From an uncultured Verrucomicrobia subdivision 3 bacterium (GTDB taxonomy: Bacteria; Verrucomicrobiota; Verrucomicrobiia; Limisphaerales; UBA11358), in contig CAINLR010000012.1 in assembly GCA_903850425.1 (NCBI GenBank), positions 1-64,000 on the forward strand: a stretch of DNA of 64,000 nucleotides, written 5' to 3'. Shown one piece after another: positions 1-64,000 of this stretch. The notes beneath the pieces are model-generated. The model had not been told where the DNA came from. It did no database searches and saw nothing but the letters and a program-made list of their open reading frames with translations. Positions within the stretch are counted from its first letter, which is position 1. Each line of letters starts with the position of its first letter. The position numbers and the translations under genes were made by a program.

Positions 1-592
1 ACACCTCCAGCCGAGGTTTTAACCAGTCGGGCAGCGTGAGGTTTTGCGCCCACCATTCACCGCGCAAACGGAGGCCCTGGGTCAGACAGAGACTGCGACC
101 TTGCGCGGCCAGGCGCTGTCGTTCGCGGCGGAGCTGTTCGCGCTGGCGGGAGAGCGCCCGCCGTTGTTCTTCCGCTTCGGTGGGCACGCGGACGACACTC
201 ATGGCGCGGAGGTTGCCTCGGAGGTAGCGATCCAGATTGAGCGTCAGTTCACGGGCATCGGTCTTATCGGTGACGACGCCCTTATGCTGGGGATCGAGTT
301 TCTGCGGATGCACGACATAAGCCGTGACGCCCAGGGCCGTGAGCTGACGATGCAGATGGAAGCCGCCGGGACCGGCTTCGTAAACCACGACCACCTGATC
401 AGCCAGCGGGAGTTGTTTCTTGACGAAATCCAGGAAGCTGGCCGGGCTGAACCGCTGGGCGGGTTGCGGCGACTGGCCATCGCCCATTCGGACCACCCGG
501 AAATGTTCGACGTGCCAGTCCACCCCGAGTTTGAGTTGCTGGATTCGGTCTTGCGTTTGAGCATGGAGAGACGTATTCGTTTTCATAGGCAT
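1..592 (-). CDS. IS110-family transposase, 5' part (runs off window)
   Basis: Reading the minus strand from the ATG at 592 gives an open frame of about 197 residues that leaves the window still open. It begins MPMKTNTSLHAQ. It contains the N-terminal RuvC-like DEDD domain of IS110-family recombinases: D25 in GVDWHVEHF, E72 in VVVYEAGPGG, and D109/D112 in VTDKTDARELT. A charged helical stretch rich in Arg and Glu follows (about residues 140-165), as expected before the C-terminal serine-containing domain, which lies outside the window. These enzymes move insertion sequences that often lack classical terminal repeats; for the family a guide (bridge) RNA from the non-coding end is known. A second in-frame ATG is at 586. 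The gene stands next to attC-like sequence at 607-676, so it may belong to the attC-targeting branch; this is inferred from position only. Confidence 0.85.
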   Translation of the reverse strand, partial: MPMKTNTSLHAQTQDRIQQLKLGVDWHVEHFRVVRMGDGQSPQPAQRFSPASFLDFVKKQLPLADQVVVVYEAGPGGFHLHRQLTALGVTAYVVHPQKLDPQHKGVVTDKTDARELTLNLDRYLRGNLRAMSVVRVPTEAEEQRRALSRQREQLRRERQRLAAQGRSLCLTQGLRLRGEWWAQNLTLPDWLKPRLEV

Positions 593-669
593 GTTTGAGT
601 TTGGTTGTTTAACCGTCACCCCTAGTTGTCGCCCGTTGCGCCAACAACTTCAACATGCCTTCTTTCTAC

Positions 670-680
670 GTTAGGCATCT
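670..680 (+). other. Left cassette boundary: attC R' box GTTAGGC plus inverted-repeat arm
   Basis: GTTAGGCATCT fits the integron core consensus GTTRRRY (670-676) and ends one base before the start codon of the next gene. Its exact reverse complement AGATGCCTAAC occurs just after that gene's stop at 1076-1086. A possible R'' box (GTTTAAC) is at 607-613 and a small hairpin (AGTTGT/ACAACT, 624-649) lies between. This site may be an attC disrupted by the neighbouring insertion sequence. Confidence 0.6.
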
Positions 681-1073
681 ATGCGTGCCGTGCTGACAAT
701 CATCTGCTGGGTAATCGCCATCCCTCTGGGCATTGCTTGCTTGGATGGTTCGCCGATACGTCATTTGCTTGAGGGAGACGGATTGGGTTCGGGTTATGGT
801 TGGGCGCCTGTTTGGATAGCCATGATTGGAACTGCAGTTCCGTTGGTCTTGGCGCTTTTGGTCGGTCTGCTTGGCCGTTGGTTGGGATTGAGACGGACGT
901 GGCGAGCTATCTTGTCCGGGGTAGTTTGCGCTTTGGTTGTCGCGGCGGGCTGCATTGCAATGCAGAAGTTAGATGGAGGCGGCGTTGCACTGACCGGACT
1001 TTTCCTGCTTGCCGGTGGCTCAGTAGGATTCACCATTCGGCCGAGAGTCCCGCAACAGCTTTCTCATGAGTAG
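681..1073 (+). CDS. Small multi-pass membrane protein in an integron-like cassette
   Basis: A 130-residue protein with no family that I recognise. It is strongly hydrophobic, with about four likely membrane helices (around residues 4-20, 42-66, 76-95 and 101-119), separated by a Gly/Asp-rich loop and an RRT-containing cytoplasmic loop, so it probably resides in the inner membrane. The ATG follows the GTTAGGC core box by four bases, and the TAG is followed three bases later by the opening inverted-repeat arm of an attC site. That is the compact layout of integron cassettes. No ribosome binding site is visible, which is common for cassette genes. Function is unknown. The hydrophobic pattern supports a real protein rather than a chance frame. 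Confidence 0.6.
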   Translation: MRAVLTIICWVIAIPLGIACLDGSPIRHLLEGDGLGSGYGWAPVWIAMIGTAVPLVLALLVGLLGRWLGLRRTWRAILSGVVCALVVAAGCIAMQKLDGGGVALTGLFLLAGGSVGFTIRPRVPQQLSHE

Positions 1074-1075
1074 CC

Positions 1076-1179
1076 AGATGCCTAACCACCAAGGGATCGG
1101 AAAGGACTGAGGCGCGAGGGAGGGTGGCCTTGGGTGAGGGTGTGGTTGCGCCGAACGTCCTTTCCATCCGTTGTTGAAC
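1076..1179 (+). other. Putative attC recombination site of the cassette
   Basis: R'' box GCCTAAC is at 1080-1086 and a candidate R' box GTTGAAC at 1173-1179. Between them is a stem: 1094-1097 pairs with 1166-1169, C1098 is unpaired in the left arm, and 1099-1107 pairs with 1157-1165. GGCGC (1111-1115) then pairs with GCGCC (1148-1152) across an internal loop. One extrahelical base in the left arm and a variable loop are hallmarks of attC folding. In the excised circular cassette the right half would be TTAGGCATCT from 671-680, which pairs perfectly with AGATGCCTAA. No integrase gene is in the window. Confidence 0.62.
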
Positions 1180-1522
1180 CAGCCCCGAGTTACTGAAGTG
1201 ATCCTTCCTGCCTTTTGCTTTTCCCGCCTTTGCCCGCTGAGACCAGCAACAATCGCTACTGCCGCCCGCCGTTGCGCCGCTGGCTGACGACGCGATCTCT
1301 GAAATGGATCGGTTCTTGGTATTGACAACAAGTGAACCCATTGGACCCGGTGGTGGTTTGACAACCTTGAAAAATTAGGTGCCTGAACCACTGGCAGCAG
1401 CTATGGCTCGGTCGGCGTGGTCTGCCGGCGGCGGCGCAAATAATCATTGGTCACCACGGTGCCCGCCGGCAATGCCGCCAAAATGATGGCCATGTTCGCG
1501 TGCTGACCAAAGGCCACCAAGG
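1180..1522. other. Non-coding stretch, no gene supported
   Basis: 343 bases between the attC-like site and the end of the receiver operon. Open frames here have low-complexity Pro/Arg-rich translations and no recognisable domain. One 30-codon minus-strand frame (about 1403-1495) has no supporting feature. I see no RNA gene. Confidence 0.4.
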
Positions 1523-1924
1523 TTAATTTTTCGTCAGCGCCTCGCGGGCGGCGGAGAGCAGTTGTTGGGGCGGGAAGGGTTTGGTCAGGACATGATGAGT
1601 GCCCAGATGGCGGGCCATGCGCCGGCAGTAATCGGGTTGCAGCGAACCGAATCGGGCGGTGCCGATGAACTTGCTGGCGCGGCTTTGCTCGCGCAAATTC
1701 TCGATGATCCACAGGTTGTCCTTGCCCTGTAAATGCAGTTCAACAATCACGAGGTCAAAGCCGTGCAATTGGCAGAGGGTGACCGCTTCCAGGCCATTGG
1801 TTGCCTGGCTGACGGCATAACCTTCCTCGGCCAGCATCACGCTGTGCAGTTGGCGGAGCTTGTCATCGTCATCCACGAGGAGGACGCTTGGTTTTGACTT
1901 CGATTTAGATTTCAGAGGTGGCAT
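1523..1924 (-). CDS. Single-domain receiver with Glu in place of the phosphoacceptor Asp
   Basis: 133 residues, essentially one CheY-like receiver domain after a short Lys/Ser-rich N-terminus. The acidic pocket is present (VDDDD, D18-D21). The conserved Thr (T89 in IGTARF) and Lys (K115 in LTKPF) are also present. Where receivers carry the phosphorylated Asp, this one reads VIVELHL, giving Glu at position 62. A Glu there often mimics the phosphorylated state, so the protein may be constitutively active or a phosphorylation-independent binding module; that is inference. No output domain. Its ATG lies inside the end of the upstream gene (13-base overlap with 1912-2325), so the two are translationally linked. 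It is the last of three minus-strand receivers. Confidence 0.85.
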   Translation of the reverse strand: MPPLKSKSKSKPSVLLVDDDDKLRQLHSVMLAEEGYAVSQATNGLEAVTLCQLHGFDLVIVELHLQGKDNLWIIENLREQSRASKFIGTARFGSLQPDYCRRMARHLGTHHVLTKPFPPQQLLSAAREALTKN

Positions 1925-2325
1925 GGGGGTGAGGCATCGGTGGGGCGGTCGGGCGGCGAGGTCGCCACTTCGGTGTTGGTTTCGGTTTTGGTGATCAGGG
2001 TGCGCAATTCAATCAGGTTTTCCTTGCACAAATAGCCGGTGGCGCCGGCTAGATGCGCCATCCCTCGCAAATAAGATTCGTTGTCCGCGCTCACAATGAG
2101 GATGCGGCTCCGGGGGCTTTGCTTGATGATTTCGCTGGTTGCCTTCAAGCCATTCAGGCCGGGCATGTGGATGTCCATCGTGACCCAGTCGGGTTGAAAA
2201 TCGTGCGCGCGCAGCATGGCTTCGTCACCGGAGGCGCATTCGCAGAACGTCACGCCCGGGCCGTCCAGCAATTGGCGGATCAGTTTCCGCGTGGCCGGAT
2301 GGTCATCTACAATCATCAATTTCAT
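1912..2325 (-). CDS. Single-domain response regulator receiver (canonical)
   Basis: 137 residues starting MKLMIVDDHP at 2325. Longer frames extend upstream, but this start puts the first beta strand at the N-terminus as in all receivers. It resembles NarL/FixJ-class receivers: D7/D8 acidic pocket, D51 phosphoacceptor in VTMDIHMPG, S79 in LIVSA, and K101 in YLCKEN. No DNA-binding domain follows. The C-terminal 25 residues are a Thr/Pro-rich tail. It can presumably accept phosphate from a histidine kinase, none of which is in the window. It is the only member of the three-gene set with an intact phosphorylation site. The 3' end overlaps the start of the next receiver by 13 bases. Confidence 0.87.
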   Translation of the reverse strand: MKLMIVDDHPATRKLIRQLLDGPGVTFCECASGDEAMLRAHDFQPDWVTMDIHMPGLNGLKATSEIIKQSPRSRILIVSADNESYLRGMAHLAGATGYLCKENLIELRTLITKTETNTEVATSPPDRPTDASPPCHL

Positions 2326-2344
2326 CGCGCGACAAACGGGGTTG

Positions 2345-2746
2345 TTATTTGCGTTCGCGCCGGATTTTTGCCCTCGGGGCCGGCTGAAAAGCCAGCCGTT
2401 CGGGCGCGGCGAGCAGATACAATTCAGACAGGTTTTCCATACTGACATAGCCGGTGGCCCCCGCTGCGCTGGCGGCCTGCCGCAGTTCCGTGTCGGGAAA
2501 GCTGCTCACGGCCACCACGCGCATTTCGGGATAGGTTTTGCGCATGCGCTTGATCGCCGGAAACACGCCGGGCGGCGGCAGGGAGACACCCATCATGACA
2601 CAATCTGGCTTGAAGGTGCCAAGCGCCTTGACCGCCTCCTCGGCGGAGGCAAATTCCAGCACGGTGTCCTGCGGTCGCGCCGCCACCTGGCGCACCAGCT
2701 GCCGCGAAACCGCCCGGTCATCCACGATTATCAGTTTTTTTGCCAT
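2345..2746 (-). CDS. Pseudo-receiver lacking both phosphoacceptor Asp and conserved Lys
   Basis: 133 residues with a receiver fold: D9/D10 in IIVDDRAVS, helix and strand pattern as in the downstream paralogue, and S81 in VAVSS. The phosphoacceptor position reads VMMGVSLPPPG, so Asp is replaced by G53. The switch Lys in the YxSKEN motif is Met (YVSMENL, M103). It cannot be phosphorylated in the usual way and is best viewed as an atypical receiver acting through protein contacts. The C-terminal tail is basic (PRAKIRRERK). It is the first gene of the three-gene minus-strand set, 19 bases upstream of the next start. Similar MxENL segments in this protein and the middle receiver suggest they arose by duplication. 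Confidence 0.83.
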   Translation of the reverse strand: MAKKLIIVDDRAVSRQLVRQVAARPQDTVLEFASAEEAVKALGTFKPDCVMMGVSLPPPGVFPAIKRMRKTYPEMRVVAVSSFPDTELRQAASAAGATGYVSMENLSELYLLAAPERLAFQPAPRAKIRRERK

Positions 2747-2823
2747 AACATTTGTGGGTTAATTAATGAATCAAGATAGCCGACGTGACGCTGGCGCGTA
2801 ATTGTGGCCCCTGCATATTTTAG

Positions 2824-2855
2824 CTAGGTAACAAACGCTATTTGGCCTAGGTAAC
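2824..2855. promoter_or_regulatory. Pair of direct repeats upstream of the receiver operon
   Basis: CTAGGTAAC occurs at 2824-2832 and again at 2847-2855, 23 bases apart, in an AT-rich stretch about 80-110 bases upstream of the first receiver start (2746). This could be a two-site operator. No protein is assigned. Confidence 0.3.
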
Positions 2856-3029
2856 TACACTTAGCCCAAACTCGGCAGTTGGTTGAGGATCAGCCGGCGC
2901 TCCCGCTGCCAACGGCATGGTTACCGCTTAGTGGCGCCCTGGCGCATCGCGTGGCCTGGTCCGCCAAAGCCAGGCAAGCCACGGCGCTTTTGTATTTTAA
3001 CCCGCCAGGCAATTCAGTATTTTCCGTTG

Positions 3030-3716
3030 ATGAAAGAAAAGAAGCAGGCCAAATCCAAGCGCGATGAGCAGACCCAATTGCTCGCGTTGCTCAAGACCAT
3101 TTTGCCCAAAGTCGCGCCGGACCCGGCGCTCGCCAATAAAATCTATTCCGCCTTTGAAGCCGAACTGCGCGCCAAGAACCGGGTTCATTCATTTGAAAAA
3201 TTCTGCGAGCGCATTCCGTTGCCGGATTTGGAAGCGAAAACGCTCGAGGAAGTGAAGCAGCAACTCGTCGCCGGCTTCGGCGAGGCGGACTTGGAAATTG
3301 AACCGGACGAAAGCGGCAAGTCCTTGTCCGTGGATGTTTCGCTGCCCGACGGCACGCAGTTTCACAAAATAATTCCCGTGCGGCCGGTGGCCCCGGAGGC
3401 CAGCGACGCCGAGGAGATCACGCTGAAGTTCGTATCCTGTCCGGTGAGTCTGCCGGGCGATCCGGAATTGATCTGGGCGCTGGCCAAGCGCGAAAACATG
3501 ACCAACGAAGAGGCGGCCATTGCGCTCACCAAAATCGAGGATGACTTCTGGGCTTCCAAAGCGGGGCAGAAGTTGTTGCGCGACCGGGTGGACCGGAGCT
3601 TTCCCGAATTCATCGCCCGCGTGCCGGCCGGTGTGCTGGGCGACTCCGGATTGAAACGGCATTACAAACTGCCCGAAGCCTTGAAAGTCCTCCGCCTGAC
3701 ACCGCGGAAAAGCTAA
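3030..3716 (+). CDS. Conserved-looking hypothetical protein, cytosolic
   Basis: 228 residues from the ATG at 3030 (MKEKKQAKSKRDEQ). The frame stays open upstream to 2883, but that stretch encodes an unlikely Arg/Pro-rich peptide. The protein is hydrophilic with no signal peptide or membrane helix. It has a Lys-rich start and an acidic middle segment ending in a beta-rich stretch (about residues 90-115). The C-terminal half has helices typical of a soluble fold (FPEFIARVPAGVLGDSG). I do not recognise the family. Codon use matches its neighbours and the predicted protein has balanced composition, so it is probably real. It diverges from the receiver operon, separated by about 280 bases, and has no obvious partner. 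Confidence 0.65.
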   Translation: MKEKKQAKSKRDEQTQLLALLKTILPKVAPDPALANKIYSAFEAELRAKNRVHSFEKFCERIPLPDLEAKTLEEVKQQLVAGFGEADLEIEPDESGKSLSVDVSLPDGTQFHKIIPVRPVAPEASDAEEITLKFVSCPVSLPGDPELIWALAKRENMTNEEAAIALTKIEDDFWASKAGQKLLRDRVDRSFPEFIARVPAGVLGDSGLKRHYKLPEALKVLRLTPRKS

Positions 3717-4360
3717 ACTGGGTTTTCAAAATTGGATGGTTTAGGGACAAAATCAGCGGTCGCGCAGCGTCTGGACTACGGCTGTTTTACTGCAGCTTCT
3801 GCGCCGGGACGGTGGATGGTTCGTCCAGTTTCGCCAGTTCAAAAGCATGGCTAAAGCCGGCGCGGTCCAGACGCGCGGCACTTTTCGCGGCGGGCATGAG
3901 TTTGGACACTCCGTCCGAGTCCGATCCGCTGGGGTGAGAATTTGCCGCAAGCCAAGTTCGCGTGTTGAACCCCGGAACCCCCTCACCGTCCTGCGGCCAC
4001 CTTCTCCTCCACGGGAGAGAAGGCGGGAGGACGGGGCGGGCGAACAACCTGCCGGTTGTCCTTGGTTATATGGTATGAGTCTTCAAGCGGAGCCTGTCTT
4101 TGCTTCGGAATTCACCTCGATATAGCCAATCGAATTCGATCTATGCGGATACCTCCAGACGCCAAACCGGCGGTAGCATTGCCTGTGGAAGTTGGTGAAG
4201 ACTTCGTTTGTTGCCAACTCCCCAGCCTTTGTCGGGCGGCGATTTCCCCGGGTGCAAGATTTGTTTCAAAAAACGCCAGAAAGGTTTGGTTTAATTTTGT
4301 GCAAAGGCAGAGAGTCGGACTAAATCCAAAAACTAATCCGCTTAACCAACCAGACCGACT
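3717..4360. other. 644-base intergenic region with dispersed-repeat fragments
   Basis: No gene is supported. An inverted repeat pair GCGTCTGGAC (3767-3776) and GTCCAGACGC (3865-3874) brackets an 88-base core. A second patch near 3975-4040 is C-rich then G-rich and resembles, in inverted orientation, the G-rich loop at 1116-1140. Both look like remnants of dispersed repeats. The last 150 bases should hold the hydrogenase promoter, but I cannot place it. Confidence 0.45.
3767..3874. repeat. Inverted-repeat bracketed element
   Basis: Ten-base perfect arms (3767-3776 and 3865-3874), with partial extension outward (CGCG on both sides), flank non-coding DNA. Probably a dispersed repeat; copy number outside the window is unknown. 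Confidence 0.4.
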
Positions 4361-5491
4361 ATGTCCACCCAACCTCGCCCCACTATCTGGGAACATGCCC
4401 AAACCAAAGGCGTCTCGCGTCGTGAGTTCCTGACGGCATGCGCTTGGATGACCGCCATGCTTGGCCTGCCTGCCAGCGCCGTGGCGCAAGTGACCAAGGC
4501 GCTTGAAACCCAGCCGCGCATCCCGGTGCTGTGGTTTCATTTTCAAGAATGCACCTGCTGCTCGGAGTCGTTCATCCGCTCGTCGCATCCGGGCATCGCG
4601 GACATCGTGCTGGACAAAATATCGCTCGACTACACCGAGACCCTGATGGCCGCCTCCGGCAAGCAGGCGGAGGAGGCTTTGCATGACACGATGACCAAAT
4701 ACAAGGGCAAGTATCTCATGGTCGTGGAAGGCTCGGTGCCGACGGCGGACGGCGGCGTTTATTGCTGCATCGGCGGACGCACCGCGCTGGACATCGTGCA
4801 GGAAGCGGCGGCGGGCGCGAAGGCGATGATTTGCTGGGGTAGCTGCGCGAGTAACGGCTGCGTTCAGGCCGCCAAGCCGAATCCGACCAAGGCCACGCCG
4901 ATTCACGAACTGATTTCCGGCGTGCCGATCATCAAGGTGCCAGGTTGTCCGCCCATTGCCGAGGTAATGACGGGAACCATTGTTCACCTGCTTGCGTTTG
5001 ATCGCATTCCGCAGCTTGACGGACTGGGCCGGCCGAAAGCCTTTTATTCCCGGCGCGTTCATGACACTTGCTATCGCCGCCCGAATTACGACGCGGGCTT
5101 GTTCGTCAATTCCTTCGATGACGAAAATGCCAAACGCGGCTACTGCCTCTACAAGATGGGTTGTCGCGGCCCGGTAACTTACAACGCCTGCGGCGTGATG
5201 CGCTGGAACGGCGGCGTGAGTTTTCCGATCCAGTCCGGCCACGGCTGCATCGGTTGCAGCGAGGGAAATTTCTGGGACAACGGCCCGTTCTACCGGCACC
5301 TGCCCAATTTCCCCGGCTTCGGCATCGAGACGACGGCGGACAAAGTGGGCGTCGGCCTTGGCGCGGCCACGGTCGTGGGCATCGCGGCGCATGCCATTTC
5401 GACCAACATCCGCAAACGGCATCTCATCAAAGAGGAACTCGCTTCGAGCGAAGATGTGAAAGACGGACGAGCCGAGCAAGGCGGTTCCTAA
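4361..5491 (+). CDS. hyaA: Uptake [NiFe]-hydrogenase small subunit, six-Cys (O2-tolerant) type
   Basis: 376 residues, full length for the family. It carries the Fe-S clusters that pass electrons from the Ni-Fe site to the cytochrome. A Tat signal is present (SRREFL, R20-R21) with its hydrophobic stretch ending near residue 43, so the folded enzyme is exported. The proximal cluster region reads ECTCCSES (C64, C66, C67) and WGSCASNGC (C162, C167), with C196 in VPGCPP. C66 and C167 are the two supernumerary cysteines that define the 4Fe-3S cluster of O2-tolerant group 1d enzymes such as E. coli Hyd-1. H234, C237, C262 and C268 fit the distal cluster; C277, C296 and C299 fit the medial one. A C-terminal hydrophobic helix (about 328-347) anchors it. 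It starts the hydrogenase operon. Confidence 0.96.
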
Positions 5492-5521
5492 ACCCACGAG
5501 AAATTTCCAATCAAGAATTTT

Positions 5522-7246
5522 ATGGCTGCAAAACGAATTGTCATTGATCCGGTCACCCGCATCGAAGGTCACCTCCGCGTGGAAGTGGAAGTGAACGACG
5601 GCAAAGTAACCGAGGCGTTCAGTTCCGGCACGATGGTGCGCGGCTTGGAGATTATCTTGCGCGGACGTGATCCGCGCGACGCTTGGGCATTCGCGGAGCG
5701 CACTTGTGGCGTTTGCACCACCGTTCACGCGCTCGCTTCCGTGCGCTCGGTTGAAGACGCGCTCGGCATCGTCATTCCGCCGAACGCCGAACTCATCCGC
5801 AACCTGATGTTCTGCACGCAATACATGCAGGATCACGTCGTGCATTTTTATCATCTGCACGCGCTGGATTGGGTGGATGTCGTCAGCGCGCTCAAAGCCG
5901 ATCCGAAAGCTACGTCCGATTTGGCGCAAAGCATCTCCAACTGGCCAAAGAGTTCCGTTGGCTATTTTTCCGACGTGCAAAAACGCATCGCCAAGTTTGT
6001 CGCGAGCGGACAACTCGGTATTTTTGCGAACGGTTATTGGGGCCACCCAGCGATGAAATTACCGCCCGAAGCGAACCTTCTCGGCGTCGCGCATTACATC
6101 GAAGCGCTCGACTGGCAGAAAGAAATCGTGAAGGTCCACACGATTTTCGGCGGCAAGAATCCGCATCCGAATTATCTCGTCGGCGGCGCGCCATGCTCGT
6201 TCAACTTGGATGACGCCAACGCGATCAACACCGAACGCCTCGCTTACGTTGGCAAATTGATGGCCGATGCGAAGACGTTCGTGGAGCAAGTTTACATTCC
6301 GGATTTGCTGGCCATTGCGTCATTTTACAAAGACTGGGGCGCGATCGGCGGCGGCTTGAGCAATTACCTCGCTTACGGCGACCTGCCGACTAACGGTTTT
6401 GCGAATCCGGGCAAATTCAAATTCCCGCGCGGCGCAATTCTCGACCGCGACCTCAGCAAAATTCACGAAGTGGACGCGCACGATCCGCAGCAGGTCAAGG
6501 AATCCATTGCGCATTCCTGGTATCAATATTCCGACGGCGACGGCGCGGCGAAACATCCGTGGGATGGCGAAACCAAACTCAATTACACTGGGCCGAAACC
6601 GCCTTACGATCAACTCAACGTCGAAGGAAAATATTCCTGGCTGAAGACGCCGCGTTGGAATGGTCACGCAATGGAAGTCGGACCGCTCGCGCGTCTGCTC
6701 GTCGGCTACGGCACCGGTCGCGCGGACATCAAGGAAGCGGTGGACATGGTCTTGAAGAAGCTCGATGTGCCGGTGGCGGCATTGTTCTCCACGCTCGGTC
6801 GCACGGCGGCGCGCGGCATTGAAACGTATCTGGTCGCGCAATGGTCACAGGAGTTTTACAGCGATCTGCTCGCGAATATCAAAAACGGCGACTCCCGAAC
6901 GTTCAATGGCGAGAAGTGGGAACCTTCCACTTGGCCGACCTCCGCCAAAGGCGTGGGCATGAGCGAAGCTCCGCGCGGCGCGCTCGCGCACTGGATCGTC
7001 ATTGAGAATGAGAAGATCGCGAACTATCAGTTGGTCGTGCCCTCGACGTGGAACGCTTCACCGCGCGACGCCAGCGGGCAACGCTCGGCTTACGAATCCT
7101 CGCTCATCGGCACGCCGGTGGCCGATCCCGACAAGCCGTTGGAAATCATCCGCACGATTCACTCGTTTGATCCTTGTCTGGCTTGCGCCGTGCATCTCTA
7201 CGATCCGCACGGTCGCACGCTCAACCGCGTCACCGTTGGTGGCTAA
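5522..7246 (+). CDS. hyaB: Uptake [NiFe]-hydrogenase large (catalytic) subunit
   Basis: 574 residues. It oxidises H2 at the Ni-Fe(CN)2CO centre. Nickel ligands are in RTCGVC (C62, C65) near the N-terminus and DPCLACAVH (C552, C555, H558) near the C-terminus. The 16 residues after H558 form the extension removed by the maturation protease, whose gene lies at 13088-13606. The N-terminal DPVTRIEGHLRVEVEV segment is typical of group 1. No signal peptide is present, as expected for export by hitchhiking on the Tat signal of the small subunit. It follows the small subunit gene by 30 bases and the cytochrome gene follows 9 bases later, so all three should be co-transcribed. Confidence 0.97.
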   Translation: MAAKRIVIDPVTRIEGHLRVEVEVNDGKVTEAFSSGTMVRGLEIILRGRDPRDAWAFAERTCGVCTTVHALASVRSVEDALGIVIPPNAELIRNLMFCTQYMQDHVVHFYHLHALDWVDVVSALKADPKATSDLAQSISNWPKSSVGYFSDVQKRIAKFVASGQLGIFANGYWGHPAMKLPPEANLLGVAHYIEALDWQKEIVKVHTIFGGKNPHPNYLVGGAPCSFNLDDANAINTERLAYVGKLMADAKTFVEQVYIPDLLAIASFYKDWGAIGGGLSNYLAYGDLPTNGFANPGKFKFPRGAILDRDLSKIHEVDAHDPQQVKESIAHSWYQYSDGDGAAKHPWDGETKLNYTGPKPPYDQLNVEGKYSWLKTPRWNGHAMEVGPLARLLVGYGTGRADIKEAVDMVLKKLDVPVAALFSTLGRTAARGIETYLVAQWSQEFYSDLLANIKNGDSRTFNGEKWEPSTWPTSAKGVGMSEAPRGALAHWIVIENEKIANYQLVVPSTWNASPRDASGQRSAYESSLIGTPVADPDKPLEIIRTIHSFDPCLACAVHLYDPHGRTLNRVTVGG

Positions 7247-7251
7247 GGAGG
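7245..7251 (+). promoter_or_regulatory. Strong Shine-Dalgarno for the hydrogenase cytochrome gene
   Basis: AAGGAGG overlaps the stop codon of the large subunit (7244-7246) and lies four bases before the ATG at 7256. It stands out because most starts in the window show no such motif. Confidence 0.75.
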
Positions 7252-7255
7252 CATT

Positions 7256-7975
7256 ATGCAAAAAGCTACGCTCGGCCGAGTTTACGTCTGGGAAATCCCG
7301 GTTCGGTTTTATCACTGGCTCAACGCGCTCAGCCTGGTGGTGCTGTGCGTGACCGGTTATCTCATCGGCGCGCCGCTGGCCATCCAGCAGGCGTCGGAGG
7401 CGTCGTTCGCGTATTGGTTCGGCAAGGTGCGCTTCATCCACTTTGTCTTTGCCTACATTTTCTTTTTCAACTTCCTGTTCCGCATCTACTGGGGCTTTGT
7501 CGGCAACCGTTATGCAAACTGGAAAAATTTCATCCCTTACCGCAAGAAACAGTGGAAGGAAATCAAGCAGGTCATCGCCGTGGACGTCTTGCAGCGCGAC
7601 AACACCCCGATTGAAACCATCGGGCACAACGCCGTCGCCGGCTTCACTTACTTCATGACGTTCCTTGCTTTTCTGTTCCAGTGCGTCACCGGCTTTGGAC
7701 TTTACGCCGCCATGAGCACCGCGTGGTTCCCGAAACTGTTCGCGTGGATTGTGCCGCTCATGGGCGGCGACTTCGCCGTGCGTCAATGGCATCACGCGTT
7801 CATGTGGTTTTTCATCCTATTCGCGCTCGTTCATGTTTACATCGTGTTTTATCACGACTATGTCGAAGGCCGCGGCGAAATCTCGTCCATGGGCAGCGGT
7901 TGGAAATTCATCGAGAAGGAATATCATCCAACCTTGAAGGACGAAAAATCCAGTGCTCAAAAACCCGCTGGTTGA
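7256..7975 (+). CDS. hyaC: Ni/Fe-hydrogenase b-type cytochrome subunit
   Basis: 239 residues, standard for HyaC/HupC. It anchors the hydrogenase to the inner membrane and transfers electrons to the quinone pool. Four membrane segments are visible, with histidines placed to bind two b haems: FYHWLNALS in the first, RFIHFVFAYIFF in the second, IGHNAVAGFTYF before the third, and QWHHAFMWFF with ALVHVYIVFYHDY in the fourth. The N-terminal V-Y-V-W-E-I-P-V-R-x-x-H-W signature is typical. A strong ribosome binding site precedes it. About 165 non-coding bases separate it from the HEAT/adaptor gene. Confidence 0.95.
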   Translation: MQKATLGRVYVWEIPVRFYHWLNALSLVVLCVTGYLIGAPLAIQQASEASFAYWFGKVRFIHFVFAYIFFFNFLFRIYWGFVGNRYANWKNFIPYRKKQWKEIKQVIAVDVLQRDNTPIETIGHNAVAGFTYFMTFLAFLFQCVTGFGLYAAMSTAWFPKLFAWIVPLMGGDFAVRQWHHAFMWFFILFALVHVYIVFYHDYVEGRGEISSMGSGWKFIEKEYHPTLKDEKSSAQKPAG

Positions 7976-8036
7976 AAAAAAAGTCCCCACCGGTCGCGCT
8001 TCGTGAATATCATTTCCGGCTGCTGTGGGTCGCGGT

Positions 8037-8066
8037 CGGATGCTCCGGTTTGAAAACATCCGTTTT
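8037..8066 (+). terminator. Weak hairpin after the hydrogenase cytochrome gene
   Basis: CGGATG (8037-8042) pairs with CATCCG (8057-8062), followed by four T. The stem is short and the loop is 14 bases, so it may only attenuate transcription into the next gene. Confidence 0.3.
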
Positions 8067-8140
8067 GCCATTCTGCGTGGGTATGCTTTACTGGTTGCAA
8101 CATCAGAAACCGCCGGTTGAAATACTAAAGTCGCAAGCTC

Positions 8141-9862
8141 ATGCCAGAAAAATACCCAGGCAACCGCCACGACCCATCAGGATCAGCGGAGGGTCACGAA
8201 GTGCGGTGGCCACCCGGGGGAAACCGCGCCAAAGGGTGGCGGCGATTTCAATGGCCTTTTCTGCTCGGGGCCTTGGGTGTCGTGATCCTGCTTGCCTATC
8301 GTTCCCCGCTGGGTCGCGAATTGGGCCTGCGGTGCCTCGGCAAATTCGGTCCGGTCAGCGTCCCGATATTGCGCCGGGCATTGTGGGATGAAAGTTTCGA
8401 TGTCCAGGCGGCGGCCAAAGATGAATTGATCCGCCTAGGCGACCGCGCCGTGCCGCCGTTGGCGACCGCGCTCGGTGATCCGAAGATTCGCACGCGAATC
8501 CAGTCCTTGCACGCGCTGACCGCGCTCGGTTCGTCGGGTCGGGGAGCGGCACCGGCGGTCATTCCCTTGCTCAACGATCCGGAAGTCGACGTGAGAGTTC
8601 AGTCGCTGAACGCGCTGGGAGCGATGAGCGAAAACACTGCCTTGGTGACGATGGCGGTTGTCCACGCCATGTCCGACGCGGAGCCGGCGGTGCGGCTGCT
8701 CGCCGCGAAAACATTGGGCGATCTCCATGCCGGCAGCGAGATCGCGCTTGCCCCGCTGGTCAAAGCCCTCAACGATCCTGATGGCAACGTGCGGTTTGCA
8801 ACCATTGTCGTGTTCGGCAAACTAACGCTGCGTTCGGCTCCAGCCTTGGCCGCACTGCGAGGTGTCGCGGCGCACGATGCCAGCCCGAAAGTTCGTGAGG
8901 AAGCAAACGAGGTGCTCGCGCTGCTTGATCCGCAAGGCCGACCGATGCCGACGAACAAGGACGTCACGCCTGCGGAATTCGATTCTGCCACTCAGACCGC
9001 CGGAACGGAGGTGGCCGTTCACGTCGGGAAAATTGCCGTGGCGACACTGCGGCAATATGTGACTGCCTTCGGGACCGTGGAACCGGAGCCGGGCACGCCG
9101 GGCAGAGCGGCCGCCTCCGCCAAGATCACGTCGCCGCTCGCCGGTCTGGTCGCGGAGGTGAAATGCGCCGAAGGTCAGCAGGTTGAGAAAGGACAAATTT
9201 TGTTCACGCTCGACCGCCGCAGTTTGGATGCCCGCATCGAGCAGGCCCGCGCGGCGCTGGCGCAGACAAACCAGTTGACCATCACCGCGCCGCTCGCGGG
9301 CACCGTGACTTTGGTGAACATCCGGCCCGGCGAAGTGGTTGATCCCGAATCCAGGGCGGCGCTGATGGAAATTGTTGACTTGAACCGGCTGATCATCGCG
9401 GCCAGCGTGCCGGCGTCAGATTTGCCCGCTGTGAAAGCTGGGCAGGTGGTGGAAATCCTGACCTCACCAACCACGACCGGGGCGACCAATACTTTGACTG
9501 GCCAGGTGGGGCTCGTGGAAGATCGGGTGAATCCCAACACCGATTTAGGAATAGCAGATATTTTGATGCCGGCAGCCAACCACTTGCGCTGTGGACAATT
9601 TGTCCGCGTGAAAATTGTCACCGGGGAGCGCCGCGATTGCCTTGTGGTTCCTTCGCAAAGTCTGGTGCAAAATGAAGATGGCGAATGGGTGATTGGCCTC
9701 GTGCGGGGCAAACTCGCCGTGCAGCAACCCGTCACGCCCGGCCTGCGCGAGGGCGGGATGGTCGAGGTGCAAAGCGCCGCGATCAGGGCCGGCGACAAAA
9801 TTGTGACCACCGGCGCGGCGGCGCTGCCGCTGAAAAGCACCATCCGCATTCTCAAGGACTGA
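8141..9862 (+). CDS. HEAT-repeat / RND periplasmic adaptor fusion protein
   Basis: 573 residues with an unusual architecture. A basic N-terminus is followed by one membrane helix (about 39-55), which places the rest in the periplasm. Residues roughly 70-275 are about five HEAT repeats (units such as DVQAAAKDELIRLG, KIRTRIQSLHALTALG, DVRVQSLNALG, NVRFATIVVFGKL). Residues about 285-573 are a membrane-fusion/adaptor protein of the HlyD/AcrA type: a biotinyl-lipoyl-like half (ITSPLAGLVAEVKCAEGQQV), a very short coiled coil (SLDARIEQARAALAQT), the returning half (ITAPLAGTVTLVNIRPGEVV), a beta barrel, and a membrane-proximal end with VVPSQSLVQNEDGEWV. Ordinary adaptors lack HEAT repeats. It lies four bases before the RND gene, so they form a pair. 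The coiled coil may be too short to reach a typical TolC-type channel. The substrate is unknown. Confidence 0.85.
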   Translation: MPEKYPGNRHDPSGSAEGHEVRWPPGGNRAKGWRRFQWPFLLGALGVVILLAYRSPLGRELGLRCLGKFGPVSVPILRRALWDESFDVQAAAKDELIRLGDRAVPPLATALGDPKIRTRIQSLHALTALGSSGRGAAPAVIPLLNDPEVDVRVQSLNALGAMSENTALVTMAVVHAMSDAEPAVRLLAAKTLGDLHAGSEIALAPLVKALNDPDGNVRFATIVVFGKLTLRSAPALAALRGVAAHDASPKVREEANEVLALLDPQGRPMPTNKDVTPAEFDSATQTAGTEVAVHVGKIAVATLRQYVTAFGTVEPEPGTPGRAAASAKITSPLAGLVAEVKCAEGQQVEKGQILFTLDRRSLDARIEQARAALAQTNQLTITAPLAGTVTLVNIRPGEVVDPESRAALMEIVDLNRLIIAASVPASDLPAVKAGQVVEILTSPTTTGATNTLTGQVGLVEDRVNPNTDLGIADILMPAANHLRCGQFVRVKIVTGERRDCLVVPSQSLVQNEDGEWVIGLVRGKLAVQQPVTPGLREGGMVEVQSAAIRAGDKIVTTGAAALPLKSTIRILKD

Positions 9863-9865
9863 TTC

Positions 9866-12800
9866 ATGAAGTCCGCCATCGGAAGCTTCGCCGTTCGCCA
9901 CGCCGTCTCGATTATTTTTCTCGTGGTGGCACTCTGTCTCGCCGGCGCGCACGCGGCTCGGCGGATGGGTTCCTCGGTTTTCCCCCGCACGGAATTTCCC
10001 CGCGTCGTCATCATGGTGGACAACGGCATCATGCCCGCCGACGAAATGCTGGCGACCGTCACTCGGCCCATCGAAGAAGCGATGAAGGACGTTCCCGGCA
10101 GCGAGACGATCCGTTCCACGACGGGCCGCGGCTCGGCGCAGATTGACCTCTTTTTTTCGTGGAAGGTGGACATGTTGCAGACTGAGTTGTTTGTCCGCAG
10201 CCGGCTCGCGCAAATCAAATCGCAACTCCCCGCCACCGCGCACGCCGAGGCGTGGCGGATGAATTTTTCCACGTTCCAAATCGTTGGTGTCAGCCTGACC
10301 GCGAAAGGTCGCGACATTTCGTCGTTGTGGGAACTGGCGCGCTACGACGTGAAACCGAAATTTCTCCGGCTGCCCGGCGTTGCCCGCGTGGAACTCGTCG
10401 GCGGACAGGCGCCCGAGTATCAGGTCGTCGTGGACCCGCTGCGGCTCGCTGCTCTGCGGTTGCCGTTGTCGCAGGTGACTGAAGCGCTCAATCGGAATAA
10501 TTTGATTTCCGGTTCCGGTCTGCATCAGGAGGACAACACGCTCTATTTAACTGTCGTGGACGGCCGCGTGCATTCGGTCGAGGACATTGAGAATCTCACG
10601 GTCGCCACGGGCAGCAGCCAGCTCGTTCGCCTCAAGGATTTCGCCCGCGTGCTGCGCGGAGAGGAGCCGGTGTTTAATGCCGTTACGGCGGACGGCGTGG
10701 ATGCGGTGCTGCTCAACGTTTTTTCCCAGCCGGATGCCAGCACGGTGGACATCGTCCGGCAATTGGAAGCACAGCTTCCCGCCATTCGCGCCGAACTGCC
10801 GCCGGATGTGAAGCTGGCTTTTTTCTACGATCAATCGCTGCTCGTGCGCGACTCGATGCGTAGCGCGTGGGAGGCAATCATCTTCGGGCTGTTTCTTTCC
10901 GTGGCGATTCTCTACCTGTTCCTGCGCTCGTGGGGCACAACGCTCGTGGCCATCGTCGTAATTCCGGTGACGGTGCTGCTGACGATTCTCGCGATGAGTC
11001 TCGCGGGCATGAATTTTAATTTGATGACGCTCGGCGGCATCGCGGCGGCCATTGGGCTGGTGATTGACGACGCGATTGTCGTGGTCGAAGCCATCTACGC
11101 CAAAATCGCCACCGGGGTCGGACGACTGGAGGCAATTCCGGCGGGCATCGGAGAAATCTTTTCCGCGCTGCTCGGCTCCACGCTGACGCCGGTGGTGGTG
11201 TTCATTCCACTGGCGTTTCTCGACGGCATCGTCGGCGTGTTTTTCCGCGCACTGGCGCTGACAATGGTCGTGGCGTTGCTGACTTCATTGCTGTTGGCGC
11301 TCACGCTGACACCCGCGCTCGCCGCCTGGTTTCTGCGTTTGCCGGCGGGCAGAATTTCACACCGCCCGCAAACAGCGGAGCAGGGCGGATTCATCTTGCG
11401 GCGCGTCATCCGGTTTTATGAATTTATTCTGCGGCTGGCGTTGAACCGCCGGAAATTCACCGTGGCCTGCGGCATGCTCGTGCTGGCGGCGGCGGCTCTT
11501 TTGTATCCGCGATTGAAGACGGATTTTCTGCCGGAGATGGACGAGGGCGGATTCGTCATTGATTATGTGACGCCGCCGGGCACCAGCCTCGCGGAAACCG
11601 ACCGCCAGATGCGGCAGGCGGAGGAAATCCTCAAAGCCACGCCGGAGATTGAAAGTTATTCGCGCCGCACCGGGGCCGCGCTGGGCGTGCATCTCGTCGA
11701 GTTGAACACCGGTGATTTTCTCATCAAGCTCAAACCTGACCGCAAGCAATCCACCGCCACCGTCATCGCCGGGCTGCGGGTGAAATTCCACGCGGCGCTG
11801 CCGAGAGTGGACTGGGATTTCCCCGGCATCTTGAACGACCTTATTGGCGACCTCATTTGGTCCGACAAGCCGATTGAAATTAAAATTTTCTCCAACGACC
11901 TGAATTACCTGTCGCGCCAGGCTGAAGCCATCGAGGAATTGATCACGCCTGATCCGCAAACGCGGTGCGGCGTTGCCGGCGTGGTGGACATTTTCAACGG
12001 GCTGATCTACACCGGCAGTTCGATCCATCTGCGCGTGCGCCAGGCCGAAGCGCAGCGCCTCGGCCTCAACACCGACGACATTGCCGCCGCCGTCAACATC
12101 GCCATGCTGGGACAGACCGCCTCGACCGTGCTGGAGGGCGACCGCGTGGTCAATATCCGCGTGACGCTGGAGCCGTCCGCCGTCGCGCGGTTCGCTGAAA
12201 TCAAAGATTTGCCGCTGCGGGCGACCAATGGTGTCGTCGTGCCGTTGCATCAAGTAGTGGCGTTTGTCGAAAATCCCGGCGAACTGGAATTGCACCGCGA
12301 AGACATGCGCCAGAATCTCGCTGTCACCGCGCGATTGGAAGGCCGCGACCTCGGCAGCGCCATGTCCGAAATTCGCCGCCTCATTGACCGCGACCAGTCG
12401 CTTTCAGGCGAGAGCATTGAATACGGCGGGCTTTATCAGCAGCAGGAGGAATCGTTCCACGCCTTGATGATCGTGTTGGGCATGGCCATCGTCCTCGTGT
12501 TCACGGTGGCGTTGCTGGAGTTTCGTTCCTTCACCGCGCCGCTGGCGATTGTTTTTGGCGCGGTGCTGTCGGTGTTCGGCATCGTCCTCGCGCTGCTCAT
12601 TACGGGAACAACTTTAAGTATCATCACTTATCTGGGCGCGATCATCGGCATGGGCATCGTCCACAAAAACGGCATCCTCATGCTGGACTACGTGGAGCAG
12701 CTTCTGGAGCGCGGCATGGATTTGCGCGAGGCGCTGGTGCAATCGGGCCGCCGCCGCCTGCGCCCGGTGCTGATGACGTCGCTGGCTGCCGGCCTGGGCA

Positions 12801-12994
12801 TGCTGCCGCTGGCGTGGGGCGTCGGCCCCGGCGCGGACATGCTGCGTCCACTGGCCATCGCCGTCATTGGCGCGCTCAGCATCTCCGTTCTGCTCTCGCT
12901 CGTCGCCACGCCCGTGGCTTATTTTGCGATCGTGCCATTCTGCCAATCAGTTTTCCCGAAATCCAATCAGCCAAGTGGAACGAATGTTGAGTGA
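9866..12994 (+). CDS. RND efflux transporter permease (HAE-like)
   Basis: 1042 residues, normal length for the AcrB/MdtB superfamily. The first membrane helix is near residues 14-31. Clusters of five to six helices near 335-490 and 860-1030 enclose two large periplasmic domains. The proton-relay helix reads IGLVIDDAIVVVE (D401, D402), the pair seen in multidrug-type pumps. The heavy-metal type would have DFG..DGA instead, so I do not call it a nickel exporter despite the setting. The second-half loop FLPEMDEGGFVIDY is typical. It should export a small molecule with the upstream adaptor and an outer-membrane channel that is not encoded here. The hydrogenase maturation protease follows 93 bases later. 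Confidence 0.93.
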   Translation: MKSAIGSFAVRHAVSIIFLVVALCLAGAHAARRMGSSVFPRTEFPRVVIMVDNGIMPADEMLATVTRPIEEAMKDVPGSETIRSTTGRGSAQIDLFFSWKVDMLQTELFVRSRLAQIKSQLPATAHAEAWRMNFSTFQIVGVSLTAKGRDISSLWELARYDVKPKFLRLPGVARVELVGGQAPEYQVVVDPLRLAALRLPLSQVTEALNRNNLISGSGLHQEDNTLYLTVVDGRVHSVEDIENLTVATGSSQLVRLKDFARVLRGEEPVFNAVTADGVDAVLLNVFSQPDASTVDIVRQLEAQLPAIRAELPPDVKLAFFYDQSLLVRDSMRSAWEAIIFGLFLSVAILYLFLRSWGTTLVAIVVIPVTVLLTILAMSLAGMNFNLMTLGGIAAAIGLVIDDAIVVVEAIYAKIATGVGRLEAIPAGIGEIFSALLGSTLTPVVVFIPLAFLDGIVGVFFRALALTMVVALLTSLLLALTLTPALAAWFLRLPAGRISHRPQTAEQGGFILRRVIRFYEFILRLALNRRKFTVACGMLVLAAAALLYPRLKTDFLPEMDEGGFVIDYVTPPGTSLAETDRQMRQAEEILKATPEIESYSRRTGAALGVHLVELNTGDFLIKLKPDRKQSTATVIAGLRVKFHAALPRVDWDFPGILNDLIGDLIWSDKPIEIKIFSNDLNYLSRQAEAIEELITPDPQTRCGVAGVVDIFNGLIYTGSSIHLRVRQAEAQRLGLNTDDIAAAVNIAMLGQTASTVLEGDRVVNIRVTLEPSAVARFAEIKDLPLRATNGVVVPLHQVVAFVENPGELELHREDMRQNLAVTARLEGRDLGSAMSEIRRLIDRDQSLSGESIEYGGLYQQQEESFHALMIVLGMAIVLVFTVALLEFRSFTAPLAIVFGAVLSVFGIVLALLITGTTLSIITYLGAIIGMGIVHKNGILMLDYVEQLLERGMDLREALVQSGRRRLRPVLMTSLAAGLGMLPLAWGVGPGADMLRPLAIAVIGALSISVLLSLVATPVAYFAIVPFCQSVFPKSNQPSGTNVE

Positions 12995-13087
12995 TGCTGG
13001 GTTCTGGAAAGTGCTTCTTCCGTGGTTTCGAAACCCGCCATGAAGAATTAAGTTTCGGTTTGCGGCCATCCGTTTTAGCTTCTGCAC

Positions 13088-13606
13088 ATGGATTCACTTA
13101 CCAAGACTAAGCCGCTCATTCTCGGCGTCGGCAATTTGCTGATGGGTGACGAAGGGGTTGGCGTCGCGGCGATTCGATACTTGGAAGCAAAAGGATTCGC
13201 CGCACAAGCCGAGTTGGTGGACGGCGGCACCAGCGGTTTTCATCTGCTCGGCCTTTTCCGCCACCAGCAGCATCTCATCCTCATTGATGCCGCTACCGAC
13301 GACAAACCCCTCGGCACCGTCTCGCTCATTCGTCCGCGCTACGCCAGCGATTTTCCACCGACGCTCACGGCGCACGACATCGGGCTGAAGGACTTGATCG
13401 AATCCGCCGCGCTGCTCGGCTACTGGCCGGACGTGGATCTGATCACGATTTCGATTGGCGATCTTGGCTTGATGACGATGGACCTTTCGCCGGCGGTTTC
13501 CGCTGCGCTGCCGCAGATTGCCGAGTTGGCGAAACAATGTTTGGAAAAGGAGCTCGTTCAGATCCCATCCGCCGTTGTCACTTCGACCGGCAGCAAACCC
13601 TGTTAA
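13088..13606 (+). CDS. hyaD: Hydrogenase maturation protease
   Basis: 172 residues of the HyaD/HybD/HupD family. It removes the C-terminal extension of the large subunit once nickel is inserted. The nickel-sensing ligands expected from E. coli HybD are visible: E22 in GVGNLLMGDEGVG, D67 in LILIDAAT, and H96 in LTAHDIG. The extension it would cut is the 16-residue tail of the product of 5522-7246. Its separation from the structural genes by the adaptor/RND pair is unusual, since it normally follows the cytochrome gene directly. The hyp accessory genes needed for cofactor synthesis are not in the window. Confidence 0.95.
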   Translation: MDSLTKTKPLILGVGNLLMGDEGVGVAAIRYLEAKGFAAQAELVDGGTSGFHLLGLFRHQQHLILIDAATDDKPLGTVSLIRPRYASDFPPTLTAHDIGLKDLIESAALLGYWPDVDLITISIGDLGLMTMDLSPAVSAALPQIAELAKQCLEKELVQIPSAVVTSTGSKPC

Positions 13607-13630
13607 CCTGAGAGACGGTAGTCGAGGCTT

Positions 13631-15556
13631 TTGTGTCTCAAGCCGCGCGCTCATTATTCCACCCGGATTTTTGATTCGATTGCGGGTCGCGCTTGCGGCA
13701 TTTTATGCGCTCTGAAGGCGTCTGAAACCACCAACAAAATCGCAGCCGACGAACAGTATTCCACCGGGAAGCTGATTCGTCGCCTGCTCGCCTTGGCGTG
13801 GCAGTTCCGTGCGGATTGTGTCTGGTCGGTGATCTTGAGTCTGGTGCTCCTGCTGCTGGGCATCATGGGACTCAAGCTGCTGGGGTTGGTCATTGATGTC
13901 ATCCGGCAGGCGCTCGATCCGTTGCTGCCGTCGCCGCCGTATCCGTTCGGCTGGCAACCGCCGGCGGCGTGGTCAGCGCTACAAATTGTCACGACGATCG
14001 CGGTGACGATCATGGGGCTGGCCTTGGTGCGGGCGGCGCTGACTTACATTTACAACATGATCACGGCCCGGCTGACGCAGGGAGAAATCGTGCCGACTTT
14101 GCGCGCCCAGCTTTATGCCAAGCTGCAACGCTTGAGCTTCCGCTTCTTCGATGTTCACGGCTCCAATTCCATTTTCAACCGCGTCACCGGCGACGTGCAG
14201 AACACCCGTTTGTTCGTGGACGGCGTTTTGTTACAAGGCGTGAACATGATTTTGACGCTGGCAACCTACGCCTTCTTCATGTGGCGAATTCACCCGGCGT
14301 TGACGCTCGCGTGCTTGTCCGTGTCGCTGCCGCTGTGGTGGCTGACGCAATTTTATTCCGCGCGCCTGCGTCCGGGGTATCTGCGCAATCGCGAGTTGTC
14401 CGACAACATGATTCTGCTCTTCAGCGAAAGTGTGCGCGGCATGCAAACGGTGAAAGGCTTTGCCGCCGAAGCGCACCAAGTCCACCGCTTCGAGGCCGCG
14501 AACGACAATGTCTCCTCGCAGCAACGGAGAATATTCTGGGACTTGTCCATCTTTACCCCCGGCACGCAAATTCTGTCGCAATTGAGCCTCGTGATCTTAT
14601 TCGCGCTTGGCGGCTGGCTGTATGTGCAGGGAAAAATTCCGCTCGGCAGTGGCCTGGTGGTTTTCGCGGGCTTGCTCCAGCAGTTTACCGGACAGGTCGC
14701 CAACATCTCCACGATCGCCAATTCGGTGCAGCAAAGTCTCGCCGCCGCGCGCCGCGTCTTTGAAGTGCTCGACACGCCGGTGGAAGTGCAAAGCCGGCCG
14801 AACGCTATCAAGCCCGCGCGGCTCACCGGGCACATTATCTTTGAGAAAGTGACCTTCGGTTACCACTCGCAAAAACCGGTGCTGACCGAAATTTCGTTCT
14901 CGGCGAAGGCCGGGCAAGTGGTCGGTATTTTCGGCATGACCGGTTCGGGCAAAAGTTCGCTGCTGGGTTTGATCCCGCGCTTTTACGATCCGCATTCGGG
15001 CCGGATTCTCGCCGACGGACAGGACTTGCGTGACTTGGACCTCGACGCCTTCCGCCGGCAAATCGGCATTGTTTATCAAGAAAGTTTTCTCTTCTCGAAC
15101 ACCGTGGCCGCGAACATCGCGTTCGGCCATCCGCAGGCCACGATGGAGCAAATCGAGCGCGCGGCGCGCATCGCGTCGGCGCACGATTTCATCATCGCCC
15201 TGCCGCATGGCTACGAAACCGTTTTAGGCGAGGCCGGCGTGGATTTATCCGGCGGCCAACGGCAGCGGCTGGCGCTCGCTCGCGCACTGATTTTGCAGCC
15301 ACCAATTCTGATTCTCGACGACCCGACCGCGTCCGTGGATGCGCGGACGGAAAATGAAATCGTCTCCGCCCTGCGCGAGGCAATGTCGGGGCGAACGACC
15401 TTCGTGGTGTCGAGCCGGGTGAATTTATTGCGGCGAGCGGATTTGATTTTGATTTTGGAAGCCGGACGCTTGACGCAGTCGGGCACGCACGACGAATTGG
15501 TGCATCTTCCAGGACCGTATCACGAAACCGCATTGTTGCAGATTATGGATTTATGA
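13631..15556 (+). CDS. ABC exporter half-transporter with degenerate ATPase site
   Basis: 641 residues in the longest frame; the true start may be a little downstream, since residues 1-45 look untypical. An exporter-type membrane domain of six helices (about 60-350) is followed by a nucleotide-binding domain. Walker A is GMTGSGKSS, the signature is LSGGQRQRLALARAL, and Walker B is ILILDDPTASVD. The residue after the Walker B Asp (D563) is Asp (D564), not the catalytic Glu. The H-loop reads VVSSRVNLL with Ser (S595) replacing His. Both changes mark the non-catalytic half of heterodimeric exporters such as TM287/288. It probably needs a partner half-transporter encoded elsewhere. Its stop overlaps the longest frame of the next gene. 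Confidence 0.87.
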   Translation: MCLKPRAHYSTRIFDSIAGRACGILCALKASETTNKIAADEQYSTGKLIRRLLALAWQFRADCVWSVILSLVLLLLGIMGLKLLGLVIDVIRQALDPLLPSPPYPFGWQPPAAWSALQIVTTIAVTIMGLALVRAALTYIYNMITARLTQGEIVPTLRAQLYAKLQRLSFRFFDVHGSNSIFNRVTGDVQNTRLFVDGVLLQGVNMILTLATYAFFMWRIHPALTLACLSVSLPLWWLTQFYSARLRPGYLRNRELSDNMILLFSESVRGMQTVKGFAAEAHQVHRFEAANDNVSSQQRRIFWDLSIFTPGTQILSQLSLVILFALGGWLYVQGKIPLGSGLVVFAGLLQQFTGQVANISTIANSVQQSLAAARRVFEVLDTPVEVQSRPNAIKPARLTGHIIFEKVTFGYHSQKPVLTEISFSAKAGQVVGIFGMTGSGKSSLLGLIPRFYDPHSGRILADGQDLRDLDLDAFRRQIGIVYQESFLFSNTVAANIAFGHPQATMEQIERAARIASAHDFIIALPHGYETVLGEAGVDLSGGQRQRLALARALILQPPILILDDPTASVDARTENEIVSALREAMSGRTTFVVSSRVNLLRRADLILILEAGRLTQSGTHDELVHLPGPYHETALLQIMDL

Positions 15557-15666
15557 GCGCGCCCCAACCAGAACCTACCAGCCACATTGCAAAAAGCGGC
15601 TTTTCGCCGCGCGCAGTGAACCCACTGACCCAGAGGAACAGGCCCTTCCGCACTCTGGCTTCCGGG

Positions 15667-17238
15667 ATGATTTTTACCAAACCATTTGTTTGCGCCGCCC
15701 CCGGCCTGCTTGCCGCAGCATTGATCTTGTTAAACCCAACACCGCTGCGGGCGGGGGCGGTTACGGTTATCCTCACCAAAGTGGACGACGGCGACCTCAA
15801 GCACGGTCCGCTTGATGGTCATCAGGATGACAACTTTACCCTGCTGCGACGGGGTTCCATCCCTTTGCTGGCGGCGGATCCAGGGCGTCCGGTGAAAATC
15901 GCGGTGGACCGAACCAGGACCTTCCAAACCATGTTCGGACATGGGGCGGCGATGACGGACTCATCCGCCTGGGTGCTGATGAATCTGAAGGAGAAGAATC
16001 CGCAGTTATTCGGATATGCGATGCAGAAACTATTTTCGCCGACCGAAGGTGCCGGCTTGAGTTTTCTGCGGCTGCCGATGGGCGCCTCCGACTATACGGC
16101 CAGCGCCACTTACTATACTTACTGCGATGAACGCTCGCCGGACCTGAGCCGTTTTTCGATCGCCCATGATCGGGAGCATATCATTCCAGCGCTCAAAGCG
16201 GCGCTGCGGTTGAACCCGGAAATTCGGATTCTCGGCTCGCCGTGGAGCGCCCCGGCTTGGATGAAGACCAATGGCAAGCTCGTGGGTATCTCGGCGGCGG
16301 AAAAAACCGCCGGGGCCACCTGCAAACTCCGGTCGGACTGTTTCGAGGCGTATGCCGAATATTTCGTAAAATTCATCGAGCAATATCGGGCGGAAGGCAT
16401 CGAAATCTGGGGCGTTACGTTGCAGAACGAGCCGCAATTTGATCTCGCCACCTACCCCTGCATGAGAATGGACGAGGATGACCAGATCCGACTCGTCAGC
16501 CTGCTGGGTCCCAAACTGGCGGCCAAGGGACTCAAAACAAAAATCTTCATCCACGATCATAACTGGGGATTGCATCCGGGCGACCGGCAAGTGATTGGCG
16601 GTGATACCAAACTGGCCCCATTGGAGAGCGTGACTAAAATCCTCTCGGATCCCGCGGCTGGCAAATTTATCGCCGGCACTGCCTGGCACTGCTACTACGG
16701 CAACACCGAAATCATGAGCCAAGTTTACAACGCCGTTCATCAGCGGTTCCCCGACCAGGAGATCCTTTGCACCGAACATGGTGGCTGGGGCAGAAACCGG
16801 GGCGGCTGGTGGGGCGATGTCGAATGGGGTATGAGCCATAGCTGGATGGGTGGTCCTCAGAACTGGTGCCAGGCGAGTGTGGAGTGGAATCTCGCACTCG
16901 ACAGCAAATTTGGGCCGACTCCGCGTCCCGATTCCGCCGCCGCAGGATTGCTGGTGGTGCAGACGGACAACTATCAGGAAGTGAAGTTTGAGCGCGAGTT
17001 CTACGGGCTGGCGCAATTGTCCCGCGCGGCCCGGCCCGGCTCAAAACGCATCGCAGCTTCCATCACCAGTTCCGACCCCGGCGGCATGGATGTTATCGCC
17101 TTCGCCCTGCCTAACGGTCAGACCTCGCTGGTCGTTTTTAACAAGAAGAAGATGGAACAGTCATTTCAAGTCGCGGCGGACGGACAATTCTTCGCTTACC
17201 TCGCACCCGGACACAGCCTGGTCACGTTCATTTGGTAA
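15667..17238 (+). CDS. Secreted GH30-family glycoside hydrolase (glucosylceramidase-like)
   Basis: 523 residues from the ATG at 15667, which begins a good signal peptide (MIFTKPFVCAAPGLLAAAL, cut near ATPLRAG-type residues). A longer frame from 15553 overlaps the ABC gene stop but would bury the signal. GH30 landmarks run in order: FGHGAAMTDSSAW, LRLPMGASDY, GSPWSAPAWMKTNG, GVTLQNEPQ (acid/base E255) and LCTEHGGWG (nucleophile E370). A C-terminal beta domain holds DVIAFALPNGQTSLVVFN. GH30 enzymes are retaining beta-glycosidases acting on glucosylceramide, beta-1,6-glucan or related beta-glycans; the exact substrate cannot be told. It likely works in the periplasm or outside the cell. Confidence 0.9.
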   Translation: MIFTKPFVCAAPGLLAAALILLNPTPLRAGAVTVILTKVDDGDLKHGPLDGHQDDNFTLLRRGSIPLLAADPGRPVKIAVDRTRTFQTMFGHGAAMTDSSAWVLMNLKEKNPQLFGYAMQKLFSPTEGAGLSFLRLPMGASDYTASATYYTYCDERSPDLSRFSIAHDREHIIPALKAALRLNPEIRILGSPWSAPAWMKTNGKLVGISAAEKTAGATCKLRSDCFEAYAEYFVKFIEQYRAEGIEIWGVTLQNEPQFDLATYPCMRMDEDDQIRLVSLLGPKLAAKGLKTKIFIHDHNWGLHPGDRQVIGGDTKLAPLESVTKILSDPAAGKFIAGTAWHCYYGNTEIMSQVYNAVHQRFPDQEILCTEHGGWGRNRGGWWGDVEWGMSHSWMGGPQNWCQASVEWNLALDSKFGPTPRPDSAAAGLLVVQTDNYQEVKFEREFYGLAQLSRAARPGSKRIAASITSSDPGGMDVIAFALPNGQTSLVVFNKKKMEQSFQVAADGQFFAYLAPGHSLVTFIW

Positions 17239-17272
17239 ACCGCCAATGCGCTCGCGACCCCGCGAGGCTTGC

Positions 17273-18316
17273 CTAAACGCTTGCGCTACGGTTTTCGGAA
17301 TCAAGCTGCTGAATCGCCCACCGCGCGTGTTCCGCAATCAATGGCTCCTGATCACGCGTGGCTTTTTCCAGGAACGGCAGCGCCGTTTCGTCGCCCGCAT
17401 TTCCCAGCGCCACGCAGACGTTCCGCAGCAGGCCGCGTCGCTTTGTCCGCAGCATCGGCGTGCCCGCGAAACGTGACTTGAAGCCGGCGTCATCGAGCTG
17501 CAGCAGTTGAATCAAGTCCGGCGCGGCCAAATCTTCGCGCGCGTGCGAGTTCATCAAATTTCCTGCGCGGGCAAATTTATTCCACGGACACGCCGCGAGA
17601 CAATCGTCGCAGCCATAGATGCGCTGGCCGATGGCTGGGCGCAGCTCGACGGGAATGGAACCTTTCAATTCAATCGTGAGATAGGAAATGCACTTTCGCG
17701 CGTCGAGCTGGAACGGCGCGGTGATGGCATTGGTCGGGCAGGCGGCGAGGCAGCGCGTGCAACTGCCACAATGATTCTGCTCCAGCGCGTCCGGTTCCAA
17801 CTCCAGCGTCGTCAGGATTTCCGCGAGAAAAATCCAGTTGCCCAATCGGCGGCTGATGAGGTTCGTGTGTTTGCCGACAAAGCCCAGCCCGGCGCGCTGC
17901 GCCAGATCGCGTTCCAAAACCGGCCCGGTGTCCACATACCAGAGCGACCGCGTTGCCGCGCCGCCGAGTTCGTTGACGAATTGCGTCAAGGAGTTCAGCC
18001 GCTCGGCGAGGACATCATGGTAATCTTTGAATTGGGCGTAGCGCGCGACGATGCCGGCGAGGGGATTTGAAAGGTGAGATTTCTGATTTGAAACTTCATA
18101 ACTCACCGCGAGCGCGATGACGGTTTTTGCGCCCGGCAGGACGAACTGCGGCTCGCTGCGTTGCTTGGCGTTGCGTTCCAGCCACGCCATTTCGCCGTGT
18201 TGCTTTTTCGCGAGCCAGGCTTGGAATTTTTCCGCGCTTGCGGGCGGCGCTGCCGTGGTGACGCGGCAGTCGTCGAAGCCGAGTTCCTGGGCGCGCTGAC
18301 GAAGGGCGGCCTTCAT
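17273..18316 (-). CDS. queG: Epoxyqueuosine reductase
   Basis: 347 residues. QueG performs the last step of queuosine synthesis, reducing epoxyqueuosine in tRNA with cobalamin and two [4Fe-4S] clusters. Seen here are the catalytic region YVDTGPVLERDLAQRAGLG, the first cluster motif CGSCTRCLAACPT, the second GCDDCLAACPWN, and the C-terminal HEAT-like helices (LRNVCVALGN, LIAEHARWAIQQL). Residues in the segment YEVSNQKSHLSNPL are encoded by a 42-base heptamer array (18064-18105) and replace the usual short variable loop before the ARYA..KDYHDVL motif. The ATG overlaps the aroK stop by four bases, so the two genes form an operon. Confidence 0.95.
   Translation of the reverse strand: MKAALRQRAQELGFDDCRVTTAAPPASAEKFQAWLAKKQHGEMAWLERNAKQRSEPQFVLPGAKTVIALAVSYEVSNQKSHLSNPLAGIVARYAQFKDYHDVLAERLNSLTQFVNELGGAATRSLWYVDTGPVLERDLAQRAGLGFVGKHTNLISRRLGNWIFLAEILTTLELEPDALEQNHCGSCTRCLAACPTNAITAPFQLDARKCISYLTIELKGSIPVELRPAIGQRIYGCDDCLAACPWNKFARAGNLMNSHAREDLAAPDLIQLLQLDDAGFKSRFAGTPMLRTKRRGLLRNVCVALGNAGDETALPFLEKATRDQEPLIAEHARWAIQQLDSENRSASV
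18064..18105. repeat. Six degenerate heptamers inside queG (period 7, 42 bp)
   Basis: Units on the plus strand: GATTTGA, AAGGTGA, GATTTCT, GATTTGA, AACTTCA, TAACTCA. The length of 42 bases equals 14 codons, so the reading frame of queG is kept. Confidence 0.6.
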
Positions 18317-18852
18317 CGTTGGGGACGCGTCGCCAGCTTGTATTGCAAGCCCACTTGCTGTGCAACTTCGCGGGCGGCGCGCAAATCGGTGTTTACTAGC
18401 ACGTCGGCCTGCCGGTAAAACGGCGCGCGCAGGGCGAGCAATTCGCGGATTTTCCTTTGCGGATCGGGATCGTGGAGCAGGGGTCGGTGCGATTGGTTGC
18501 GGACGCGTTCCCAGATTTTTTCCGGTGAGGCCCAGAGGCAGACGACCAGCGCGTAAGTTTTGAGTTGGGCCAGATTTTCTGCATTCGTCGGCAGCCCCCC
18601 GCCGGTGGCGATGACGGCGCTGGTCTGGGTGGCGAGTTCACCGACCAACTGGTGTTCCAACGCGCGAAACGCCGGCTCGCCGTCCTTGGCAAAAATTTCG
18701 GCAATCGAGCGGCCCGTGCGGGTCTGGATGATTTCGTCCGTGTCGAGAAAGTGGAAATGCAACTGCTCGGCCACGAGCCGCCCGATGGACGTCTTGCCCG
18801 TGCCCATGAAACCCACGAGGGCGAGGTTGCCGAGTTGGCGGTGGTTTTGCAT
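18313..18852 (-). CDS. aroK: Shikimate kinase
   Basis: 179 residues from the ATG at 18852 (MQNHRQLGN); a longer frame starts at 18888. AroK phosphorylates shikimate in the chorismate pathway in the cytosol. The P-loop is GFMGTGKTS, the shikimate-binding Asp is in FLDTDEII, and the adenine/shikimate contacts are in FRALEHQLVGEL and ATGGGLPT. The lid Arg is in NQSHRPLL, and the terminal helix starts near APFYRQAD. Length fits the family. It precedes queG with overlapping start and stop codons, an unusual partner but clearly one transcript. It is divergent from maf, sharing an 87-base promoter region (18853-18939). Confidence 0.95.
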   Translation of the reverse strand: MQNHRQLGNLALVGFMGTGKTSIGRLVAEQLHFHFLDTDEIIQTRTGRSIAEIFAKDGEPAFRALEHQLVGELATQTSAVIATGGGLPTNAENLAQLKTYALVVCLWASPEKIWERVRNQSHRPLLHDPDPQRKIRELLALRAPFYRQADVLVNTDLRAAREVAQQVGLQYKLATRPQR

Positions 18853-18939
18853 GGCGCATGGATTAGCGGAAAACGGCAGCCGACGCACGCTTCAATTTCC
18901 ATCCCTCGACAGTTTCCCGGATTCAGGTAGAATGGCCTC

Positions 18940-19515
18940 GTGAAACGGCCTCCGCTCATCCTTGCCTCCGCCTCGCCGCGCCGCGCGGAACTGCTCAAAC
19001 TGTTGTCGGTTGAGTTTACGGTCCTGCCCAGTGCGGCGGAAGAAGTGGCTCCCGAACATCTCTCCCCACTCGAAGTTTGCCAGTTGAATGCCCATCGCAA
19101 AGCACGCGCCGTGGCCAAGAAAATCCCGGACGCGCTCGTGCTGGGTTCCGACACGCTGGTATTTCTCGATAATGAAATCCTCGGCAAGCCGCGCGACCTC
19201 GCGGACGCGCGCCGGATGCTGGCGCGCTTGCAGAACCGCACGCATCAGGTCGTCACTGGCGTCAGCCTGATTCATCTGCGCGCACATCGCGAGCGGATCT
19301 TCGCCGTGAGCACCGATGTCTTGTTTCACCCGCTGGACGACCAGCAGATTCGCGCCTACCTCGCCAAAATCAATCCCCTCGACAAGGCTGGCGCTTATGC
19401 CTTGCAGGAGTTTGGCGAGCTGATTATTTCGGAAATCTCCGGTTCCTACAGCAACGTCGTCGGGTTGCCTGTGGAGCGGTTGCGTTCCGAGTTGGCAACA
19501 TGGGAAATGAGCTGA
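18940..19515 (+). CDS. maf: Maf-family nucleotide pyrophosphatase
   Basis: 191 residues with a GTG start at 18940. Maf proteins hydrolyse non-canonical or modified nucleoside triphosphates (dTTP/UTP or m7GTP class) to prevent incorporation. The N-terminal substrate motif ILASASPRRAELLKLL, the catalytic SDTLVFLDNEILGKP, and the QVVTGVSL and GAYALQEFG motifs are all present. The protein ends in NVVGLPVERL, as usual. The GAYALQ..G signature fits the dTTP/UTPase class, but that assignment is tentative. It begins a plus-strand run with yhbY, 68 bases downstream. Confidence 0.93.
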   Translation: MKRPPLILASASPRRAELLKLLSVEFTVLPSAAEEVAPEHLSPLEVCQLNAHRKARAVAKKIPDALVLGSDTLVFLDNEILGKPRDLADARRMLARLQNRTHQVVTGVSLIHLRAHRERIFAVSTDVLFHPLDDQQIRAYLAKINPLDKAGAYALQEFGELIISEISGSYSNVVGLPVERLRSELATWEMS

Positions 19516-19583
19516 ACGAAGCCCCGGCATCCGCCTCGATTGCATCTGGTGCTTTGGCAAAAACCAGCTAAACTACGCATCCG

Positions 19584-19880
19584 ATGCTCGAACCATTGAA
19601 TAATTCTCAAATCCGCAAATTCAAGGCGGCCGCCCAGCTTTTGGAACCCATGCTCAAAGTCGGCAAAGCCGGGTTGAGCGAGGGCTTCATCCGCTCGGTG
19701 GATGTGGCCTTGGGACAGCATGAACTCGTCAAGATCAAGTTCGCGGAATTTAAGGAACAGAAGAAGGAACTCGCGCCACAATTGGCGGAAAAAACCGCGA
19801 GCCACCTCGTCATGCGGGTGGGCAATGTGATCGTCCTGCACCGCCCGCGTCCGGCCACAACCCCAGTCTCGGGCGAGTGA
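19584..19880 (+). CDS. yhbY: CRM-domain RNA-binding protein (YhbY family)
   Basis: 98 residues, a single CRM domain. YhbY associates with pre-50S ribosomal particles. Typical segments are LNNSQIRKFKAAAQLLEPMLKVG, where the GxxG loop reads VGKAGLSE, then SVDVALGQHELVKIKF and the C-terminal strand VMRVGNVIVLHRP. Length and motif order match the family. It lies between maf and a decayed toxin-antitoxin locus, on the same strand as maf. Confidence 0.92.
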   Translation: MLEPLNNSQIRKFKAAAQLLEPMLKVGKAGLSEGFIRSVDVALGQHELVKIKFAEFKEQKKELAPQLAEKTASHLVMRVGNVIVLHRPRPATTPVSGE

Positions 19881-19940
19881 CTTTACAGAAGGCGGTTGGC
19901 ACCTGTCGCAGCCGGTGGCTGGGATAATTTCCTTCTTTGG

Positions 19941-19980
19941 ATTCGCAAAAGCGTCAGCGCGTCGGCTGCGGCATGAGCGG
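19941..19980 (+). repeat. 40-bp direct repeat, left copy (truncated mnmA start)
   Basis: Matches 20424-20463 at 39 of 40 bases. The right copy is the first codons of mnmA; here the match stops after the codons for GMSG and no mnmA follows. Together the two copies bracket the hicBA remnant. Confidence 0.85.
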
Positions 19981-20114
19981 AGAAAAAAGCAGAGCCGTTT
20001 GCGAATTTCATCCGGGGTCAGCCCAGCGCTTTTGGCAATCGAACCCATGGTGATGGCGTTGATGGAAAACGCGCACAGCGTCGCGTTGATTGATGCCCGG
20101 AAGTTTCGGCCCAA
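19981..20114 (-). pseudogene. hicA-like toxin remnant
   Basis: On the minus strand, directly after the hicB-like frame, PKLPGINQRDAVRVF matches the N-terminus of HicA mRNA interferases. Some 20 codons on, in a different frame, SIAKSAGLTPDEIRKRL matches a HicA C-terminus. The catalytic middle part (the R-x-G-S-H motif) is missing and the frame changes between the two, so the toxin is dead. It runs into the left copy of the 40-bp direct repeat. Confidence 0.6.
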
Positions 20115-20403
20115 TTAAACGGTGACAAGCTTGCGGGTGAAGCGCGCCTTCAGCTTCAGCTTCGCGTTGCGCAGCTTCTTCGGCAACTTCGAGCCAGAGC
20201 TGGATGGCTCCGCGGATGTTGGCCAGCGCTTCATCATGCGTCGCGTCCTGACTGTGGCAGCCGGGCAATGCGGGGCACGAAACGGCGAAACCTTCATCGG
20301 ATTCAACCATGACAACCGTGTATTGCGTGGCGAAAAAATACGTTGGTTGAAGCGGTAAACCAAGTTTGCGCTGCTCAAACCATTTTACACGCTGCCGACG
20401 CAT
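20115..20403 (-). pseudogene. hicB-like antitoxin, probably frameshifted
   Basis: From the ATG at 20403 the frame encodes a HicB-type partial RNase-H fold: YTVVMVESDEGFAVSCPALP followed by GCHSQDATHDEALANI, where the CPALPGCHSQG-like motif is diagnostic. After EAEAEGA the expected ending (RFTRKLVTV then stop at 20115) is found one base out of frame. The open frame instead reads on into the toxin remnant as far as 20008. One inserted base would explain this. HicB normally neutralises HicA; with hicA broken, selection on hicB is gone. A sequencing error in this single base cannot be excluded. Confidence 0.65.
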
Positions 20404-20419
20404 TGTATAATGTTCGTCT

Positions 20420-21571
20420 GTGAATTCGCAAAAGCGTCAGCGCGTCGTCTGCGGCATGAGCGGCGGAGTTGATTCCTCCGCCACGGCGGCGCTTTTGCTG
20501 GCGCAGGGCTACGACGTCATTGGCATCACGCTCAAGCTCTGGCCGCAAGATTGCGTGAACCGCGCTGAAGACAAGTGCTGTGGTCCGCAAGCGGTCACCG
20601 ACGCGCGTGCGGTGTGCGACAAGCTCGGCGTGCCTTATTATCTGATTGATGAATCGGCGGATTTTCAAAAGCACGTCATCCAATATTTTGCGGACGAATA
20701 CAAGGCCGGCCGCACGCCGAATCCGTGCGTGATGTGCAATCAGAATTTGAAGTTCGGCCGGCTCCTTGACCGCGCGGATCAACTGGGAGCGCAATTTATC
20801 GCCACCGGCCATTTTGCGCGGGTAGAACGCGCGATCGGAGCGCCGAGCACCGTCTCGGCCAGTTTCGAAGAGCCGCCGCAACGAGCCGAGAAAGTGCTCG
20901 GCGTTCCGGGTCGTTACCTGCTCAAGCGCGGACGCGACTTGCGCAAGGATCAAAGTTATTTCCTCTTCTCGCTTCGCCAGGATCAACTCGCGCGCATCCT
21001 TTTTCCGCTCGGTGAGAAAACCAAGAGCGACACGCGCGAAGTGGCGCGGCAGTGCCAGCTCAAGACCGCCGACAAGGAGGAGAGCATGGAGATTTGTTTC
21101 GTGCCGGACAACAATTACGGCGGTTTTCTCCAGTCGGCGAACCTGGTGCAGAAGCATCGCGGCGAGATTGTGGATTTGCACGGCGACGTCCTTGGTCACC
21201 ACGACGGGATTGAATTTTACACCATTGGCCAGCGCAAGGGGCTCGGCCTCACCACGTCCAAGCCGGTTTATGTGATTGCACTCGACGTGGAAAACAATCG
21301 CGTCATCGTTGGGGATGACGCCGCGCTCGACCGCGACGAGTTCATTGCCGACCGCTGCAACTGGCATCCGTTCGAGCAATTATCCGCGCCAATTGAGGTC
21401 ACGGCGAAGATTCGTTACAACCATCCCGGCACCCCGGCGACGGTGACCCCGCTGGAAAACGGGCAGGTAAAAGTAAAACTCCATGTGCCGCAACGGGCCA
21501 TCACGCCCGGCCAGGCTGCGGTATTTTACCAGGATGATCTGGTCGTGGGCGGCGGCTGGATCATGCGGTAG
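20420..21571 (+). CDS. mnmA: tRNA-specific 2-thiouridylase
   Basis: 383 residues with GTG start at 20420. MnmA activates U34 of tRNA-Lys/Glu/Gln with ATP and transfers sulfur. The PP-loop is GMSGGVDSS (12-20). The catalytic cysteine pair is C103 (in NPCVMCN) and C226 (in MEICFVPD). Other family motifs are IATGHFARV, KDQSYFLFSL, GLGLTTSKPVYV and a C-terminal beta barrel. Between GHFARVE and GRYLLKRG there is an insert of roughly 22-24 residues, encoded by a palindromic element (20837-20907), that E. coli MnmA lacks. The first 40 bases of the gene are duplicated at 19941-19980. Confidence 0.96.
   Translation: MNSQKRQRVVCGMSGGVDSSATAALLLAQGYDVIGITLKLWPQDCVNRAEDKCCGPQAVTDARAVCDKLGVPYYLIDESADFQKHVIQYFADEYKAGRTPNPCVMCNQNLKFGRLLDRADQLGAQFIATGHFARVERAIGAPSTVSASFEEPPQRAEKVLGVPGRYLLKRGRDLRKDQSYFLFSLRQDQLARILFPLGEKTKSDTREVARQCQLKTADKEESMEICFVPDNNYGGFLQSANLVQKHRGEIVDLHGDVLGHHDGIEFYTIGQRKGLGLTTSKPVYVIALDVENNRVIVGDDAALDRDEFIADRCNWHPFEQLSAPIEVTAKIRYNHPGTPATVTPLENGQVKVKLHVPQRAITPGQAAVFYQDDLVVGGGWIMR
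20424..20463 (+). repeat. 40-bp direct repeat, right copy (mnmA codons 2-15)
   Basis: The functional copy of the repeat described at 19941-19980. One mismatch (T here, G there at repeat position 25). Distance between copies is 483 bases. Confidence 0.85.
20837..20907. repeat. Palindromic element inside mnmA (23-bp arms, in frame)
   Basis: Arms at 20837-20859 and 20885-20907 are reverse complements at 20 of 23 positions, with a 25-base spacer. The outer ends GGAGCGCCG / CGGCGTTCC resemble the element at 30951-31018. It adds about 24 codons to MnmA without breaking the frame. Confidence 0.7.
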
Positions 21572-21767
21572 CCCTTGCATCCGCTGACCGCCGACCCGCC
21601 CTCTCTGACGCTGTGTAAAATTAAATAATGGCGGGACACCCAAAGCCTCGCCTTCCCCAATAAGGCTGCCCGCCCCAACCCCGCCCCTGTCCCGCCAAAA
21701 TTTAATTAGTGGGACACCCTGAATCCATCGTCTCACTACATACAATACGGATCAAAATCGGAAATCT
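21572..21767. other. Intergenic region with GGGACACCC repeats
   Basis: No gene between mnmA and the 3' end of nnr (convergent). GGCGGGACACCC (21630-21641) and GTGGGACACCC (21709-21719) are direct repeats. GGCGGGAC (21630-21637) is also inverted as GTCCCGCC (21689-21696), and both lie beside AAATTAAAT-like AT-rich tracts. This resembles a REP-type or small mobile repeat. Confidence 0.45.
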
Positions 21768-21801
21768 TTCAAAAAAGATGAAAATAGTTCGAAATATTTT
21801 C
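21768..21801 (-). terminator. Likely terminator of nnr
   Basis: Read on the minus strand, GAAAATA (21801-21795) and TATTTTC (21786-21780) form a hairpin, then ATC and a run of six T. It lies about 90 bases past the nnr stop codon at 21892. Confidence 0.5.
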
Positions 21802-21891
21802 AAAAGCGGGCGGGTGCCGTGGAAGTATCCGCCAGCCAGACTGCCTCCAGAAAAGGAGTTTTAGCCAAAAAACCAAGCAAATGCGTTCGTT

Positions 21892-23304
21892 TTACCGCGC
21901 GTTGCCGAGTTCCACCGCCAGATCTTCCACCGTCCAGTTGGTGCGGGCAGCTTGGAGTTTGTCCGCCGCCGCGCCGTGTTGCCAGACGGCGTAGCGCAGC
22001 GTTTGGCCCACATCCGCCGCCAAAGCCGGTTGCGCGAGCAGGCCGGCGATGAAACCGGACAATAAATCGCCCGCGCCGCCCTGGGCGAGGTGCGGGTTGC
22101 CGGACGGATTCACAAAAATCTCCCCTTCGGCCTGGCCAATCAAGGTTTGATGGCCTTTCAAGACCACCCAACAGTTGCCAAATTTCTTCGAGATCTCGCG
22201 CAGTGCCTTCACGCGGTCGGCCTGAATTTTTTGCGTGGAGGAATTGAGCAGCCGCGCCGCTTCGCCCGGATGCGGGGTGATGACGCGGACGAGGATCTTG
22301 TGAAAGGTGCCCGCTTCCAAATAATCCAGCGCGGTGGCGTCCACGATCATCGGGCAATCCGTGCCACGCCACCAATGGCGCACCGTGAGCCGCAATTCAT
22401 CCGGCAGCCCCGGAGCGGCGAGGCCCGGCCCGACCAGCAACGCGCTGGCGGTGACGGCCATCTTCGTTCCCGGCGGCCGGAGATTCACCATCACGGCAGC
22501 CAGTTGCGCGGCAATGGGCGCATAAACTTCGGTCTGCGTCAGCACCGTTACCAGTCCGGCTTGGGCGCGCTGGGCACCCCGCGCCGCCAGCACGGCGGCC
22601 CCGTGAAAACCCAGGCTGCCCGCGATGATTAGCGCATGGCCGAACGTGCCTTTGTGTCCGGCTGGCGGGCGGACGGGTGGAAAATGTGCGAAATCGTCCG
22701 GCTGCATCCAGTTCAATTCCGACTTGAACGGGCAGGGGACCAAGCCCACGTCATCCGCCACCTCAATGCGGCCGGTGAACGGCCACGCGGCGGGCGCGAG
22801 CAGGCCGGTTTTCGGGGCACCGACGGTGAGGGTGATGGTTGCGGCGATGCACGCGCCAAACGGTTCGCCGGTGTCTGCGTTGAGGCCGGAAGGCAAATCC
22901 ACCGCGAGCACGGGAATTTTCGCCGCGTTGACGGCGGCAATGATGCTCAACCAGTCGGTCGAGAGCGGCCGATTGAGGCCGAGGCCGAATAATCCGTCCA
23001 CGATGAGTGCGGGTTTTTTGGCCAGGGCCATTTCGAGCTGGAGCAAATCGCTGTCGGGCAAAAAAACTTCCAGCACGTCGGCGTCGCGACCCTCGAGGGC
23101 TTTGGCGGCGGCGCGGGCGTCATCACCGTTGTGGCCCTTGCCGACGAGGAACAAAATGCGGTCGCCAGCGCGCGTGAGCTTGCGGGCACGCCTGGCGAGG
23201 CGTTTGCCGACGCGGCGGATGACCTCGGCTGCCGTCTGGCCCGTCGCCCAAGTAGCGGCTTCCCATTCGCGCATCTGACCCAAAGTAATGACCGGAACTG
23301 GCAT
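21892..23304 (-). CDS. nnr: Bifunctional NAD(P)H-hydrate epimerase / ADP-dependent dehydratase
   Basis: 470 residues, a fusion of both NAD(P)H-repair activities. Residues about 1-210 are the YjeF_N epimerase, with GKGHNGDDARAAA (normally GPGNNGGDG), LIVDGLFGLGLNRP and VDLPSGLNADTG. Residues about 215-470 are the ribokinase-like dehydratase, with GHKGTFGHALIIAGS, GPGLA, TPHPGEAARLL, VLKGHQTLI and the catalytic LAQGGAGDLLSGFIAGL. It restores NAD(P)H damaged by hydration. GHNGDD in place of GNNGGDG is a noticeable change at the epimerase phosphate-binding loop. Convergent with mnmA. A likely terminator is at 21768-21801. Confidence 0.94.
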   Translation of the reverse strand: MPVPVITLGQMREWEAATWATGQTAAEVIRRVGKRLARRARKLTRAGDRILFLVGKGHNGDDARAAAKALEGRDADVLEVFLPDSDLLQLEMALAKKPALIVDGLFGLGLNRPLSTDWLSIIAAVNAAKIPVLAVDLPSGLNADTGEPFGACIAATITLTVGAPKTGLLAPAAWPFTGRIEVADDVGLVPCPFKSELNWMQPDDFAHFPPVRPPAGHKGTFGHALIIAGSLGFHGAAVLAARGAQRAQAGLVTVLTQTEVYAPIAAQLAAVMVNLRPPGTKMAVTASALLVGPGLAAPGLPDELRLTVRHWWRGTDCPMIVDATALDYLEAGTFHKILVRVITPHPGEAARLLNSSTQKIQADRVKALREISKKFGNCWVVLKGHQTLIGQAEGEIFVNPSGNPHLAQGGAGDLLSGFIAGLLAQPALAADVGQTLRYAVWQHGAAADKLQAARTNWTVEDLAVELGNAR

Positions 23305-23541
23305 GGCCGCAGGATGGCAAACTTATTGTGGAGGTGAAAGTGGAATGTCGCGCCCGAACGTTTGCACTTGAATGCTTCCCGATGACATTCCATCTGCGGG
23401 AGGAGTCGGCCCACGCGTCAACTGTTGCCGGCTGGTGAACAGCAGCGTGAATCGGTCGCGGTCTCGATGCTTCGAAATTCGGCCTCAGCCTCACTTGGCG
23501 GTAACTGAAAACTCACATTGATTCAGACACGAAGTCAGCGT

Positions 23542-26148
23542 ATGAATTCAGCCAACATGCTCGCCCGAAAAATTTTATTGTCTGCCGCCCGGCTGACGCC
23601 GGTTTGCTTGCGCGCGTGCTGCCTTGGCTGGCTCTGGCTCGGCCGGAGTGCCAGCGCTCAAAGTCTGGCGGACACGCAGCAACAATTTTTGCGCGGCCAT
23701 TACGCCGAGGTCATTGCCACGGCGCAAAAGCAAGTGGACGCGGGTGATTACCGGGGTGACTGGCGAATGCTGCTGGTGAAATCATTATTCATCACCGGCC
23801 GCTACCACGAAGCCGACACGAATGCCAGCGATGGACTAAATTATGTGCCCCGCAGCATCGCGCTGCGTTTGCTGGCGCGGGAAACGGCGCTTTACCAGAA
23901 CGATCAGGCGAGGGCCAATCGCCAGTTGGCCGAAATCAATGCGCTCCTCAGCCGCCGCTCGCCGACAGACCTGACGGGGCCGGAATTGGTGGCCGTGGGT
24001 CAGGCGTTGTTGCTGCTCGGCGTCGAGCCCCGGTTGATTCTGGAAAATTGCTTTCAGCGCGCGGAACAATTGACGCCACCGCCGCGGGAAGCGTTTCTCG
24101 CCACCGGCCATCTGGCCTTGGACAAACGTGATTTCAAGCTGGCGGCCGATGCGTTCCGCGCCGGGCTGGAGACATTTCCCGACGACCCCGACCTGCTGGC
24201 CGGATTGGCGCAGGCTTTCGAAAATGGCAATCGCGGTGAGATGCTGAAAGCCATTCAGGCCGCGCTGAAGATCAACCCGCAACACATCCCCAGTTTGTTG
24301 CTGCTGGCGGATCATCTGATTGATGCCGAGCAATACGACGAAGCGCAGAAACAACTGGCCCTTGTGTTGAACGTGAATCCGCATCAGCCGGAGGCGCTCG
24401 CGGATCGTGCGGTGCTGGCGAACTTGCGCAATGATCCCGTCCAAGAAAGGAAGTTCCACGCCGACGCCTTGAAATTCTGGCAGAGCAATCCGCAGGTGGA
24501 TTTTCTCATAGGCCGGAAGCTGTCGCAAAAATATCGTTTTGCCGAAGGTGCCGCCGCGCAACGCCGCGCACTGGCGTTTGAACCGGCTTACCTGCCGGCG
24601 CGACGGCAGCTCGCCGAGGATCTGTTGCGGCTCGGGCAGGCGGACGAAGGGTGGGCGCTCGTGCAATCCGTCCACCAACAGGATGCCTACGATGTCGCCG
24701 CCTACAACCTCGTCACCTTGCGGGATCAGATGATGAAATTCCAAACGCTCTCCAATGCTCACTTCATCGTCCACATGTCCACCAACGAGGCGCGGTTGTA
24801 TGGCGACCGGGTGCTGGAGCTGCTAACACGAGCAAAAGAAACCCTTGGCAGAAAGTATGGCGTGCAACTCACCCAGCCGACGACGGTGGAAATTTTCCCC
24901 GAGCAGAAAGATTTCGCGGTGCGCACTTTCGGCATGCCGGGGAATCCAGGTTATCTGGGCGTCTGCTTTGGCTCGGTGATCACGGCGAACAGTCCGGCCT
25001 CGCAGGCGCCGAACCCCGCCAATTGGGAGGACGTGTTGTGGCACGAGTTCTGTCATGTGATCACGCTGAGCGCCACGCAAAACCGCATGCCGCGCTGGCT
25101 GAGTGAGGGTATTTCGGTTTATGAAGAGCGGCAGGCGAATTCGGCGTGGGGCGAGCAAATGAACCTCGCCTATCGAGACATGATTCTGAGCGGCGAATTG
25201 ACGCCGCTCGCCGGGTTGAGCAGCGCCTTTCTTGCGCCGAGCAATTCACTGCATCTTCAGTTTGCTTACTACGAGTCGTCGCTGGTGGTGGAATTCGTCG
25301 TGCAACAATTTGGTTTCGATGCATTGAACAAGATTCTCGCGGACTTGCGCGGCGGCGCGGAGATCAATCAAGCCATCGTCGCCCATACGGCCGCGCTGCC
25401 GGAGATTGAAAAACAATTTGCCACTTTCGCGCGCGACCGGGCCAAGAATCTCGCGCCGGGAGCCGATCTGGAAAAGCCGCCGGAACATCAGTCCGAAATG
25501 GCGGCCTTGGTTTGGCAGACTGCTCACCCAAATAATTACCACGCACGACGGCGCAAAGCGCAGGAACTGATGGCAGCCCAAAAGTGGCTGGAAGCGAAGC
25601 CGATCCTCGAAGTGCTGGCCGAATCGTATCCCGGAGAAAGCCGCGCGGAAAACCCCTACTGGCTGCTGGCGGTGACCCAACGAAACCTCCAGGACACCAA
25701 CGCCGAGTTGGCGACGCTGAAAAAATTCGCCGCGCAGGAATCCGACTTTCAGGATTTGTATGCGCGTTTGATTGAGTTGTCCCTGGCGCAGACGAACTGG
25801 TCGGATGTGCTGAAGTATGGCGGGCGTTTTCTGGCCATCAATCCGCTGGTCACTTTGCCCCATCGCGCGCTGGCCGAGGCCGCCGTGGCGACTGGGGATG
25901 ACGCGCAAGCCATCATCGCTTATCGCAAATGGCTGTGGCTCGATCCACCCGATCCGGCGGTGGTGCATTTTCAACTGGCGCGACTGCTGCACAAACGCGG
26001 CGGTGCCGAGGCCGACGCGAAGCGCCAAGTTCTGGAGGCATTGGAGGAAGCGCCCCGCTTTCGCGACGCCCAGCGGCTGCTGTTGGTGCTCGAAAATAAA
26101 TCGCCGCAACCCGCCACCAATGGCAATGTCTATCAAATGAAGCCATGA
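23542..26148 (+). CDS. Secreted TPR-repeat protein with gluzincin (peptidase MA-like) domain
   Basis: 868 residues from the ATG at 23542, which starts a signal peptide (MNSANMLARKILLSAARL, hydrophobic core CCLGWLWLG, cleavage near SASAQS). Residues about 30-400 are TPR-type helical repeats. The middle (about 420-640) is a peptidase-MA-like zinc metalloprotease: HEFCH (H501, E502, H505), followed by MPRWLSEGISVYEE with the third ligand Glu. More TPR helices follow to the C-terminus (SYPGESRAENPYWLLA, LPHRALAEAAV). It should act in the periplasm. Its stop overlaps the next start (ATGA), so it heads the MoxR-type cluster. Substrate unknown. Confidence 0.88.
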   Translation: MNSANMLARKILLSAARLTPVCLRACCLGWLWLGRSASAQSLADTQQQFLRGHYAEVIATAQKQVDAGDYRGDWRMLLVKSLFITGRYHEADTNASDGLNYVPRSIALRLLARETALYQNDQARANRQLAEINALLSRRSPTDLTGPELVAVGQALLLLGVEPRLILENCFQRAEQLTPPPREAFLATGHLALDKRDFKLAADAFRAGLETFPDDPDLLAGLAQAFENGNRGEMLKAIQAALKINPQHIPSLLLLADHLIDAEQYDEAQKQLALVLNVNPHQPEALADRAVLANLRNDPVQERKFHADALKFWQSNPQVDFLIGRKLSQKYRFAEGAAAQRRALAFEPAYLPARRQLAEDLLRLGQADEGWALVQSVHQQDAYDVAAYNLVTLRDQMMKFQTLSNAHFIVHMSTNEARLYGDRVLELLTRAKETLGRKYGVQLTQPTTVEIFPEQKDFAVRTFGMPGNPGYLGVCFGSVITANSPASQAPNPANWEDVLWHEFCHVITLSATQNRMPRWLSEGISVYEERQANSAWGEQMNLAYRDMILSGELTPLAGLSSAFLAPSNSLHLQFAYYESSLVVEFVVQQFGFDALNKILADLRGGAEINQAIVAHTAALPEIEKQFATFARDRAKNLAPGADLEKPPEHQSEMAALVWQTAHPNNYHARRRKAQELMAAQKWLEAKPILEVLAESYPGESRAENPYWLLAVTQRNLQDTNAELATLKKFAAQESDFQDLYARLIELSLAQTNWSDVLKYGGRFLAINPLVTLPHRALAEAAVATGDDAQAIIAYRKWLWLDPPDPAVVHFQLARLLHKRGGAEADAKRQVLEALEEAPRFRDAQRLLLVLENKSPQPATNGNVYQMKP

Positions 26149-27029
26149 AAAAATCGAGCCTGATATTTTTGATTTTGCTGCTGGCCTTGGGCGCAGTGCT
26201 GGCCCAACAACGCCGGCCCCGGGGCGGAGGCTTGGGCGGCGGTCGCGGTGGCGAATGGGGCGAGGGTGGTTGGATCAGCGACGATGCCCGGACGGCGCGG
26301 GAAATTCCCACGCACAGCACCGGCACGCCCAACTGGACCAATGCGCCAGGTTTCGAGAAGGATGCGTTCACTTTTGTCCGAATACGGCGCGATCGCTCGC
26401 CTTACAAACGGGGCGGCACTTGGGCCACTGACACACCGGACAGCGACCTCAATCTTTCCTACCGCTTGCAACAAATGACGTCCATCAAAGTGGACCCGAA
26501 TGGCCGTTATCTGCGGCTCACTGACCCGGACTTGCCCAATTACCCGTTCATCTACATGGTCGAGCCAGGCACCCTGTCTTTGCGTGACGATGAGGTGGTC
26601 ATATTGAGAAAATATCTATTGAACGGCGGCTTCCTGATGCTGGACGATTTTTGGGGCGAACGCGAATGGCAAGGCATGGCGGAGGAACTCAAGAAAGTTT
26701 TCCCCGACCGGAACTTTGTCGAATTACCGCTGGATCATCCTATTTATCACTGCGTGTTCGAAATCAAAACCAAGGCGCAGGTGCCGGGCATTTCTTACTG
26801 GGAACGCAGCGGCGGCGACACCTCGGAGCAAGGAGCCGATTCGCGGGAGGTCCATCATCGCGCCATTTTTGACGACAAGGGCCACATGATGGTGATCGCC
26901 ACGCATAACATGGACAACGGCGACGGCTGGGAACGTGAAGGCGAGAGTCAGGAATATTTTGAGAAGTTTTCTGAAAAGATTTCCTATCCGCTCGGCATCA
27001 ACATCATTTTTTACGTCATGACCCATTAA
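26145..27029 (+). CDS. DUF4159-domain secreted protein
   Basis: 294 residues. Signal peptide MKKSSLIFLILLLALGAVLA is followed by an Arg/Gly-rich linker (QQRRPRGGGLGGG) and then a DUF4159 domain. Recognisable segments are LSYRLQQMTSIKVDP, YPFIYMVEPGTLSLRDDE and LNGGFLMLDDFWGE, a fold related to class I glutamine amidotransferases without the catalytic triad. The end GINIIFYVMTH is typical. DUF4159 genes are known to accompany MoxR/DUF58/VWA clusters, as here; the role is unknown. It overlaps the upstream peptidase gene by four bases. Confidence 0.88.
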   Translation: MKKSSLIFLILLLALGAVLAQQRRPRGGGLGGGRGGEWGEGGWISDDARTAREIPTHSTGTPNWTNAPGFEKDAFTFVRIRRDRSPYKRGGTWATDTPDSDLNLSYRLQQMTSIKVDPNGRYLRLTDPDLPNYPFIYMVEPGTLSLRDDEVVILRKYLLNGGFLMLDDFWGEREWQGMAEELKKVFPDRNFVELPLDHPIYHCVFEIKTKAQVPGISYWERSGGDTSEQGADSREVHHRAIFDDKGHMMVIATHNMDNGDGWEREGESQEYFEKFSEKISYPLGINIIFYVMTH

Positions 27030-27065
27030 ACGAACGTTTTATCTCATGCGCGTAAAAACCATTTT

Positions 27066-27097
27066 CATTAACACCCTGCTTCGGCGGGGTGTTAATG
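27066..27097. promoter_or_regulatory. Stable UUCG-capped hairpin before the MoxR gene
   Basis: An 11-bp perfect stem (CATTAACACCC at 27066-27076, GGGTGTTAATG at 27087-27097), extended by T-G, G-C and C-G pairs, closes a CTTCGG tetraloop. No T run follows in either direction, so this may be an RNA processing or stability element rather than a terminator. Confidence 0.5.
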
Positions 27098-27154
27098 AGA
27101 GACGCATGCGGACTTAACCGGACGAGACCGACAACAAAATAACTGAAAGGCATC

Positions 27155-28165
27155 GTGGAAACAAAAACTGAATCACATCAGGCAGACGCGCAGGCGGTGG
27201 AAAAATTAATCGCCGGGCGGGCGTGCATCGAAACCGAACTCGCCAAAGTCATCGTCGGGCAAAAAGAGGTCATCGAGCAAATCCTCATCGCGCTGTTTGC
27301 GGGCGGGCATTGTTTGATCACCGGCGCGCCCGGACTGGCCAAGACGCTGCTGGTGAAATCCATTGCGCAGATCTTCCATCTTAAATTTCAGCGCATCCAG
27401 TTCACGCCCGACCTCATGCCGGCGGACATCACCGGCACGGAAATTCTTCAGGATACCGGCGAAGGCAGGAAAATGCTGTTCGTTCGCGGTCCGGTCTTCG
27501 CAAACATCATTCTCGCTGATGAAATCAACCGCACCCCGCCCAAGACGCAGGCCGCGTTGCTCGAAGCCATGCAGGAACATCAGGTAACTGCCGCCGGCGT
27601 TCGCCATGTTTTGGCGGAACCGTTCTTCGTGCTCGCCACGCAGAACCCGATTGAAATGGAGGGCACTTATCCGCTGCCCGAGGCGCAACTCGATCGTTTC
27701 ATGTTCAACGTGGTGATGGATTATTTGCCGGAGGACGATGAGGTCGCCGTGGTCCAGCAAACCACGGCCCGTCGTCCCGCTGCCATTGAGCCGCTGTTCA
27801 ACGGTGAGGATGTGTTGCGATTTCACGAACTGGTCCGGCAGGTGCCGATGGCACAAGACTTGATTCGTTATGCGGTCCGACTGACGGCCGCGTCCCGCCC
27901 GCACCAAACTAATTCCCCGGGGTTCGTGAACGAATGGGTGAGTTGGGGTGCCGGCACGCGCGCGTGCCAATTTCTTGTGCTCGGTGCCAAAGCCCGCGCG
28001 CTGCTCCAAGGCCGGACCCATGTTTCGCCCGGTGACATCCGCGTGCTTGCCGCGCCGGTGCTGCGGCATCGCATTCTCGTGAACTACCGGGCCGAAGCGG
28101 AAGGAACCAATGTGGAAACGATTATCCGGCGCTTGCTGGAAGCCGTGAAAGAGCCGGGAGTATAA
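27155..28165 (+). CDS. MoxR-family AAA+ ATPase
   Basis: 336 residues with GTG start at 27155. MoxR ATPases act as chaperones, usually for VWA-domain partners. Walker A is GAPGLAKT, Walker B is LADEINRTPPKTQAALLEAMQE, sensor 1 is VLATQNPIEMEGTYPLPEAQLDR, and the C-terminal lid contains VSPGDIRVLAAPVLRHRI. It is followed by a DUF58 gene and a BatA-like VWA gene, the standard order of this module. It is cytosolic, with the partners in or across the inner membrane. The upstream hairpin may separate its expression from the DUF4159 gene. Confidence 0.95.
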   Translation: METKTESHQADAQAVEKLIAGRACIETELAKVIVGQKEVIEQILIALFAGGHCLITGAPGLAKTLLVKSIAQIFHLKFQRIQFTPDLMPADITGTEILQDTGEGRKMLFVRGPVFANIILADEINRTPPKTQAALLEAMQEHQVTAAGVRHVLAEPFFVLATQNPIEMEGTYPLPEAQLDRFMFNVVMDYLPEDDEVAVVQQTTARRPAAIEPLFNGEDVLRFHELVRQVPMAQDLIRYAVRLTAASRPHQTNSPGFVNEWVSWGAGTRACQFLVLGAKARALLQGRTHVSPGDIRVLAAPVLRHRILVNYRAEAEGTNVETIIRRLLEAVKEPGV

Positions 28166-28173
28166 TCGAAATG

Positions 28174-28277
28174 AACCATTCAACCTTCAACATTCAACGC
28201 CCAACCTCGAAGTTGAAACGCGATGCACGACGGACTTTCCTTGAGCGTTCGATGTTGAATGTTGCATGTAGCATGGT
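28174..28277. repeat. Facing heptamer arrays between moxR-type and DUF58 genes
   Basis: Five CAACxxx-type heptamers (28174-28208) face five reverse-complement-type heptamers (28243-28277, units such as CGATGTT and GAATGTT) across a 34-base core. The whole can fold into a long imperfect hairpin in the 128-base intergenic gap. Confidence 0.65.
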
Positions 28278-28293
28278 CCCCCTCTTCTAAATT

Positions 28294-29259
28294 ATGCCTG
28301 CTTCCTCGCCAGCCATCTCGTCTCCGCTTCGTCGCGGCGAAGGCTTCGTGGACCCGAAGGCATTGATGGCGATTCGCAGCCTGGAACTGCGCGCGCAGGT
28401 CGTGGTTGAAGGATTCTGGAATGGATTGCATCGCAGTCCCTATCACGGTTTCTCGGTTGAGTTCACCGAGTATCGCCAATACACGCCCGGTGATGACACG
28501 CGCTATCTCGACTGGCGTTTGTATGCGCGCTCGGATCGTTACTACCTGAAAAAATTCGAGGACGAAACGAATCTCCGCTGCCATCTGCTCGTGGATCAAA
28601 GCCGCTCCATGACCTACGGCTCGCTTACTTATTCTAAGTCGGATTACGCGCGCACATTGGCGGCCACACTCGCGTGGTTTTTGAATAGCCAAGGCGATGC
28701 CGTGGGATTGTTCACCTTTGCCGAACGCGTTCAAAATTATCTGCCCGCGCGCCATCGGCACGGGCACCTGCGACAGCTCATGCTCGCGTTGGAAGGCGAA
28801 CCTGAAGGACGCGAAACCAATCTCGGCGAACCCTTGCGCCGCGTGGCGGAACTCGCGCGCAACCGCGGCTTGATCGTGCTGATCTCTGACTTGCTTGCGC
28901 CGGTGGATGAATTGGAACGCAATTTGGGCCGGCTCACTGCCGCCGGACATGAAGTGGTGATCTTCCAGATTCTGGATCCGAACGAACTAACCTTTGATTT
29001 CAGCGCCGCGACTCTCTTTCAAGACATCGAAAGCGAAAAGGATCTTTACCTCGATCCCCAAGCGGTGCGTTCCGAATATCAGCGCCGTCTGCAAGCCCAC
29101 ACTCAAGGCGTGCAAATTACCAGCCGCAAATTGGGTTTTGCCTTTCATCAAGTCGTCACCGACCAGTCGCTGGACATCGCGCTGTTTGATTTTCTCAAGG
29201 GTCGCCGCCGGCGCGGCAAAAGAGTCAACCGGCGGGCACAGTCCGTGTCACGCCCATGA
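28294..29259 (+). CDS. DUF58-domain protein of the MoxR module
   Basis: 321 residues. The DUF58 signature is clear: RSPYHGFSVEFTEYRQYTPG is almost exact (here SPYHGFSVEFTEYRQY), followed by GDDTRYLDWRLYARSDRYY and KKFEDETNLRCHLLVDQSRSM. The last part is a VWA-like MIDAS motif (DQSRSM). The C-terminal half completes the VWA-like fold (NRGLIVLISDLLAPVDELE). The protein lacks an N-terminal membrane segment and is probably cytosolic or membrane-associated. Its TGA overlaps the ATG of the next gene (29256), which supports tight co-expression with the BatA-like partner. Confidence 0.93.
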   Translation: MPASSPAISSPLRRGEGFVDPKALMAIRSLELRAQVVVEGFWNGLHRSPYHGFSVEFTEYRQYTPGDDTRYLDWRLYARSDRYYLKKFEDETNLRCHLLVDQSRSMTYGSLTYSKSDYARTLAATLAWFLNSQGDAVGLFTFAERVQNYLPARHRHGHLRQLMLALEGEPEGRETNLGEPLRRVAELARNRGLIVLISDLLAPVDELERNLGRLTAAGHEVVIFQILDPNELTFDFSAATLFQDIESEKDLYLDPQAVRSEYQRRLQAHTQGVQITSRKLGFAFHQVVTDQSLDIALFDFLKGRRRRGKRVNRRAQSVSRP

Positions 29260-31406
29260 ATTTCCTCGCCCCATGGTTCTTGCTCGGCGCGGCGGCGATT
29301 GCCGGGCCGATCATATTTCATCTTATTCGGCGCGTGGTGAAAGAACGGATGCCCTTCAGTTCGCTGATGTTTCTGAACCCCACGCCGCCGCGTGTCACGC
29401 GCCGCCGCAAACTGGACAATCTGCTGCTGTTGGTTCTGCGCTGTCTTTGCCTGCTGTTGCTGGCGCTCGGTTTTGCTCGGCCATTTTTTGCAAGCGATGA
29501 CGTGCTGCCCGCTCCGGCTGGTGAGGCGCGGCAGCTTGTTTTGCTCGTGGACACCAGCGCCAGCATGCAACGCGAAGGCTTGTGGAATCAGGCGCGTGCG
29601 CTCGCGGAAAACGACCTGGCGAAATCCAAGCCCGGCGATCAAGTCGCCCTTTTGACTTTTGACGGGCAGCCGCGCACGCTCATCAGCTTTGCGGAATGGG
29701 CGGGATGGTCCGTGGATCAGCGGGCGGCACTGGCGCGCGAACGATTGGCCGCCGCTTCTCCGCGAGGGAGGGGAACGCATCTGGGCCTGGCCTTGACGAG
29801 CGCCGCCGAACTGTTTCAGGAAGATCCGGGCAAACCCGCCAGCCGTCGCGAAGTGGTGTTGATCACCGATTTGCAGGAAGGCGCCAAGCTGGAGGGATTG
29901 CAAGGACACGAATGGCCTGCGGGCGTCAATGTCACCGTCGCGTTGGTCGCGGCGAAACCAGCAGCGAATGCCGGGCTGGAAATATTGAGCGACGCCGGTG
30001 CGCCGAGCGGCGATGCGAAGGAAATCCGCGTGCGCATCACCAATGCCCGTGATTCCAGCCGTGAAATATTTCAGCTGAACTGGGAGACGAAAAACGCGGC
30101 CGCCCGCGCCCGCGAGCCGATGGAAATTTATTTGCCGCCGGGACAAACGCGCAGTTTTTCAGCGCCAAAACTTCCGGCTGGCGCGAGCGCGGCAACCTTG
30201 CAGTTGACCGGTGATGAAGTGAGCTTCGACAACCGTTCATTCTACGTCGCGCCCGAATCTGAACACGTCACTATCGCTTGGTTCGGTTCGGAATCCGCAA
30301 ACGATCCCGCTAATTTGCGCTACTACCTGCAGCGGGTGTTTTCTGAAACTCCGCGCCGAAAGGTGGAAATTATTTCGCCCACGGCGCAATCAGCGTTCTC
30401 CCCCGAGTTGCTGAACCAGGCAGCGTTCGCGGTTATTCCCAACCGGCTTGCCGCCGAAGAAATCACGGCAACGCGCAATTGGCTGGCGCGCGGAAGAACT
30501 GCGCTGCTGGTTTTGACCGATGCGCAAATGGGTCCGACGCTCGCCGCTCTGACCGGGCTGCCGGAAATTCAAATCACCGAAGCCGCTGGAAGTTTTGCCT
30601 TGCTCGGCGAAATTGATTTCACGCATCCCCTTTTCGCGCCGTTTGCCGATCCGCGTTTCAGTGATTTTGCGCACATCCATTTTTGGAAACATCGGCGGCT
30701 TGAAATCCCGGCGACCGCCAATGCCCGCGTGCTGGCGAAGTTTGACGACGGCTCACCCGCGCTGGCGCAAATTCCGATCGGCAAAGGAAATTTGCTCGTG
30801 CTCACTGCCGGCTGGAATCCGGCGGACAGCCAGTTCGCAGTCTCCAGCAAATTTCCGCCGCTCATGCAAACATTACTGGACTGGAGCGGGGCCGCGGCAC
30901 CGGCGCGTTCGCAATTCTTGACGGGTGAGGCGATTCCTTCGCCTGCATCCGGAGCGCGGACAGCCTTGTCCGCACGGTTCGCGTCGCCAGAACTCGCGGA
31001 CAAGGCTGTCCGCGCTCCTGCGGTTGAATGGCAGAAGCCAGATGGGCAAAGAGTTTCGGTCGCTTCTGCCGCACCATTCACCGAAACCGATCAGCCCGGA
31101 ATCTACATCGCGACGTGCGACGGCCAGGATCATCGCTTTGCCGTGAATCTTTCCTTGGATGAAAGCCGCACTGCGCCGATGTCGCTGGATGAACTCGCGC
31201 GCCTCGGCGTGCCACTGCAAACAATTACAGAAGTTCCCGGCGCGAGAACCCAAGAACGGCAACGGCATTTGCAACAGGCCGAATTGGAAAACCGGCAGAA
31301 GCTCTGGCGCTGGCTGATCATCGGCGTGCTGGCCGTTACTTTCGGAGAGATCATGCTCGGCGGCTGGCTCGCGCGCCGCCCGAAAACCACCGCGGCATCG
31401 GCATGA
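29256..31406 (+). CDS. BatA-like membrane protein with VWA domain
   Basis: 716 residues. The N-terminal double-membrane BatA_N region (LAPWFLLGAAAIAGPIIFHL, KERMPFSSLMFL, LLLLVLRCLCLLLLALGFAR) is followed by a VWA domain with MIDAS DTSASM (about residues 93-98). A long periplasmic part follows (residues about 250-680), then a C-terminal membrane helix (LWRWLIIGVLAVTFGEIML). In such clusters it is a client or partner of MoxR. The segment SGARTALSARFASPELADKA (about residues 564-587) is encoded by a 68-bp palindromic element, an apparently inserted loop. Start and stop overlap both neighbours by four bases. Confidence 0.9.
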   Translation: MNFLAPWFLLGAAAIAGPIIFHLIRRVVKERMPFSSLMFLNPTPPRVTRRRKLDNLLLLVLRCLCLLLLALGFARPFFASDDVLPAPAGEARQLVLLVDTSASMQREGLWNQARALAENDLAKSKPGDQVALLTFDGQPRTLISFAEWAGWSVDQRAALARERLAAASPRGRGTHLGLALTSAAELFQEDPGKPASRREVVLITDLQEGAKLEGLQGHEWPAGVNVTVALVAAKPAANAGLEILSDAGAPSGDAKEIRVRITNARDSSREIFQLNWETKNAAARAREPMEIYLPPGQTRSFSAPKLPAGASAATLQLTGDEVSFDNRSFYVAPESEHVTIAWFGSESANDPANLRYYLQRVFSETPRRKVEIISPTAQSAFSPELLNQAAFAVIPNRLAAEEITATRNWLARGRTALLVLTDAQMGPTLAALTGLPEIQITEAAGSFALLGEIDFTHPLFAPFADPRFSDFAHIHFWKHRRLEIPATANARVLAKFDDGSPALAQIPIGKGNLLVLTAGWNPADSQFAVSSKFPPLMQTLLDWSGAAAPARSQFLTGEAIPSPASGARTALSARFASPELADKAVRAPAVEWQKPDGQRVSVASAAPFTETDQPGIYIATCDGQDHRFAVNLSLDESRTAPMSLDELARLGVPLQTITEVPGARTQERQRHLQQAELENRQKLWRWLIIGVLAVTFGEIMLGGWLARRPKTTAASA
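30951..31018. repeat. Perfect 23-bp palindromic element inside the VWA gene
   Basis: Arms 30951-30973 and 30996-31018 are exact reverse complements with a 22-base spacer. They start GGAGCGCGG and end CCGCGCTCC. The frame is preserved across it. Same arm length as the element in mnmA. Confidence 0.8.
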
Positions 31407-33028
31407 TGGAATCTCACCTCCAACATCAGCTCGGCGAACTAGCGTTCCTGCATCGGCGCGCCCGGTTGTGGCGGCAACTCACGTTCTGCTGGGCAGCGAC
31501 CGGTGGCGCGGAACTGCTGTTGTTTCTGCTGCCCCGGTTCACGGGTTGGAACACGCGCCCGCTGTGGTGGCTGGGGCTCCTCGGCGGATTGGGCACGGCG
31601 TTTCTCCTGTGGCGTTGGGCGCAGCGGCAGCCGGCGGATTTCCGCGCCGTGATCGCGGCCATCGGAAGGGAGCATCCAGAAGTCTGGCATCTGCTCGCAA
31701 CTGCGGCGGAGCAGGAGCCGCATCCAGCTTCCGGTAAGTTTGGGTTTTTGCAATTGCGCGTGATTGAGCAAGTCGTCAAACATCGCCACCGGATTTTATG
31801 GGAGCGGGATTTTAGCCGAACTCTGGCGTCAGCAAGAAATGTGCAGTTGCTCGCTCTGGCCGGACTTCTGGCGGTGCTGTGTCTCGGCAATGGAGCCATG
31901 CGCCGGACCGCCACACCGGGTTCGTTGTTCGCGCCGGAGATAGCCGTGACGCCAGGCGACATTGCGGTGGAGCGCGGAACGGGGTTGGTGATCTCCGCCC
32001 GCTTTGGCGGCACCCCGCCGGCGGAAGCGACGCTGGTTTTGGTTTCGGTTTCCGGGCAAACGAAACGCATTCCTCTGGCACGGCATCTCGCTGATCCGGT
32101 GTTTGGCGCGAGCCTGCTCGAAGTGGTGGAGGACGGCTTGTATCGCGTGGAATATGGCGCGAGTAAAACCCGCGATTACAAAATCAACGTTTTCGATTAT
32201 CCGGCGCTGACGCGTGCCGATGCCGGCCTGAATTATCCGAATTACACCGGCCTTACCAATCAAACCATCCGGGACACGCACCGCATCAGCGCGGTGGAAG
32301 GCACGCGCCTGACCTACACGCTCGCACTCAACAAGCCGGTGGCGCGCGCGCGATTCATCAGCAAGGATACGGACCTCGCGCTCGTCGTGCAGAGCAACGC
32401 CGTCGCCGCCCTGAATGATTTCACGCTCACGAATAGCGCTCGTTACTCGCTGGAATTGGTGGACACGGCGGGCCGCACGAACAAGACTCCGTTTGAGTTT
32501 GTGCTCAAAGTTCTGCCCAATCGCCCGCCGGAGGTGAAGCTCGTGTTTCCACCGGGCGACCCGCGCGTCTCGAGCCTCGAAGAATTGGCATTGCAGGGCG
32601 AAGCGCGGGATGATTTTGGTTTGCTAAAATACGGCGTCGGTTTTGGCGTGGCCGGGCAGGCACCCAAGTTTGTTGAGCTAGGCCAGTCCGCGTCGGCCAA
32701 TGTGAAGCGCCAGTTCACGAATCAGCTCGCGATGGAAACACTGGGCGTCGCGGTGGACCAGGTGGTTTCTTACTTTGCATGGGCCGAGGATTATGGGCCG
32801 GACGGACAAGTGCGGCGCACGTTCAGCGATATTTTTTTCGCCGAGGTCCGACCGTTTGAAGAAATTTTCCGCGCCGACCAGTCGGGCGCTTCGGAAAGCC
32901 AGCAGGAAAGTCAAAGCGAAAGCCAGGGCGGCAATCAAGGTGGCAAGCTGGCGGAATTGCAGAAGCAGATCGTGATAGCCACGTGGAAACTGCAACGCGA
33001 CAAACGGCCGAATACCATGAAGCCATGA
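31403..33028 (+). CDS. DUF4175-like membrane protein, N-terminal portion (split gene)
   Basis: 541 residues. Two membrane helices near residues 22-70 and a third near 148-164 precede a long periplasmic region with immunoglobulin-like strands (DVAVERGTGLVISARF-like segment, then LNYPNYTGL and RPPEVKLVFPPGD). A Gln/Ser/Gly-rich linker leads to LAELQKQIVIATWKLQRDK. There the frame ends after 8 more codons. In DUF4175-like proteins a helix of this type normally leads on into a long coiled coil, and such a coiled coil is found in the next frame (33313-35583). I infer that one gene was split. Overlaps the upstream VWA gene by four bases. Confidence 0.75.
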   Translation: MMESHLQHQLGELAFLHRRARLWRQLTFCWAATGGAELLLFLLPRFTGWNTRPLWWLGLLGGLGTAFLLWRWAQRQPADFRAVIAAIGREHPEVWHLLATAAEQEPHPASGKFGFLQLRVIEQVVKHRHRILWERDFSRTLASARNVQLLALAGLLAVLCLGNGAMRRTATPGSLFAPEIAVTPGDIAVERGTGLVISARFGGTPPAEATLVLVSVSGQTKRIPLARHLADPVFGASLLEVVEDGLYRVEYGASKTRDYKINVFDYPALTRADAGLNYPNYTGLTNQTIRDTHRISAVEGTRLTYTLALNKPVARARFISKDTDLALVVQSNAVAALNDFTLTNSARYSLELVDTAGRTNKTPFEFVLKVLPNRPPEVKLVFPPGDPRVSSLEELALQGEARDDFGLLKYGVGFGVAGQAPKFVELGQSASANVKRQFTNQLAMETLGVAVDQVVSYFAWAEDYGPDGQVRRTFSDIFFAEVRPFEEIFRADQSGASESQQESQSESQGGNQGGKLAELQKQIVIATWKLQRDKRPNTMKP

Positions 33029-33182
33029 AAACAAAATGCTGCCAATTACTGAAACGCGTTCGATTGAGTGACGGAGCGCGGGCTTCCGCGTGTTTACACA
33101 TCCATTGCGGTGCGCCGCAGGCGAGGTCCAGCACGCCGCTGATTTGTGGGTTGAAGCAGCGCGAACATGCTGCGTCTGGCCC

Positions 33183-33287
33183 GGAGCGCGGCATTCATGC
33201 CGCTGCAACGAGCGCAGTGCGGAAGACTCTCAAACGATCAGACGCGTTGGATGCTCGAACGGTGCAGCGTCGGGAATGCCGCGCTCC
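33183..33287. repeat. Palindromic element at the DUF4175 split point
   Basis: Arms 33183-33207 and 33263-33287 match as reverse complements at 22 of 25 positions. The outer ends GGAGCGCGG / CCGCGCTCC are identical to those of the element at 30951-31018. A further GGAGCGCGG start occurs at 33073. The region between the two gene halves appears built from this repeat family. Confidence 0.7.
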
Positions 33288-33312
33288 CTTCGCGCCAACC
33301 GTGTGTCAGTCC

Positions 33313-35583
33313 ATGTTACGATTCTCGATGCTGCTCACGGTTCTACTTTTCGTTTCGCCATTGAACGCGCAAGTCGCGCAGGAAAACCAAGGTTCCTCAC
33401 GCCTGCCGGGCCGCGCTGCCGCTCCCGTGGCCCGCCCGCAAACCAACGCGCCGGCGGACTACGCATCCGACCTCACCGTGGTTCATGCTGCGCAGGTCCA
33501 GGCGTTAGCCCAGGCGCGCGAGCTGTTGGCGCAAGGTGAGAATGGGCGCGACCGGCCCGCCTTGGAAACGGCTATCAAAGAAATGGAGCGCGCGCAGGCG
33601 GCGCTCGACGACGCCAGAAAATCCCCCGAAAAATTGGCCGCCGCGCTCGCTGCCGAACAGGCGGCCTATCAGGAGCTGCGGAAAGTCATCCCGCGCGAAT
33701 TTAATATGACGCGATCAAAGAAGGGAAAGCCGGGTGCCAGCCAGAGCCAGTCGCAACAGCGGCAGATGGATCAGCTCGAAATGCCGAAAGAAGAGAATCG
33801 CTACGAAACCGAGCGGCAGGCGACGGCTCCGCCCAATGCGCAGCAACGCGAGCAGTTGCAGACGGCTGATCGGCTCAAGGAGCTGGCCCAGCGACAACAG
33901 GATGTGAACGAGCGTTTGCGCGAGTTGCAAAACTCATTGTCGGCCGCGCGCACCGAGCAGGACCGCGAGGAAATTCAGCGCCAGCTCAGACGCCTGCGCG
34001 ATGAGGAGCGGCAGATGCTCGCGAAGGTGGACGAGCTGCGCCAGGAACTCGAACAATCGCCCAACGCCAGTTCGCAGGCCGAGACCCGGAAGCAATTGGA
34101 GCAGGCACGCACAGACATGGAACGTGCGGCGCAGCAGCTGGCGCAGGATGCCGCTTCGCAGGCGCTCGCCGCCGGGACGCGCGCGCAGCAGACGATGCAA
34201 AATTTGCGGGAAGATTTGCGAAAGCAAACCGCCAGCCAGTTCACTGAGCAGATGCGGGATTTGCGAAATCAGGCGCGCGAACTGGCGCGACAGCAGGACG
34301 CAATCGCGAGCGGATTGGATGCGCTCAAGAACGGCGAACGCCAGGCTCTGGATAATTCAGCCGAGCGCCAGCAATTGGCCCAGCAAATGACGAAGCAGCA
34401 AGGCGCGTTGACGAATCTGCTCGCCGGAATGCGCAACGTGACCGAGCAGGCCGAAGCCACCGAGCCGCTGCTGTCGCAGAAACTTTATGACACCTTGCGC
34501 CGCGCCGATCAGGCGCGCACGGATAACCTGCTCGAAATGGGCAGGCAACTGGTGGATCGCGGGTTTCTGCCGCAGGCCGGCCAAGCCGAAAGTCTGGCCC
34601 GCACGAATATCAGCGAACTGCGCGCGGGCGTCGAGGCCGCCGCCGAAAGTGTGATGGGCAGCGAAGCTGATGCGCTGCGTTACGCACAGAACGAACTCAA
34701 CGATCTTGCCCGGCAAGTCGAACGCGAAATGGCCGGTGCCGGCACCAATGCCGCCGCGGCCGGCGCGGCCAGAAATTCCGGCGCGGGCGGCCTGTCGAAT
34801 CGGATCGCCCGCGCGGAAGGACAGTCGTCCGCTGGCAATGCGGCTGGTGGACAAGTCACAAATTTAGCGGCGCGGGCCAGCGGACGTTCCGGCGAAGGCG
34901 ATTCACAAACGGCAAGTGACAATTCACAATCCCAACCGCGCAACGGCGAAAACCCTGCGAACGCGGGACAAAATGGAACTCGCGGCCAGCAAGCGAATAG
35001 CCAAAGCAACAATGGCGAGCAGGTGCCCGGCGAAAATCCGCCGACCGGACAAGGCCAGGCGGCCACCGGCAATAATCCAGCCGCCGGCGAGCGCGCCGGG
35101 TCCGGTCAGCCGCAGTCGGCCGACAGTAATTCTCCCCGTCCGCCTGGCGATTCACCCGGTCTCAATGGCCCGGGGCAGGGCGGCGGTGATCGGTTGCGGC
35201 AATTGGCGGAACAGTTGGGAGCCGAGCGCCGGGGCGGCAATGGCGGGCCGATCACGGGAAATAATTATGTGAATTGGTCGGGCCGTCTGCGGAATGTGGA
35301 GCAGGTGTTGGAGCCGCAGGACTTGCGTAATCAACTCTCGACGGTGCGAGAAAGGGTCGCCTCGCTGCGCGCCGATTACCGCGAGCGCGGCCAGTTGCCG
35401 CCAAGCGACGTGGTGCGGAGTCAGATTCTCGCGCCCATGACGCAGGTTCGCGTCTGGTTGCAGCAGGAACTTTCCCGGCAGGAAAACACCGCTAGCCTCG
35501 TGCCGCTAGACCGCGATCCGGTGCCGGAAAATTACTCCGAACTCGTGCGGAAATATTACGAGAAACTGGGGAGCGCAAAGTGA
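33313..35583 (+). CDS. Coiled-coil, Gln/Ala-rich periplasmic protein (DUF4175-like C-terminal portion)
   Basis: 756 residues from the ATG at 33313, which begins a plausible signal peptide (MLRFSMLLTVLLFVSPLNAQ). A longer frame from 32983 reads through the palindromic repeat. Residues about 50-480 are long charged heptad-type coiled coil (QRQQDVNERLRELQNSLS and DEERQMLAKVDELRQELEQS). Residues 500-660 are low-complexity Gly/Asn/Ser/Gln. The last 90 residues form a folded helical end (NYVNWSGRLRNVEQVLE to the C-terminus). It probably continues the split DUF4175-like protein; whether the signal peptide is a new start acquired by insertion or the original is unclear. The stop overlaps the next start. 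Confidence 0.75.
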   Translation: MLRFSMLLTVLLFVSPLNAQVAQENQGSSRLPGRAAAPVARPQTNAPADYASDLTVVHAAQVQALAQARELLAQGENGRDRPALETAIKEMERAQAALDDARKSPEKLAAALAAEQAAYQELRKVIPREFNMTRSKKGKPGASQSQSQQRQMDQLEMPKEENRYETERQATAPPNAQQREQLQTADRLKELAQRQQDVNERLRELQNSLSAARTEQDREEIQRQLRRLRDEERQMLAKVDELRQELEQSPNASSQAETRKQLEQARTDMERAAQQLAQDAASQALAAGTRAQQTMQNLREDLRKQTASQFTEQMRDLRNQARELARQQDAIASGLDALKNGERQALDNSAERQQLAQQMTKQQGALTNLLAGMRNVTEQAEATEPLLSQKLYDTLRRADQARTDNLLEMGRQLVDRGFLPQAGQAESLARTNISELRAGVEAAAESVMGSEADALRYAQNELNDLARQVEREMAGAGTNAAAAGAARNSGAGGLSNRIARAEGQSSAGNAAGGQVTNLAARASGRSGEGDSQTASDNSQSQPRNGENPANAGQNGTRGQQANSQSNNGEQVPGENPPTGQGQAATGNNPAAGERAGSGQPQSADSNSPRPPGDSPGLNGPGQGGGDRLRQLAEQLGAERRGGNGGPITGNNYVNWSGRLRNVEQVLEPQDLRNQLSTVRERVASLRADYRERGQLPPSDVVRSQILAPMTQVRVWLQQELSRQENTASLVPLDRDPVPENYSELVRKYYEKLGSAK
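34902..34936. repeat. Five degenerate heptamers in the coiled-coil protein gene
   Basis: Units TTCACAA, ACGGCAA, GTGACAA, TTCACAA, TCCCAAC. They lie in the low-complexity part of the protein. Confidence 0.45.
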
Positions 35584-38030
35584 TGGTCCGTGCGACGATC
35601 ATTTTTTCTGGCAAAGGCTGGCTGCTTCCCGCGCTTGGCGCGGGCGTGGCGTTGGCGGCGGCGCTGATTTGGGCGGGGCACCGCAGCGCGACCACAGGTT
35701 GGGTCCGGATGGGCTGCGGACTATTAAAGCTCACCGGTATTTTAATGCTGGTGCTGGCGCTTTTGGAACCGTTGTGGGTTGGCCAACGCGCGCAACCGGG
35801 CGCCAATTTTTTCGCGCTGATCGCCGACAACAGCCAGAGCTTGCTGGTAAAGGATGTGGGCGAATCTCAATCGCGCGGCGAACTATTGCGCTCCACGCTC
35901 ACCGGCGATTCACACGGCTGGCAGTCGGCGCTGGAAGAGAATTTCCAACTGCGCCGTTACACGTTTGCTTCACAGCTGCAAAACACGCGGGACTTTGGCG
36001 AATTGAAATTTGATGGTCGCGCGTCGTCCCTTGGGAACGCCGTGCGAACCGCGACGGAGCGTTGGCGCGGTCAACCGGTCGCCGGCGTGCTTCTGTTCAC
36101 CGATGGTAATGCCACGGATGTCAGCGCAGAATTGCCGGCGTTCGACGGTGCGCCGCCCATTTATCCGGTGCTCCTCGGCAAGGATGATGACATCACAGAC
36201 CTGTCCTTGAAAAAAGTGGGCGTGAGCCAGACGGCGTTTGAGGACGCGCCCGTGACCATCCAGGCCGAGGTTGCCGCGAGCGGATTTGCCGGTGCCGAGA
36301 TCGTGGCGCGATTGACGGAAGTGGCGATGAGTCATTCCAAGGTTGGGACTAATGGGACGGATACGGCGAATTTCCAGATTGCCAGCCCATCAAACGCGGT
36401 GGTTCAACTCACGCAACGCGCGCCGGCCAACGAGGCGAGTTTGAATTTTCGTTTTCAAATCCAGCCAGACAAACCCGGTATTCACTTTTATGAACTGGAG
36501 ACGCGCACGCGGAGTGAGCTGGAGAATTCCAACGCCCCATCGCGGGAAGCGACGCTGGTCAACAACCGCCAGATGATCGTGGTGGATCGCGGCCAGGAAC
36601 CGTTCCGGGTGTTGTATGTTAGCGGCCGGCCCAACTGGGAATTCAAGTTTCTCAACCGCGCGATTCAAGAAGATCCGCAGGTGCAGATGGTATCGCTCAT
36701 CCGCGTCGCCCGCCGGGAACCGAAGTTTGAATTCAAAGGTCGGGCGGGCGAGGAGAGTAATCCGCTGTTTCGCGGGTTCGGCCGCAAAGGCGAGGAAGAC
36801 GCGCGCTACGATCAACCAGTGCTGATCCGCTTGAACACGAAAGATGAATTTGAACTGCGCGGAGGCTTCCCAAAAACGGCGGAGGAATTGTTCAAATACG
36901 ACGCCATCATTGTCGGCGATGTGGAAGCGGAATTTTTTACGCACGATCAAATGGCGCTGGTGCAACGGTTCGTTGCTGAACGCGGCGGCGGCTTGCTGAT
37001 GCTGGGCGGCGCCGAGTCGTTTCGCGAAGGGAATTATGCGGGCACGGTGATCGCCTCGCTGCTGCCGGTTTATCTGGACCGGGCGGCGGAGGCGAAGTTG
37101 CCGGCGGAGTTGAAACTGACCCTCACGCGGGAAGGCTGGCTGCAACCGTGGACGCGATTGCGCGCGACGGAAGCGGAGGAGAAGATCCGGCTCGATGTCA
37201 TGCCGGCGTTTGAAGTGTTCAATCGGGTCAGTGACATCAAGCCCGGCGCGAGTGTGCTGGCGACGGTGTCGGATGCTGCGGATAAAACCTACCCGGCGCT
37301 CGTCGTGCAGCGATTCGGGTTGGGACGCTCGGCGGCGCTGATGGTCGGCGATTCATGGCGCTGGGGAATGCGGGATGAAGCAACACAAAAGGATTTGGGA
37401 AAAAGCTGGCGTCAACTGGTGCGCTGGCTGGTGTCGGATGTGCCGCCGCGCATCACGGTTTCCGCTGAGGCGGAGGGCAATCCCGCCGAGGTCCGACTGG
37501 TCGTCAAAGCGCGCGATCCCGAGTTCAAGCCGCTGGATAACGCGACGGTTCGATTGACCGTTCGTCCGGTGCGATTGATGTCGCCGCAAAGTGAAAAATC
37601 CACGAACCATCTGGCGGGACCAGATTTTGTGCAACTCACAGCGGAACCCTCTGCCGGAATTCCGGGAACGTATGCGGCGACCTACTTGGCGCGCGAAGCA
37701 GGTGCCTATTCCGTCGAGGCGGTGGTCACGCAATCTGACGGCAAAGTGGCTGGACGAGTAGCAGCAGGCTGGACGTCCGATCCGGCGGCGGCGGAATTTC
37801 GTTCGCTGAAACCGAATCGCGCGTTGCTGGAAGCGATGGCCAAACGCACTGGCGGCGAAGTGGTGGCGCTGGCGGATTTGGAGAAATTTGTCCGCCGCCT
37901 GCCGGAGCGTCGGGCGCCCGTCATGGAAACGTGGACCGATCCGCTGTGGCATAAGCCGGGGGTGTTTCTACTGGTGTTGGCGTGCTTTGTGGCGGAGTGG
38001 GGAATTCGAAGATGGAAAGGAATGCCGTGA
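35580..38030 (+). CDS. Large membrane protein with VWA-like and glutamine-amidotransferase-like domains
   Basis: 816 residues; GTG at 35580 or ATG at 35583. Two N-terminal membrane helices (about 13-33 and 48-65) and one near the C-terminus (about 790-808). Residues about 78-210 resemble a VWA fold (ALIADNSQSL, VAGVLLFTDGNATDV), with the MIDAS DxSxS as DNSQS. Residues about 335-500 match the amidotransferase-like domain found in these cluster proteins (FRVLYVSGRPNWEFKFL, DAIIVGDVEAEFF, GGGLLMLGGAESF) without an evident catalytic Cys. The C-terminal periplasmic part is beta-rich. It belongs to the MoxR module by overlap with the previous gene; function unknown. Confidence 0.85.
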   Translation: MMVRATIIFSGKGWLLPALGAGVALAAALIWAGHRSATTGWVRMGCGLLKLTGILMLVLALLEPLWVGQRAQPGANFFALIADNSQSLLVKDVGESQSRGELLRSTLTGDSHGWQSALEENFQLRRYTFASQLQNTRDFGELKFDGRASSLGNAVRTATERWRGQPVAGVLLFTDGNATDVSAELPAFDGAPPIYPVLLGKDDDITDLSLKKVGVSQTAFEDAPVTIQAEVAASGFAGAEIVARLTEVAMSHSKVGTNGTDTANFQIASPSNAVVQLTQRAPANEASLNFRFQIQPDKPGIHFYELETRTRSELENSNAPSREATLVNNRQMIVVDRGQEPFRVLYVSGRPNWEFKFLNRAIQEDPQVQMVSLIRVARREPKFEFKGRAGEESNPLFRGFGRKGEEDARYDQPVLIRLNTKDEFELRGGFPKTAEELFKYDAIIVGDVEAEFFTHDQMALVQRFVAERGGGLLMLGGAESFREGNYAGTVIASLLPVYLDRAAEAKLPAELKLTLTREGWLQPWTRLRATEAEEKIRLDVMPAFEVFNRVSDIKPGASVLATVSDAADKTYPALVVQRFGLGRSAALMVGDSWRWGMRDEATQKDLGKSWRQLVRWLVSDVPPRITVSAEAEGNPAEVRLVVKARDPEFKPLDNATVRLTVRPVRLMSPQSEKSTNHLAGPDFVQLTAEPSAGIPGTYAATYLAREAGAYSVEAVVTQSDGKVAGRVAAGWTSDPAAAEFRSLKPNRALLEAMAKRTGGEVVALADLEKFVRRLPERRAPVMETWTDPLWHKPGVFLLVLACFVAEWGIRRWKGMP

Positions 38031-38042
38031 AAGTGACAAGGG

Positions 38043-38139
38043 AACATCTAACAACCAACAACCAACATCCAACATCCGATTTTGTTGGCGAGCGTCGAAG
38101 CACTGGATGTTCGATGTTGGTTGTTGGTTGTTTGTTGTT
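38043..38139. repeat. Facing heptamer arrays at the start of the C13-like gene
   Basis: Five AACAxCx heptamers (38043-38077; AACATCT, AACAACC twice, AACATCC twice) face five units on the right (38105-38139; GGATGTT, CGATGTT, GGTTGTT twice, TGTTGTT). The core is 27 bases. The right array encodes much of the signal peptide of the downstream gene. Confidence 0.75.
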
Positions 38140-39076
38140 GTTGTTAATTTTTTTATTTCCGCATTCATCACCCGCCCAGACCAACGAACAACGCACGCTT
38201 GTCTTGGTCATTGGTGCGGCGGGGGAGGCAGAATATGGCAAACAGTTTTCCGCTTGGGCGGATTTGTGGAAGCAGGCGGCGGCGAAAGGCGGACTGCAAA
38301 CTATCATCATCGGCGTGGACACCAACCAGCCCGAAAATGATTTGCCGCGATTGCTCACCGTATTGACGAATGAAGTGGCAAAACCCGATGGAGAATTATG
38401 GCTGGTGTTGATCGGCCACGGAACCTTTGACGGACGTTCGGCAAAATTCAATTTGCGCGGCCCGGATATTTCGGCGGAGGACCTGGCGTCCGTTTTGAAG
38501 CCGTGCAAACGGCCGCTGACGGTGATTGATTGCGCCTCCGCGAGTGGCCCATTCATCAACGCCCTGTCCGCGCCGGGGCGGGTCATTGTCACCGCAACCC
38601 GCAGTGGTAATGAACTTAATGTGACGCGATTTGGCGGGTATCTCGCGAAGGCCATTGCCGATCCGGCGGCAGACTTGGATAAAGATGGCCAGACGTCATT
38701 GCTGGAAGCGTATCTTTTCGCGTCGCGGCAGGTGGAACAGTTTTACAAGGAAGCCGGCCGCCTCGCGACCGAGCACGCCTTGCTGGATGACAACGGCGAC
38801 GGACTCGCGACGCCCGCCGACTGGTTTCGCGGCGTGCGCGCCGTCAAGACTGCGGCCAACGGCAAGTCCGTGGACGGCGTGCGCGCGCATCAATTGCATC
38901 TGGTGCGCGGTGACGTGGAACAGGGACTATCGCCGGCAGTTCGCGCGCGCCGTGATGAATTGGAGAAACGACTAAGTGACCTGCGCGCGCACAAAGCCAG
39001 CCTGAAGGAAGATGATTTTTACAACCAACTGGAAAGCATTCTAATTGAAATTGCCAGACTCTACGAAAAAATCTAA
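38114..39076 (+). CDS. C13/caspase-like putative cysteine peptidase, secreted
   Basis: 320 residues from the ATG at 38114; in-frame starts at 38012 and 37982 read through the heptamer arrays and are less likely. The signal peptide MLVVGCLLLLLIFLF ends near SSPAQT. The clan CD pattern is visible: LWLVLIGHGTFDG with His H102, and LTVIDCASASG with Cys C140, each after a hydrophobic beta strand. The DKDGQTSLLEAYLFA segment and acidic DDNGDGLATPAD look like Ca-binding EF-hand-like loops. The C-terminus is a helical region (LEKRLSDLRAHKASL). It follows the membrane protein gene with overlap in the longest frame and seems to be part of the MoxR cluster. The catalytic role is inferred from the His/Cys pair only. 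Confidence 0.78.
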   Translation: MLVVGCLLLLLIFLFPHSSPAQTNEQRTLVLVIGAAGEAEYGKQFSAWADLWKQAAAKGGLQTIIIGVDTNQPENDLPRLLTVLTNEVAKPDGELWLVLIGHGTFDGRSAKFNLRGPDISAEDLASVLKPCKRPLTVIDCASASGPFINALSAPGRVIVTATRSGNELNVTRFGGYLAKAIADPAADLDKDGQTSLLEAYLFASRQVEQFYKEAGRLATEHALLDDNGDGLATPADWFRGVRAVKTAANGKSVDGVRAHQLHLVRGDVEQGLSPAVRARRDELEKRLSDLRAHKASLKEDDFYNQLESILIEIARLYEKI

Positions 39077-39309
39077 GCCGTAACCATACCTTGGCGTCAA
39101 CCGTCCATTGCCTCGTTACGGTTTGGTCTGGGGGGCCAGCAGCGCCGGACCAGAAGCAGTTGCCGACGTGCCAATTCGTGAAAATAGCTTGCCGAATGCC
39201 GCCCAAATCAGCAAACATCCGCGGCAGTGAAAACAACGAGAATTATGGTTCAAGGCCGTGGCTTGGAGCTGGTTTTCGGTGCTCCTTCATACATTTTTAC
39301 ACGCTCAAA

Positions 39310-39663
39310 ATGAAAATTAACTTTCTGTGGATGACGCTGCTGACGGCCGCGCTGGCCGCCGGTTGCGCCTCGAAGAAACATGGGACTTCTGTGGTGCAAC
39401 CCGCGCAAATGGTGTCCACCGCCATTGTCACGCCGGACGTATCGCTCACCGCCAAGGTGATTTCAGTCAATGCGGTCGGGCGCTTTGTCGTGCTGAATTT
39501 TCCGGCGGGCCAGTTGCCAAAATTGCAATCCACGGTGTTTCTCTATCGCGCGGGCTTGAAAGTGGCCGAGATCAAAATCACCGGGCCGCAGGATGGCAAC
39601 AATACCGTCGGCGACGTGATTTCGGGCGAAGCCAATGCGGGGGACAACGTCCGCGACCAGTGA
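39310..39663 (+). CDS. Small lipoprotein
   Basis: 117 residues from the ATG at 39310 (MKINFLWMTLLTAALAAGC). The lipobox LAAGC predicts lipidation at Cys19. The mature part is a short, largely beta-stranded domain (TAKVISVNAVGRFVVLNFPA, TVFLYRAGLKVAEIKIT), ending in EANAGDNVRDQ. The strand pattern resembles small secreted beta barrels in which a value such as a FlgT-like or SH3-like fold is repeated, but I cannot name the family. It is on the same strand as the upstream cluster, 233 bases after it, and may be a separate unit. A heptamer array begins inside its stop codon. Confidence 0.75.
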   Translation: MKINFLWMTLLTAALAAGCASKKHGTSVVQPAQMVSTAIVTPDVSLTAKVISVNAVGRFVVLNFPAGQLPKLQSTVFLYRAGLKVAEIKITGPQDGNNTVGDVISGEANAGDNVRDQ

Positions 39664-39689
39664 CCGGTAATCAGTAATCAGTGATCAGT
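39662..39689. repeat. Heptamer array after the lipoprotein gene
   Basis: GACCGGT, AATCAGT, AATCAGT, GATCAGT: four units of seven bases beginning in the stop codon and reaching the 3' end of the convergent gene at 39685. Confidence 0.65.
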
Positions 39690-40008
39690 GGCTGGGCGGA
39701 AGTTTTTCCACGAGCGGCTTGACGGTCTTGGGCAGCGCTTCTTTGCGGTAGGGCGAGTGCAGGTTGAAGTAGATGCCACAGAGCGGCTGCAGTTCGTCGC
39801 TCTGGCTCAAGATGACCGTAATCTCCTTGTCCAACGCGATGCCGTGCCGCATCCCCGCCGCGCGCTGGTCGTAGGCTTTGATGGCCTTTTGCAGCAGCGA
39901 ACTCAACACGGCGGCAAATTCATCGGGCGTCTTTTGCAGACAGATGACGTAGCGGTCGTAGTTCTTTACGGCCTCATCAATCTCGCGCTTGAAGGTGTCC
40001 ACGGTCAT
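39685..40008 (-). CDS. Small hypothetical protein
   Basis: 107 residues, starting MTVDTFKREIDEAVKNYDRY. Hydrophilic and mostly helical, with no signal peptide or membrane segment. The segment LCGIYFNLHSPYRKE looks like a conserved surface. Composition and codon use are ordinary, and the frame is not a shadow of another gene. No family recognised. It is convergent with the lipoprotein gene and shares its 3' end with the heptamer array. It lies downstream of yggS on the same strand but its start is 40 bases upstream of the yggS stop side, so co-transcription from yggS is possible. Confidence 0.65.
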   Translation of the reverse strand: MTVDTFKREIDEAVKNYDRYVICLQKTPDEFAAVLSSLLQKAIKAYDQRAAGMRHGIALDKEITVILSQSDELQPLCGIYFNLHSPYRKEALPKTVKPLVEKLPPSH

Positions 40009-40048
40009 AGTTCCAGTTTAAATCATATCGGCCAAATTTAAAAATCAT

Positions 40049-40756
40049 TTACTCCGTTTCGGTGCGCCGCAGACTGCTGACCCGTTCGCCAAACAGCGCG
40101 GTGCCGACCCGCACGATGGTCGCGCCTTCCTCGATGGCCACCTCGAAATCGCCGCTCATGCCCATGCTCAAATGGGGCAGGGGCACGCCCAGAATATTTT
40201 CGCACTGGAGTTTCAACTCGCGCAAGCGTCGGAAGTAGGGCCGTGATTTTTCCGCGAACGGGCTGAACGGCGGAATGGCCATCAGCCCGTGAACTGCGAT
40301 CCGGGGGAGTGCGGTCAGCCTTGGCAATTCCGCCAATAATTTTTCCGGCGCGTAACCAAACTTGCTGGCTTCGCCGGCGACATTCACTTCGAGCAGCAAC
40401 GGCACGGTCTTCGCCGCTGGTTCCGCGCGCCGATTGATTTCCTGCGCAATGGCGAGGCTGTCCACGCCTTGAATCAGTTCAAACAACTCCACCGCCTCGC
40501 GGACTTTGTTCGACTGCAAATGGCCGATGAAGTGCCAGCGGGCCTGGCCGGGGCTTAATGGAATTTTCGCCTTGGCCTCCTGGATTTTATTTTCGCCGAA
40601 GAAAACCTGGCCGGCCGCCACCGCCGCGCGGATCGCATCCGGCGGATGCGACTTGGAAACTGCCAGCAACATTACGGAGTCTTCGGCGCGCCCCACCCGG
40701 GTGCAGGCCGCGGCGATGCGTGCCTGGATCGAAATCAAATTATCGGCAAATTCCAT
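40049..40756 (-). CDS. yggS: YggS-family PLP-binding protein (PLP homeostasis)
   Basis: 235 residues from the ATG at 40756 (MEFADNLISIQARIAAAC); the longer open frame upstream to 41140 crosses the F5/8C fragment and is not coding. YggS/PLPBP proteins bind pyridoxal 5'-phosphate and keep its level balanced, with no known catalytic turnover. The PLP Lys is in LLAVSKSHPPDAI. GENKIQEA (usually GENYVQE), WHFIGHLQSNKVR, VNVAGEASKFG, MAIPPF and LSMGMSGDFEVAIEEGAT are all present, ending with the GTALFG motif. Length matches the family. Confidence 0.95.
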   Translation of the reverse strand: MEFADNLISIQARIAAACTRVGRAEDSVMLLAVSKSHPPDAIRAAVAAGQVFFGENKIQEAKAKIPLSPGQARWHFIGHLQSNKVREAVELFELIQGVDSLAIAQEINRRAEPAAKTVPLLLEVNVAGEASKFGYAPEKLLAELPRLTALPRIAVHGLMAIPPFSPFAEKSRPYFRRLRELKLQCENILGVPLPHLSMGMSGDFEVAIEEGATIVRVGTALFGERVSSLRRTETE

Positions 40757-40846
40757 GTCGGCAAAATTAACCACAAACGAACCCAGAAACAAAGTTTCAA
40801 AAGCTGGCGGGGGCTGACGGCCCTGGAGATTGCCCCGTTGGCATAA

Positions 40847-41239
40847 AGTCCCGGCATCAAAGCCAGTGCCTCGAATGTGTTTCAACAGGAGGAAACGGAA
40901 TACGGCGCGGCGCAGGCGTTTGACAATGACACGCAAACACGCTGGGCAACGGACGGTGGAACTAAGCAGGCGTGGATCGCCGCCGACCTTGGCAAGGCGC
41001 TGACGATTGAAGGCGTGCGCATCCACGAGGCCGCGCCTTACGCTGGCCGCGTCACGAAGTTTGATTTTCAATATCGCGAAGGCAGTGAGTGGAAAACCAT
41101 TTTCAGCGGCACCCAACTTGGCGACCGGTTTCAAAAGCATTTTACGCCCGTGAAAGCGTCGGCATTTCGCCTGAATATTCTTGATGCCAGCGAAGGACCG
41201 ACGATTGCGGAAATAGAGCTGGTGGTAACGAAGCCCTGA
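40847..41239 (+). pseudogene. Orphan F5/8 type C (discoidin) domain fragment
   Basis: An in-frame stop at 40844-40846 is followed by SPGIKASASNVFQQEETEYG and then AAQAFDNDTQTRWATD, the start of an F5/8C carbohydrate-binding domain, which runs intact to KASAFRLNIL and EIELVVTKP. These domains are normally the C-terminal part of secreted glycosidases such as alpha-L-fucosidases. No catalytic domain or signal peptide precedes it and there is no ATG at a sensible place (the first candidate is GTG at 40877). It is best read as the 3' end of a gene whose 5' part was lost when the junction beside yggS formed. Confidence 0.65.
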
Positions 41240-41324
41240 AGCACCTTGGTTTCATCGGCTTGGCTGCGCCTGTTGGCAGCCCCGAAGCAGGCGATGGATC
41301 GCCGGTTCAGCGCTCGTAAGTTCG

Positions 41325-42833
41325 TCATCCCAATTCTGCCGCGCTTTGGGCCAAGGCGGCGACGATCTTTTGCAGTTGCGCCTTGGTGGTGCAATACGGC
41401 GGCATCAACACGATGACGTTGCCGACGGGGCGCGTCAGCACGCCGCGTTTGGCCATCGCTTCGCATACGCGGATGCCCGCGCGTTCGCACAGCGCAAACG
41501 GCTCGCGCGTCCGCCAGTCCTTGACCAACTCCACGCCCGCCACCAAGCCGACCTGCCGAATGTCGCCGACGTTCGGCAGGAACCAGAGCGATTGCAGTTC
41601 CGCGTGCAGATTTTTTTGCAACTGCGCGCGCTGTCGCACGGACTTCTCCGTTTGCAAAATATCCAGGCTCGCCAATGCCGCCGCCGCACCGAGTTGGTTG
41701 CCGGTGAAACTGTGGCCGTGGAAAAAAGTCCTGAACTCCTCATATTCGCCGAGGAACGCGTCGAAGATTTTTTGCGTTGTTAACGTCGCCGCCATTGGCA
41801 GATAGCCACCGGTCAAACCTTTGGCCACGCATAGAAAATCAGGTTGCACCTCCGCGCGACCGGTCGCAAACAAAGCGGCACTGGCTGGTCGGGCCACCGC
41901 GCTTTCCAGAGTATCGCGCGTGATGCGGCAACTGATGCCCGTGCGTCCGAACCCGGTCATCACTTCATCGGCGATGAGCAAAGCCCCGTGGGCGCGGGCG
42001 ATTTCGGTGGTTTGTTCCAGCCAACCGCTCGGCTGTGGAATCATTCCCGCCGCACCTTGCATCAACGGCTCAAATACAAACGCCGCAAATGGATTGCCTT
42101 TTTTCTTCTGCGCGGAAAATTTCCTTTCCACCAACCCGACGCATTCCCAGCTGCACTTCCGGTATTTCCGCGCATCGGCGCGTTCCGGCTTGGCGCGATT
42201 GAAGGGACAGCGGTAGCAGTAGGGCGCCATCACCTGGTCCGTTTTGAAAAGCATTCCGCCATAGGCTTTGTGAAAGAGATCAACGTGGCCGAGCGAGACC
42301 GCGCCGATGGTGTCGCCGTGATACGCGCCCGCCAGCGAAAGGAATCTGGGTTTGGAGTTCGTGCCACGCGCGCGCCGCGTGAATTCGTAAGCCAGCTTCA
42401 ACGCCACTTCCAGGGCCGTTGAGCCGTCGTCGCTGAAAAAAACTTTTTCCAACTTGTGACGCTCAAACGCTTGGTCCCGGAATTTATTCCACAGCTTCCC
42501 AGCCGCCGGTCGTTTGGCCGGCAGGCGTTTGTTCGCCAGTTGCACCAATTCTTCCGCCAGCAAACTCGCCGGTTCGTTCGCAAATCCAAGCGCGGAGGAG
42601 TGGGAGATTTTTTTCAACTGCCGCGAAATCGCCGCATTAATTTTCGAATGCCGATGGCCGTGGAGGTTGGTCCAGATGGAGGCGTTGGCGTCGAGATATT
42701 CTTTGCCATGAACATCGCGCAGCACCGCGCCATTACCCGATGTGATGACGATCGGCTCGCGCCGCAGCCAGTCGCGCATCTGCGTGAACGGATGCCAGAC
42801 GTGCGCATGATCCAATTGGGCGAGTTTGTTCAC
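41325..42833 (-). CDS. bioA: Adenosylmethionine-8-amino-7-oxononanoate aminotransferase
   Basis: 502 residues, slightly longer than E. coli BioA. It converts KAPA to DAPA in biotin synthesis using S-adenosylmethionine as amino donor. Motifs of class III aminotransferases run in order: LDHAHVWHPFTQM, GKEYLDANASIWTNLHGH, FFSDDGSTALEVALKLAYEF, SLAGAYHGDTIGAVSLG, LIADEVMTGFGRTG, and the PLP lysine in LCVAKGLTGGYLP. HGHSFTGNQLGAAAALASLD follows. An insert of about 30 residues after FARAPYCYRCPFNRAK-type Cys-containing sequence (APYCYRCPF) is typical of a BioA subgroup. The ATG overlaps the bioF stop (42830-42833). Confidence 0.95.
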   Translation of the reverse strand: MNKLAQLDHAHVWHPFTQMRDWLRREPIVITSGNGAVLRDVHGKEYLDANASIWTNLHGHRHSKINAAISRQLKKISHSSALGFANEPASLLAEELVQLANKRLPAKRPAAGKLWNKFRDQAFERHKLEKVFFSDDGSTALEVALKLAYEFTRRARGTNSKPRFLSLAGAYHGDTIGAVSLGHVDLFHKAYGGMLFKTDQVMAPYCYRCPFNRAKPERADARKYRKCSWECVGLVERKFSAQKKKGNPFAAFVFEPLMQGAAGMIPQPSGWLEQTTEIARAHGALLIADEVMTGFGRTGISCRITRDTLESAVARPASAALFATGRAEVQPDFLCVAKGLTGGYLPMAATLTTQKIFDAFLGEYEEFRTFFHGHSFTGNQLGAAAALASLDILQTEKSVRQRAQLQKNLHAELQSLWFLPNVGDIRQVGLVAGVELVKDWRTREPFALCERAGIRVCEAMAKRGVLTRPVGNVIVLMPPYCTTKAQLQKIVAALAQSAAELG

Positions 42834-44074
42834 GGTGAGTTCAAATTTGGAATTTCAGATTTCAAATGAGCCAGCGCCGATGCGAGTTCCGAAACATCGG
42901 TTTCGGTATGGGCGGAGGTCAACGTGATTCGCAGTCGCGCCGCGCCGCGCGCGACGGTGGGGTAACGGATGGCAGGCACGAAGATGTTTTGTTTGCGCAG
43001 GCTGGCGGCCGCTGCCACGGCTTTGGTTTCCTCCCCGATTATGAGCGGGAGAATCGCGCTGCAACAATTTGTAGGAGGCGACATGGGGAGTCTCGGATTA
43101 GCGGGAGAAAAGCAATTGAGACCTACAAATTGGACATGACGCCGAAGATGTTTACGGCGCGCTTCGCCCTCAGATGATTGCGCCAGTTGTATGCCCGCTA
43201 TGGCGGCGGCCGCCGCCGCCGGCACTGGCGCGGTGGAAAAAATAAAACTGCGCGCGCGGTTCACCAGAAAACCGATCAGCGCGCGGGAGCCGCAGATGTA
43301 GCCGCCGCTCGCGCCGAGCGCCTTGCCGAGCGTGCCCATCTGGATTTCGATTTTGGCGCTCACGCCCAGTTCGTTCGCGAGACCGCGTCCCTGTTCGCCA
43401 ATGATGCCGGTGCCGTGCGCCTCGTCCACCATGAGCCACGCGCCATATTTTTCTTTGAGCGCCACAATTTCGCGGAGCGGCGCGGCATCGCCATCCATGC
43501 TGAAGAGGGATTCCGTCACGATGAGGACGCGCTTTCGACGTTGGAGGTTGGAGGCTGGAGGTTGGAGGTTTTTCCCCGCCCATTTCAAAATTGTTTCCAA
43601 GTCATTCAGATCGTTGTGATCGAAGATGCGCAGCTTCGCGCCGGAGAGCTTGGCGGCGTCCACGATGCAGGCATGCACTAATTTGTCGAGAATGATGATG
43701 TCATCCTTGCCGACCAGCGCGGTGATGGTGCCGAGCGCGGCGGCGTAGCCGGTGGCAAAAGTCAGCGCGGCTTCCGTCTTTTTGAAGGCGGCGAGCGACT
43801 CTTCCAATTCGTGAAAGGGCGCGAGCGAACCACAGATGAGTCGTGAGGCCCCGGCCCCGGCCCCGAATTTTTCAATGGCTTTGATGGCCGCTTCTTTCAA
43901 CGCCGGATGATTGGCCAGGCCGAGATAATCGTTGGAGGAGAAGTTGAGAAAAATGTTGCCGCCGATCTCGATGCGCGGGCCGGGCGCGGAATCCACGCGG
44001 CGGAGTTCGCGCTGCAGACCTTGTTCGCGCAGCGCCGCCAAACGCTGGTTCAAGTCGTCATCAAAAGAAATCAC
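42830..44074 (-). CDS. bioF: 8-amino-7-oxononanoate synthase
   Basis: 414 residues. It condenses pimeloyl-ACP/CoA with alanine, using PLP. Features: FLNFSSNDYLGLANHP, GAGASRLICGS, DDIIILDKLVHACIVDAAKLSG, TESLFSMDGDAAPLREI, MVDEAHGTGIIGEQGRG, and PLP lysine in MGTLGKALGASGGYI. Two oddities stand out: LQPPASNLQRRK is coded by a heptamer array (43540-43567), and the stretch GLNCFSPANPRLPMSPPTNC is coded by a 68-bp palindromic element. Both replace variable loops of the enzyme. The last 12 residues come from a third heptamer array. No bioB, bioC or bioD is in the window. The protein may still fold because all inserts are in frame and in loop regions. Confidence 0.93.
   Translation of the reverse strand: MISFDDDLNQRLAALREQGLQRELRRVDSAPGPRIEIGGNIFLNFSSNDYLGLANHPALKEAAIKAIEKFGAGAGASRLICGSLAPFHELEESLAAFKKTEAALTFATGYAAALGTITALVGKDDIIILDKLVHACIVDAAKLSGAKLRIFDHNDLNDLETILKWAGKNLQPPASNLQRRKRVLIVTESLFSMDGDAAPLREIVALKEKYGAWLMVDEAHGTGIIGEQGRGLANELGVSAKIEIQMGTLGKALGASGGYICGSRALIGFLVNRARSFIFSTAPVPAAAAAAIAGIQLAQSSEGEARRKHLRRHVQFVGLNCFSPANPRLPMSPPTNCCSAILPLIIGEETKAVAAAASLRKQNIFVPAIRYPTVARGAARLRITLTSAHTETDVSELASALAHLKSEIPNLNSP
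42840..42867. repeat. Heptamer array at the bioF/bioA junction
   Basis: TTCAAAT, TTGGAAT, TTCAGAT, TTCAAAT on the plus strand. It encodes the C-terminal residues of bioF just before the bioA start codon (42833). Confidence 0.65.
43065..43132. repeat. Palindromic element inside bioF
   Basis: CAATTTGTAGG (43065-43075) and CCTACAAATTG (43122-43132) are perfect 11-base inverted arms around 46 bases. The arms do not match the GGAGCGC-type elements, so this is a separate family. AT-rich compared with surrounding bioF. Confidence 0.65.
43540..43567. repeat. Heptamer array inside bioF
   Basis: GTTGGAG, GTTGGAG, GCTGGAG, GTTGGAG, then a degenerate GTTTTTC. It encodes NLQPPASNLQ on the minus strand. 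Confidence 0.65.
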
Positions 44075-44082
44075 GCGGCTAA

Positions 44083-44110
44083 TTTACGAGTTACGATTTG
44101 CGATTTACGA
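44083..44110. repeat. Heptamer array upstream of bioF
   Basis: TTTACGA, GTTACGA, TTTGCGA, TTTACGA. It lies in the 80-base gap between the bioF start (44074) and the stop of the upstream amidohydrolase gene (44155). Confidence 0.65.
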
Positions 44111-44154
44111 GCCAAAAGGTGCGAGTTGCATCCAGCACAACAGTGCGTCACACC

Positions 44155-45399
44155 TTATTTCGGCGGGATCGTCCAGCGGCCGTCAATCATGCTGGCGGCG
44201 ACGTTGCCGGTGTGTTGGAGCAGGGCCTCATGCACTGTGGCCAGCTTGCCACTGAAGGGAATCGCAATCAGATCCGCCCATGCGCCGGGCGCGAATTCAC
44301 CGATTTTTCCCGCGAGGCCGAGGGCGCGTGCGCCATTGACGGTGGCCAGCTGCAAAATTTCCTGCGCCGAGATGGCGTGGTCCTTTTCAGCGAGCGCACG
44401 CATCTCGGCGAACATATCGAGTTCGAGTTTTTGTTTCCCGGTTTTACGCGTGGTGGCGAGGCTGTCGGTGCCGAGGCAGAGATTGACCCCAGCCTCTGCG
44501 AGGCGCTGGCGCTGGAACGGCGGGTGTTTGAAATAGTCGTGGCTGCGCGGGCAGTGGACGACGTGGGTTTTATTTTTGGCGAGCAGGGTGGCGTCGCCGC
44601 GCGCGAGGCAGTTGACGTGGACGGCGAGGACGTTTTCGCCGAGCAGTTGGTGGCGTGCCAGATGTGCCACGGGCGAACCCAGGCCGCAGTCGGTGTTGTC
44701 ACGTTCGTTGCGGGCCAGCCAGTCATGCATCTCGCCGCGCGCGTGCGCGAACATTTCAAATTCCTGGTCGGATTCGGCCACGTGCGTGGTCACGCGCCAC
44801 TTGCGTTTGCGTGCCGTCTTGGCGGTAAGGCGCACCAGCTCGGGCAGCGTGGAGTAGGGCGCGTGCGGCGACAGCGAAGCACGATTCCGCGCGTGAGACA
44901 GTGAATCAATTTTTAGCAGGGCCTCGCGGAGAATTTCCTTCGGCTGGCGTCGGGCGCGGATGCCGGTCATTTCAAGAAACGAAAAGATCCGCAGCGGGGT
45001 GGCGTCCCAGACTTCGGGCAGCAAATCGGGCATGGCCTCGATGTCCGCCACCGTGGTCGTGCCGGTGCGCAGCAGCATGTGCGCGCCGTGCAGCCAGGAA
45101 TGGGCGTAGTCGGAATAACTCCGGCCGGTTTTGGCGGCGGTGATGGAAGCAATCCAATCGGTGAATTTTTTCGGCGGCGGCAGTTGCCCGGCCATGTCGG
45201 TATAGTCGAGATGGCAATGCGCATTGATCAAGCCCGGCAGCAAGGTGACCCCGCCGAGATCGAAAACCTTTTCATTTGCCGGCACGCGTAAAGATTTCCA
45301 CGCACCGACCGAGCGGATTTTGTTTCCGAGGATGACGACCGCACCATTCTCAATGGGCGGTTGCGAGTTGGGGAGAACGACGCGCGCGCGCAGAATCAT
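44155..45399 (-). CDS. Metal-dependent amidohydrolase / deaminase (TRZ/ATZ type)
   Basis: 414 residues of the amidohydrolase superfamily with a flanking beta domain at each end. Metal ligands are visible: HCHLDYT (first HxH), THVAESD, VHVNCL and the Asp in LGTDSLATT. SPHAPYSTLPEL is the substrate motif of the aminofutalosine/5'-deoxyadenosine/chlorohydrolase branch. Aminofutalosine deaminase of the futalosine menaquinone pathway is one option, but no mqn gene is nearby. GLINAHCHLD and ATVNGARALGLAGKIGEFAPGA are typical. It starts four bases inside the hpf stop (45396-45399), so it is co-transcribed with hpf. Confidence 0.85.
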   Translation of the reverse strand: MILRARVVLPNSQPPIENGAVVILGNKIRSVGAWKSLRVPANEKVFDLGGVTLLPGLINAHCHLDYTDMAGQLPPPKKFTDWIASITAAKTGRSYSDYAHSWLHGAHMLLRTGTTTVADIEAMPDLLPEVWDATPLRIFSFLEMTGIRARRQPKEILREALLKIDSLSHARNRASLSPHAPYSTLPELVRLTAKTARKRKWRVTTHVAESDQEFEMFAHARGEMHDWLARNERDNTDCGLGSPVAHLARHQLLGENVLAVHVNCLARGDATLLAKNKTHVVHCPRSHDYFKHPPFQRQRLAEAGVNLCLGTDSLATTRKTGKQKLELDMFAEMRALAEKDHAISAQEILQLATVNGARALGLAGKIGEFAPGAWADLIAIPFSGKLATVHEALLQHTGNVAASMIDGRWTIPPK

Positions 45400-45761
45400 T
45401 CTTCGCTGGCGGCCGCTTTGGCGCGGCGGGCCGTCTTGAGTTTGGCACCGACTTTGTGTTTCACGGTCTTGAATTTGCTGTGACGCCGGCGGATCTGCTG
45501 TTCGATTTTTTTGGTCACGGCATCAATCGCCGCGTAGAGATCACTTTCAACGTCCTTGGCAAAAAGATCGGGACCGCGCACGCCGAGGCGCATGGAGCAA
45601 CTGAACTGCTTTTCCGGCACGCGGGTCTTGTCGTGTTCGAGCGTGACGCGGGCGTCCACGACGCGCTGTTCGAAGTGCTCCAGCTTCTCAATGCGGGCGA
45701 CGATGTGATCCTCGATGGCTTTGGTCAGGGTCACGTTGTGCGTGGATAAAATTAATTTCAT
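45396..45761 (-). CDS. hpf: Ribosome hibernation-promoting factor
   Basis: 121 residues, the short HPF/YfiA-type domain with a basic C-terminal tail. It binds 30S subunits in stationary phase and blocks tRNA and mRNA sites. Seen: MKLILSTHNVTLTKAIEDHI, IEKLEHFEQRVVDARVTLEH, and a second beta-alpha unit DVESDLYAAIDAVTKKIEQQIRR. The Lys/Arg/Ala-rich end (HKVGAKLKTARRAKAAAS) is longer than in E. coli HPF but lacks the dimerisation domain of long HPF. It is divergent from rpoN; hpf next to rpoN is a common arrangement in bacteria, here in opposite orientation. The 124-base gap should contain both promoters. Confidence 0.93.
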   Translation of the reverse strand: MKLILSTHNVTLTKAIEDHIVARIEKLEHFEQRVVDARVTLEHDKTRVPEKQFSCSMRLGVRGPDLFAKDVESDLYAAIDAVTKKIEQQIRRRHSKFKTVKHKVGAKLKTARRAKAAASEE

Positions 45762-45885
45762 AAAAAAAGAATGCTACTGCGGCGGCGGAAAATCCAGTTT
45801 TTACTTTGCCAAAAACTAAAACAGCGGGATTCGTGCCAAAACTGCTTGTGGTTTGACGCGGTTCGGCTAGATTCCGGGTCGCAAG

Positions 45886-47397
45886 ATGGCATTCGGATTA
45901 CAACTTTCGCAAAGACTATCGCAATCGCTGGTGCTGGCCCCGCAGCTCCAGCAATCGCTGGCGTTGCTGCAAGCCCCCACACTGGAACTGAAAGCGCTCG
46001 TGGAACAAGAGCTGCAGCAGAATCCCGTGCTCGAGGAAGTGGCCGACCAGGAGATTGATTACAACGAAAAAACGTTGAAGGAAGAAGGCGACCTGCCGAC
46101 CACGCCGGACTTGGCCGAGCCGCCGGATGATTTGAAGGAGGAAGCGCAGTTTGAAGCTGCCACCGAAAAAAGTTCCTCCGAACCCGCTGAAGATTTTCAG
46201 ACGGAATTTGAAAAGCTGGTCCAGATGGATCAGGAATGGCGCGACCAGTTTTCCCAGTCGAGTGCGCCGAGCCGCGCCTCCACCGAAGATGAGGAAAAAC
46301 GGCAGTTCATGTTCGACTCGCTCACGAGCGAAACCTCCCTCGCGCAACATTTGATGGAACAGGTGCGCGACACGAACCTCACCGAGGAAGAGCAAGTCGT
46401 CGCGGAGCTGATCATTGGGAACATTGATGATTTCGGCTATCTCAACACCACCATTGAAGAACTGGCCCTGACCACGAATCTCGCGCCGGAAAAAATTTCC
46501 GCAGTTTTGAAGGTGGTTCAGAGCTTCGAGCCGGTGGGCGTCGGCGCCCGCGATTTGCGGGAGTGCTTGATGATCCAACTCGAACGTCACAGCCTGACTG
46601 ACACGCTGGAATATCGTATTATCCGCGACTTCATGGACGCACTCGGCAAACGGCGCATTCCCGAAATTGCGCGCGGCACCGGCCAGACCATCGAAGAAGT
46701 GCAAGCCTCGCTCGGGCGCATCGGGCAGCTCGATCCGCGACCCGGCCGCGCGTTCTTGCCCGTGGCGGAGCAATACGTCGCGCCGGAAGTTTTCGTGGTA
46801 AAAAACGGCGACGACTACACCGTCACCACCAACGACGAACAGATTCCTCATTTACGCATCAGCAACGTCTATAAGGATCTGATGTCTGGCGGCGACGACA
46901 ACGCGGAGGTGAAGAATTATATCCGCGAAAAAATCCGCGCCGGCAAATTTCTCATCAAAAGCCTGCACCAGCGCCAGCAGACCATATTGAACATTGGCAA
47001 GGAGATCGTGAAACGCCAGCGCGAGTTCATGGACAAAGGCGTGGCCTTTCTCCGGCCGATGACGATGGCGCAGGTGGCCGAAGTCGTGGGGGTCCACGAA
47101 ACCACTGTCAGCCGCGGCGTTTCCGGCAAATACATCGAAACGCCTCAGGGCGTTTTCGAGATGAAATTTTTCTTCACCGCCGGCCTGCAAACCTCCAGCG
47201 GCAACGACGTTTCCAACACCAGCGTCAAAGACATGGTCACCGAGATTTTCAAAAACGAAAACACCGGCCGGCCGTTGTCGGATCAGGAAGTTGTGAAGAT
47301 GCTCGCGGACAAAGGCATCACCATCGCCCGCCGCACCGTCGCCAAATACCGCGACGAACTGGGCATCCTGCCGTCGAATCTGCGGAAGGTTTACTGA
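45886..47397 (+). CDS. rpoN: RNA polymerase sigma-54 factor
   Basis: 503 residues. It directs transcription from -24/-12 promoters under AAA+ activators. Region I is the Gln/Leu-rich MAFGLQLSQRLSQSLVLAPQ, ending with LELKALVEQELQQNPVLEE. An acidic region II follows (residues about 55-135). The core-binding part has LAQHLMEQVRDTNLT and GNIDDFGYL. The DNA-binding part includes RQREFMDKGVAFLRPMTMAQ and the HTH VAEVVGVHETTVSRGVSGKY. The RpoN box is ARRTVAKYRDELGI near the C-terminus. No sigma-54 activator is encoded in the window. The stop codon abuts that of def, which is on the other strand. Confidence 0.96.
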   Translation: MAFGLQLSQRLSQSLVLAPQLQQSLALLQAPTLELKALVEQELQQNPVLEEVADQEIDYNEKTLKEEGDLPTTPDLAEPPDDLKEEAQFEAATEKSSSEPAEDFQTEFEKLVQMDQEWRDQFSQSSAPSRASTEDEEKRQFMFDSLTSETSLAQHLMEQVRDTNLTEEEQVVAELIIGNIDDFGYLNTTIEELALTTNLAPEKISAVLKVVQSFEPVGVGARDLRECLMIQLERHSLTDTLEYRIIRDFMDALGKRRIPEIARGTGQTIEEVQASLGRIGQLDPRPGRAFLPVAEQYVAPEVFVVKNGDDYTVTTNDEQIPHLRISNVYKDLMSGGDDNAEVKNYIREKIRAGKFLIKSLHQRQQTILNIGKEIVKRQREFMDKGVAFLRPMTMAQVAEVVGVHETTVSRGVSGKYIETPQGVFEMKFFFTAGLQTSSGNDVSNTSVKDMVTEIFKNENTGRPLSDQEVVKMLADKGITIARRTVAKYRDELGILPSNLRKVY

Positions 47398-47973
47398 TCA
47401 CTTTTTCTGGGCGACAAGTTCCGCCTTCGTCTGCGCCTGCAAATCATCCAGTTCCGGCTGCAATTCCGCCTTCGTTTTTTTGTCCATGCGGTCAATGAAC
47501 AGCAGGCCGTGCAAATGATCCGTCTCGTGCTGCACCGCGCGCGCCAGCAGCCCGCCGCAACGAAATTCTATCGGCCGGCCTTTTGCGTCCAGTGCTTTCA
47601 CATCCACGGATTCCGGGCGCGAAATTTCCCCGAAAATTTCCGGGAAACTCAGGCAGCCTTCGCCGCCTTTCACCGGTTCGCCCACCGGCGTGACCACGGG
47701 ATTGATCAATACCAGCGGCATGTTTTCCGCCACGTCCACCGGCTGGCCCTTGATTTCCAACCACGACGGCCGATCCGTCACCGCGCGCACATCCATCACC
47801 GTGAGCTGGATCGCGTGGCCAACCTGCTGTGCCGCGAGGCCCACGCCGTGCTTGTCTTCCATCGTCTCGAACATGTCAGCGATGAGTTGCTTGAGTTCCG
47901 GCGTGATGCTTTCAATCTTCGCGCCTTTTTGCCGGAGCACGGGATTGCCGTATTTGACGATTGGTAAAATCAT
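47398..47973 (-). CDS. def: Peptide deformylase
   Basis: 191 residues. It removes the formyl group from nascent proteins. The three motifs are clear: GVGLAAQQVG (motif 1, with Gln-Gln instead of the common P-Q), EGCLSFPE (metal Cys), and QHETDHLHG (HExxH-type, here HETDH). The N-terminus ILPIVKYGNPVLRQKGAKI is standard. A C-terminal tail of about 25 residues is Lys/Gln/Glu-rich. It shares no spacing with rpoN, the two stop codons being adjacent. It lies downstream of parB on the same strand, 82 bases away, with a small hairpin between. Confidence 0.95.
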   Translation of the reverse strand: MILPIVKYGNPVLRQKGAKIESITPELKQLIADMFETMEDKHGVGLAAQQVGHAIQLTVMDVRAVTDRPSWLEIKGQPVDVAENMPLVLINPVVTPVGEPVKGGEGCLSFPEIFGEISRPESVDVKALDAKGRPIEFRCGGLLARAVQHETDHLHGLLFIDRMDKKTKAELQPELDDLQAQTKAELVAQKK

Positions 47974-48012
47974 TGAATTTCAAAACAAAATAATCACAAA
48001 GAACTCAACGGT

Positions 48013-48041
48013 CACAAAGAAAAAACTTCGTGCTCTTTGTG
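48013..48041. repeat. Hairpin between parB and def
   Basis: CACAAAGA (48013-48020) pairs with TCTTTGTG (48034-48041). The left arm is also repeated 18 bases earlier (TCACAAAGA at 47994 and 48012), a nine-base period. This could be a weak terminator or a further variant of the tandem-repeat class. Confidence 0.4.
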
Positions 48042-48055
48042 TGGTCTGCGGTTAA

Positions 48056-48982
48056 TCAATCGGCCGTGACGTTGAGAACTTCCAGCACGCGTTGCAATTC
48101 ATCGTCGCTGAAGAACGAGATTTCTACGGCGCCTTTGCCCTGCGCGTATTTTAAGTGAACCTTCGTGCCGAACTTCTCGCGCAATTTATCTTCCAACCGG
48201 GAGATGTTGGAATCAATCGGCACGATCGCCACCAGGGGCTTGCTCGCGCCAGCCTTGGAACTGCGCGTCTGGAGCTTGGCGATCAAGCCTTCCGTCTGGC
48301 GCACATTCAAACCTTCCTTCACGACGCGCTCGGCGGCGATGCGCTGGAGGGTTTCTTCCGGCAGGCCGAGAATCACTTTCGCATGACCAACGGAAATCCG
48401 CCCGTCGCGAACAAACAACTGCACGGCGGCGGGCAGTTTGAGCAAGCGCGTGGCATTGGCCACCGCCGCGCGGCTCTTGCCCACCTTCTGCGCGATCTCT
48501 TCCTGCGTGAGTTGAAATTGCTCGGCGAGTTGCGAATAACCGAGCGCCTCTTCGATGGCGTTGAGGTTTTCGCGCTGCAAGTTTTCGATGAGGGCGAGTT
48601 CCAAGACCGCGCGGTCGTCGGCCTCGCGGACAATGACGGGAATCTCCGGCAGGTTGATGAGTTGCGCCGCGCGCCAGCGACGTTCGCCGGCGATCAATTC
48701 AAAGCACCCGTCGCGTTCGCGCACGATGAGCGGTTGCACGATACCTTGTTCGCGGATGGAATCGGCCAGCTCGCGCAAGGAGTCGTCGGAAAATTGTTTG
48801 CGCGGTTGCAGCGCCGACGCGCGGATGCGATTCAACGGCACGCGCAGCACGCGTTCACGATGGTCCGGCGCGGGCGCGGCGACCACGGGCGGTGGAATGA
48901 TCGGGGCGGCCGCCGTTGGTGGGAGCGGCGGATGGCCGCTCATCAAAGCGCTCAGGCCACGTCCCAATGCAGGTTTTGCCAT
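48056..48982 (-). CDS. parB: Chromosome-partitioning protein ParB
   Basis: 308 residues. ParB is a CTP-dependent clamp that loads at parS sites and recruits SMC. The chromosomal ParB start MAKPALGRGLSALM is followed by a Pro/Ala-rich linker. The NTPase/clamp domain follows (LNRIRASALQPRKQFSDDSL, DSIREQGIVQPLIVRE, LIAGERRWRAAQLI, NLQRENLNAIEEALGY). The HTH is in TQEEIAQKVGKSRAAVANATRLLKLP. The C-terminal dimer domain includes LEDKLREKFGTKV. No parA lies beside it; ParA and ParB are usually adjacent. No parS palindrome (TGTTTCACGTGAAACA-like) was noticed in the window. The smc gene is about 6 kb away. Confidence 0.94.
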   Translation of the reverse strand: MAKPALGRGLSALMSGHPPLPPTAAAPIIPPPVVAAPAPDHRERVLRVPLNRIRASALQPRKQFSDDSLRELADSIREQGIVQPLIVRERDGCFELIAGERRWRAAQLINLPEIPVIVREADDRAVLELALIENLQRENLNAIEEALGYSQLAEQFQLTQEEIAQKVGKSRAAVANATRLLKLPAAVQLFVRDGRISVGHAKVILGLPEETLQRIAAERVVKEGLNVRQTEGLIAKLQTRSSKAGASKPLVAIVPIDSNISRLEDKLREKFGTKVHLKYAQGKGAVEISFFSDDELQRVLEVLNVTAD

Positions 48983-49198
48983 GCAAGCAGCATGTCGAAG
49001 GCAGCGGTCAAAGTCAATTTCACACCCACGCCGGGCAGCTTGTCTGCTGCCCCGGTTCTTCGTCGGTGGCGCATTCGCTCCGCGCCGAAGGGTGAGCTGT
49101 CGCGCCGCAGATTGGCCGTCGGCAGCCGGATTTGGCGGCGACCAGTTGCCGGGAAACCAACCGCCGGGAGCAGTAAGCCAATCGGTCTTGGCGAGAAC

Positions 49199-51478
49199 TT
49201 ATCTGCTCGGGAGTTGTTGCAGCAACGCGGCGGCTTCCGGCAAATTTGGATTCAACTCCAGTGCGCGACGGGCAGCCTGCCGCGCTTCGTTCAGTTGCCC
49301 GAGCCGCGCGTGAATCGTGGCGCGGGCGTAAGGAATGCTCGGATCGTTTGGTTCCGCAGATTCGGCGGCGATCAAGGCTTGGATGGCACCCGTCGGATTT
49401 CCGGCGGCATTGCGCGCCAGGCCCAGATTGTAACCGGCGCGGGCATGACGCGGATTGCATTGCACGGCCTGTTCCAGTTCCGCCAATACTTTGGCCGATT
49501 CGCCGAGTTCGTTCCAGGCCAGTGCGAGCTTAAACCGGAACTCCGCCTCGCGCGGGGCGAGGCGCACCGCTTCCTCCAGTTGCACCACGGCTTCCTGCGG
49601 GCGGCCTAATTGGCTCAGGACAATTGCCAGCTCATGCCGGATGCCGGGCGAATACGGATCCCACCGCACCGCCTGCTGAAAATAGGGCAGGGCATTCGTG
49701 GCATTTCCCCGCGCCAATTCAAGGCCGCCTAACTGCATCTGGCCGGTGGGTTGATCGGCATTGATTTCGAGAAACCGTTTCAAATCGGCGGCGGCGGGCG
49801 AGCTCAGGTCCAGCGTCGCGCGCAACGCCCACGCGGCGGCGACGCGCACATTGCGCCGGGGATCGGATAATTTTTTCTGGAGTGCACTGGAAATCGTGCT
49901 ATCGGCGGCCAGCGGATTCAGCGCACGCACGCACGCGCTGCGAACCATCGCGTTGGTATCGTTCAAGCCGCGGAGCAGTGCCGGCGTGACCTCCCGGTCC
50001 GCCGCCCAACTGCCGAGCAGGTTGGCCGCCACCGCGCGCCAGTAGGGGATTTCTTCCGTCTCCAGCAGGTGGACCAGATTCGTGGGCGAGGAGGCTTCGC
50101 CCGTGCGGGCGCGGGCGATAATCTGTGCGCGTTCGCGGGTGTGGCGCTGCATTTTTTCGCCATACCAGGACTCGACGTTTTTCAGTGCCCAGTCGGTGGA
50201 CTGATCCGCGTGGCAGCGGTTGCACGCATTGGGCACGGCGAATTGCTTGGTCAGCAACGGATCCGGAATCGTGAAGCCGTGGTCATGCCGCGAATGGCGT
50301 TGCATATAGACCGTCTGCGGCATGTGGCAGTTGGCGCATTCATTGCCAGTGCTACCGGCCGCATGATGGCTGTGTTCGGTCGGATTGATCGTGGGGGCTT
50401 TGGGAAAACCGCCCTTGTGACATTGAAGGCACAGTTCGTTGCCATGCAGCCGCGCCATGTGCAGCGAACGTGGGTGACAGTCCAGACAAGTCAGGCCCGT
50501 GTGTTGCATCTTGCTGCCGAGCCAGGCGGACTGCTCGTAATCCTCGTCGCGAATCTGGCCATCCGGATAAAACAAGTCGCTGGCATCCACCGTGGCTAGT
50601 TCGTAGTGATCATTGAAATCATCGCCCGGCACGAAATTGCCGGTCAGATCCGCGCGCCGCGCGTGGCACGAAGCGCACATGTCAAAAACTTGCTGGCGGG
50701 AATGTTTCGGGAAAACCGGATCCGGCTGGCCCGTGCCGCCGTATTTTTTTTGCCAGTCCACATGCGCCTTCAACGGGCCGTGGCACGCCTCGCAACTGAC
50801 GGTCGTCTCCGCCATCGTGGTGTGATACGAATCCGTGGCGGCGTCATAATTTTTCTGCACGCGTGTATTGTGGCAGGCGGCGCACATCGCGTTCCAATTC
50901 ATCCCGCGCCCCATCCAGTGGCCCCATTCGCCCGGTTGACGGTCTTCGGTGCCATACACATTGAACCATTCGTTGCTCCGCGGATCGTAGGAAGCTTCCT
51001 GAACCTGATACCGGCCACCGGGAAACGCGATGAGAAATTGCCGCAAGGGATCCTCGCCGATCACGCGCGCCACCGGATTCGTTTCCCACTGATGGTTTAG
51101 GCCGAAACCGGCGATCTGTGCCTGCCCGTCGTGCCACTGCACGAAGGTTTTTTGCGTGCCGTGCGTGAACTCGCGCGTCGGCGCGAACGCTGCTAGATCG
51201 CGATTGGTTTGGAGCAACCGCTCCGCCTCCGCGTGGTGCGATCCCGCCCATTTCTTGAGCGCGTCGGGATGGCACTCGCCGCAGCTCGCCGAGCCGACAT
51301 AATTGGCGTAAATATTCGTCTCGTTTTGGGTCGCCGTAGCATTGGGGTGAGGAGACTTGCCGCGTTTTGAGATTGCAAACGCGACCGCCGCCATCCCGGC
51401 GATCACCGCGATGACCAGCGCAAAAAACAGCGGGCGATCTAATTTCGCGGTCGAAGGACGTTTTTTGGCGGCTGACAC
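49199..51478 (-). CDS. Eight-haem cytochrome c with HEAT and TPR repeats
   Basis: 759 residues. A membrane anchor near residues 14-32 (PLFFALVIAVIAGMAAVAFA) precedes a periplasmic multihaem domain. Eight CxxCH motifs are seen: CGECH, CAACH, CEACH, CASCH, CLDCH, CLQCH, CANCH and CNRCH, between about residues 60 and 420. The spacing resembles cytochrome c554/NrfB-like or octahaem reductase-like families. The second part (about 460-550) has HEAT-type repeats (ALLRGLNDTNAMVRSACVRALNP) and the last (about 580-759) TPR repeats (ALPYFQQAVRWDPYSPGIRH). It may bind and transfer electrons in a periplasmic complex; the redox partner is unknown. On the minus strand, about 217 bases upstream of parB, probably monocistronic. 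Confidence 0.88.
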   Translation of the reverse strand: MSAAKKRPSTAKLDRPLFFALVIAVIAGMAAVAFAISKRGKSPHPNATATQNETNIYANYVGSASCGECHPDALKKWAGSHHAEAERLLQTNRDLAAFAPTREFTHGTQKTFVQWHDGQAQIAGFGLNHQWETNPVARVIGEDPLRQFLIAFPGGRYQVQEASYDPRSNEWFNVYGTEDRQPGEWGHWMGRGMNWNAMCAACHNTRVQKNYDAATDSYHTTMAETTVSCEACHGPLKAHVDWQKKYGGTGQPDPVFPKHSRQQVFDMCASCHARRADLTGNFVPGDDFNDHYELATVDASDLFYPDGQIRDEDYEQSAWLGSKMQHTGLTCLDCHPRSLHMARLHGNELCLQCHKGGFPKAPTINPTEHSHHAAGSTGNECANCHMPQTVYMQRHSRHDHGFTIPDPLLTKQFAVPNACNRCHADQSTDWALKNVESWYGEKMQRHTRERAQIIARARTGEASSPTNLVHLLETEEIPYWRAVAANLLGSWAADREVTPALLRGLNDTNAMVRSACVRALNPLAADSTISSALQKKLSDPRRNVRVAAAWALRATLDLSSPAAADLKRFLEINADQPTGQMQLGGLELARGNATNALPYFQQAVRWDPYSPGIRHELAIVLSQLGRPQEAVVQLEEAVRLAPREAEFRFKLALAWNELGESAKVLAELEQAVQCNPRHARAGYNLGLARNAAGNPTGAIQALIAAESAEPNDPSIPYARATIHARLGQLNEARQAARRALELNPNLPEAAALLQQLPSR

Positions 51479-51684
51479 GGCAGCAGACTAATGGAGTTTT
51501 CTTTCCCCGCCAAGAACACACGCGCGCTGGCGGAAGAAATCGTCCAAGGCGGGCGGGCGCGGTTCCAGGCCCAATCGTATCCCGGCGTTAATGGCGGGCG
51601 CGGATCAGCAGGATCACACCCCGGCCACGGGCTGAAGCCCGGTGCTAATCCAAAGCTCCGCTTGCGCATGAACTGGAATTAGCT

Positions 51685-52140
51685 TTATTCAATGCCCAGG
51701 AGTTCGACCTCGAAAACCAGGGTGCTGTTGGCCGGGATTTTCGGGCTGGGGCTGGCCGGACCGTAGGCCAGGCCCGAGGGAATCTGGAACTTAAATTTGT
51801 CGCCCACCTTCATGAGTTGCAAGCCCTCGGTCCAGCCGGGGATGACCTGGTTCAAGGGAAAACTGATCGGTTCACCCCGCTCCACCGAACTGTCGAAGAC
51901 CGTGCCGTCGAGCAGAGTGCCGTGGTAATGCACCTTGACCGTGTCGGTGGCCTTGGGGGAAACGGTGCCCGCGCCATGTTTCAGGACCAGATATTTGAGA
52001 CCGCTGGCGGTGGTGGTCATGGCCGCATTGGCTGCGGCCGCCGGCCCGGACAGGGGACGGGTTGCCGGGGAGCAGCCGGCCAGCGCGAGCACGGCCGCCA
52101 GGGCGATGAGCATGAGGAGTGGTTGGTTCATTAATTTCAT
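51685..52140 (-). CDS. FKBP-type peptidyl-prolyl isomerase, lipoprotein
   Basis: 151 residues. Signal peptide MKLMNQPLLMLIALAAVLAL with lipobox ALAGC gives a lipid-anchored periplasmic or outer-membrane protein. The single FKBP domain (about 40-151) contains VKVHYHGTLLDGTVFDSS, FPLNQVIPGWTEGLQLMKVG and PSGLAYGP, with aromatic positions of the active site preserved (Y, F, W). It accelerates proline isomerisation during folding of exported proteins. It starts 18 bases downstream of the TPR gene stop (52159), so these two likely share a transcript. Confidence 0.93.
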   Translation of the reverse strand: MKLMNQPLLMLIALAAVLALAGCSPATRPLSGPAAAANAAMTTTASGLKYLVLKHGAGTVSPKATDTVKVHYHGTLLDGTVFDSSVERGEPISFPLNQVIPGWTEGLQLMKVGDKFKFQIPSGLAYGPASPSPKIPANSTLVFEVELLGIE

Positions 52141-52158
52141 AAAACGGGCCGGGCGGTC

Positions 52159-52578
52159 TCAACCGCGCAAGGGGGATTTCAATCGGCGGATCTTTTCCTT
52201 CAATTCAGCGAAGGCGGGTTGGGCGCGGAGTTTCTTCAAGTCGGGATCTTTGGCGAGCCACTTGAAATCGCGGTAGCCCAGATCCAGGGCGCGGTGGAGC
52301 GCGGCGATGGCGCGGTCGAATTTGTCCGTCAGCGAATAGCTGCACGCGAGGTTGTAAAACACCAGCGGATTTTGCGGCTCCAGGTTCGCGAGCTTTTCAT
52401 CCACGGTCAGGCCTTCGGGAAAGCGCCCGCGTTGCGTGTAGTCATCGCCGAGCAACTGCAGCGCGTCCACATAATTGGGGTCGCGACGGACGATACCTTC
52501 CATGAATTCAATCCGCGTGTCGAGATCGCGCTGGGTGGCGCGGTTCATTTTTTTTCTGACGGTGCTTTTGGCCGGCAT
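52159..52578 (-). CDS. Small TPR-repeat protein
   Basis: 139 residues, cytosolic (no signal peptide), with a Lys/Arg-rich N-terminus. About two and a half TPR units are visible: YVDALQLLGDDYTQRGRFPEG, PLVFYNLACSYSLTDKFDRA and IAALHRALDLGYRDFKWLAKDP. The end LRAQPAFAELKEKI is a pattern common in small Verrucomicrobia/Planctomycetes TPR proteins. TPRs mediate protein contacts; the partner is unknown. It is the first gene of a pair with the FKBP lipoprotein and divergent from hpnA, separated by about 110 bases. Confidence 0.8.
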   Translation of the reverse strand: MPAKSTVRKKMNRATQRDLDTRIEFMEGIVRRDPNYVDALQLLGDDYTQRGRFPEGLTVDEKLANLEPQNPLVFYNLACSYSLTDKFDRAIAALHRALDLGYRDFKWLAKDPDLKKLRAQPAFAELKEKIRRLKSPLRG

Positions 52579-52690
52579 ACAACGCGGGGATGTTTTCGCA
52601 GCGCCCGGGGCAAGTCAAGCGGGGGCGCGAAAATAATTAGTTGGAAATGCCGCTGGTGTCCGGCTTACAGTGCGTGGGTAGTTCCGCTTT

Positions 52691-53704
52691 ATGAAATGTT
52701 TTGTCACTGGCGCTTCGGGTTTCATTGGCTCGAATCTGGTCCATGAGCTCATCGCGCGCGGGCATCGCGTGAAAGCCCTGCTGCGGCCGGGGGCGAACGA
52801 ACGCGGCTTGCTGGGCTTGAAATTTGAACGCGCCACGGGCGATCTCGCCGACCGCCCGATGCTCGCCCGCGAACTGGCTGGGTGCGATTGGTGTTTTCAT
52901 GTCGCCGCGAACTATCAACTGTGGATGCGCAACTATGCGCCGATGTATGCCACGAATGTCGAAGGCACGCGCCAGGTGATTGAGGCCGCCGGCCAGGCGG
53001 GTTGCCAAAAAATTGTCTATACCAGCACCGTCGGCTGCATCGGGTTGCCCCGGGAAGTGGATGGCACGCTGAGGCCGGCAGACGAGTCCGACGTGCCCAC
53101 CCCCGCCCAGTTGACCTGTGATTACAAACGGTCGAAATTTCAAGCCGAGGCGGTGGCGGTGGAATTGTATCGCAAAAAGGGTTTGCCCGTCATCATCGTG
53201 AATCCATCCGCGCCGATTGGTCCGGGCGACGCCAAGCCGACGCCGACCGGCCAGATCATCGTGGATTTTCTCAACCGCCGGATGCCCGCGTATCTCGATA
53301 CGGGTTTGAACTGGATCCACGTCCGCGATGTGGCCATCGGCCATATTCTCGCGGCGGAAAAAGGACGTTGTGGCGAACGATATATTTTGGGCCACGCCGA
53401 GGGTAACTGGACGATGCAGCAGACTCTCGCCACGCTGGAAGAAATCACCAGCATCCCGGCGACGAAACTCAAGATTCCGTATTGGGTCGCTTACCGCGCA
53501 GCCGAGATCAACGAGCTGCTTTCCTTGGTCAACGGCCGACCGCCCAAGGCGCCGCTGGCTGGCGTGCGCATGGCCAGAAACAAGATGTGGTTCAATCCAG
53601 GCAAGGCGGTGCGTGAACTCGGCCTGCCGCAGACCCCGCCCGCCCAGGCGTTTGCCGAAGCCGTGCAGTGGTTTCGCGTCAATGGGTATGTGAAGAAACG
53701 GTGA
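52691..53704 (+). CDS. hpnA: HpnA-like NAD-dependent sugar epimerase/dehydratase
   Basis: 337 residues, extended SDR family. The Rossmann motif is GASGFIGSNL. Other conserved parts are CFHVAANYQLWMRN, NVEGTRQVIEAAGQAG and YTSTVGCIG. The active-site Tyr/Lys is in DYKRSKFQAE, followed by VIIVNPSAPIGPGDAKPTP and TGQIIVDFLNRRMPAYLDTG. NWIHVRDVAIGHILA is nearly diagnostic for the hopanoid-associated HpnA group. In hopanoid producers HpnA is linked to the side chain, but no squalene-hopene cyclase gene is here, so the symbol reflects sequence similarity. It probably starts a plus-strand unit with the aminotransferase 84 bases later. Confidence 0.85.
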   Translation: MKCFVTGASGFIGSNLVHELIARGHRVKALLRPGANERGLLGLKFERATGDLADRPMLARELAGCDWCFHVAANYQLWMRNYAPMYATNVEGTRQVIEAAGQAGCQKIVYTSTVGCIGLPREVDGTLRPADESDVPTPAQLTCDYKRSKFQAEAVAVELYRKKGLPVIIVNPSAPIGPGDAKPTPTGQIIVDFLNRRMPAYLDTGLNWIHVRDVAIGHILAAEKGRCGERYILGHAEGNWTMQQTLATLEEITSIPATKLKIPYWVAYRAAEINELLSLVNGRPPKAPLAGVRMARNKMWFNPGKAVRELGLPQTPPAQAFAEAVQWFRVNGYVKKR

Positions 53705-53788
53705 GCCTGGCTGGCGGACTGGCCCCGGTTTGGCCGCTTTCTTAACTTGCCATTGCGGCCCGCTTGTGAAAAATTTCACGACCATTTT

Positions 53789-54877
53789 ATGCCACACGTC
53801 AAATTACACATCCCCGGGCCGGTTGAAGTCAGCGAAAAAACTTTCAAAGCGTTTTGCTCGCCCATGATCGGCCATCGCGGCCAGGGTTTCAAAGACCTCT
53901 ACGCGAAAATCCAACCGCAGCTCCAGCAATTGCTTTACACGAAGCAACTGGTTTATCTCTCCACGTCGTCCGCATGGGGCGTGATGGAAGGTTCCGTGCG
54001 CAATCTTGTTCACAAGAAAGTGCTCAACTGCATGTGCGGCGCGTTTTCGGACAAATGGTTTGATGTCTCCAAAAAATGCGGTAAATCGGCCGAGGCCTTG
54101 CAAGTCGAATGGGGTTCGCCGATCCGCGCGGAGCTCATTGATGCGAAACTCGCCACTGGCGAATTCGACGCGCTCACCTTGATCCACAACGAAACTTCGA
54201 CGGGCGTGATGTCGCCGCTTTGCGAAATTGCCGCACTCAAGAAAAAGTATCCCGACGTGATGTTCATCGTGGATGCCGTCAGCTCGCTGACCGCGCTGCC
54301 GATCAAATTCGATGAACTCGGCATTGACGTGTTGCTCGCTGGCACGCAGAAGGCGTTTGCATTGCCGCCCGGACTTGCGGTGTTTGCCGCTTCACCCGCC
54401 GCGCTCGCGAAAGCCGCCACGACGAAAGATCGCGGTTACTATTTCGACTTCGTGGAGTTCCAGAAGAACGCCGAGCAAAGCATGACGCCGAGCACGCCGA
54501 GCATCGGACATGTTTACGCCTTGAGTTCCAAGCTGGATGATTTCTTCGCCGAAGGATTGGAAGCACGGTTTGCCCGCCACGCCAAGACGAATCAGTTGAC
54601 CCGCGATTGGGCGGCGAAACACGGTTTCAATTTGTTCCCGGAGAAGGGCTACGAATCGGTCACGCTCACCTGTGTCAGCAATGGTGCTCGCCCTGGTGGT
54701 CGCACGGTGGACGTGGCCAAACTGCAAAAGCTCGTCAAGGATCAGGGCTTCCTGATTGACGGCGGCTACGGGAAAATCAAGGGCACGACGTTCCGTCTCT
54801 CCAACATGGGCGACGAGACCGAGGCCACGATGAATCAGCTTTACGTCGCCCTTGACCAAGCGATGGCGCAGTTGTAA
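53789..54877 (+). CDS. Class V (alanine-glyoxylate type) aminotransferase
   Basis: 362 residues from the ATG at 53789 (MPHVKLHIPGPVEVSE); a longer frame from 53747 adds an unlikely leader. It belongs to the PLP-dependent class V family, as serine-pyruvate/alanine-glyoxylate or phosphoserine-like aminotransferase. Seen: PGPVEVSEKTFKAF and GHRGQGFKDLYAKI at the start, VYLSTSSAWGVMEGSVRNLV, THNETSTGV-like (IHNETSTGVMSPL) and FIVDAVSSLTALPI. The PLP Lys is in LAGTQKAFALPPGLAV. C-terminal VTLTCVSNG and GYGKIKGTTFRLSNMGD follow. A strong terminator lies 21 bases after the stop. Confidence 0.9.
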   Translation: MPHVKLHIPGPVEVSEKTFKAFCSPMIGHRGQGFKDLYAKIQPQLQQLLYTKQLVYLSTSSAWGVMEGSVRNLVHKKVLNCMCGAFSDKWFDVSKKCGKSAEALQVEWGSPIRAELIDAKLATGEFDALTLIHNETSTGVMSPLCEIAALKKKYPDVMFIVDAVSSLTALPIKFDELGIDVLLAGTQKAFALPPGLAVFAASPAALAKAATTKDRGYYFDFVEFQKNAEQSMTPSTPSIGHVYALSSKLDDFFAEGLEARFARHAKTNQLTRDWAAKHGFNLFPEKGYESVTLTCVSNGARPGGRTVDVAKLQKLVKDQGFLIDGGYGKIKGTTFRLSNMGDETEATMNQLYVALDQAMAQL

Positions 54878-54897
54878 GTCATAGCCCGAATTATCGA

Positions 54898-54929
54898 AAC
54901 GGCACAGGCAGGCAGCCTGTGCCGTTTTT
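54898..54929 (+). terminator. Rho-independent terminator after the aminotransferase gene
   Basis: A 12-bp perfect stem (AACGGCACAGGC at 54898-54909 with GCCTGTGCCGTT at 54915-54926), a five-base loop and T-rich tail (54925-54929). Confidence 0.9.
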
Positions 54930-54986
54930 GTTTAAGCAGGTGCCCAAATGCCGTTCCAGCCGTAGTCGCCCGGTCTTGAAGTTTTA

Positions 54987-55034
54987 CTTGTGGCAATGCA
55001 ATTCAAAGTTATTCACAATTAGTAGTGCCACAAG
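54987..55034. promoter_or_regulatory. Inverted repeat flanking a DnaA-box match upstream of smc
   Basis: CTTGTGGCA (54987-54995) and TGCCACAAG (55026-55034) are perfect inverted arms with a 30-base spacer. In the spacer TTATTCACA (55009-55017) matches the DnaA-box consensus TTATNCACA. The site is 75-120 bases upstream of the smc start, so it could be an operator. Confidence 0.45.
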
Positions 55035-55108
55035 CCGCCTAGTGCCCTTTATATTGTGGTTTTCACTTTACTTGAACCGTTGCCTTTGGTTGTCTAATCG
55101 CAGTAGCA

Positions 55109-58100
55109 ATGTATCTAAAAAATTTAACCGTTTTTGGCTTTAAATCGTTCGCGGATAAGACCGCTTTGAACTTTCAGCCCGGGGTCACAGCCATTGTCGG
55201 TCCGAATGGGTGCGGCAAGTCCAACGTCTCGGACGCCATCCGCTGGGTCCTCGGCGAGCAGTCGGCCAAGGCGTTGCGCGGCGGCGAAATGGCGGACGTG
55301 ATTTTCAACGGCACGGACGGTCGCAAACCGATGGGGATGGGCGAAGTTTCCCTCACGCTCGGCGGCGTCGGCGAAGAAAGTTTGCGCGCAGCGGGCGTGG
55401 AAGTGACTTACGAAGAAGTGACGGTGACGCGCCGGATTTTCCGCGACGGCGGCAGCGAGTATTTCATCAATCGCACACCGTGCCGACTCAAGGACATCCA
55501 GCAGTTGTTCATGGGCACCGGCATCGGGCGCACGAGCTACAGCATTTTGGCGCAGGGTCACATTACGCAAATTCTTTCGAGCAAGCCGGAAGATCGCCGG
55601 ATGATTTTCGAGGAAGCGGCGGGCATCACCAAATTCAAATCGCAGAAGAAGGAATCACTCCGCAAACTCGAATACACCGAACAAAATCTTCTCCGCATCG
55701 CCGACACCATCAAGGAAGTGAAGCGGCAGATCGGCTCGCTCCAGCGGCAGGCGGGGAAGGCGCGGCGCTACAAACAAATCCGGCAGGAACTGCAGCATTT
55801 GGAAACCCAGTTGGCGCGGCATCAGTTTGACGTGCTGCAAGGCGACATCTCCGAACGCCAGAACGCCGTGGAAAATTTGCGGCTAGAAATCGAATCTAGC
55901 TCGCACAATATCCTGCGGTTCGAAGATGAAATCTCCAAACTCCGCGAGCATCTTGCCGCCCTCGAACACGAAGTTGCGGCGCAGCAGCAGCGGGGATTGG
56001 AATTGAAGGCGGGCATTGATCGCAACGAAAGCCGCATCCAGTTCAATGGGGAACGGCTGGCGGAAATCGAATCGCAGAATGGCCGCGCGCTCGCGGAAAT
56101 CGCCCAGGCCGAGGAACGCTGCCACGCCGCGTCGAGTGAATTGCTGTCCGTCACTGAGCGCCTTGCCGTCGCCGAAGCCGCCTTGGCGCAGCACCAGGAG
56201 AGTTTGCAGTCCAAGCGCGAAAGCTTGCAGCAAATCGAAAACAATCTGCGCGACAGCCAGGAAAAATTGCGGCAGGCGCAGTCGTCCGCCTTTGCTGCCG
56301 CGCAAGATCTTTCCCGGGTTCGCAACGAACTCAGCGCCTTGGACATGATGAAGCAAGGCAACCTGGTCCGGCTCGAAAAGCTCTCGGCCGAGAAACTCCA
56401 GCTTGAAGAAGAGCGGATGCGTCTCGAAGCGCGCCTGCTGGAATTCACCGCGAGCGTCGAACTGGAAAAATTAAGTGTCGCGACGACGCGCGGCTCGGTG
56501 GAGCAGCGGCAGAATCGGTTGCGTGCGTTGCAGGCCGAGTTGCAGCAGGCATCGGTGGAACAGGACAAATATCTGCACCAGCAATCCGACAAGCGTTCGC
56601 GCTTGACCGTGTTGGAGCAGTTGGAAGGTTCTCACGAGGGCTTTGATGCGGGCGCGGTCGCGGCGTTGCGGCAGTCGCGGTCGGTGATCGGCTCGCTCGC
56701 GGATCGCATTCGCGTGCCGGATCAGTTTGTCGCCGCTGTGGAAAATGCGCTCGGCCATAATCTGCAATTGGTGCTCACGGAACAGCCTTCCTCCGCGCAG
56801 GAAATCCTGGCGGACTTGAACACGAACAAATCCGGTCGCGCGAGCGTCGCGGCGCTGGCCATCCATCAATTTCAAGATGCCAATCAGTTGGCGTTTGTCG
56901 GCGAAATGGCCCCCAGCGAAAAGAGCGAAGCGGCGCACACCGGTCTGCACGCCGGCCAGATTGTTCACGCGATGAGTGTGATTCACGCCGAGCCTTCGGT
57001 GGAACCGCTTTTGAAATCGTTGCTGGGCCGCACGTTCATCGCGGCCGATCTATCTACGGCCACGGCGCAAATCCAGAACGGCCACGCGGGCTGTGATTTC
57101 GTCACCATGGGCGGCGAATTATTGAACCGTCATGGTATTTACACGGGCGGCTACTTGAACAAAGGCGCGAATGGCAAGGCCCCCAGTTCGATTCTGGGTC
57201 GCAAAAACCAGATCGCCGAGCTGCAAGCCGAATTGACCGAGCTGCAAAATCTGGTGGCTGAAGCGAGTCGCAAACGTGGTGCGCTGTTGAGCGAGCAGAC
57301 CGAATTGCAGGCAAGCTTGCAGGCGGCGCAGACGGAGTTGCGCGAACAGGAGGTCGCCATTGCCACACGCGAAGGCGAGTTCAAGGCGCTGCAAAATTCC
57401 AACCGGCTGCTGCAACAGAAAATCGAGACGGTGCTCTTTGAAGTGGAAAGTCTCGCCGCGCAGGAGCAGGAAGGTTTTCAAAAGCGCGAGGCGCTTTCTC
57501 TCCGCTTGAATGAATTGGAAGCCCGCGAACGCGCTGGCCAGGAAACGGTCGTTTCCCTAACCGCCGAACTGGAAAATCTGCGCACCCAGCGGGACGAGGC
57601 GAATGCCGCCTTGACCGAAAGCAAGGTAGCGCTCGCGGCCGACGAGCAGTTGGCGGCGTCATTTCGCCACCAGCTAACGGCGCTGGAACAGCGCATCCGC
57701 GAACTCACGCAGGTGGTCGAGCAGCGTCGCAACGAATGTTCCTCGTTCATTACGCGCCAGGAACAGGCGGCGACGGAGATCCAGGATTCACGCGCGCAGA
57801 TCGAACGCCTGCAGCACGAGCGTGAGCAGGTCAACGCGCAGACGGCCGAATTGATCGGCCAGAAGAATTCGCAGGACGGAGAAATTTCTTCGCGCGATGA
57901 AAAATTACGCGCCCAGCGCAGCCGCCTGACGGAATTGCAGAATCAGCGTGGCGGCGTCGAGGTGGAACTTGCGCAAAAAAACATGTCCGTGCAAAACCTG
58001 CGCGAGAAAGTGCAGGAGAAATATCATCTCAAGCTCGAAGATATTCGCAGCGAGTGCATCACCATCACGCTGGCCGACGAAGGCGCCCCGAAAGTGCAGA

Positions 58101-58840
58101 CGCTGACGCCCGAAGAGATGGCGGCGGCGGGCGTGGCCACCGATTGGAGCGCGGTCAGCCTACAGGTGGCGGCGTTGCAAACCCGGCTGGACGAACTCGG
58201 CCCGGTGAATCTCGTGGCGATTGAAGAATACGAGGAGACCGAGCAGCGCCATCAGTTCCTCACCACGCAGCACGACGACCTGGTCCACGCGAAAATTCAA
58301 TTGCTGGAGATCATCAACCGCATCAACACGCAGACGCGGACCATGTTCGTGGAGACGTTCGAGAAGATTCGCGACAACTTCCGCCTGATGTTCGTGGACG
58401 TCTTCGGCGGCGGCAAGGCGGACTTGATTTTGTCGGATGAAAACGACGTGCTGGAAAGCGGCATTGAGATCGTCGCGCGGCCGCCGGGCAAGCAGTTGCA
58501 GAGCATTTCGCTGCTCTCCGGCGGCGAGCAGACGATGGTGGCGGTGTCGCTGCTCTTCTCGATTTATCAGGTCAAGCCCAGCCCGTTCTGTGTGCTGGAC
58601 GAATTGGATGCGCCGCTGGACGAATCCAACGTCAGCCGCTTCGTGAAAATTCTGCAACGGTTTCTCGCCCATTCGCAGTTCATCATCATCACCCACAACA
58701 AGCGCACCATCGGCATGGCCGATGTGCTTTACGGCGTGACCATGCAGGAACATGGCATCAGCAAGATCGTCAGTGTGAAATTCCACAAGGCGGATGAAAC
58801 GCCGTTGCTCCCGCAGCTTCCCGAGTCAGCGGTGGCGTAA
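55109..58840 (+). CDS. smc: Chromosome segregation SMC ATPase
   Basis: 1243 residues, full length. SMC dimers extrude DNA loops and organise the chromosome, recruited by ParB. Head: [20 protein letters not shown] and Walker [10 protein letters not shown] (31-39). The Q-loop region is [19 protein letters not shown]. Coiled coils span about 170-505 and 690-1030. The hinge is at about 510-680 ([19 protein letters not shown] to GGYLNKG). The C-terminal head has signature [16 protein letters not shown] (about 1132) and Walker [14 protein letters not shown] (about 1158). All ATPase parts are intact. It stands alone, behind a 230-base gap holding a terminator and the inverted repeat above. ScpA and ScpB are not in the window. 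Confidence 0.97.
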
Positions 58841-59129
58841 GCCAAGCATCAGCAGCCCACAGCCAAGGACCAGCGCCACTCACCGTATCTGGCGCGCGTA
58901 AGGTGGGGCAATAACGCCTATTGGCACGTCATTGGGAGTGGTTGATACCAACCAGAGTCATACCGCACCGTCATTACCTGGCAAAGATAGGACTAAATGG
59001 CCAGCCTGCGAACAGGAACGGCGCAGACAATGGTTTGCGCCGTTTGTTTGAAAGAGGATAAGGAACGATTAAGAACCGGGAATGGTTGCGCAGCCTATCA
59101 GCATATTGGAGTGCGGCTGCCACGGAGGC
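58841..59129. other. Intergenic region between smc and the DUF4139 gene
   Basis: 289 bases between convergent genes. No gene, repeat or clear terminator recognised. Confidence 0.35.
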
Positions 59130-60569
59130 TCACCACGAATAATGCACGGTGTAGGTCACGGTCTTTTCTTCGTCTGGCTTCACCGGAATGCGGAACTCGA
59201 TGGTCTGCGCATCTTTCTTCACGAACTCATCGGACTTGGCCTGGATGTCCCAATTGCTCCAGCGGTAGAGGTGCTCGACGACGCAGATTTCCACGGCATC
59301 GGTCTTTTTGCGGTTGCGCAGCTTGATCTCAAATGTCTCGTCAATCCACTTGTCGGCGACATCCACCTTGAAGTTGGTCTGCTTGCGCTCGCCCACGAGG
59401 TCAAAGGCATTACCGGTCGTCACGCGGACGGTCTCGTTGCGCGGCGTGTGGTCAATGGTGTTCTCGCCGACGAATTGCAATTGCCCGTCGCTGTCGCGGC
59501 GATAGAAGCGCAGTTTTCCCGCCGGTAGCGCGATGCCGAGCTGGTTCGTCTCGGCATTTTTGAACTCGCGCTGGACGATGATCTTCTTGTTGTCACTCTG
59601 GCCATAGCCTTGGTCGTAGTTCAGACCATAAAAGCGATAGCCGTTGGCACCATCATAAACGTAAATCGTCGGGGCAAACATCTTCTCGGCGTGAACAAAC
59701 TCCACTTGCTTGGTCTCGCGATCGTGGAGCGTGGTCGGGCGGGCGATGGAGTAGAGATGAAATTCATCGAAAGATTTCTCCGTCACTGGCGGAGCAAAGC
59801 CACCACCACCACCAAAACCACCTGCCGCCGAGCGCATCATCATCGTCCGGTTCTGCGGCTGGATCTTATTCACGTCCCCGGCCATGAGTTTGATGTTGGC
59901 ATTCTCAAAGGTCTTGCCACTTTGGTTCTTCATGGTGATCCAGCCGATGAGGTCCACCAAGTCGCCTTTCTCCGGCGAGACGAGATTGTAACTGGCGCTC
60001 CAATCAAAGCCGCCGGTGACGTAGCCGACTTCGGCGTCGAACTTGCCGGGCTGGTCGGATTGCAGCAGCCAGTTGAATGCGGGCTTGAGAATCGTGTCAC
60101 TGCCAAGATCGGGAAACAGCGGCGTGCCGGGCAAAGTGAATTGCAGCTTGCCGTTCACCTCGATGATCGGCTGCTCGTTGTTGCCGCCGGGAACGAAGCC
60201 GCTGCGGACGATCTTGCCGGGGATGAGTTCGCGCACCTCGGTGTTGTCCTTCATGCGCAGCCTTTCAAAATCAAGCGTCTTCCCTTCAAACAGCGAGAGC
60301 AGCAGCGGCTCGCTCACGGGATCATTGCGGTAGTTCTGCTCCAGGATTTGCAGCGAATGCTTGCCCGCTGGATCGCGCAGGATCACGGAATCCGGTTCGA
60401 CCTGCGCGGTCGCGCCGGCATAGCGCACGGCGGTCGCGCCGGACTTCAGATCAAGCGGCACGGAGTCGCGCACGACGGCGAAATTCTGATTGTAAATGGT
60501 GAGCGCCGGTTCGGCGAAGGCTGAGAGCGTCAGCAGAGAAAGGGTGACCAGGGCAGGAAGAGTTTTCAT
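59130..60569 (-). CDS. Secreted DUF4139-domain protein
   Basis: 479 residues from the ATG at 60569, with signal peptide MKTLPALVTLSLLTLSAFA. An upstream frame from 60608 extends it by 13 unlikely residues. Residues about 20-480 look like the DUF4139 family of secreted beta proteins: LTIYNQNFAVVRDSVPLDLK at the start, WLLQSDQPGKFDAEVGYVTGG, DWSASYNLVSPEKGDLVDLIG and TMKNQSGKTFENANIKLMAGD. The end (VVEHLYRWSNWDIQAKSDE and KPDEEKTVTYTVHYSW) is typical. A Gly/Gly/Phe-rich loop (AAGGFGGGGGFAPP) interrupts the middle. Function unknown. It lacks clear neighbours, convergent with smc and divergent from the PKD protein gene. Confidence 0.85.
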   Translation of the reverse strand: MKTLPALVTLSLLTLSAFAEPALTIYNQNFAVVRDSVPLDLKSGATAVRYAGATAQVEPDSVILRDPAGKHSLQILEQNYRNDPVSEPLLLSLFEGKTLDFERLRMKDNTEVRELIPGKIVRSGFVPGGNNEQPIIEVNGKLQFTLPGTPLFPDLGSDTILKPAFNWLLQSDQPGKFDAEVGYVTGGFDWSASYNLVSPEKGDLVDLIGWITMKNQSGKTFENANIKLMAGDVNKIQPQNRTMMMRSAAGGFGGGGGFAPPVTEKSFDEFHLYSIARPTTLHDRETKQVEFVHAEKMFAPTIYVYDGANGYRFYGLNYDQGYGQSDNKKIIVQREFKNAETNQLGIALPAGKLRFYRRDSDGQLQFVGENTIDHTPRNETVRVTTGNAFDLVGERKQTNFKVDVADKWIDETFEIKLRNRKKTDAVEICVVEHLYRWSNWDIQAKSDEFVKKDAQTIEFRIPVKPDEEKTVTYTVHYSW

Positions 60570-60805
60570 GTTGGTAGTGAGTGCATCAAAGCATAGGACA
60601 CGCGGCAAGGGAAGTTATTAGAAAAAACTGCTTTTCGCCACCTTGCGTGGGTTGGGCAAGATCTGGCTGCAATCGCTGCCCTTGAGCCACATGGCGAATC
60701 GCATCGTGTCCGCCCCAAAAGTTGGCGGACGGCGGGAAGAAGGCTCCGTGCGTGGCGTTCCGGCCGAATTCCAAGATTGACTCCGCCGTTTAAACATGGA
60801 GCAAT

Positions 60806-61903
60806 TTGCGCGTGCATCACCTTTTCCTCCGCTTTGCCGTTGTGCTGTTGCTGGCCGGAAGTTTTTCGGTCCGCGCCTTGGATCGCACCAATGAAGTTTT
60901 CAAAATCTACCAGTTCCCGGCGGACAAAATTCCAACGATGGATGGACTGACGAACGACTGGAATATCGTGCCGGAAAGTTACGTCATCGGCAGCGAGCAG
61001 CTCGTGGATGACAACGGCAAGCATCAGGTGACGGATGCGAGCACGCCGAAGATTCGCGTAAAAGTAGGCTGGGTGAAAGGCTTGAACCGGCTGTATTTTC
61101 TATACGAGGCAGAGGATGATTATTGGGATTTCGCGCAGCCGGATTTGCACAATGACACGTTTGAGGTTGTCGTGGACGGCGATTTGTCCGGCGGGCCGCT
61201 GATCGAAAAGTTTTCTCCCGCCAAGCCTTTCCTCGGGCAATGGGAAACTTACTTCGCACTGCAAGGCACGCACGCGCAGAACTACCACATCTTCACTCCG
61301 GCCAAAGATAAAGACTGGTGCATGGTGTGGGGACCGGCGCAGTGGCTCAAAGAACTTCCTTACGCCAACGCCGCGCAGAAATACGATTTCCTGCCCGGCC
61401 AGCCGGGGCATTACGCCTTGGAATTTTGGATCACGCCCTTTGATTACGCGGGAGCCGAAGGACCACAGCGCGCCGTCGAATCGGTGCTCAAGGAAAACAA
61501 ACTCATCGGCATGTCATTTGCATTGATTGACTATGATGACGTGAATTCCGGCAGCACCAATAATGGCTTTTGGAATCTCTCGCGCCATCACACGATGTAT
61601 GGCCAGGCCGACCAACTGTGCGCCTTCAAGCTGATGCCGCTGGAACCGCACTTCCGTAAGGCGATTGACGCGCAATGGAGTTTTCAAGTCGTGGACATGG
61701 AACGGCGACTCGTCGCGTTCAAGGATTTATCCGTCGGCGAAATCAAATCGTGGCACTGGGACTTCGGCGATGGCGAGACTTCGACCGAACCAAATCCCAT
61801 TCACGCCTACAAGAATCCAGATCACTACGTCGTGGTGCTGGACGTGGAAGGTCCGGCCGGCAAAGCCCGCCATTCAAAGGTTTGGAATGTGGTGGTGAAA
61901 TAG
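60806..61903 (+). CDS. Secreted CBM9-like and PKD-domain protein
   Basis: 365 residues; the start is TTG at 60806 or possibly GTG at 60812. The signal peptide has a hydrophobic core (FAVVLLLAGSFSV). Residues about 45-270 resemble carbohydrate-binding family 9-like (DOMON-related) beta sandwiches: RVKVGWVKGLNRLYFLYEAE, HNDTFEVVVDGDLSGG and YALEFWITPFDYAG. The C-terminal part is a PKD domain (WHWDFGDGETSTEPNPIHAY, HYVVVLDVEGPAG) ending in WNVVV. No enzyme active site is visible. It should act outside the cell in glycan binding. The N-terminal start is not certain because no ribosome binding site is visible. Confidence 0.78.
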   Translation: MRVHHLFLRFAVVLLLAGSFSVRALDRTNEVFKIYQFPADKIPTMDGLTNDWNIVPESYVIGSEQLVDDNGKHQVTDASTPKIRVKVGWVKGLNRLYFLYEAEDDYWDFAQPDLHNDTFEVVVDGDLSGGPLIEKFSPAKPFLGQWETYFALQGTHAQNYHIFTPAKDKDWCMVWGPAQWLKELPYANAAQKYDFLPGQPGHYALEFWITPFDYAGAEGPQRAVESVLKENKLIGMSFALIDYDDVNSGSTNNGFWNLSRHHTMYGQADQLCAFKLMPLEPHFRKAIDAQWSFQVVDMERRLVAFKDLSVGEIKSWHWDFGDGETSTEPNPIHAYKNPDHYVVVLDVEGPAGKARHSKVWNVVVK

Positions 61904-61988
61904 ATAACACATTGGTTTAGATGGGAAATCGGACTTGAAACAAGCGCAGAAAAAACATTAAATCCAACATCGCTTTGAAAAAGCCCGG

Positions 61989-63425
61989 ATGAAAACGCCC
62001 CTTCATATTTTGTTTGCGGCATTATTGATGATGAGTGGTGTTGCCGATGCTCAAGTCTATAACATTCTCCATAACTTCGGCAGCCAGGATCGCGACGGCA
62101 CCGCTCCCGAAGGCGATTTGATTTTGAACAGCAACATCCTTTACGGCACGACGGTCAGCAGCAGCACGAATTACAACGGAATGTTTTTCAAGATCAACAC
62201 CGATGGGAGTGGATATAAAGTCCTCTACAGTTGGACGAACGGTTTTGTGCCCGAAGGCGGAATGGTTTTAATCAGCAACACACTTTACGGCACGATGTTC
62301 ACCGGCGGGGCGGCGGCCAATGGAAGCATTTTCAAAATCAACACCGACGGCAGCGGCTTCGCCCAACTGCACAGCTTTGCGCCTACCGTGCCGTCCGGAT
62401 TTGGAACCAATTATGATGGGAACCGTCCGCAACGCGGTGTGATCACGGATGGCATCTGGCTTTATGGAACGGCGCGATACGGTGGTGCAAATGGTAACGG
62501 AACGGTTTTCAAAATCGGCACGGATGGATCTGGATTTGCTGTCATCAAGACATTTCCCGCCACTTATCTTGGCACCAACAATGTCAGCGGAAACCTGGTC
62601 GTCACATCCGGCACAAATTCCGACGGTGCTTATCCAATCGGTTCATTGGTTTTCGATGGCAGCACGCTATACGGAACAACTTATAAAGGCGGCACCTCAA
62701 ATGGAGTCGTCTTTGCCATGCAGACCGATGGCGGCGGTTTTAATGTCTTGAAATATTTTCCATCCATCAACGGTATCGGCACCAACAGCGATGGGGCGGC
62801 ACCGGTCGCTGGACTGACATTGAGTGGCGACACGCTTTACGGAGTTGCGGTGGGTGGTGGCAGCGGTGCTGCCGGAAATATTTTCAAGCTAAAGACCAAT
62901 GGCGCCGCTTTCACGGTCTTGCATGACTTATCTTACAACGATGGGATGTGGCCCCCAAACACACTGTTTCTTGATGGCGGCACTCTCTATGGGACGACGG
63001 CTGCTGGCGGCATTTCCAACAAAGGAACCATCTTCATGCTGCTGACCAATGGTGGAAATTTTACGGTGCTAAGGAATTTTGATAATAACACTGGCTCGCA
63101 GTGCAATTCAAAATTCGTTGTGAGCAGCAATATCCTTTATGGCACAGCTAACAGCGGCGGAGCCAACGGCGGCGGCGTGGTTTTTGGCATCAAGATATTG
63201 CCCCAAATCTTCAATGATCGGAATTTCGGGATACAAGCCAACGCGTTTAGTTTCAATTTTACAGGGATTTCAAATCAGACAGCCATTGTCGAGTTCAGCA
63301 CAAATCTAGCGCAACCGTCATGGTTGCCGTTGCAGACGAATTTGCTAAAAGGCGCGCCAGAGTTCTTTTCCGATCCGCAATCTGGCCAATACCCAAATGG
63401 CTTTTATCGCATTCGTTCACCCTGA
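61989..63425 (+). CDS. GloVer-type tandem-repeat secreted protein
   Basis: 478 residues. Signal peptide MKTPLHILFAALLMMSGVADA. About eight repeats of some 45 residues follow, each with the LYGTxxxGG and GTVFKIxTDGSGF motifs (for example LYGTTYKGGTSNGVVFAMQTDG and LYGTTAAGGISNKGTIFMLL), the pattern of the GloVer/TIGR03803 family. The last 60 residues are a beta domain (NQTAIVEFSTNLAQPSWLPL) ending YPNGFYRIRSP, a C-terminal pattern common in Verrucomicrobia secreted proteins. It is probably a beta-propeller-like or stacked structure of unknown ligand. Independent transcription likely, 85 bases after the previous gene. Confidence 0.85.
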   Translation: MKTPLHILFAALLMMSGVADAQVYNILHNFGSQDRDGTAPEGDLILNSNILYGTTVSSSTNYNGMFFKINTDGSGYKVLYSWTNGFVPEGGMVLISNTLYGTMFTGGAAANGSIFKINTDGSGFAQLHSFAPTVPSGFGTNYDGNRPQRGVITDGIWLYGTARYGGANGNGTVFKIGTDGSGFAVIKTFPATYLGTNNVSGNLVVTSGTNSDGAYPIGSLVFDGSTLYGTTYKGGTSNGVVFAMQTDGGGFNVLKYFPSINGIGTNSDGAAPVAGLTLSGDTLYGVAVGGGSGAAGNIFKLKTNGAAFTVLHDLSYNDGMWPPNTLFLDGGTLYGTTAAGGISNKGTIFMLLTNGGNFTVLRNFDNNTGSQCNSKFVVSSNILYGTANSGGANGGGVVFGIKILPQIFNDRNFGIQANAFSFNFTGISNQTAIVEFSTNLAQPSWLPLQTNLLKGAPEFFSDPQSGQYPNGFYRIRSP

Positions 63426-63476
63426 CGCTCCCAAAAGCATTGCCGCCGCTACGCTGTCTTCTAACATCCCTTCGAA

Positions 63477-64000
63477 ATGAATTTCTTTAACTATGTCTTT
63501 CTGATTGCTTCTTTGCTATTATGCAAGTTTTCTTCCTCCGCCAAAACTTTCAACGTCCTCGACTTCGGCGCGCGAGGTGACGGCATGACGCTCGACACGG
63601 CGGCGATTCAGCGCACCATTGACGCAGCAGCGGCCGCCGGCGGTCAGGTTTTGATTCCGCGCCGGCACACGTTTCTCATCGCCACGCTGGATTTGAAGGG
63701 CGGTATTGATTTTCACGTCGCAGGCACGCTGCTGATCAGCACCAATCAGCGCGACTATGCGACTGATGGCGTCATCACCGCGTCCAGCGCGCCCGATTTG
63801 AGAATCACCGGCAGCGGCAAGATTCTCGGCCAATCGCTGTCGTTCATGACCGGCTATGACGCGACGAATGAATGGTGGCTGTTCAAGGAATTTCGGCCCA
63901 AGATGTTTGTCCTGACCGGTTGCACCAATCTGGTGGTGCGCGACCTCACCTTTGGCGACGCGCCATTCTGGGGCTTGCACATGCTGGGCTGCGAAAACGT
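63477..64000 (+). CDS. Pectin-lyase-fold / GH28-like secreted enzyme, 5' part
   Basis: The ATG at 63477 opens a frame of 174 codons that runs off the window. The signal peptide MNFFNYVFLIASLLLCKFSS is followed by FNVLDFGARGDGMTLDTAAI, then QRTIDAAAAAGGQVLIPRR, the N-terminal signature of pectate-lyase-superfamily (GH28-like polygalacturonase) beta helices. The helix continues with GKILGQSLSF and MFVLTGCTNLVVRDLTFGDA, then PFWGLHML as in polygalacturonase-like proteins, where the catalytic Asp residues come later and are outside the window. It likely attacks pectin-like or other uronic-acid polysaccharides. Confidence 0.82.
   Translation, partial: MNFFNYVFLIASLLLCKFSSSAKTFNVLDFGARGDGMTLDTAAIQRTIDAAAAAGGQVLIPRRHTFLIATLDLKGGIDFHVAGTLLISTNQRDYATDGVITASSAPDLRITGSGKILGQSLSFMTGYDATNEWWLFKEFRPKMFVLTGCTNLVVRDLTFGDAPFWGLHMLGCEN

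Follow-up and report, generated by a model that had tools for sequence, protein, structure and literature searches.

In integrons, the bottom strand of a cassette's attC site folds, the integrase inserts cassettes at attI, and the integrase gene, intI, may later be lost. Insertion sequences of the IS1111-attC type were reportedly described by Tetu and Holmes in 2008. Passages of PMC11187229 report such elements, among them ISKpn4 and ISPst6, inserted in attC, and the window analyzed here (the whole stretch of DNA under study, the initial 64 kb of contig C12) is like them in that an IS110-type element with a DEDD transposase is inserted at one attC end. The window differs in that it comes from another phylum and in that its contig holds one end of the element, without the end that would carry the group's 11-13 bp subterminal inverted repeats and downstream non-coding region. 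CALIN, now reported from at least two attC sites and usually explained as degraded integrons according to passages of PMC9024848, resemble the window in their core sites, one gene, attC hairpin and lack of a nearby integrase. However, CALIN as defined in IntegronFinder 2 needs at least two attC sites, whereas the window has one whole attC and a cut remnant (662-676), with its left side lying beyond the contig, and the last attC here belongs to another family than the inner ones. The Delta-attI-type cassettes of mobile integrons, as portrayed in part of PMC12901181, likewise have something other than an ordinary attC as their 3' site; the window cassette ends in a hairpin, and attI-like ends are found instead in two related genomes (G046 and G001) and in contig C191 of the window's own genome.

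We consider it very probable that the feature at approximately 671-1173 is an integrated cassette closing a chromosomal integron array on its right, and that this array has lost, or has been severed from, its integrase. The main support, shown by sequence comparison, comes from the matched core sites, the gene between them, an attC-type hairpin that leaves one base unpaired, further copies of this hairpin behind unrelated genes, and, on the left, the end of an older attC. Points against the cassette reading are the plain folding energy, the partial pairing of R' with R'', the hairpins lacking a recognizable R'' core (nine of 32) or a TTAGGC within 1500 nt (seven of 32), the loci with 0/4 start-end agreement, and hairpin copies without a cassette. 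The cassette would have been brought in by an integron integrase, through recombination of the folded attC bottom strand at the core's G/TT. Insertion of an IS110-family element into the upstream attC would have followed, and the integrase gene would have decayed or been lost, which would leave the cassette movable only with an integrase acting in trans.

The cassette and its left edge

The source assembly is a 6.9-Mb draft in 197 contigs that is 96.03% complete. Contig C12 opens with an IS110-family transposase gene on the minus strand (2-619), which is cut by the contig start; it matches PF01548 (E 2.6e-8) and scores 79.8 bits with NF033542, below the cut-off of 140 because the gene is only partly present. 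The non-coding end of the insertion sequence (620-661, minus strand; CTTCAACATGCCTT) stops at approximately 661. It adjoins the right end of an older attC (CTTTCTACGTTAGGC; 662-676, plus strand) from the second attC family of the genus, which adjoins the integrases of the genus (GCCTAAC-AGTCGCCGGAGCC...GGCTCAGC-TTTTTTC-GTTAGGC) and is present in intact form in C191. The same insertion-sequence end joins CTTTCTACGTTAGGC at C12 and CTTTTTTCGTTAGGC at C95, and these are the stretches that separate it from the cassette. Within the collected loci, where overlapping loci enter more than once, CTTTCTACGTTAGGC follows an attC right arm in 18 of 24 occurrences and CTTTTTTCGTTAGGC does so in 43 of 49; in the other six cases each follows the insertion sequence. 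Because these stretches follow either attC right arms or the insertion sequence, the element cut the attC of a previous cassette; an array thus lay to the left, with the window cassette at least second in it. Inspection by eye led us to reject 607-676 as a second whole attC: the spacers are far from equal, and what lies there is the end of the insertion sequence.

In several congeners, attC sites contain a repeated element whose ends are inverted (ATGAGAAGGCAG ... CTGCCTTCTCAT); it lies directly behind GCCTAAC(A/C)A and breaks their contigs. Its left ends were seen at L248, L235, L076, L092, L220, L227 and L102 and its right ends at L185, L218, L237 and L257; two copies are short (approximately 370 nt). 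It looks like an IS1111-type element that targets attC.

The cassette starts with GTTAGGCATCT (670-680, plus strand), the core site GTTAGGC followed by ATCT, and ends with AGATGCCTAAC (1076-1086, plus strand), AGAT followed by the R'' box GCCTAAC. The two are exact reverse complements and the match ends at 11 nt, so that a GTTRRRY core start is paired with a complementary R'' end, as in integron cassettes. The bare repeat is not rare, given that the window contains 38 exact 11-nt inverted pairs spaced 250-900 nt apart; however, this pair is the only one of the 38 with GTTRRRY at its left edge. The one gene between start and attC (681-1073, plus strand) fills the space between the core sites and stops three bases before the R'' stretch. 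Its 130-aa product, with four hydrophobic segments, is likely a small membrane protein; it matched no family of Pfam or NCBIfam at E 1 and had no relatives among the plasmids or viral contigs searched. In 19 of 29 units, a simple ORF picker had a co-oriented ORF ending somewhere from 13 nt ahead of the hairpin to 3 nt into it.

In an excised circle, the bases beyond the core at a cassette's start pair with those at its end, and the two ends of one cassette should therefore match there. Sixteen of 32 hairpins were usable for this comparison (nine had no R'' core by rule, and seven had no TTAGGC within 1500 nt), and the four bases beyond the core agreed with the cassette's own end at 51 of 64 positions. 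Shuffling starts and ends between loci gave a mean agreement of 26.7 (sd 3.5) and a maximum of 42, and none of 100,000 shuffles reached 51. The count restricted to cores and the start-end agreement across loci led us to reject a chance inverted repeat. Two of the 16 loci showed 0/4 agreement: G041:C284 and the two-gene locus C62.

The attC-type hairpin and its copies

Next to the gene lies an attC-type hairpin (1080-1179, plus strand) running from R'' GCCTAAC to R' GTTGAAC, as delimited by folding, alignment and a covariance model. Its outer stem sets GGATCGGAAAGGAC (1094-1107) opposite GTCCTTTCCATCC (1157-1169), with C1098 of the left arm left over, and its inner stem sets GGCGC (1111-1115) opposite GCGCC (1148-1152). 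The right half carries GTTGAACCAGCCC at 1173-1185, and a tail (...GAGTTACTGAAG...TGCCTTTTGCTTTTC; 1180 to approximately 1223, plus strand) is common to most other copies. We built two covariance models, one of this window-type hairpin from the six copies in its own genome and one of the second attC family. Rfam gave no family over gathering in the window and none at E 0.1 in four hairpin loci. The bare pattern RYYYAAC...GTTRRRY was useless as an attC finder, its backward control giving 307 matches versus 179.

Folding energy by itself is weak support for an attC hairpin: the bottom strand had a z score of -1.64 and the top strand one of -1.89, and 12 and 7 of 200 shuffles, respectively, folded equally well. 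Covariation in the six own-genome copies alone did not rise above shuffles (93 of 500 reached it). In a 34-row alignment fitted to the model, one row of which is the reverse strand of C77, 90.4% of cells paired, versus 30-45% after sliding by 1-3 columns, and 25 cells were altered on both sides, versus 8.0 in shuffles (0/500 reached it); two further measures were weaker (reached by 37 and 50 of 500 shuffles). The imperfect palindrome and extrahelical base of an attC are present here (C1098, with pairing held in the 34 rows); by eye, the extra base is absent from some short copies. The R' box (GTTGAAC, 1173-1179) conforms to GTTRRRY, but only four of its seven bases match the complement of R'' (GTTAGGC), and it does not pair fully. 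Since the R' of an integrated site derives from whatever lies downstream, this mismatch lowers the cassette reading little.

The hairpin occurs at six places in its own assembly (C12, C57, C77, C62, C95 and C39). The C39 copy is cut by the contig end, and the other four copies beyond the window stand behind different genes: one for a 101-aa lipoprotein-like product at C57, one for a 102-aa product at C77, a DUF2314 gene and a gene for a 116-aa product at C62, and a Clp-protease-like gene at C95. The six-copy model regained these places together with a weak match at C1:147511 (40.5 bits) and C77 read backwards. Second-family sites were found at seven places in the same assembly, one good and six poorer, with scores from 80.8 bits (C191:133-233) down to 23.2 bits (C48). 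The preliminary description of this DNA had reported the exact reverse-complement start and end, the stem with one extrahelical left-arm base and the gene for a small membrane protein without a known family, and it had pointed to mobile cassettes or a cassette array just to the left; all of this holds, the array through the cut attC. Its picture of a lone cassette does not survive the hairpin copies and second-family sites listed above.

The hairpin model matched seven of 49 genus genomes at E 1e-4; the genus search and the family search covered the identical 49 genomes. When named genomes were scanned for the pattern, 20 stretches came up, and the model also matched 18 of them. The other two, in records titled Planctomyces and Paenibacillus, are best taken as chance; the remaining records are Verrucomicrobia, mostly subdivision 3, Limisphaerales or Pedosphaera, with one titled 'bacterium'. 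On L153 and L162, two window-type hairpins stand on one contig with IS110-family-like transposase sequence between them, adjoining a cassette start (by eye).

No orthologous neighbourhood was found for the window locus, where the neighbouring gene was at most 43% identical to any relative found. A response-regulator gene that reads towards the hairpin has its 3' end 300 nt to the right of the tail; three response-regulator-like genes in succession occupy 1523-2746 on the minus strand, two of which were confirmed by Pfam. The ORFs to their right resemble a NiFe hydrogenase operon.

Presence and absence were compared at the sister locus C77, where the hairpin lies beside fusA. Thirty loci were compared, its own and those of 29 relatives, 28 of which had a usable 3' flank while the contig of the other stopped at the gene; the hairpin was present in its own genome only and absent from the relatives' loci, a match at L189 (14 bits, E 0.31) being left out of the count. 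By eye, eight relatives have a gene beginning MA(A)QRIRIRLKAYDHR or alike, probably rpsJ, directly after fusA. A different array end stands behind fusA in the relative G040 (L185), which hints at a preferred site.

Array ends

Nearly all window-type hairpins share a right half that does not pair with R'', and they stand last where arrays can be read. Where at least two cassettes are visible, second-family sites occupy the inner positions and the window-type hairpin the last one: G041:C590 is a four-cassette array with three inner second-family sites, C62 has one such inner site (27 bits), and at C12, C95 and G010:C28 the right end of a second-family site forms the left edge. This sample of array ends is biased because most of the loci were found through the window-type hairpin itself; GTTGAACCAGCCC places at G000:C141, G041:C362, G041:C549, G047:C81 and G026:C96 were left out of the reading.

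This arrangement would also fit a reading that we hold to be unlikely: instead of being an attC that belongs to the cassette, the hairpin and tail would form a fixed, lineage-specific right end of the integron platform, to which a module GTTAGGC ... GCCTAAC was joined at R''. The terminal element would be hairpin and tail here and attI-like sequence elsewhere, and this explanation refines rather than excludes the main one. It fits the family difference between inner and last sites and the recurrence of the right half (GTTGAACCAGCCC or near it, in nearly all copies) and mostly of the tail, irrespective of the cassette gene. It also fits the halt of the start-end agreement at GCCTAAC and the arrays of G046, G001 and the genome's own C191, which finish in attI-like sequence right after GCCTAAY. 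Last cassettes of this kind, with GATAGGCTGCA or similar in that position and no attC, were seen at L261 (G046), L260 (G001), L093 (G003), L185 (G040) and L234 (C191). However, C77 has a near-normal R' (GATAGGC) and no tail, like an ordinary inner attC; C95b has the right half without the tail, G032:C146 and G047:C59 carry other tails, and the bias of the sample also tells against a fixed end. We think it more likely that cassettes carry this attC family and that its position at array ends is incidental than that it is a fixed terminal element.

In a survey of 13 arrays picked from matches to the second-attC model, with the ends after the last site judged by eye, none ended in a window-type hairpin. 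Two had an attI-like end (G046 and G001) and one weakly so (G012); two ended in the repeated element of the 'type 2' end described next (G035 and G044), three in a truncated attC (L253, L255 and L259) and one by joining chromosomal coding DNA (L254), and four were interrupted within a cassette (L249, L251, L252 and L263). A 'type 2' end (GCCTAAC then AAGATTAGATGAGAAGG...) in G035, G044, G043, G029, G042 and G019 was dropped as a fixed terminal element because other contigs hold its far ends (...CTGCCTTCTCATGG, then AAGTCGCCGGAGCC), which reveal a repeated element within an ordinary attC.

Our searches of open-licence papers turned up no report of terminal elements of integron arrays in this phylum. 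If the fixed-end reading were true, cassettes would also be exchanged at the R'' side, with the array end anchored. A terminal element, if real, would bear on what fixes the array end and on the origin of cassettes without an ordinary attC, which part of a 2021 review lists among the open questions of cassette formation (PMC8618304).

Integrase genes and their remnants

The NCBI integron-integrase model TIGR02249 exceeded its curated cut-off in 19 of the 49 genus genomes, and none of 14 control genomes matched it at E 1e-30. The second attC family was matched in 46 of the 49 at E 0.01, some by single weak matches. The preliminary description had called a lone cassette unusual for a Verrucomicrobiota-like chromosome, which these counts contradict: this little-studied environmental Verrucomicrobia genus is rich in chromosomal integrons and offers a series from readable arrays to stranded last cassettes. 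Its observation that no integrase lies nearby was borne out, and the genome-wide check of the draft likewise gave no match over the cut-off, so that the intI and attI of a complete integron were not found together. Matches below the cut-off were rejected as intI since all 14 controls also match at that threshold. The cut attC, the array to its left and the lack of an integrase over the cut-off point to a decayed chromosomal integron, which is of a known kind.

We tested ten flanks for intI remnants against 20 rounds of shuffled flanks, the maximum of which was 26.6 bits. The left flank of C77 holds an N-terminal intI remnant of 33 codons (36.6 bits), that of G010:C18 has 54 readable intI codons (90.9 bits) and resembles by eye the attI beside the G001 integrase, and that of G045:C73 holds an intI leader (30.8 bits). 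The signal at the other seven flanks, including C57, was not above the shuffles. Remnants first read by eye at C57 (23.9 bits) and G047:C59 (16.9 bits, other strand) fell below the shuffle maximum, and a first tblastn with integrase cores had found nothing at either.

It is unlikely, in our judgment, that the organism has an integrase that is missing from the draft and that the array is complete and active. The incomplete assembly leaves room for this, with C39, C95 and C108 breaking at or in hairpins and C12 in an insertion sequence, and congeners possess an integrase; against it stand the empty search of the assembly, the matches of all controls below the cut-off and the mere intI remnant at C77. 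Exact 141-base overlaps at the hairpin and tail are common to the ends of contigs C12, C39, C95 and C108; overlaps of this exact length are such as assemblers leave at repeats, so larger arrays may be absent from the draft.

An explanation without a cassette, in which the hairpin would be a terminator or a dispersed palindromic repeat of the ordinary kind, is in our view very improbable. In its favour, the hairpin is multi-copy, 17 of the 27 units with any ORF called have the nearest right-hand ORF reading towards the hairpin, and copies without a cassette exist, one being G032:C195, which follows an ftsZ-like gene. The start-end agreement contradicts it, and the intI remnant or attI at left flanks and the hairpin's place as last in a four-cassette array also tell against it. 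Two contig starts, L242 (C79:97-169) and L243 (C125:97-169), hold the inner part of a second-family attC without R boxes, and both are flanked alike by GCTATGAGTAAAGTC..., as if another repeat carried them.
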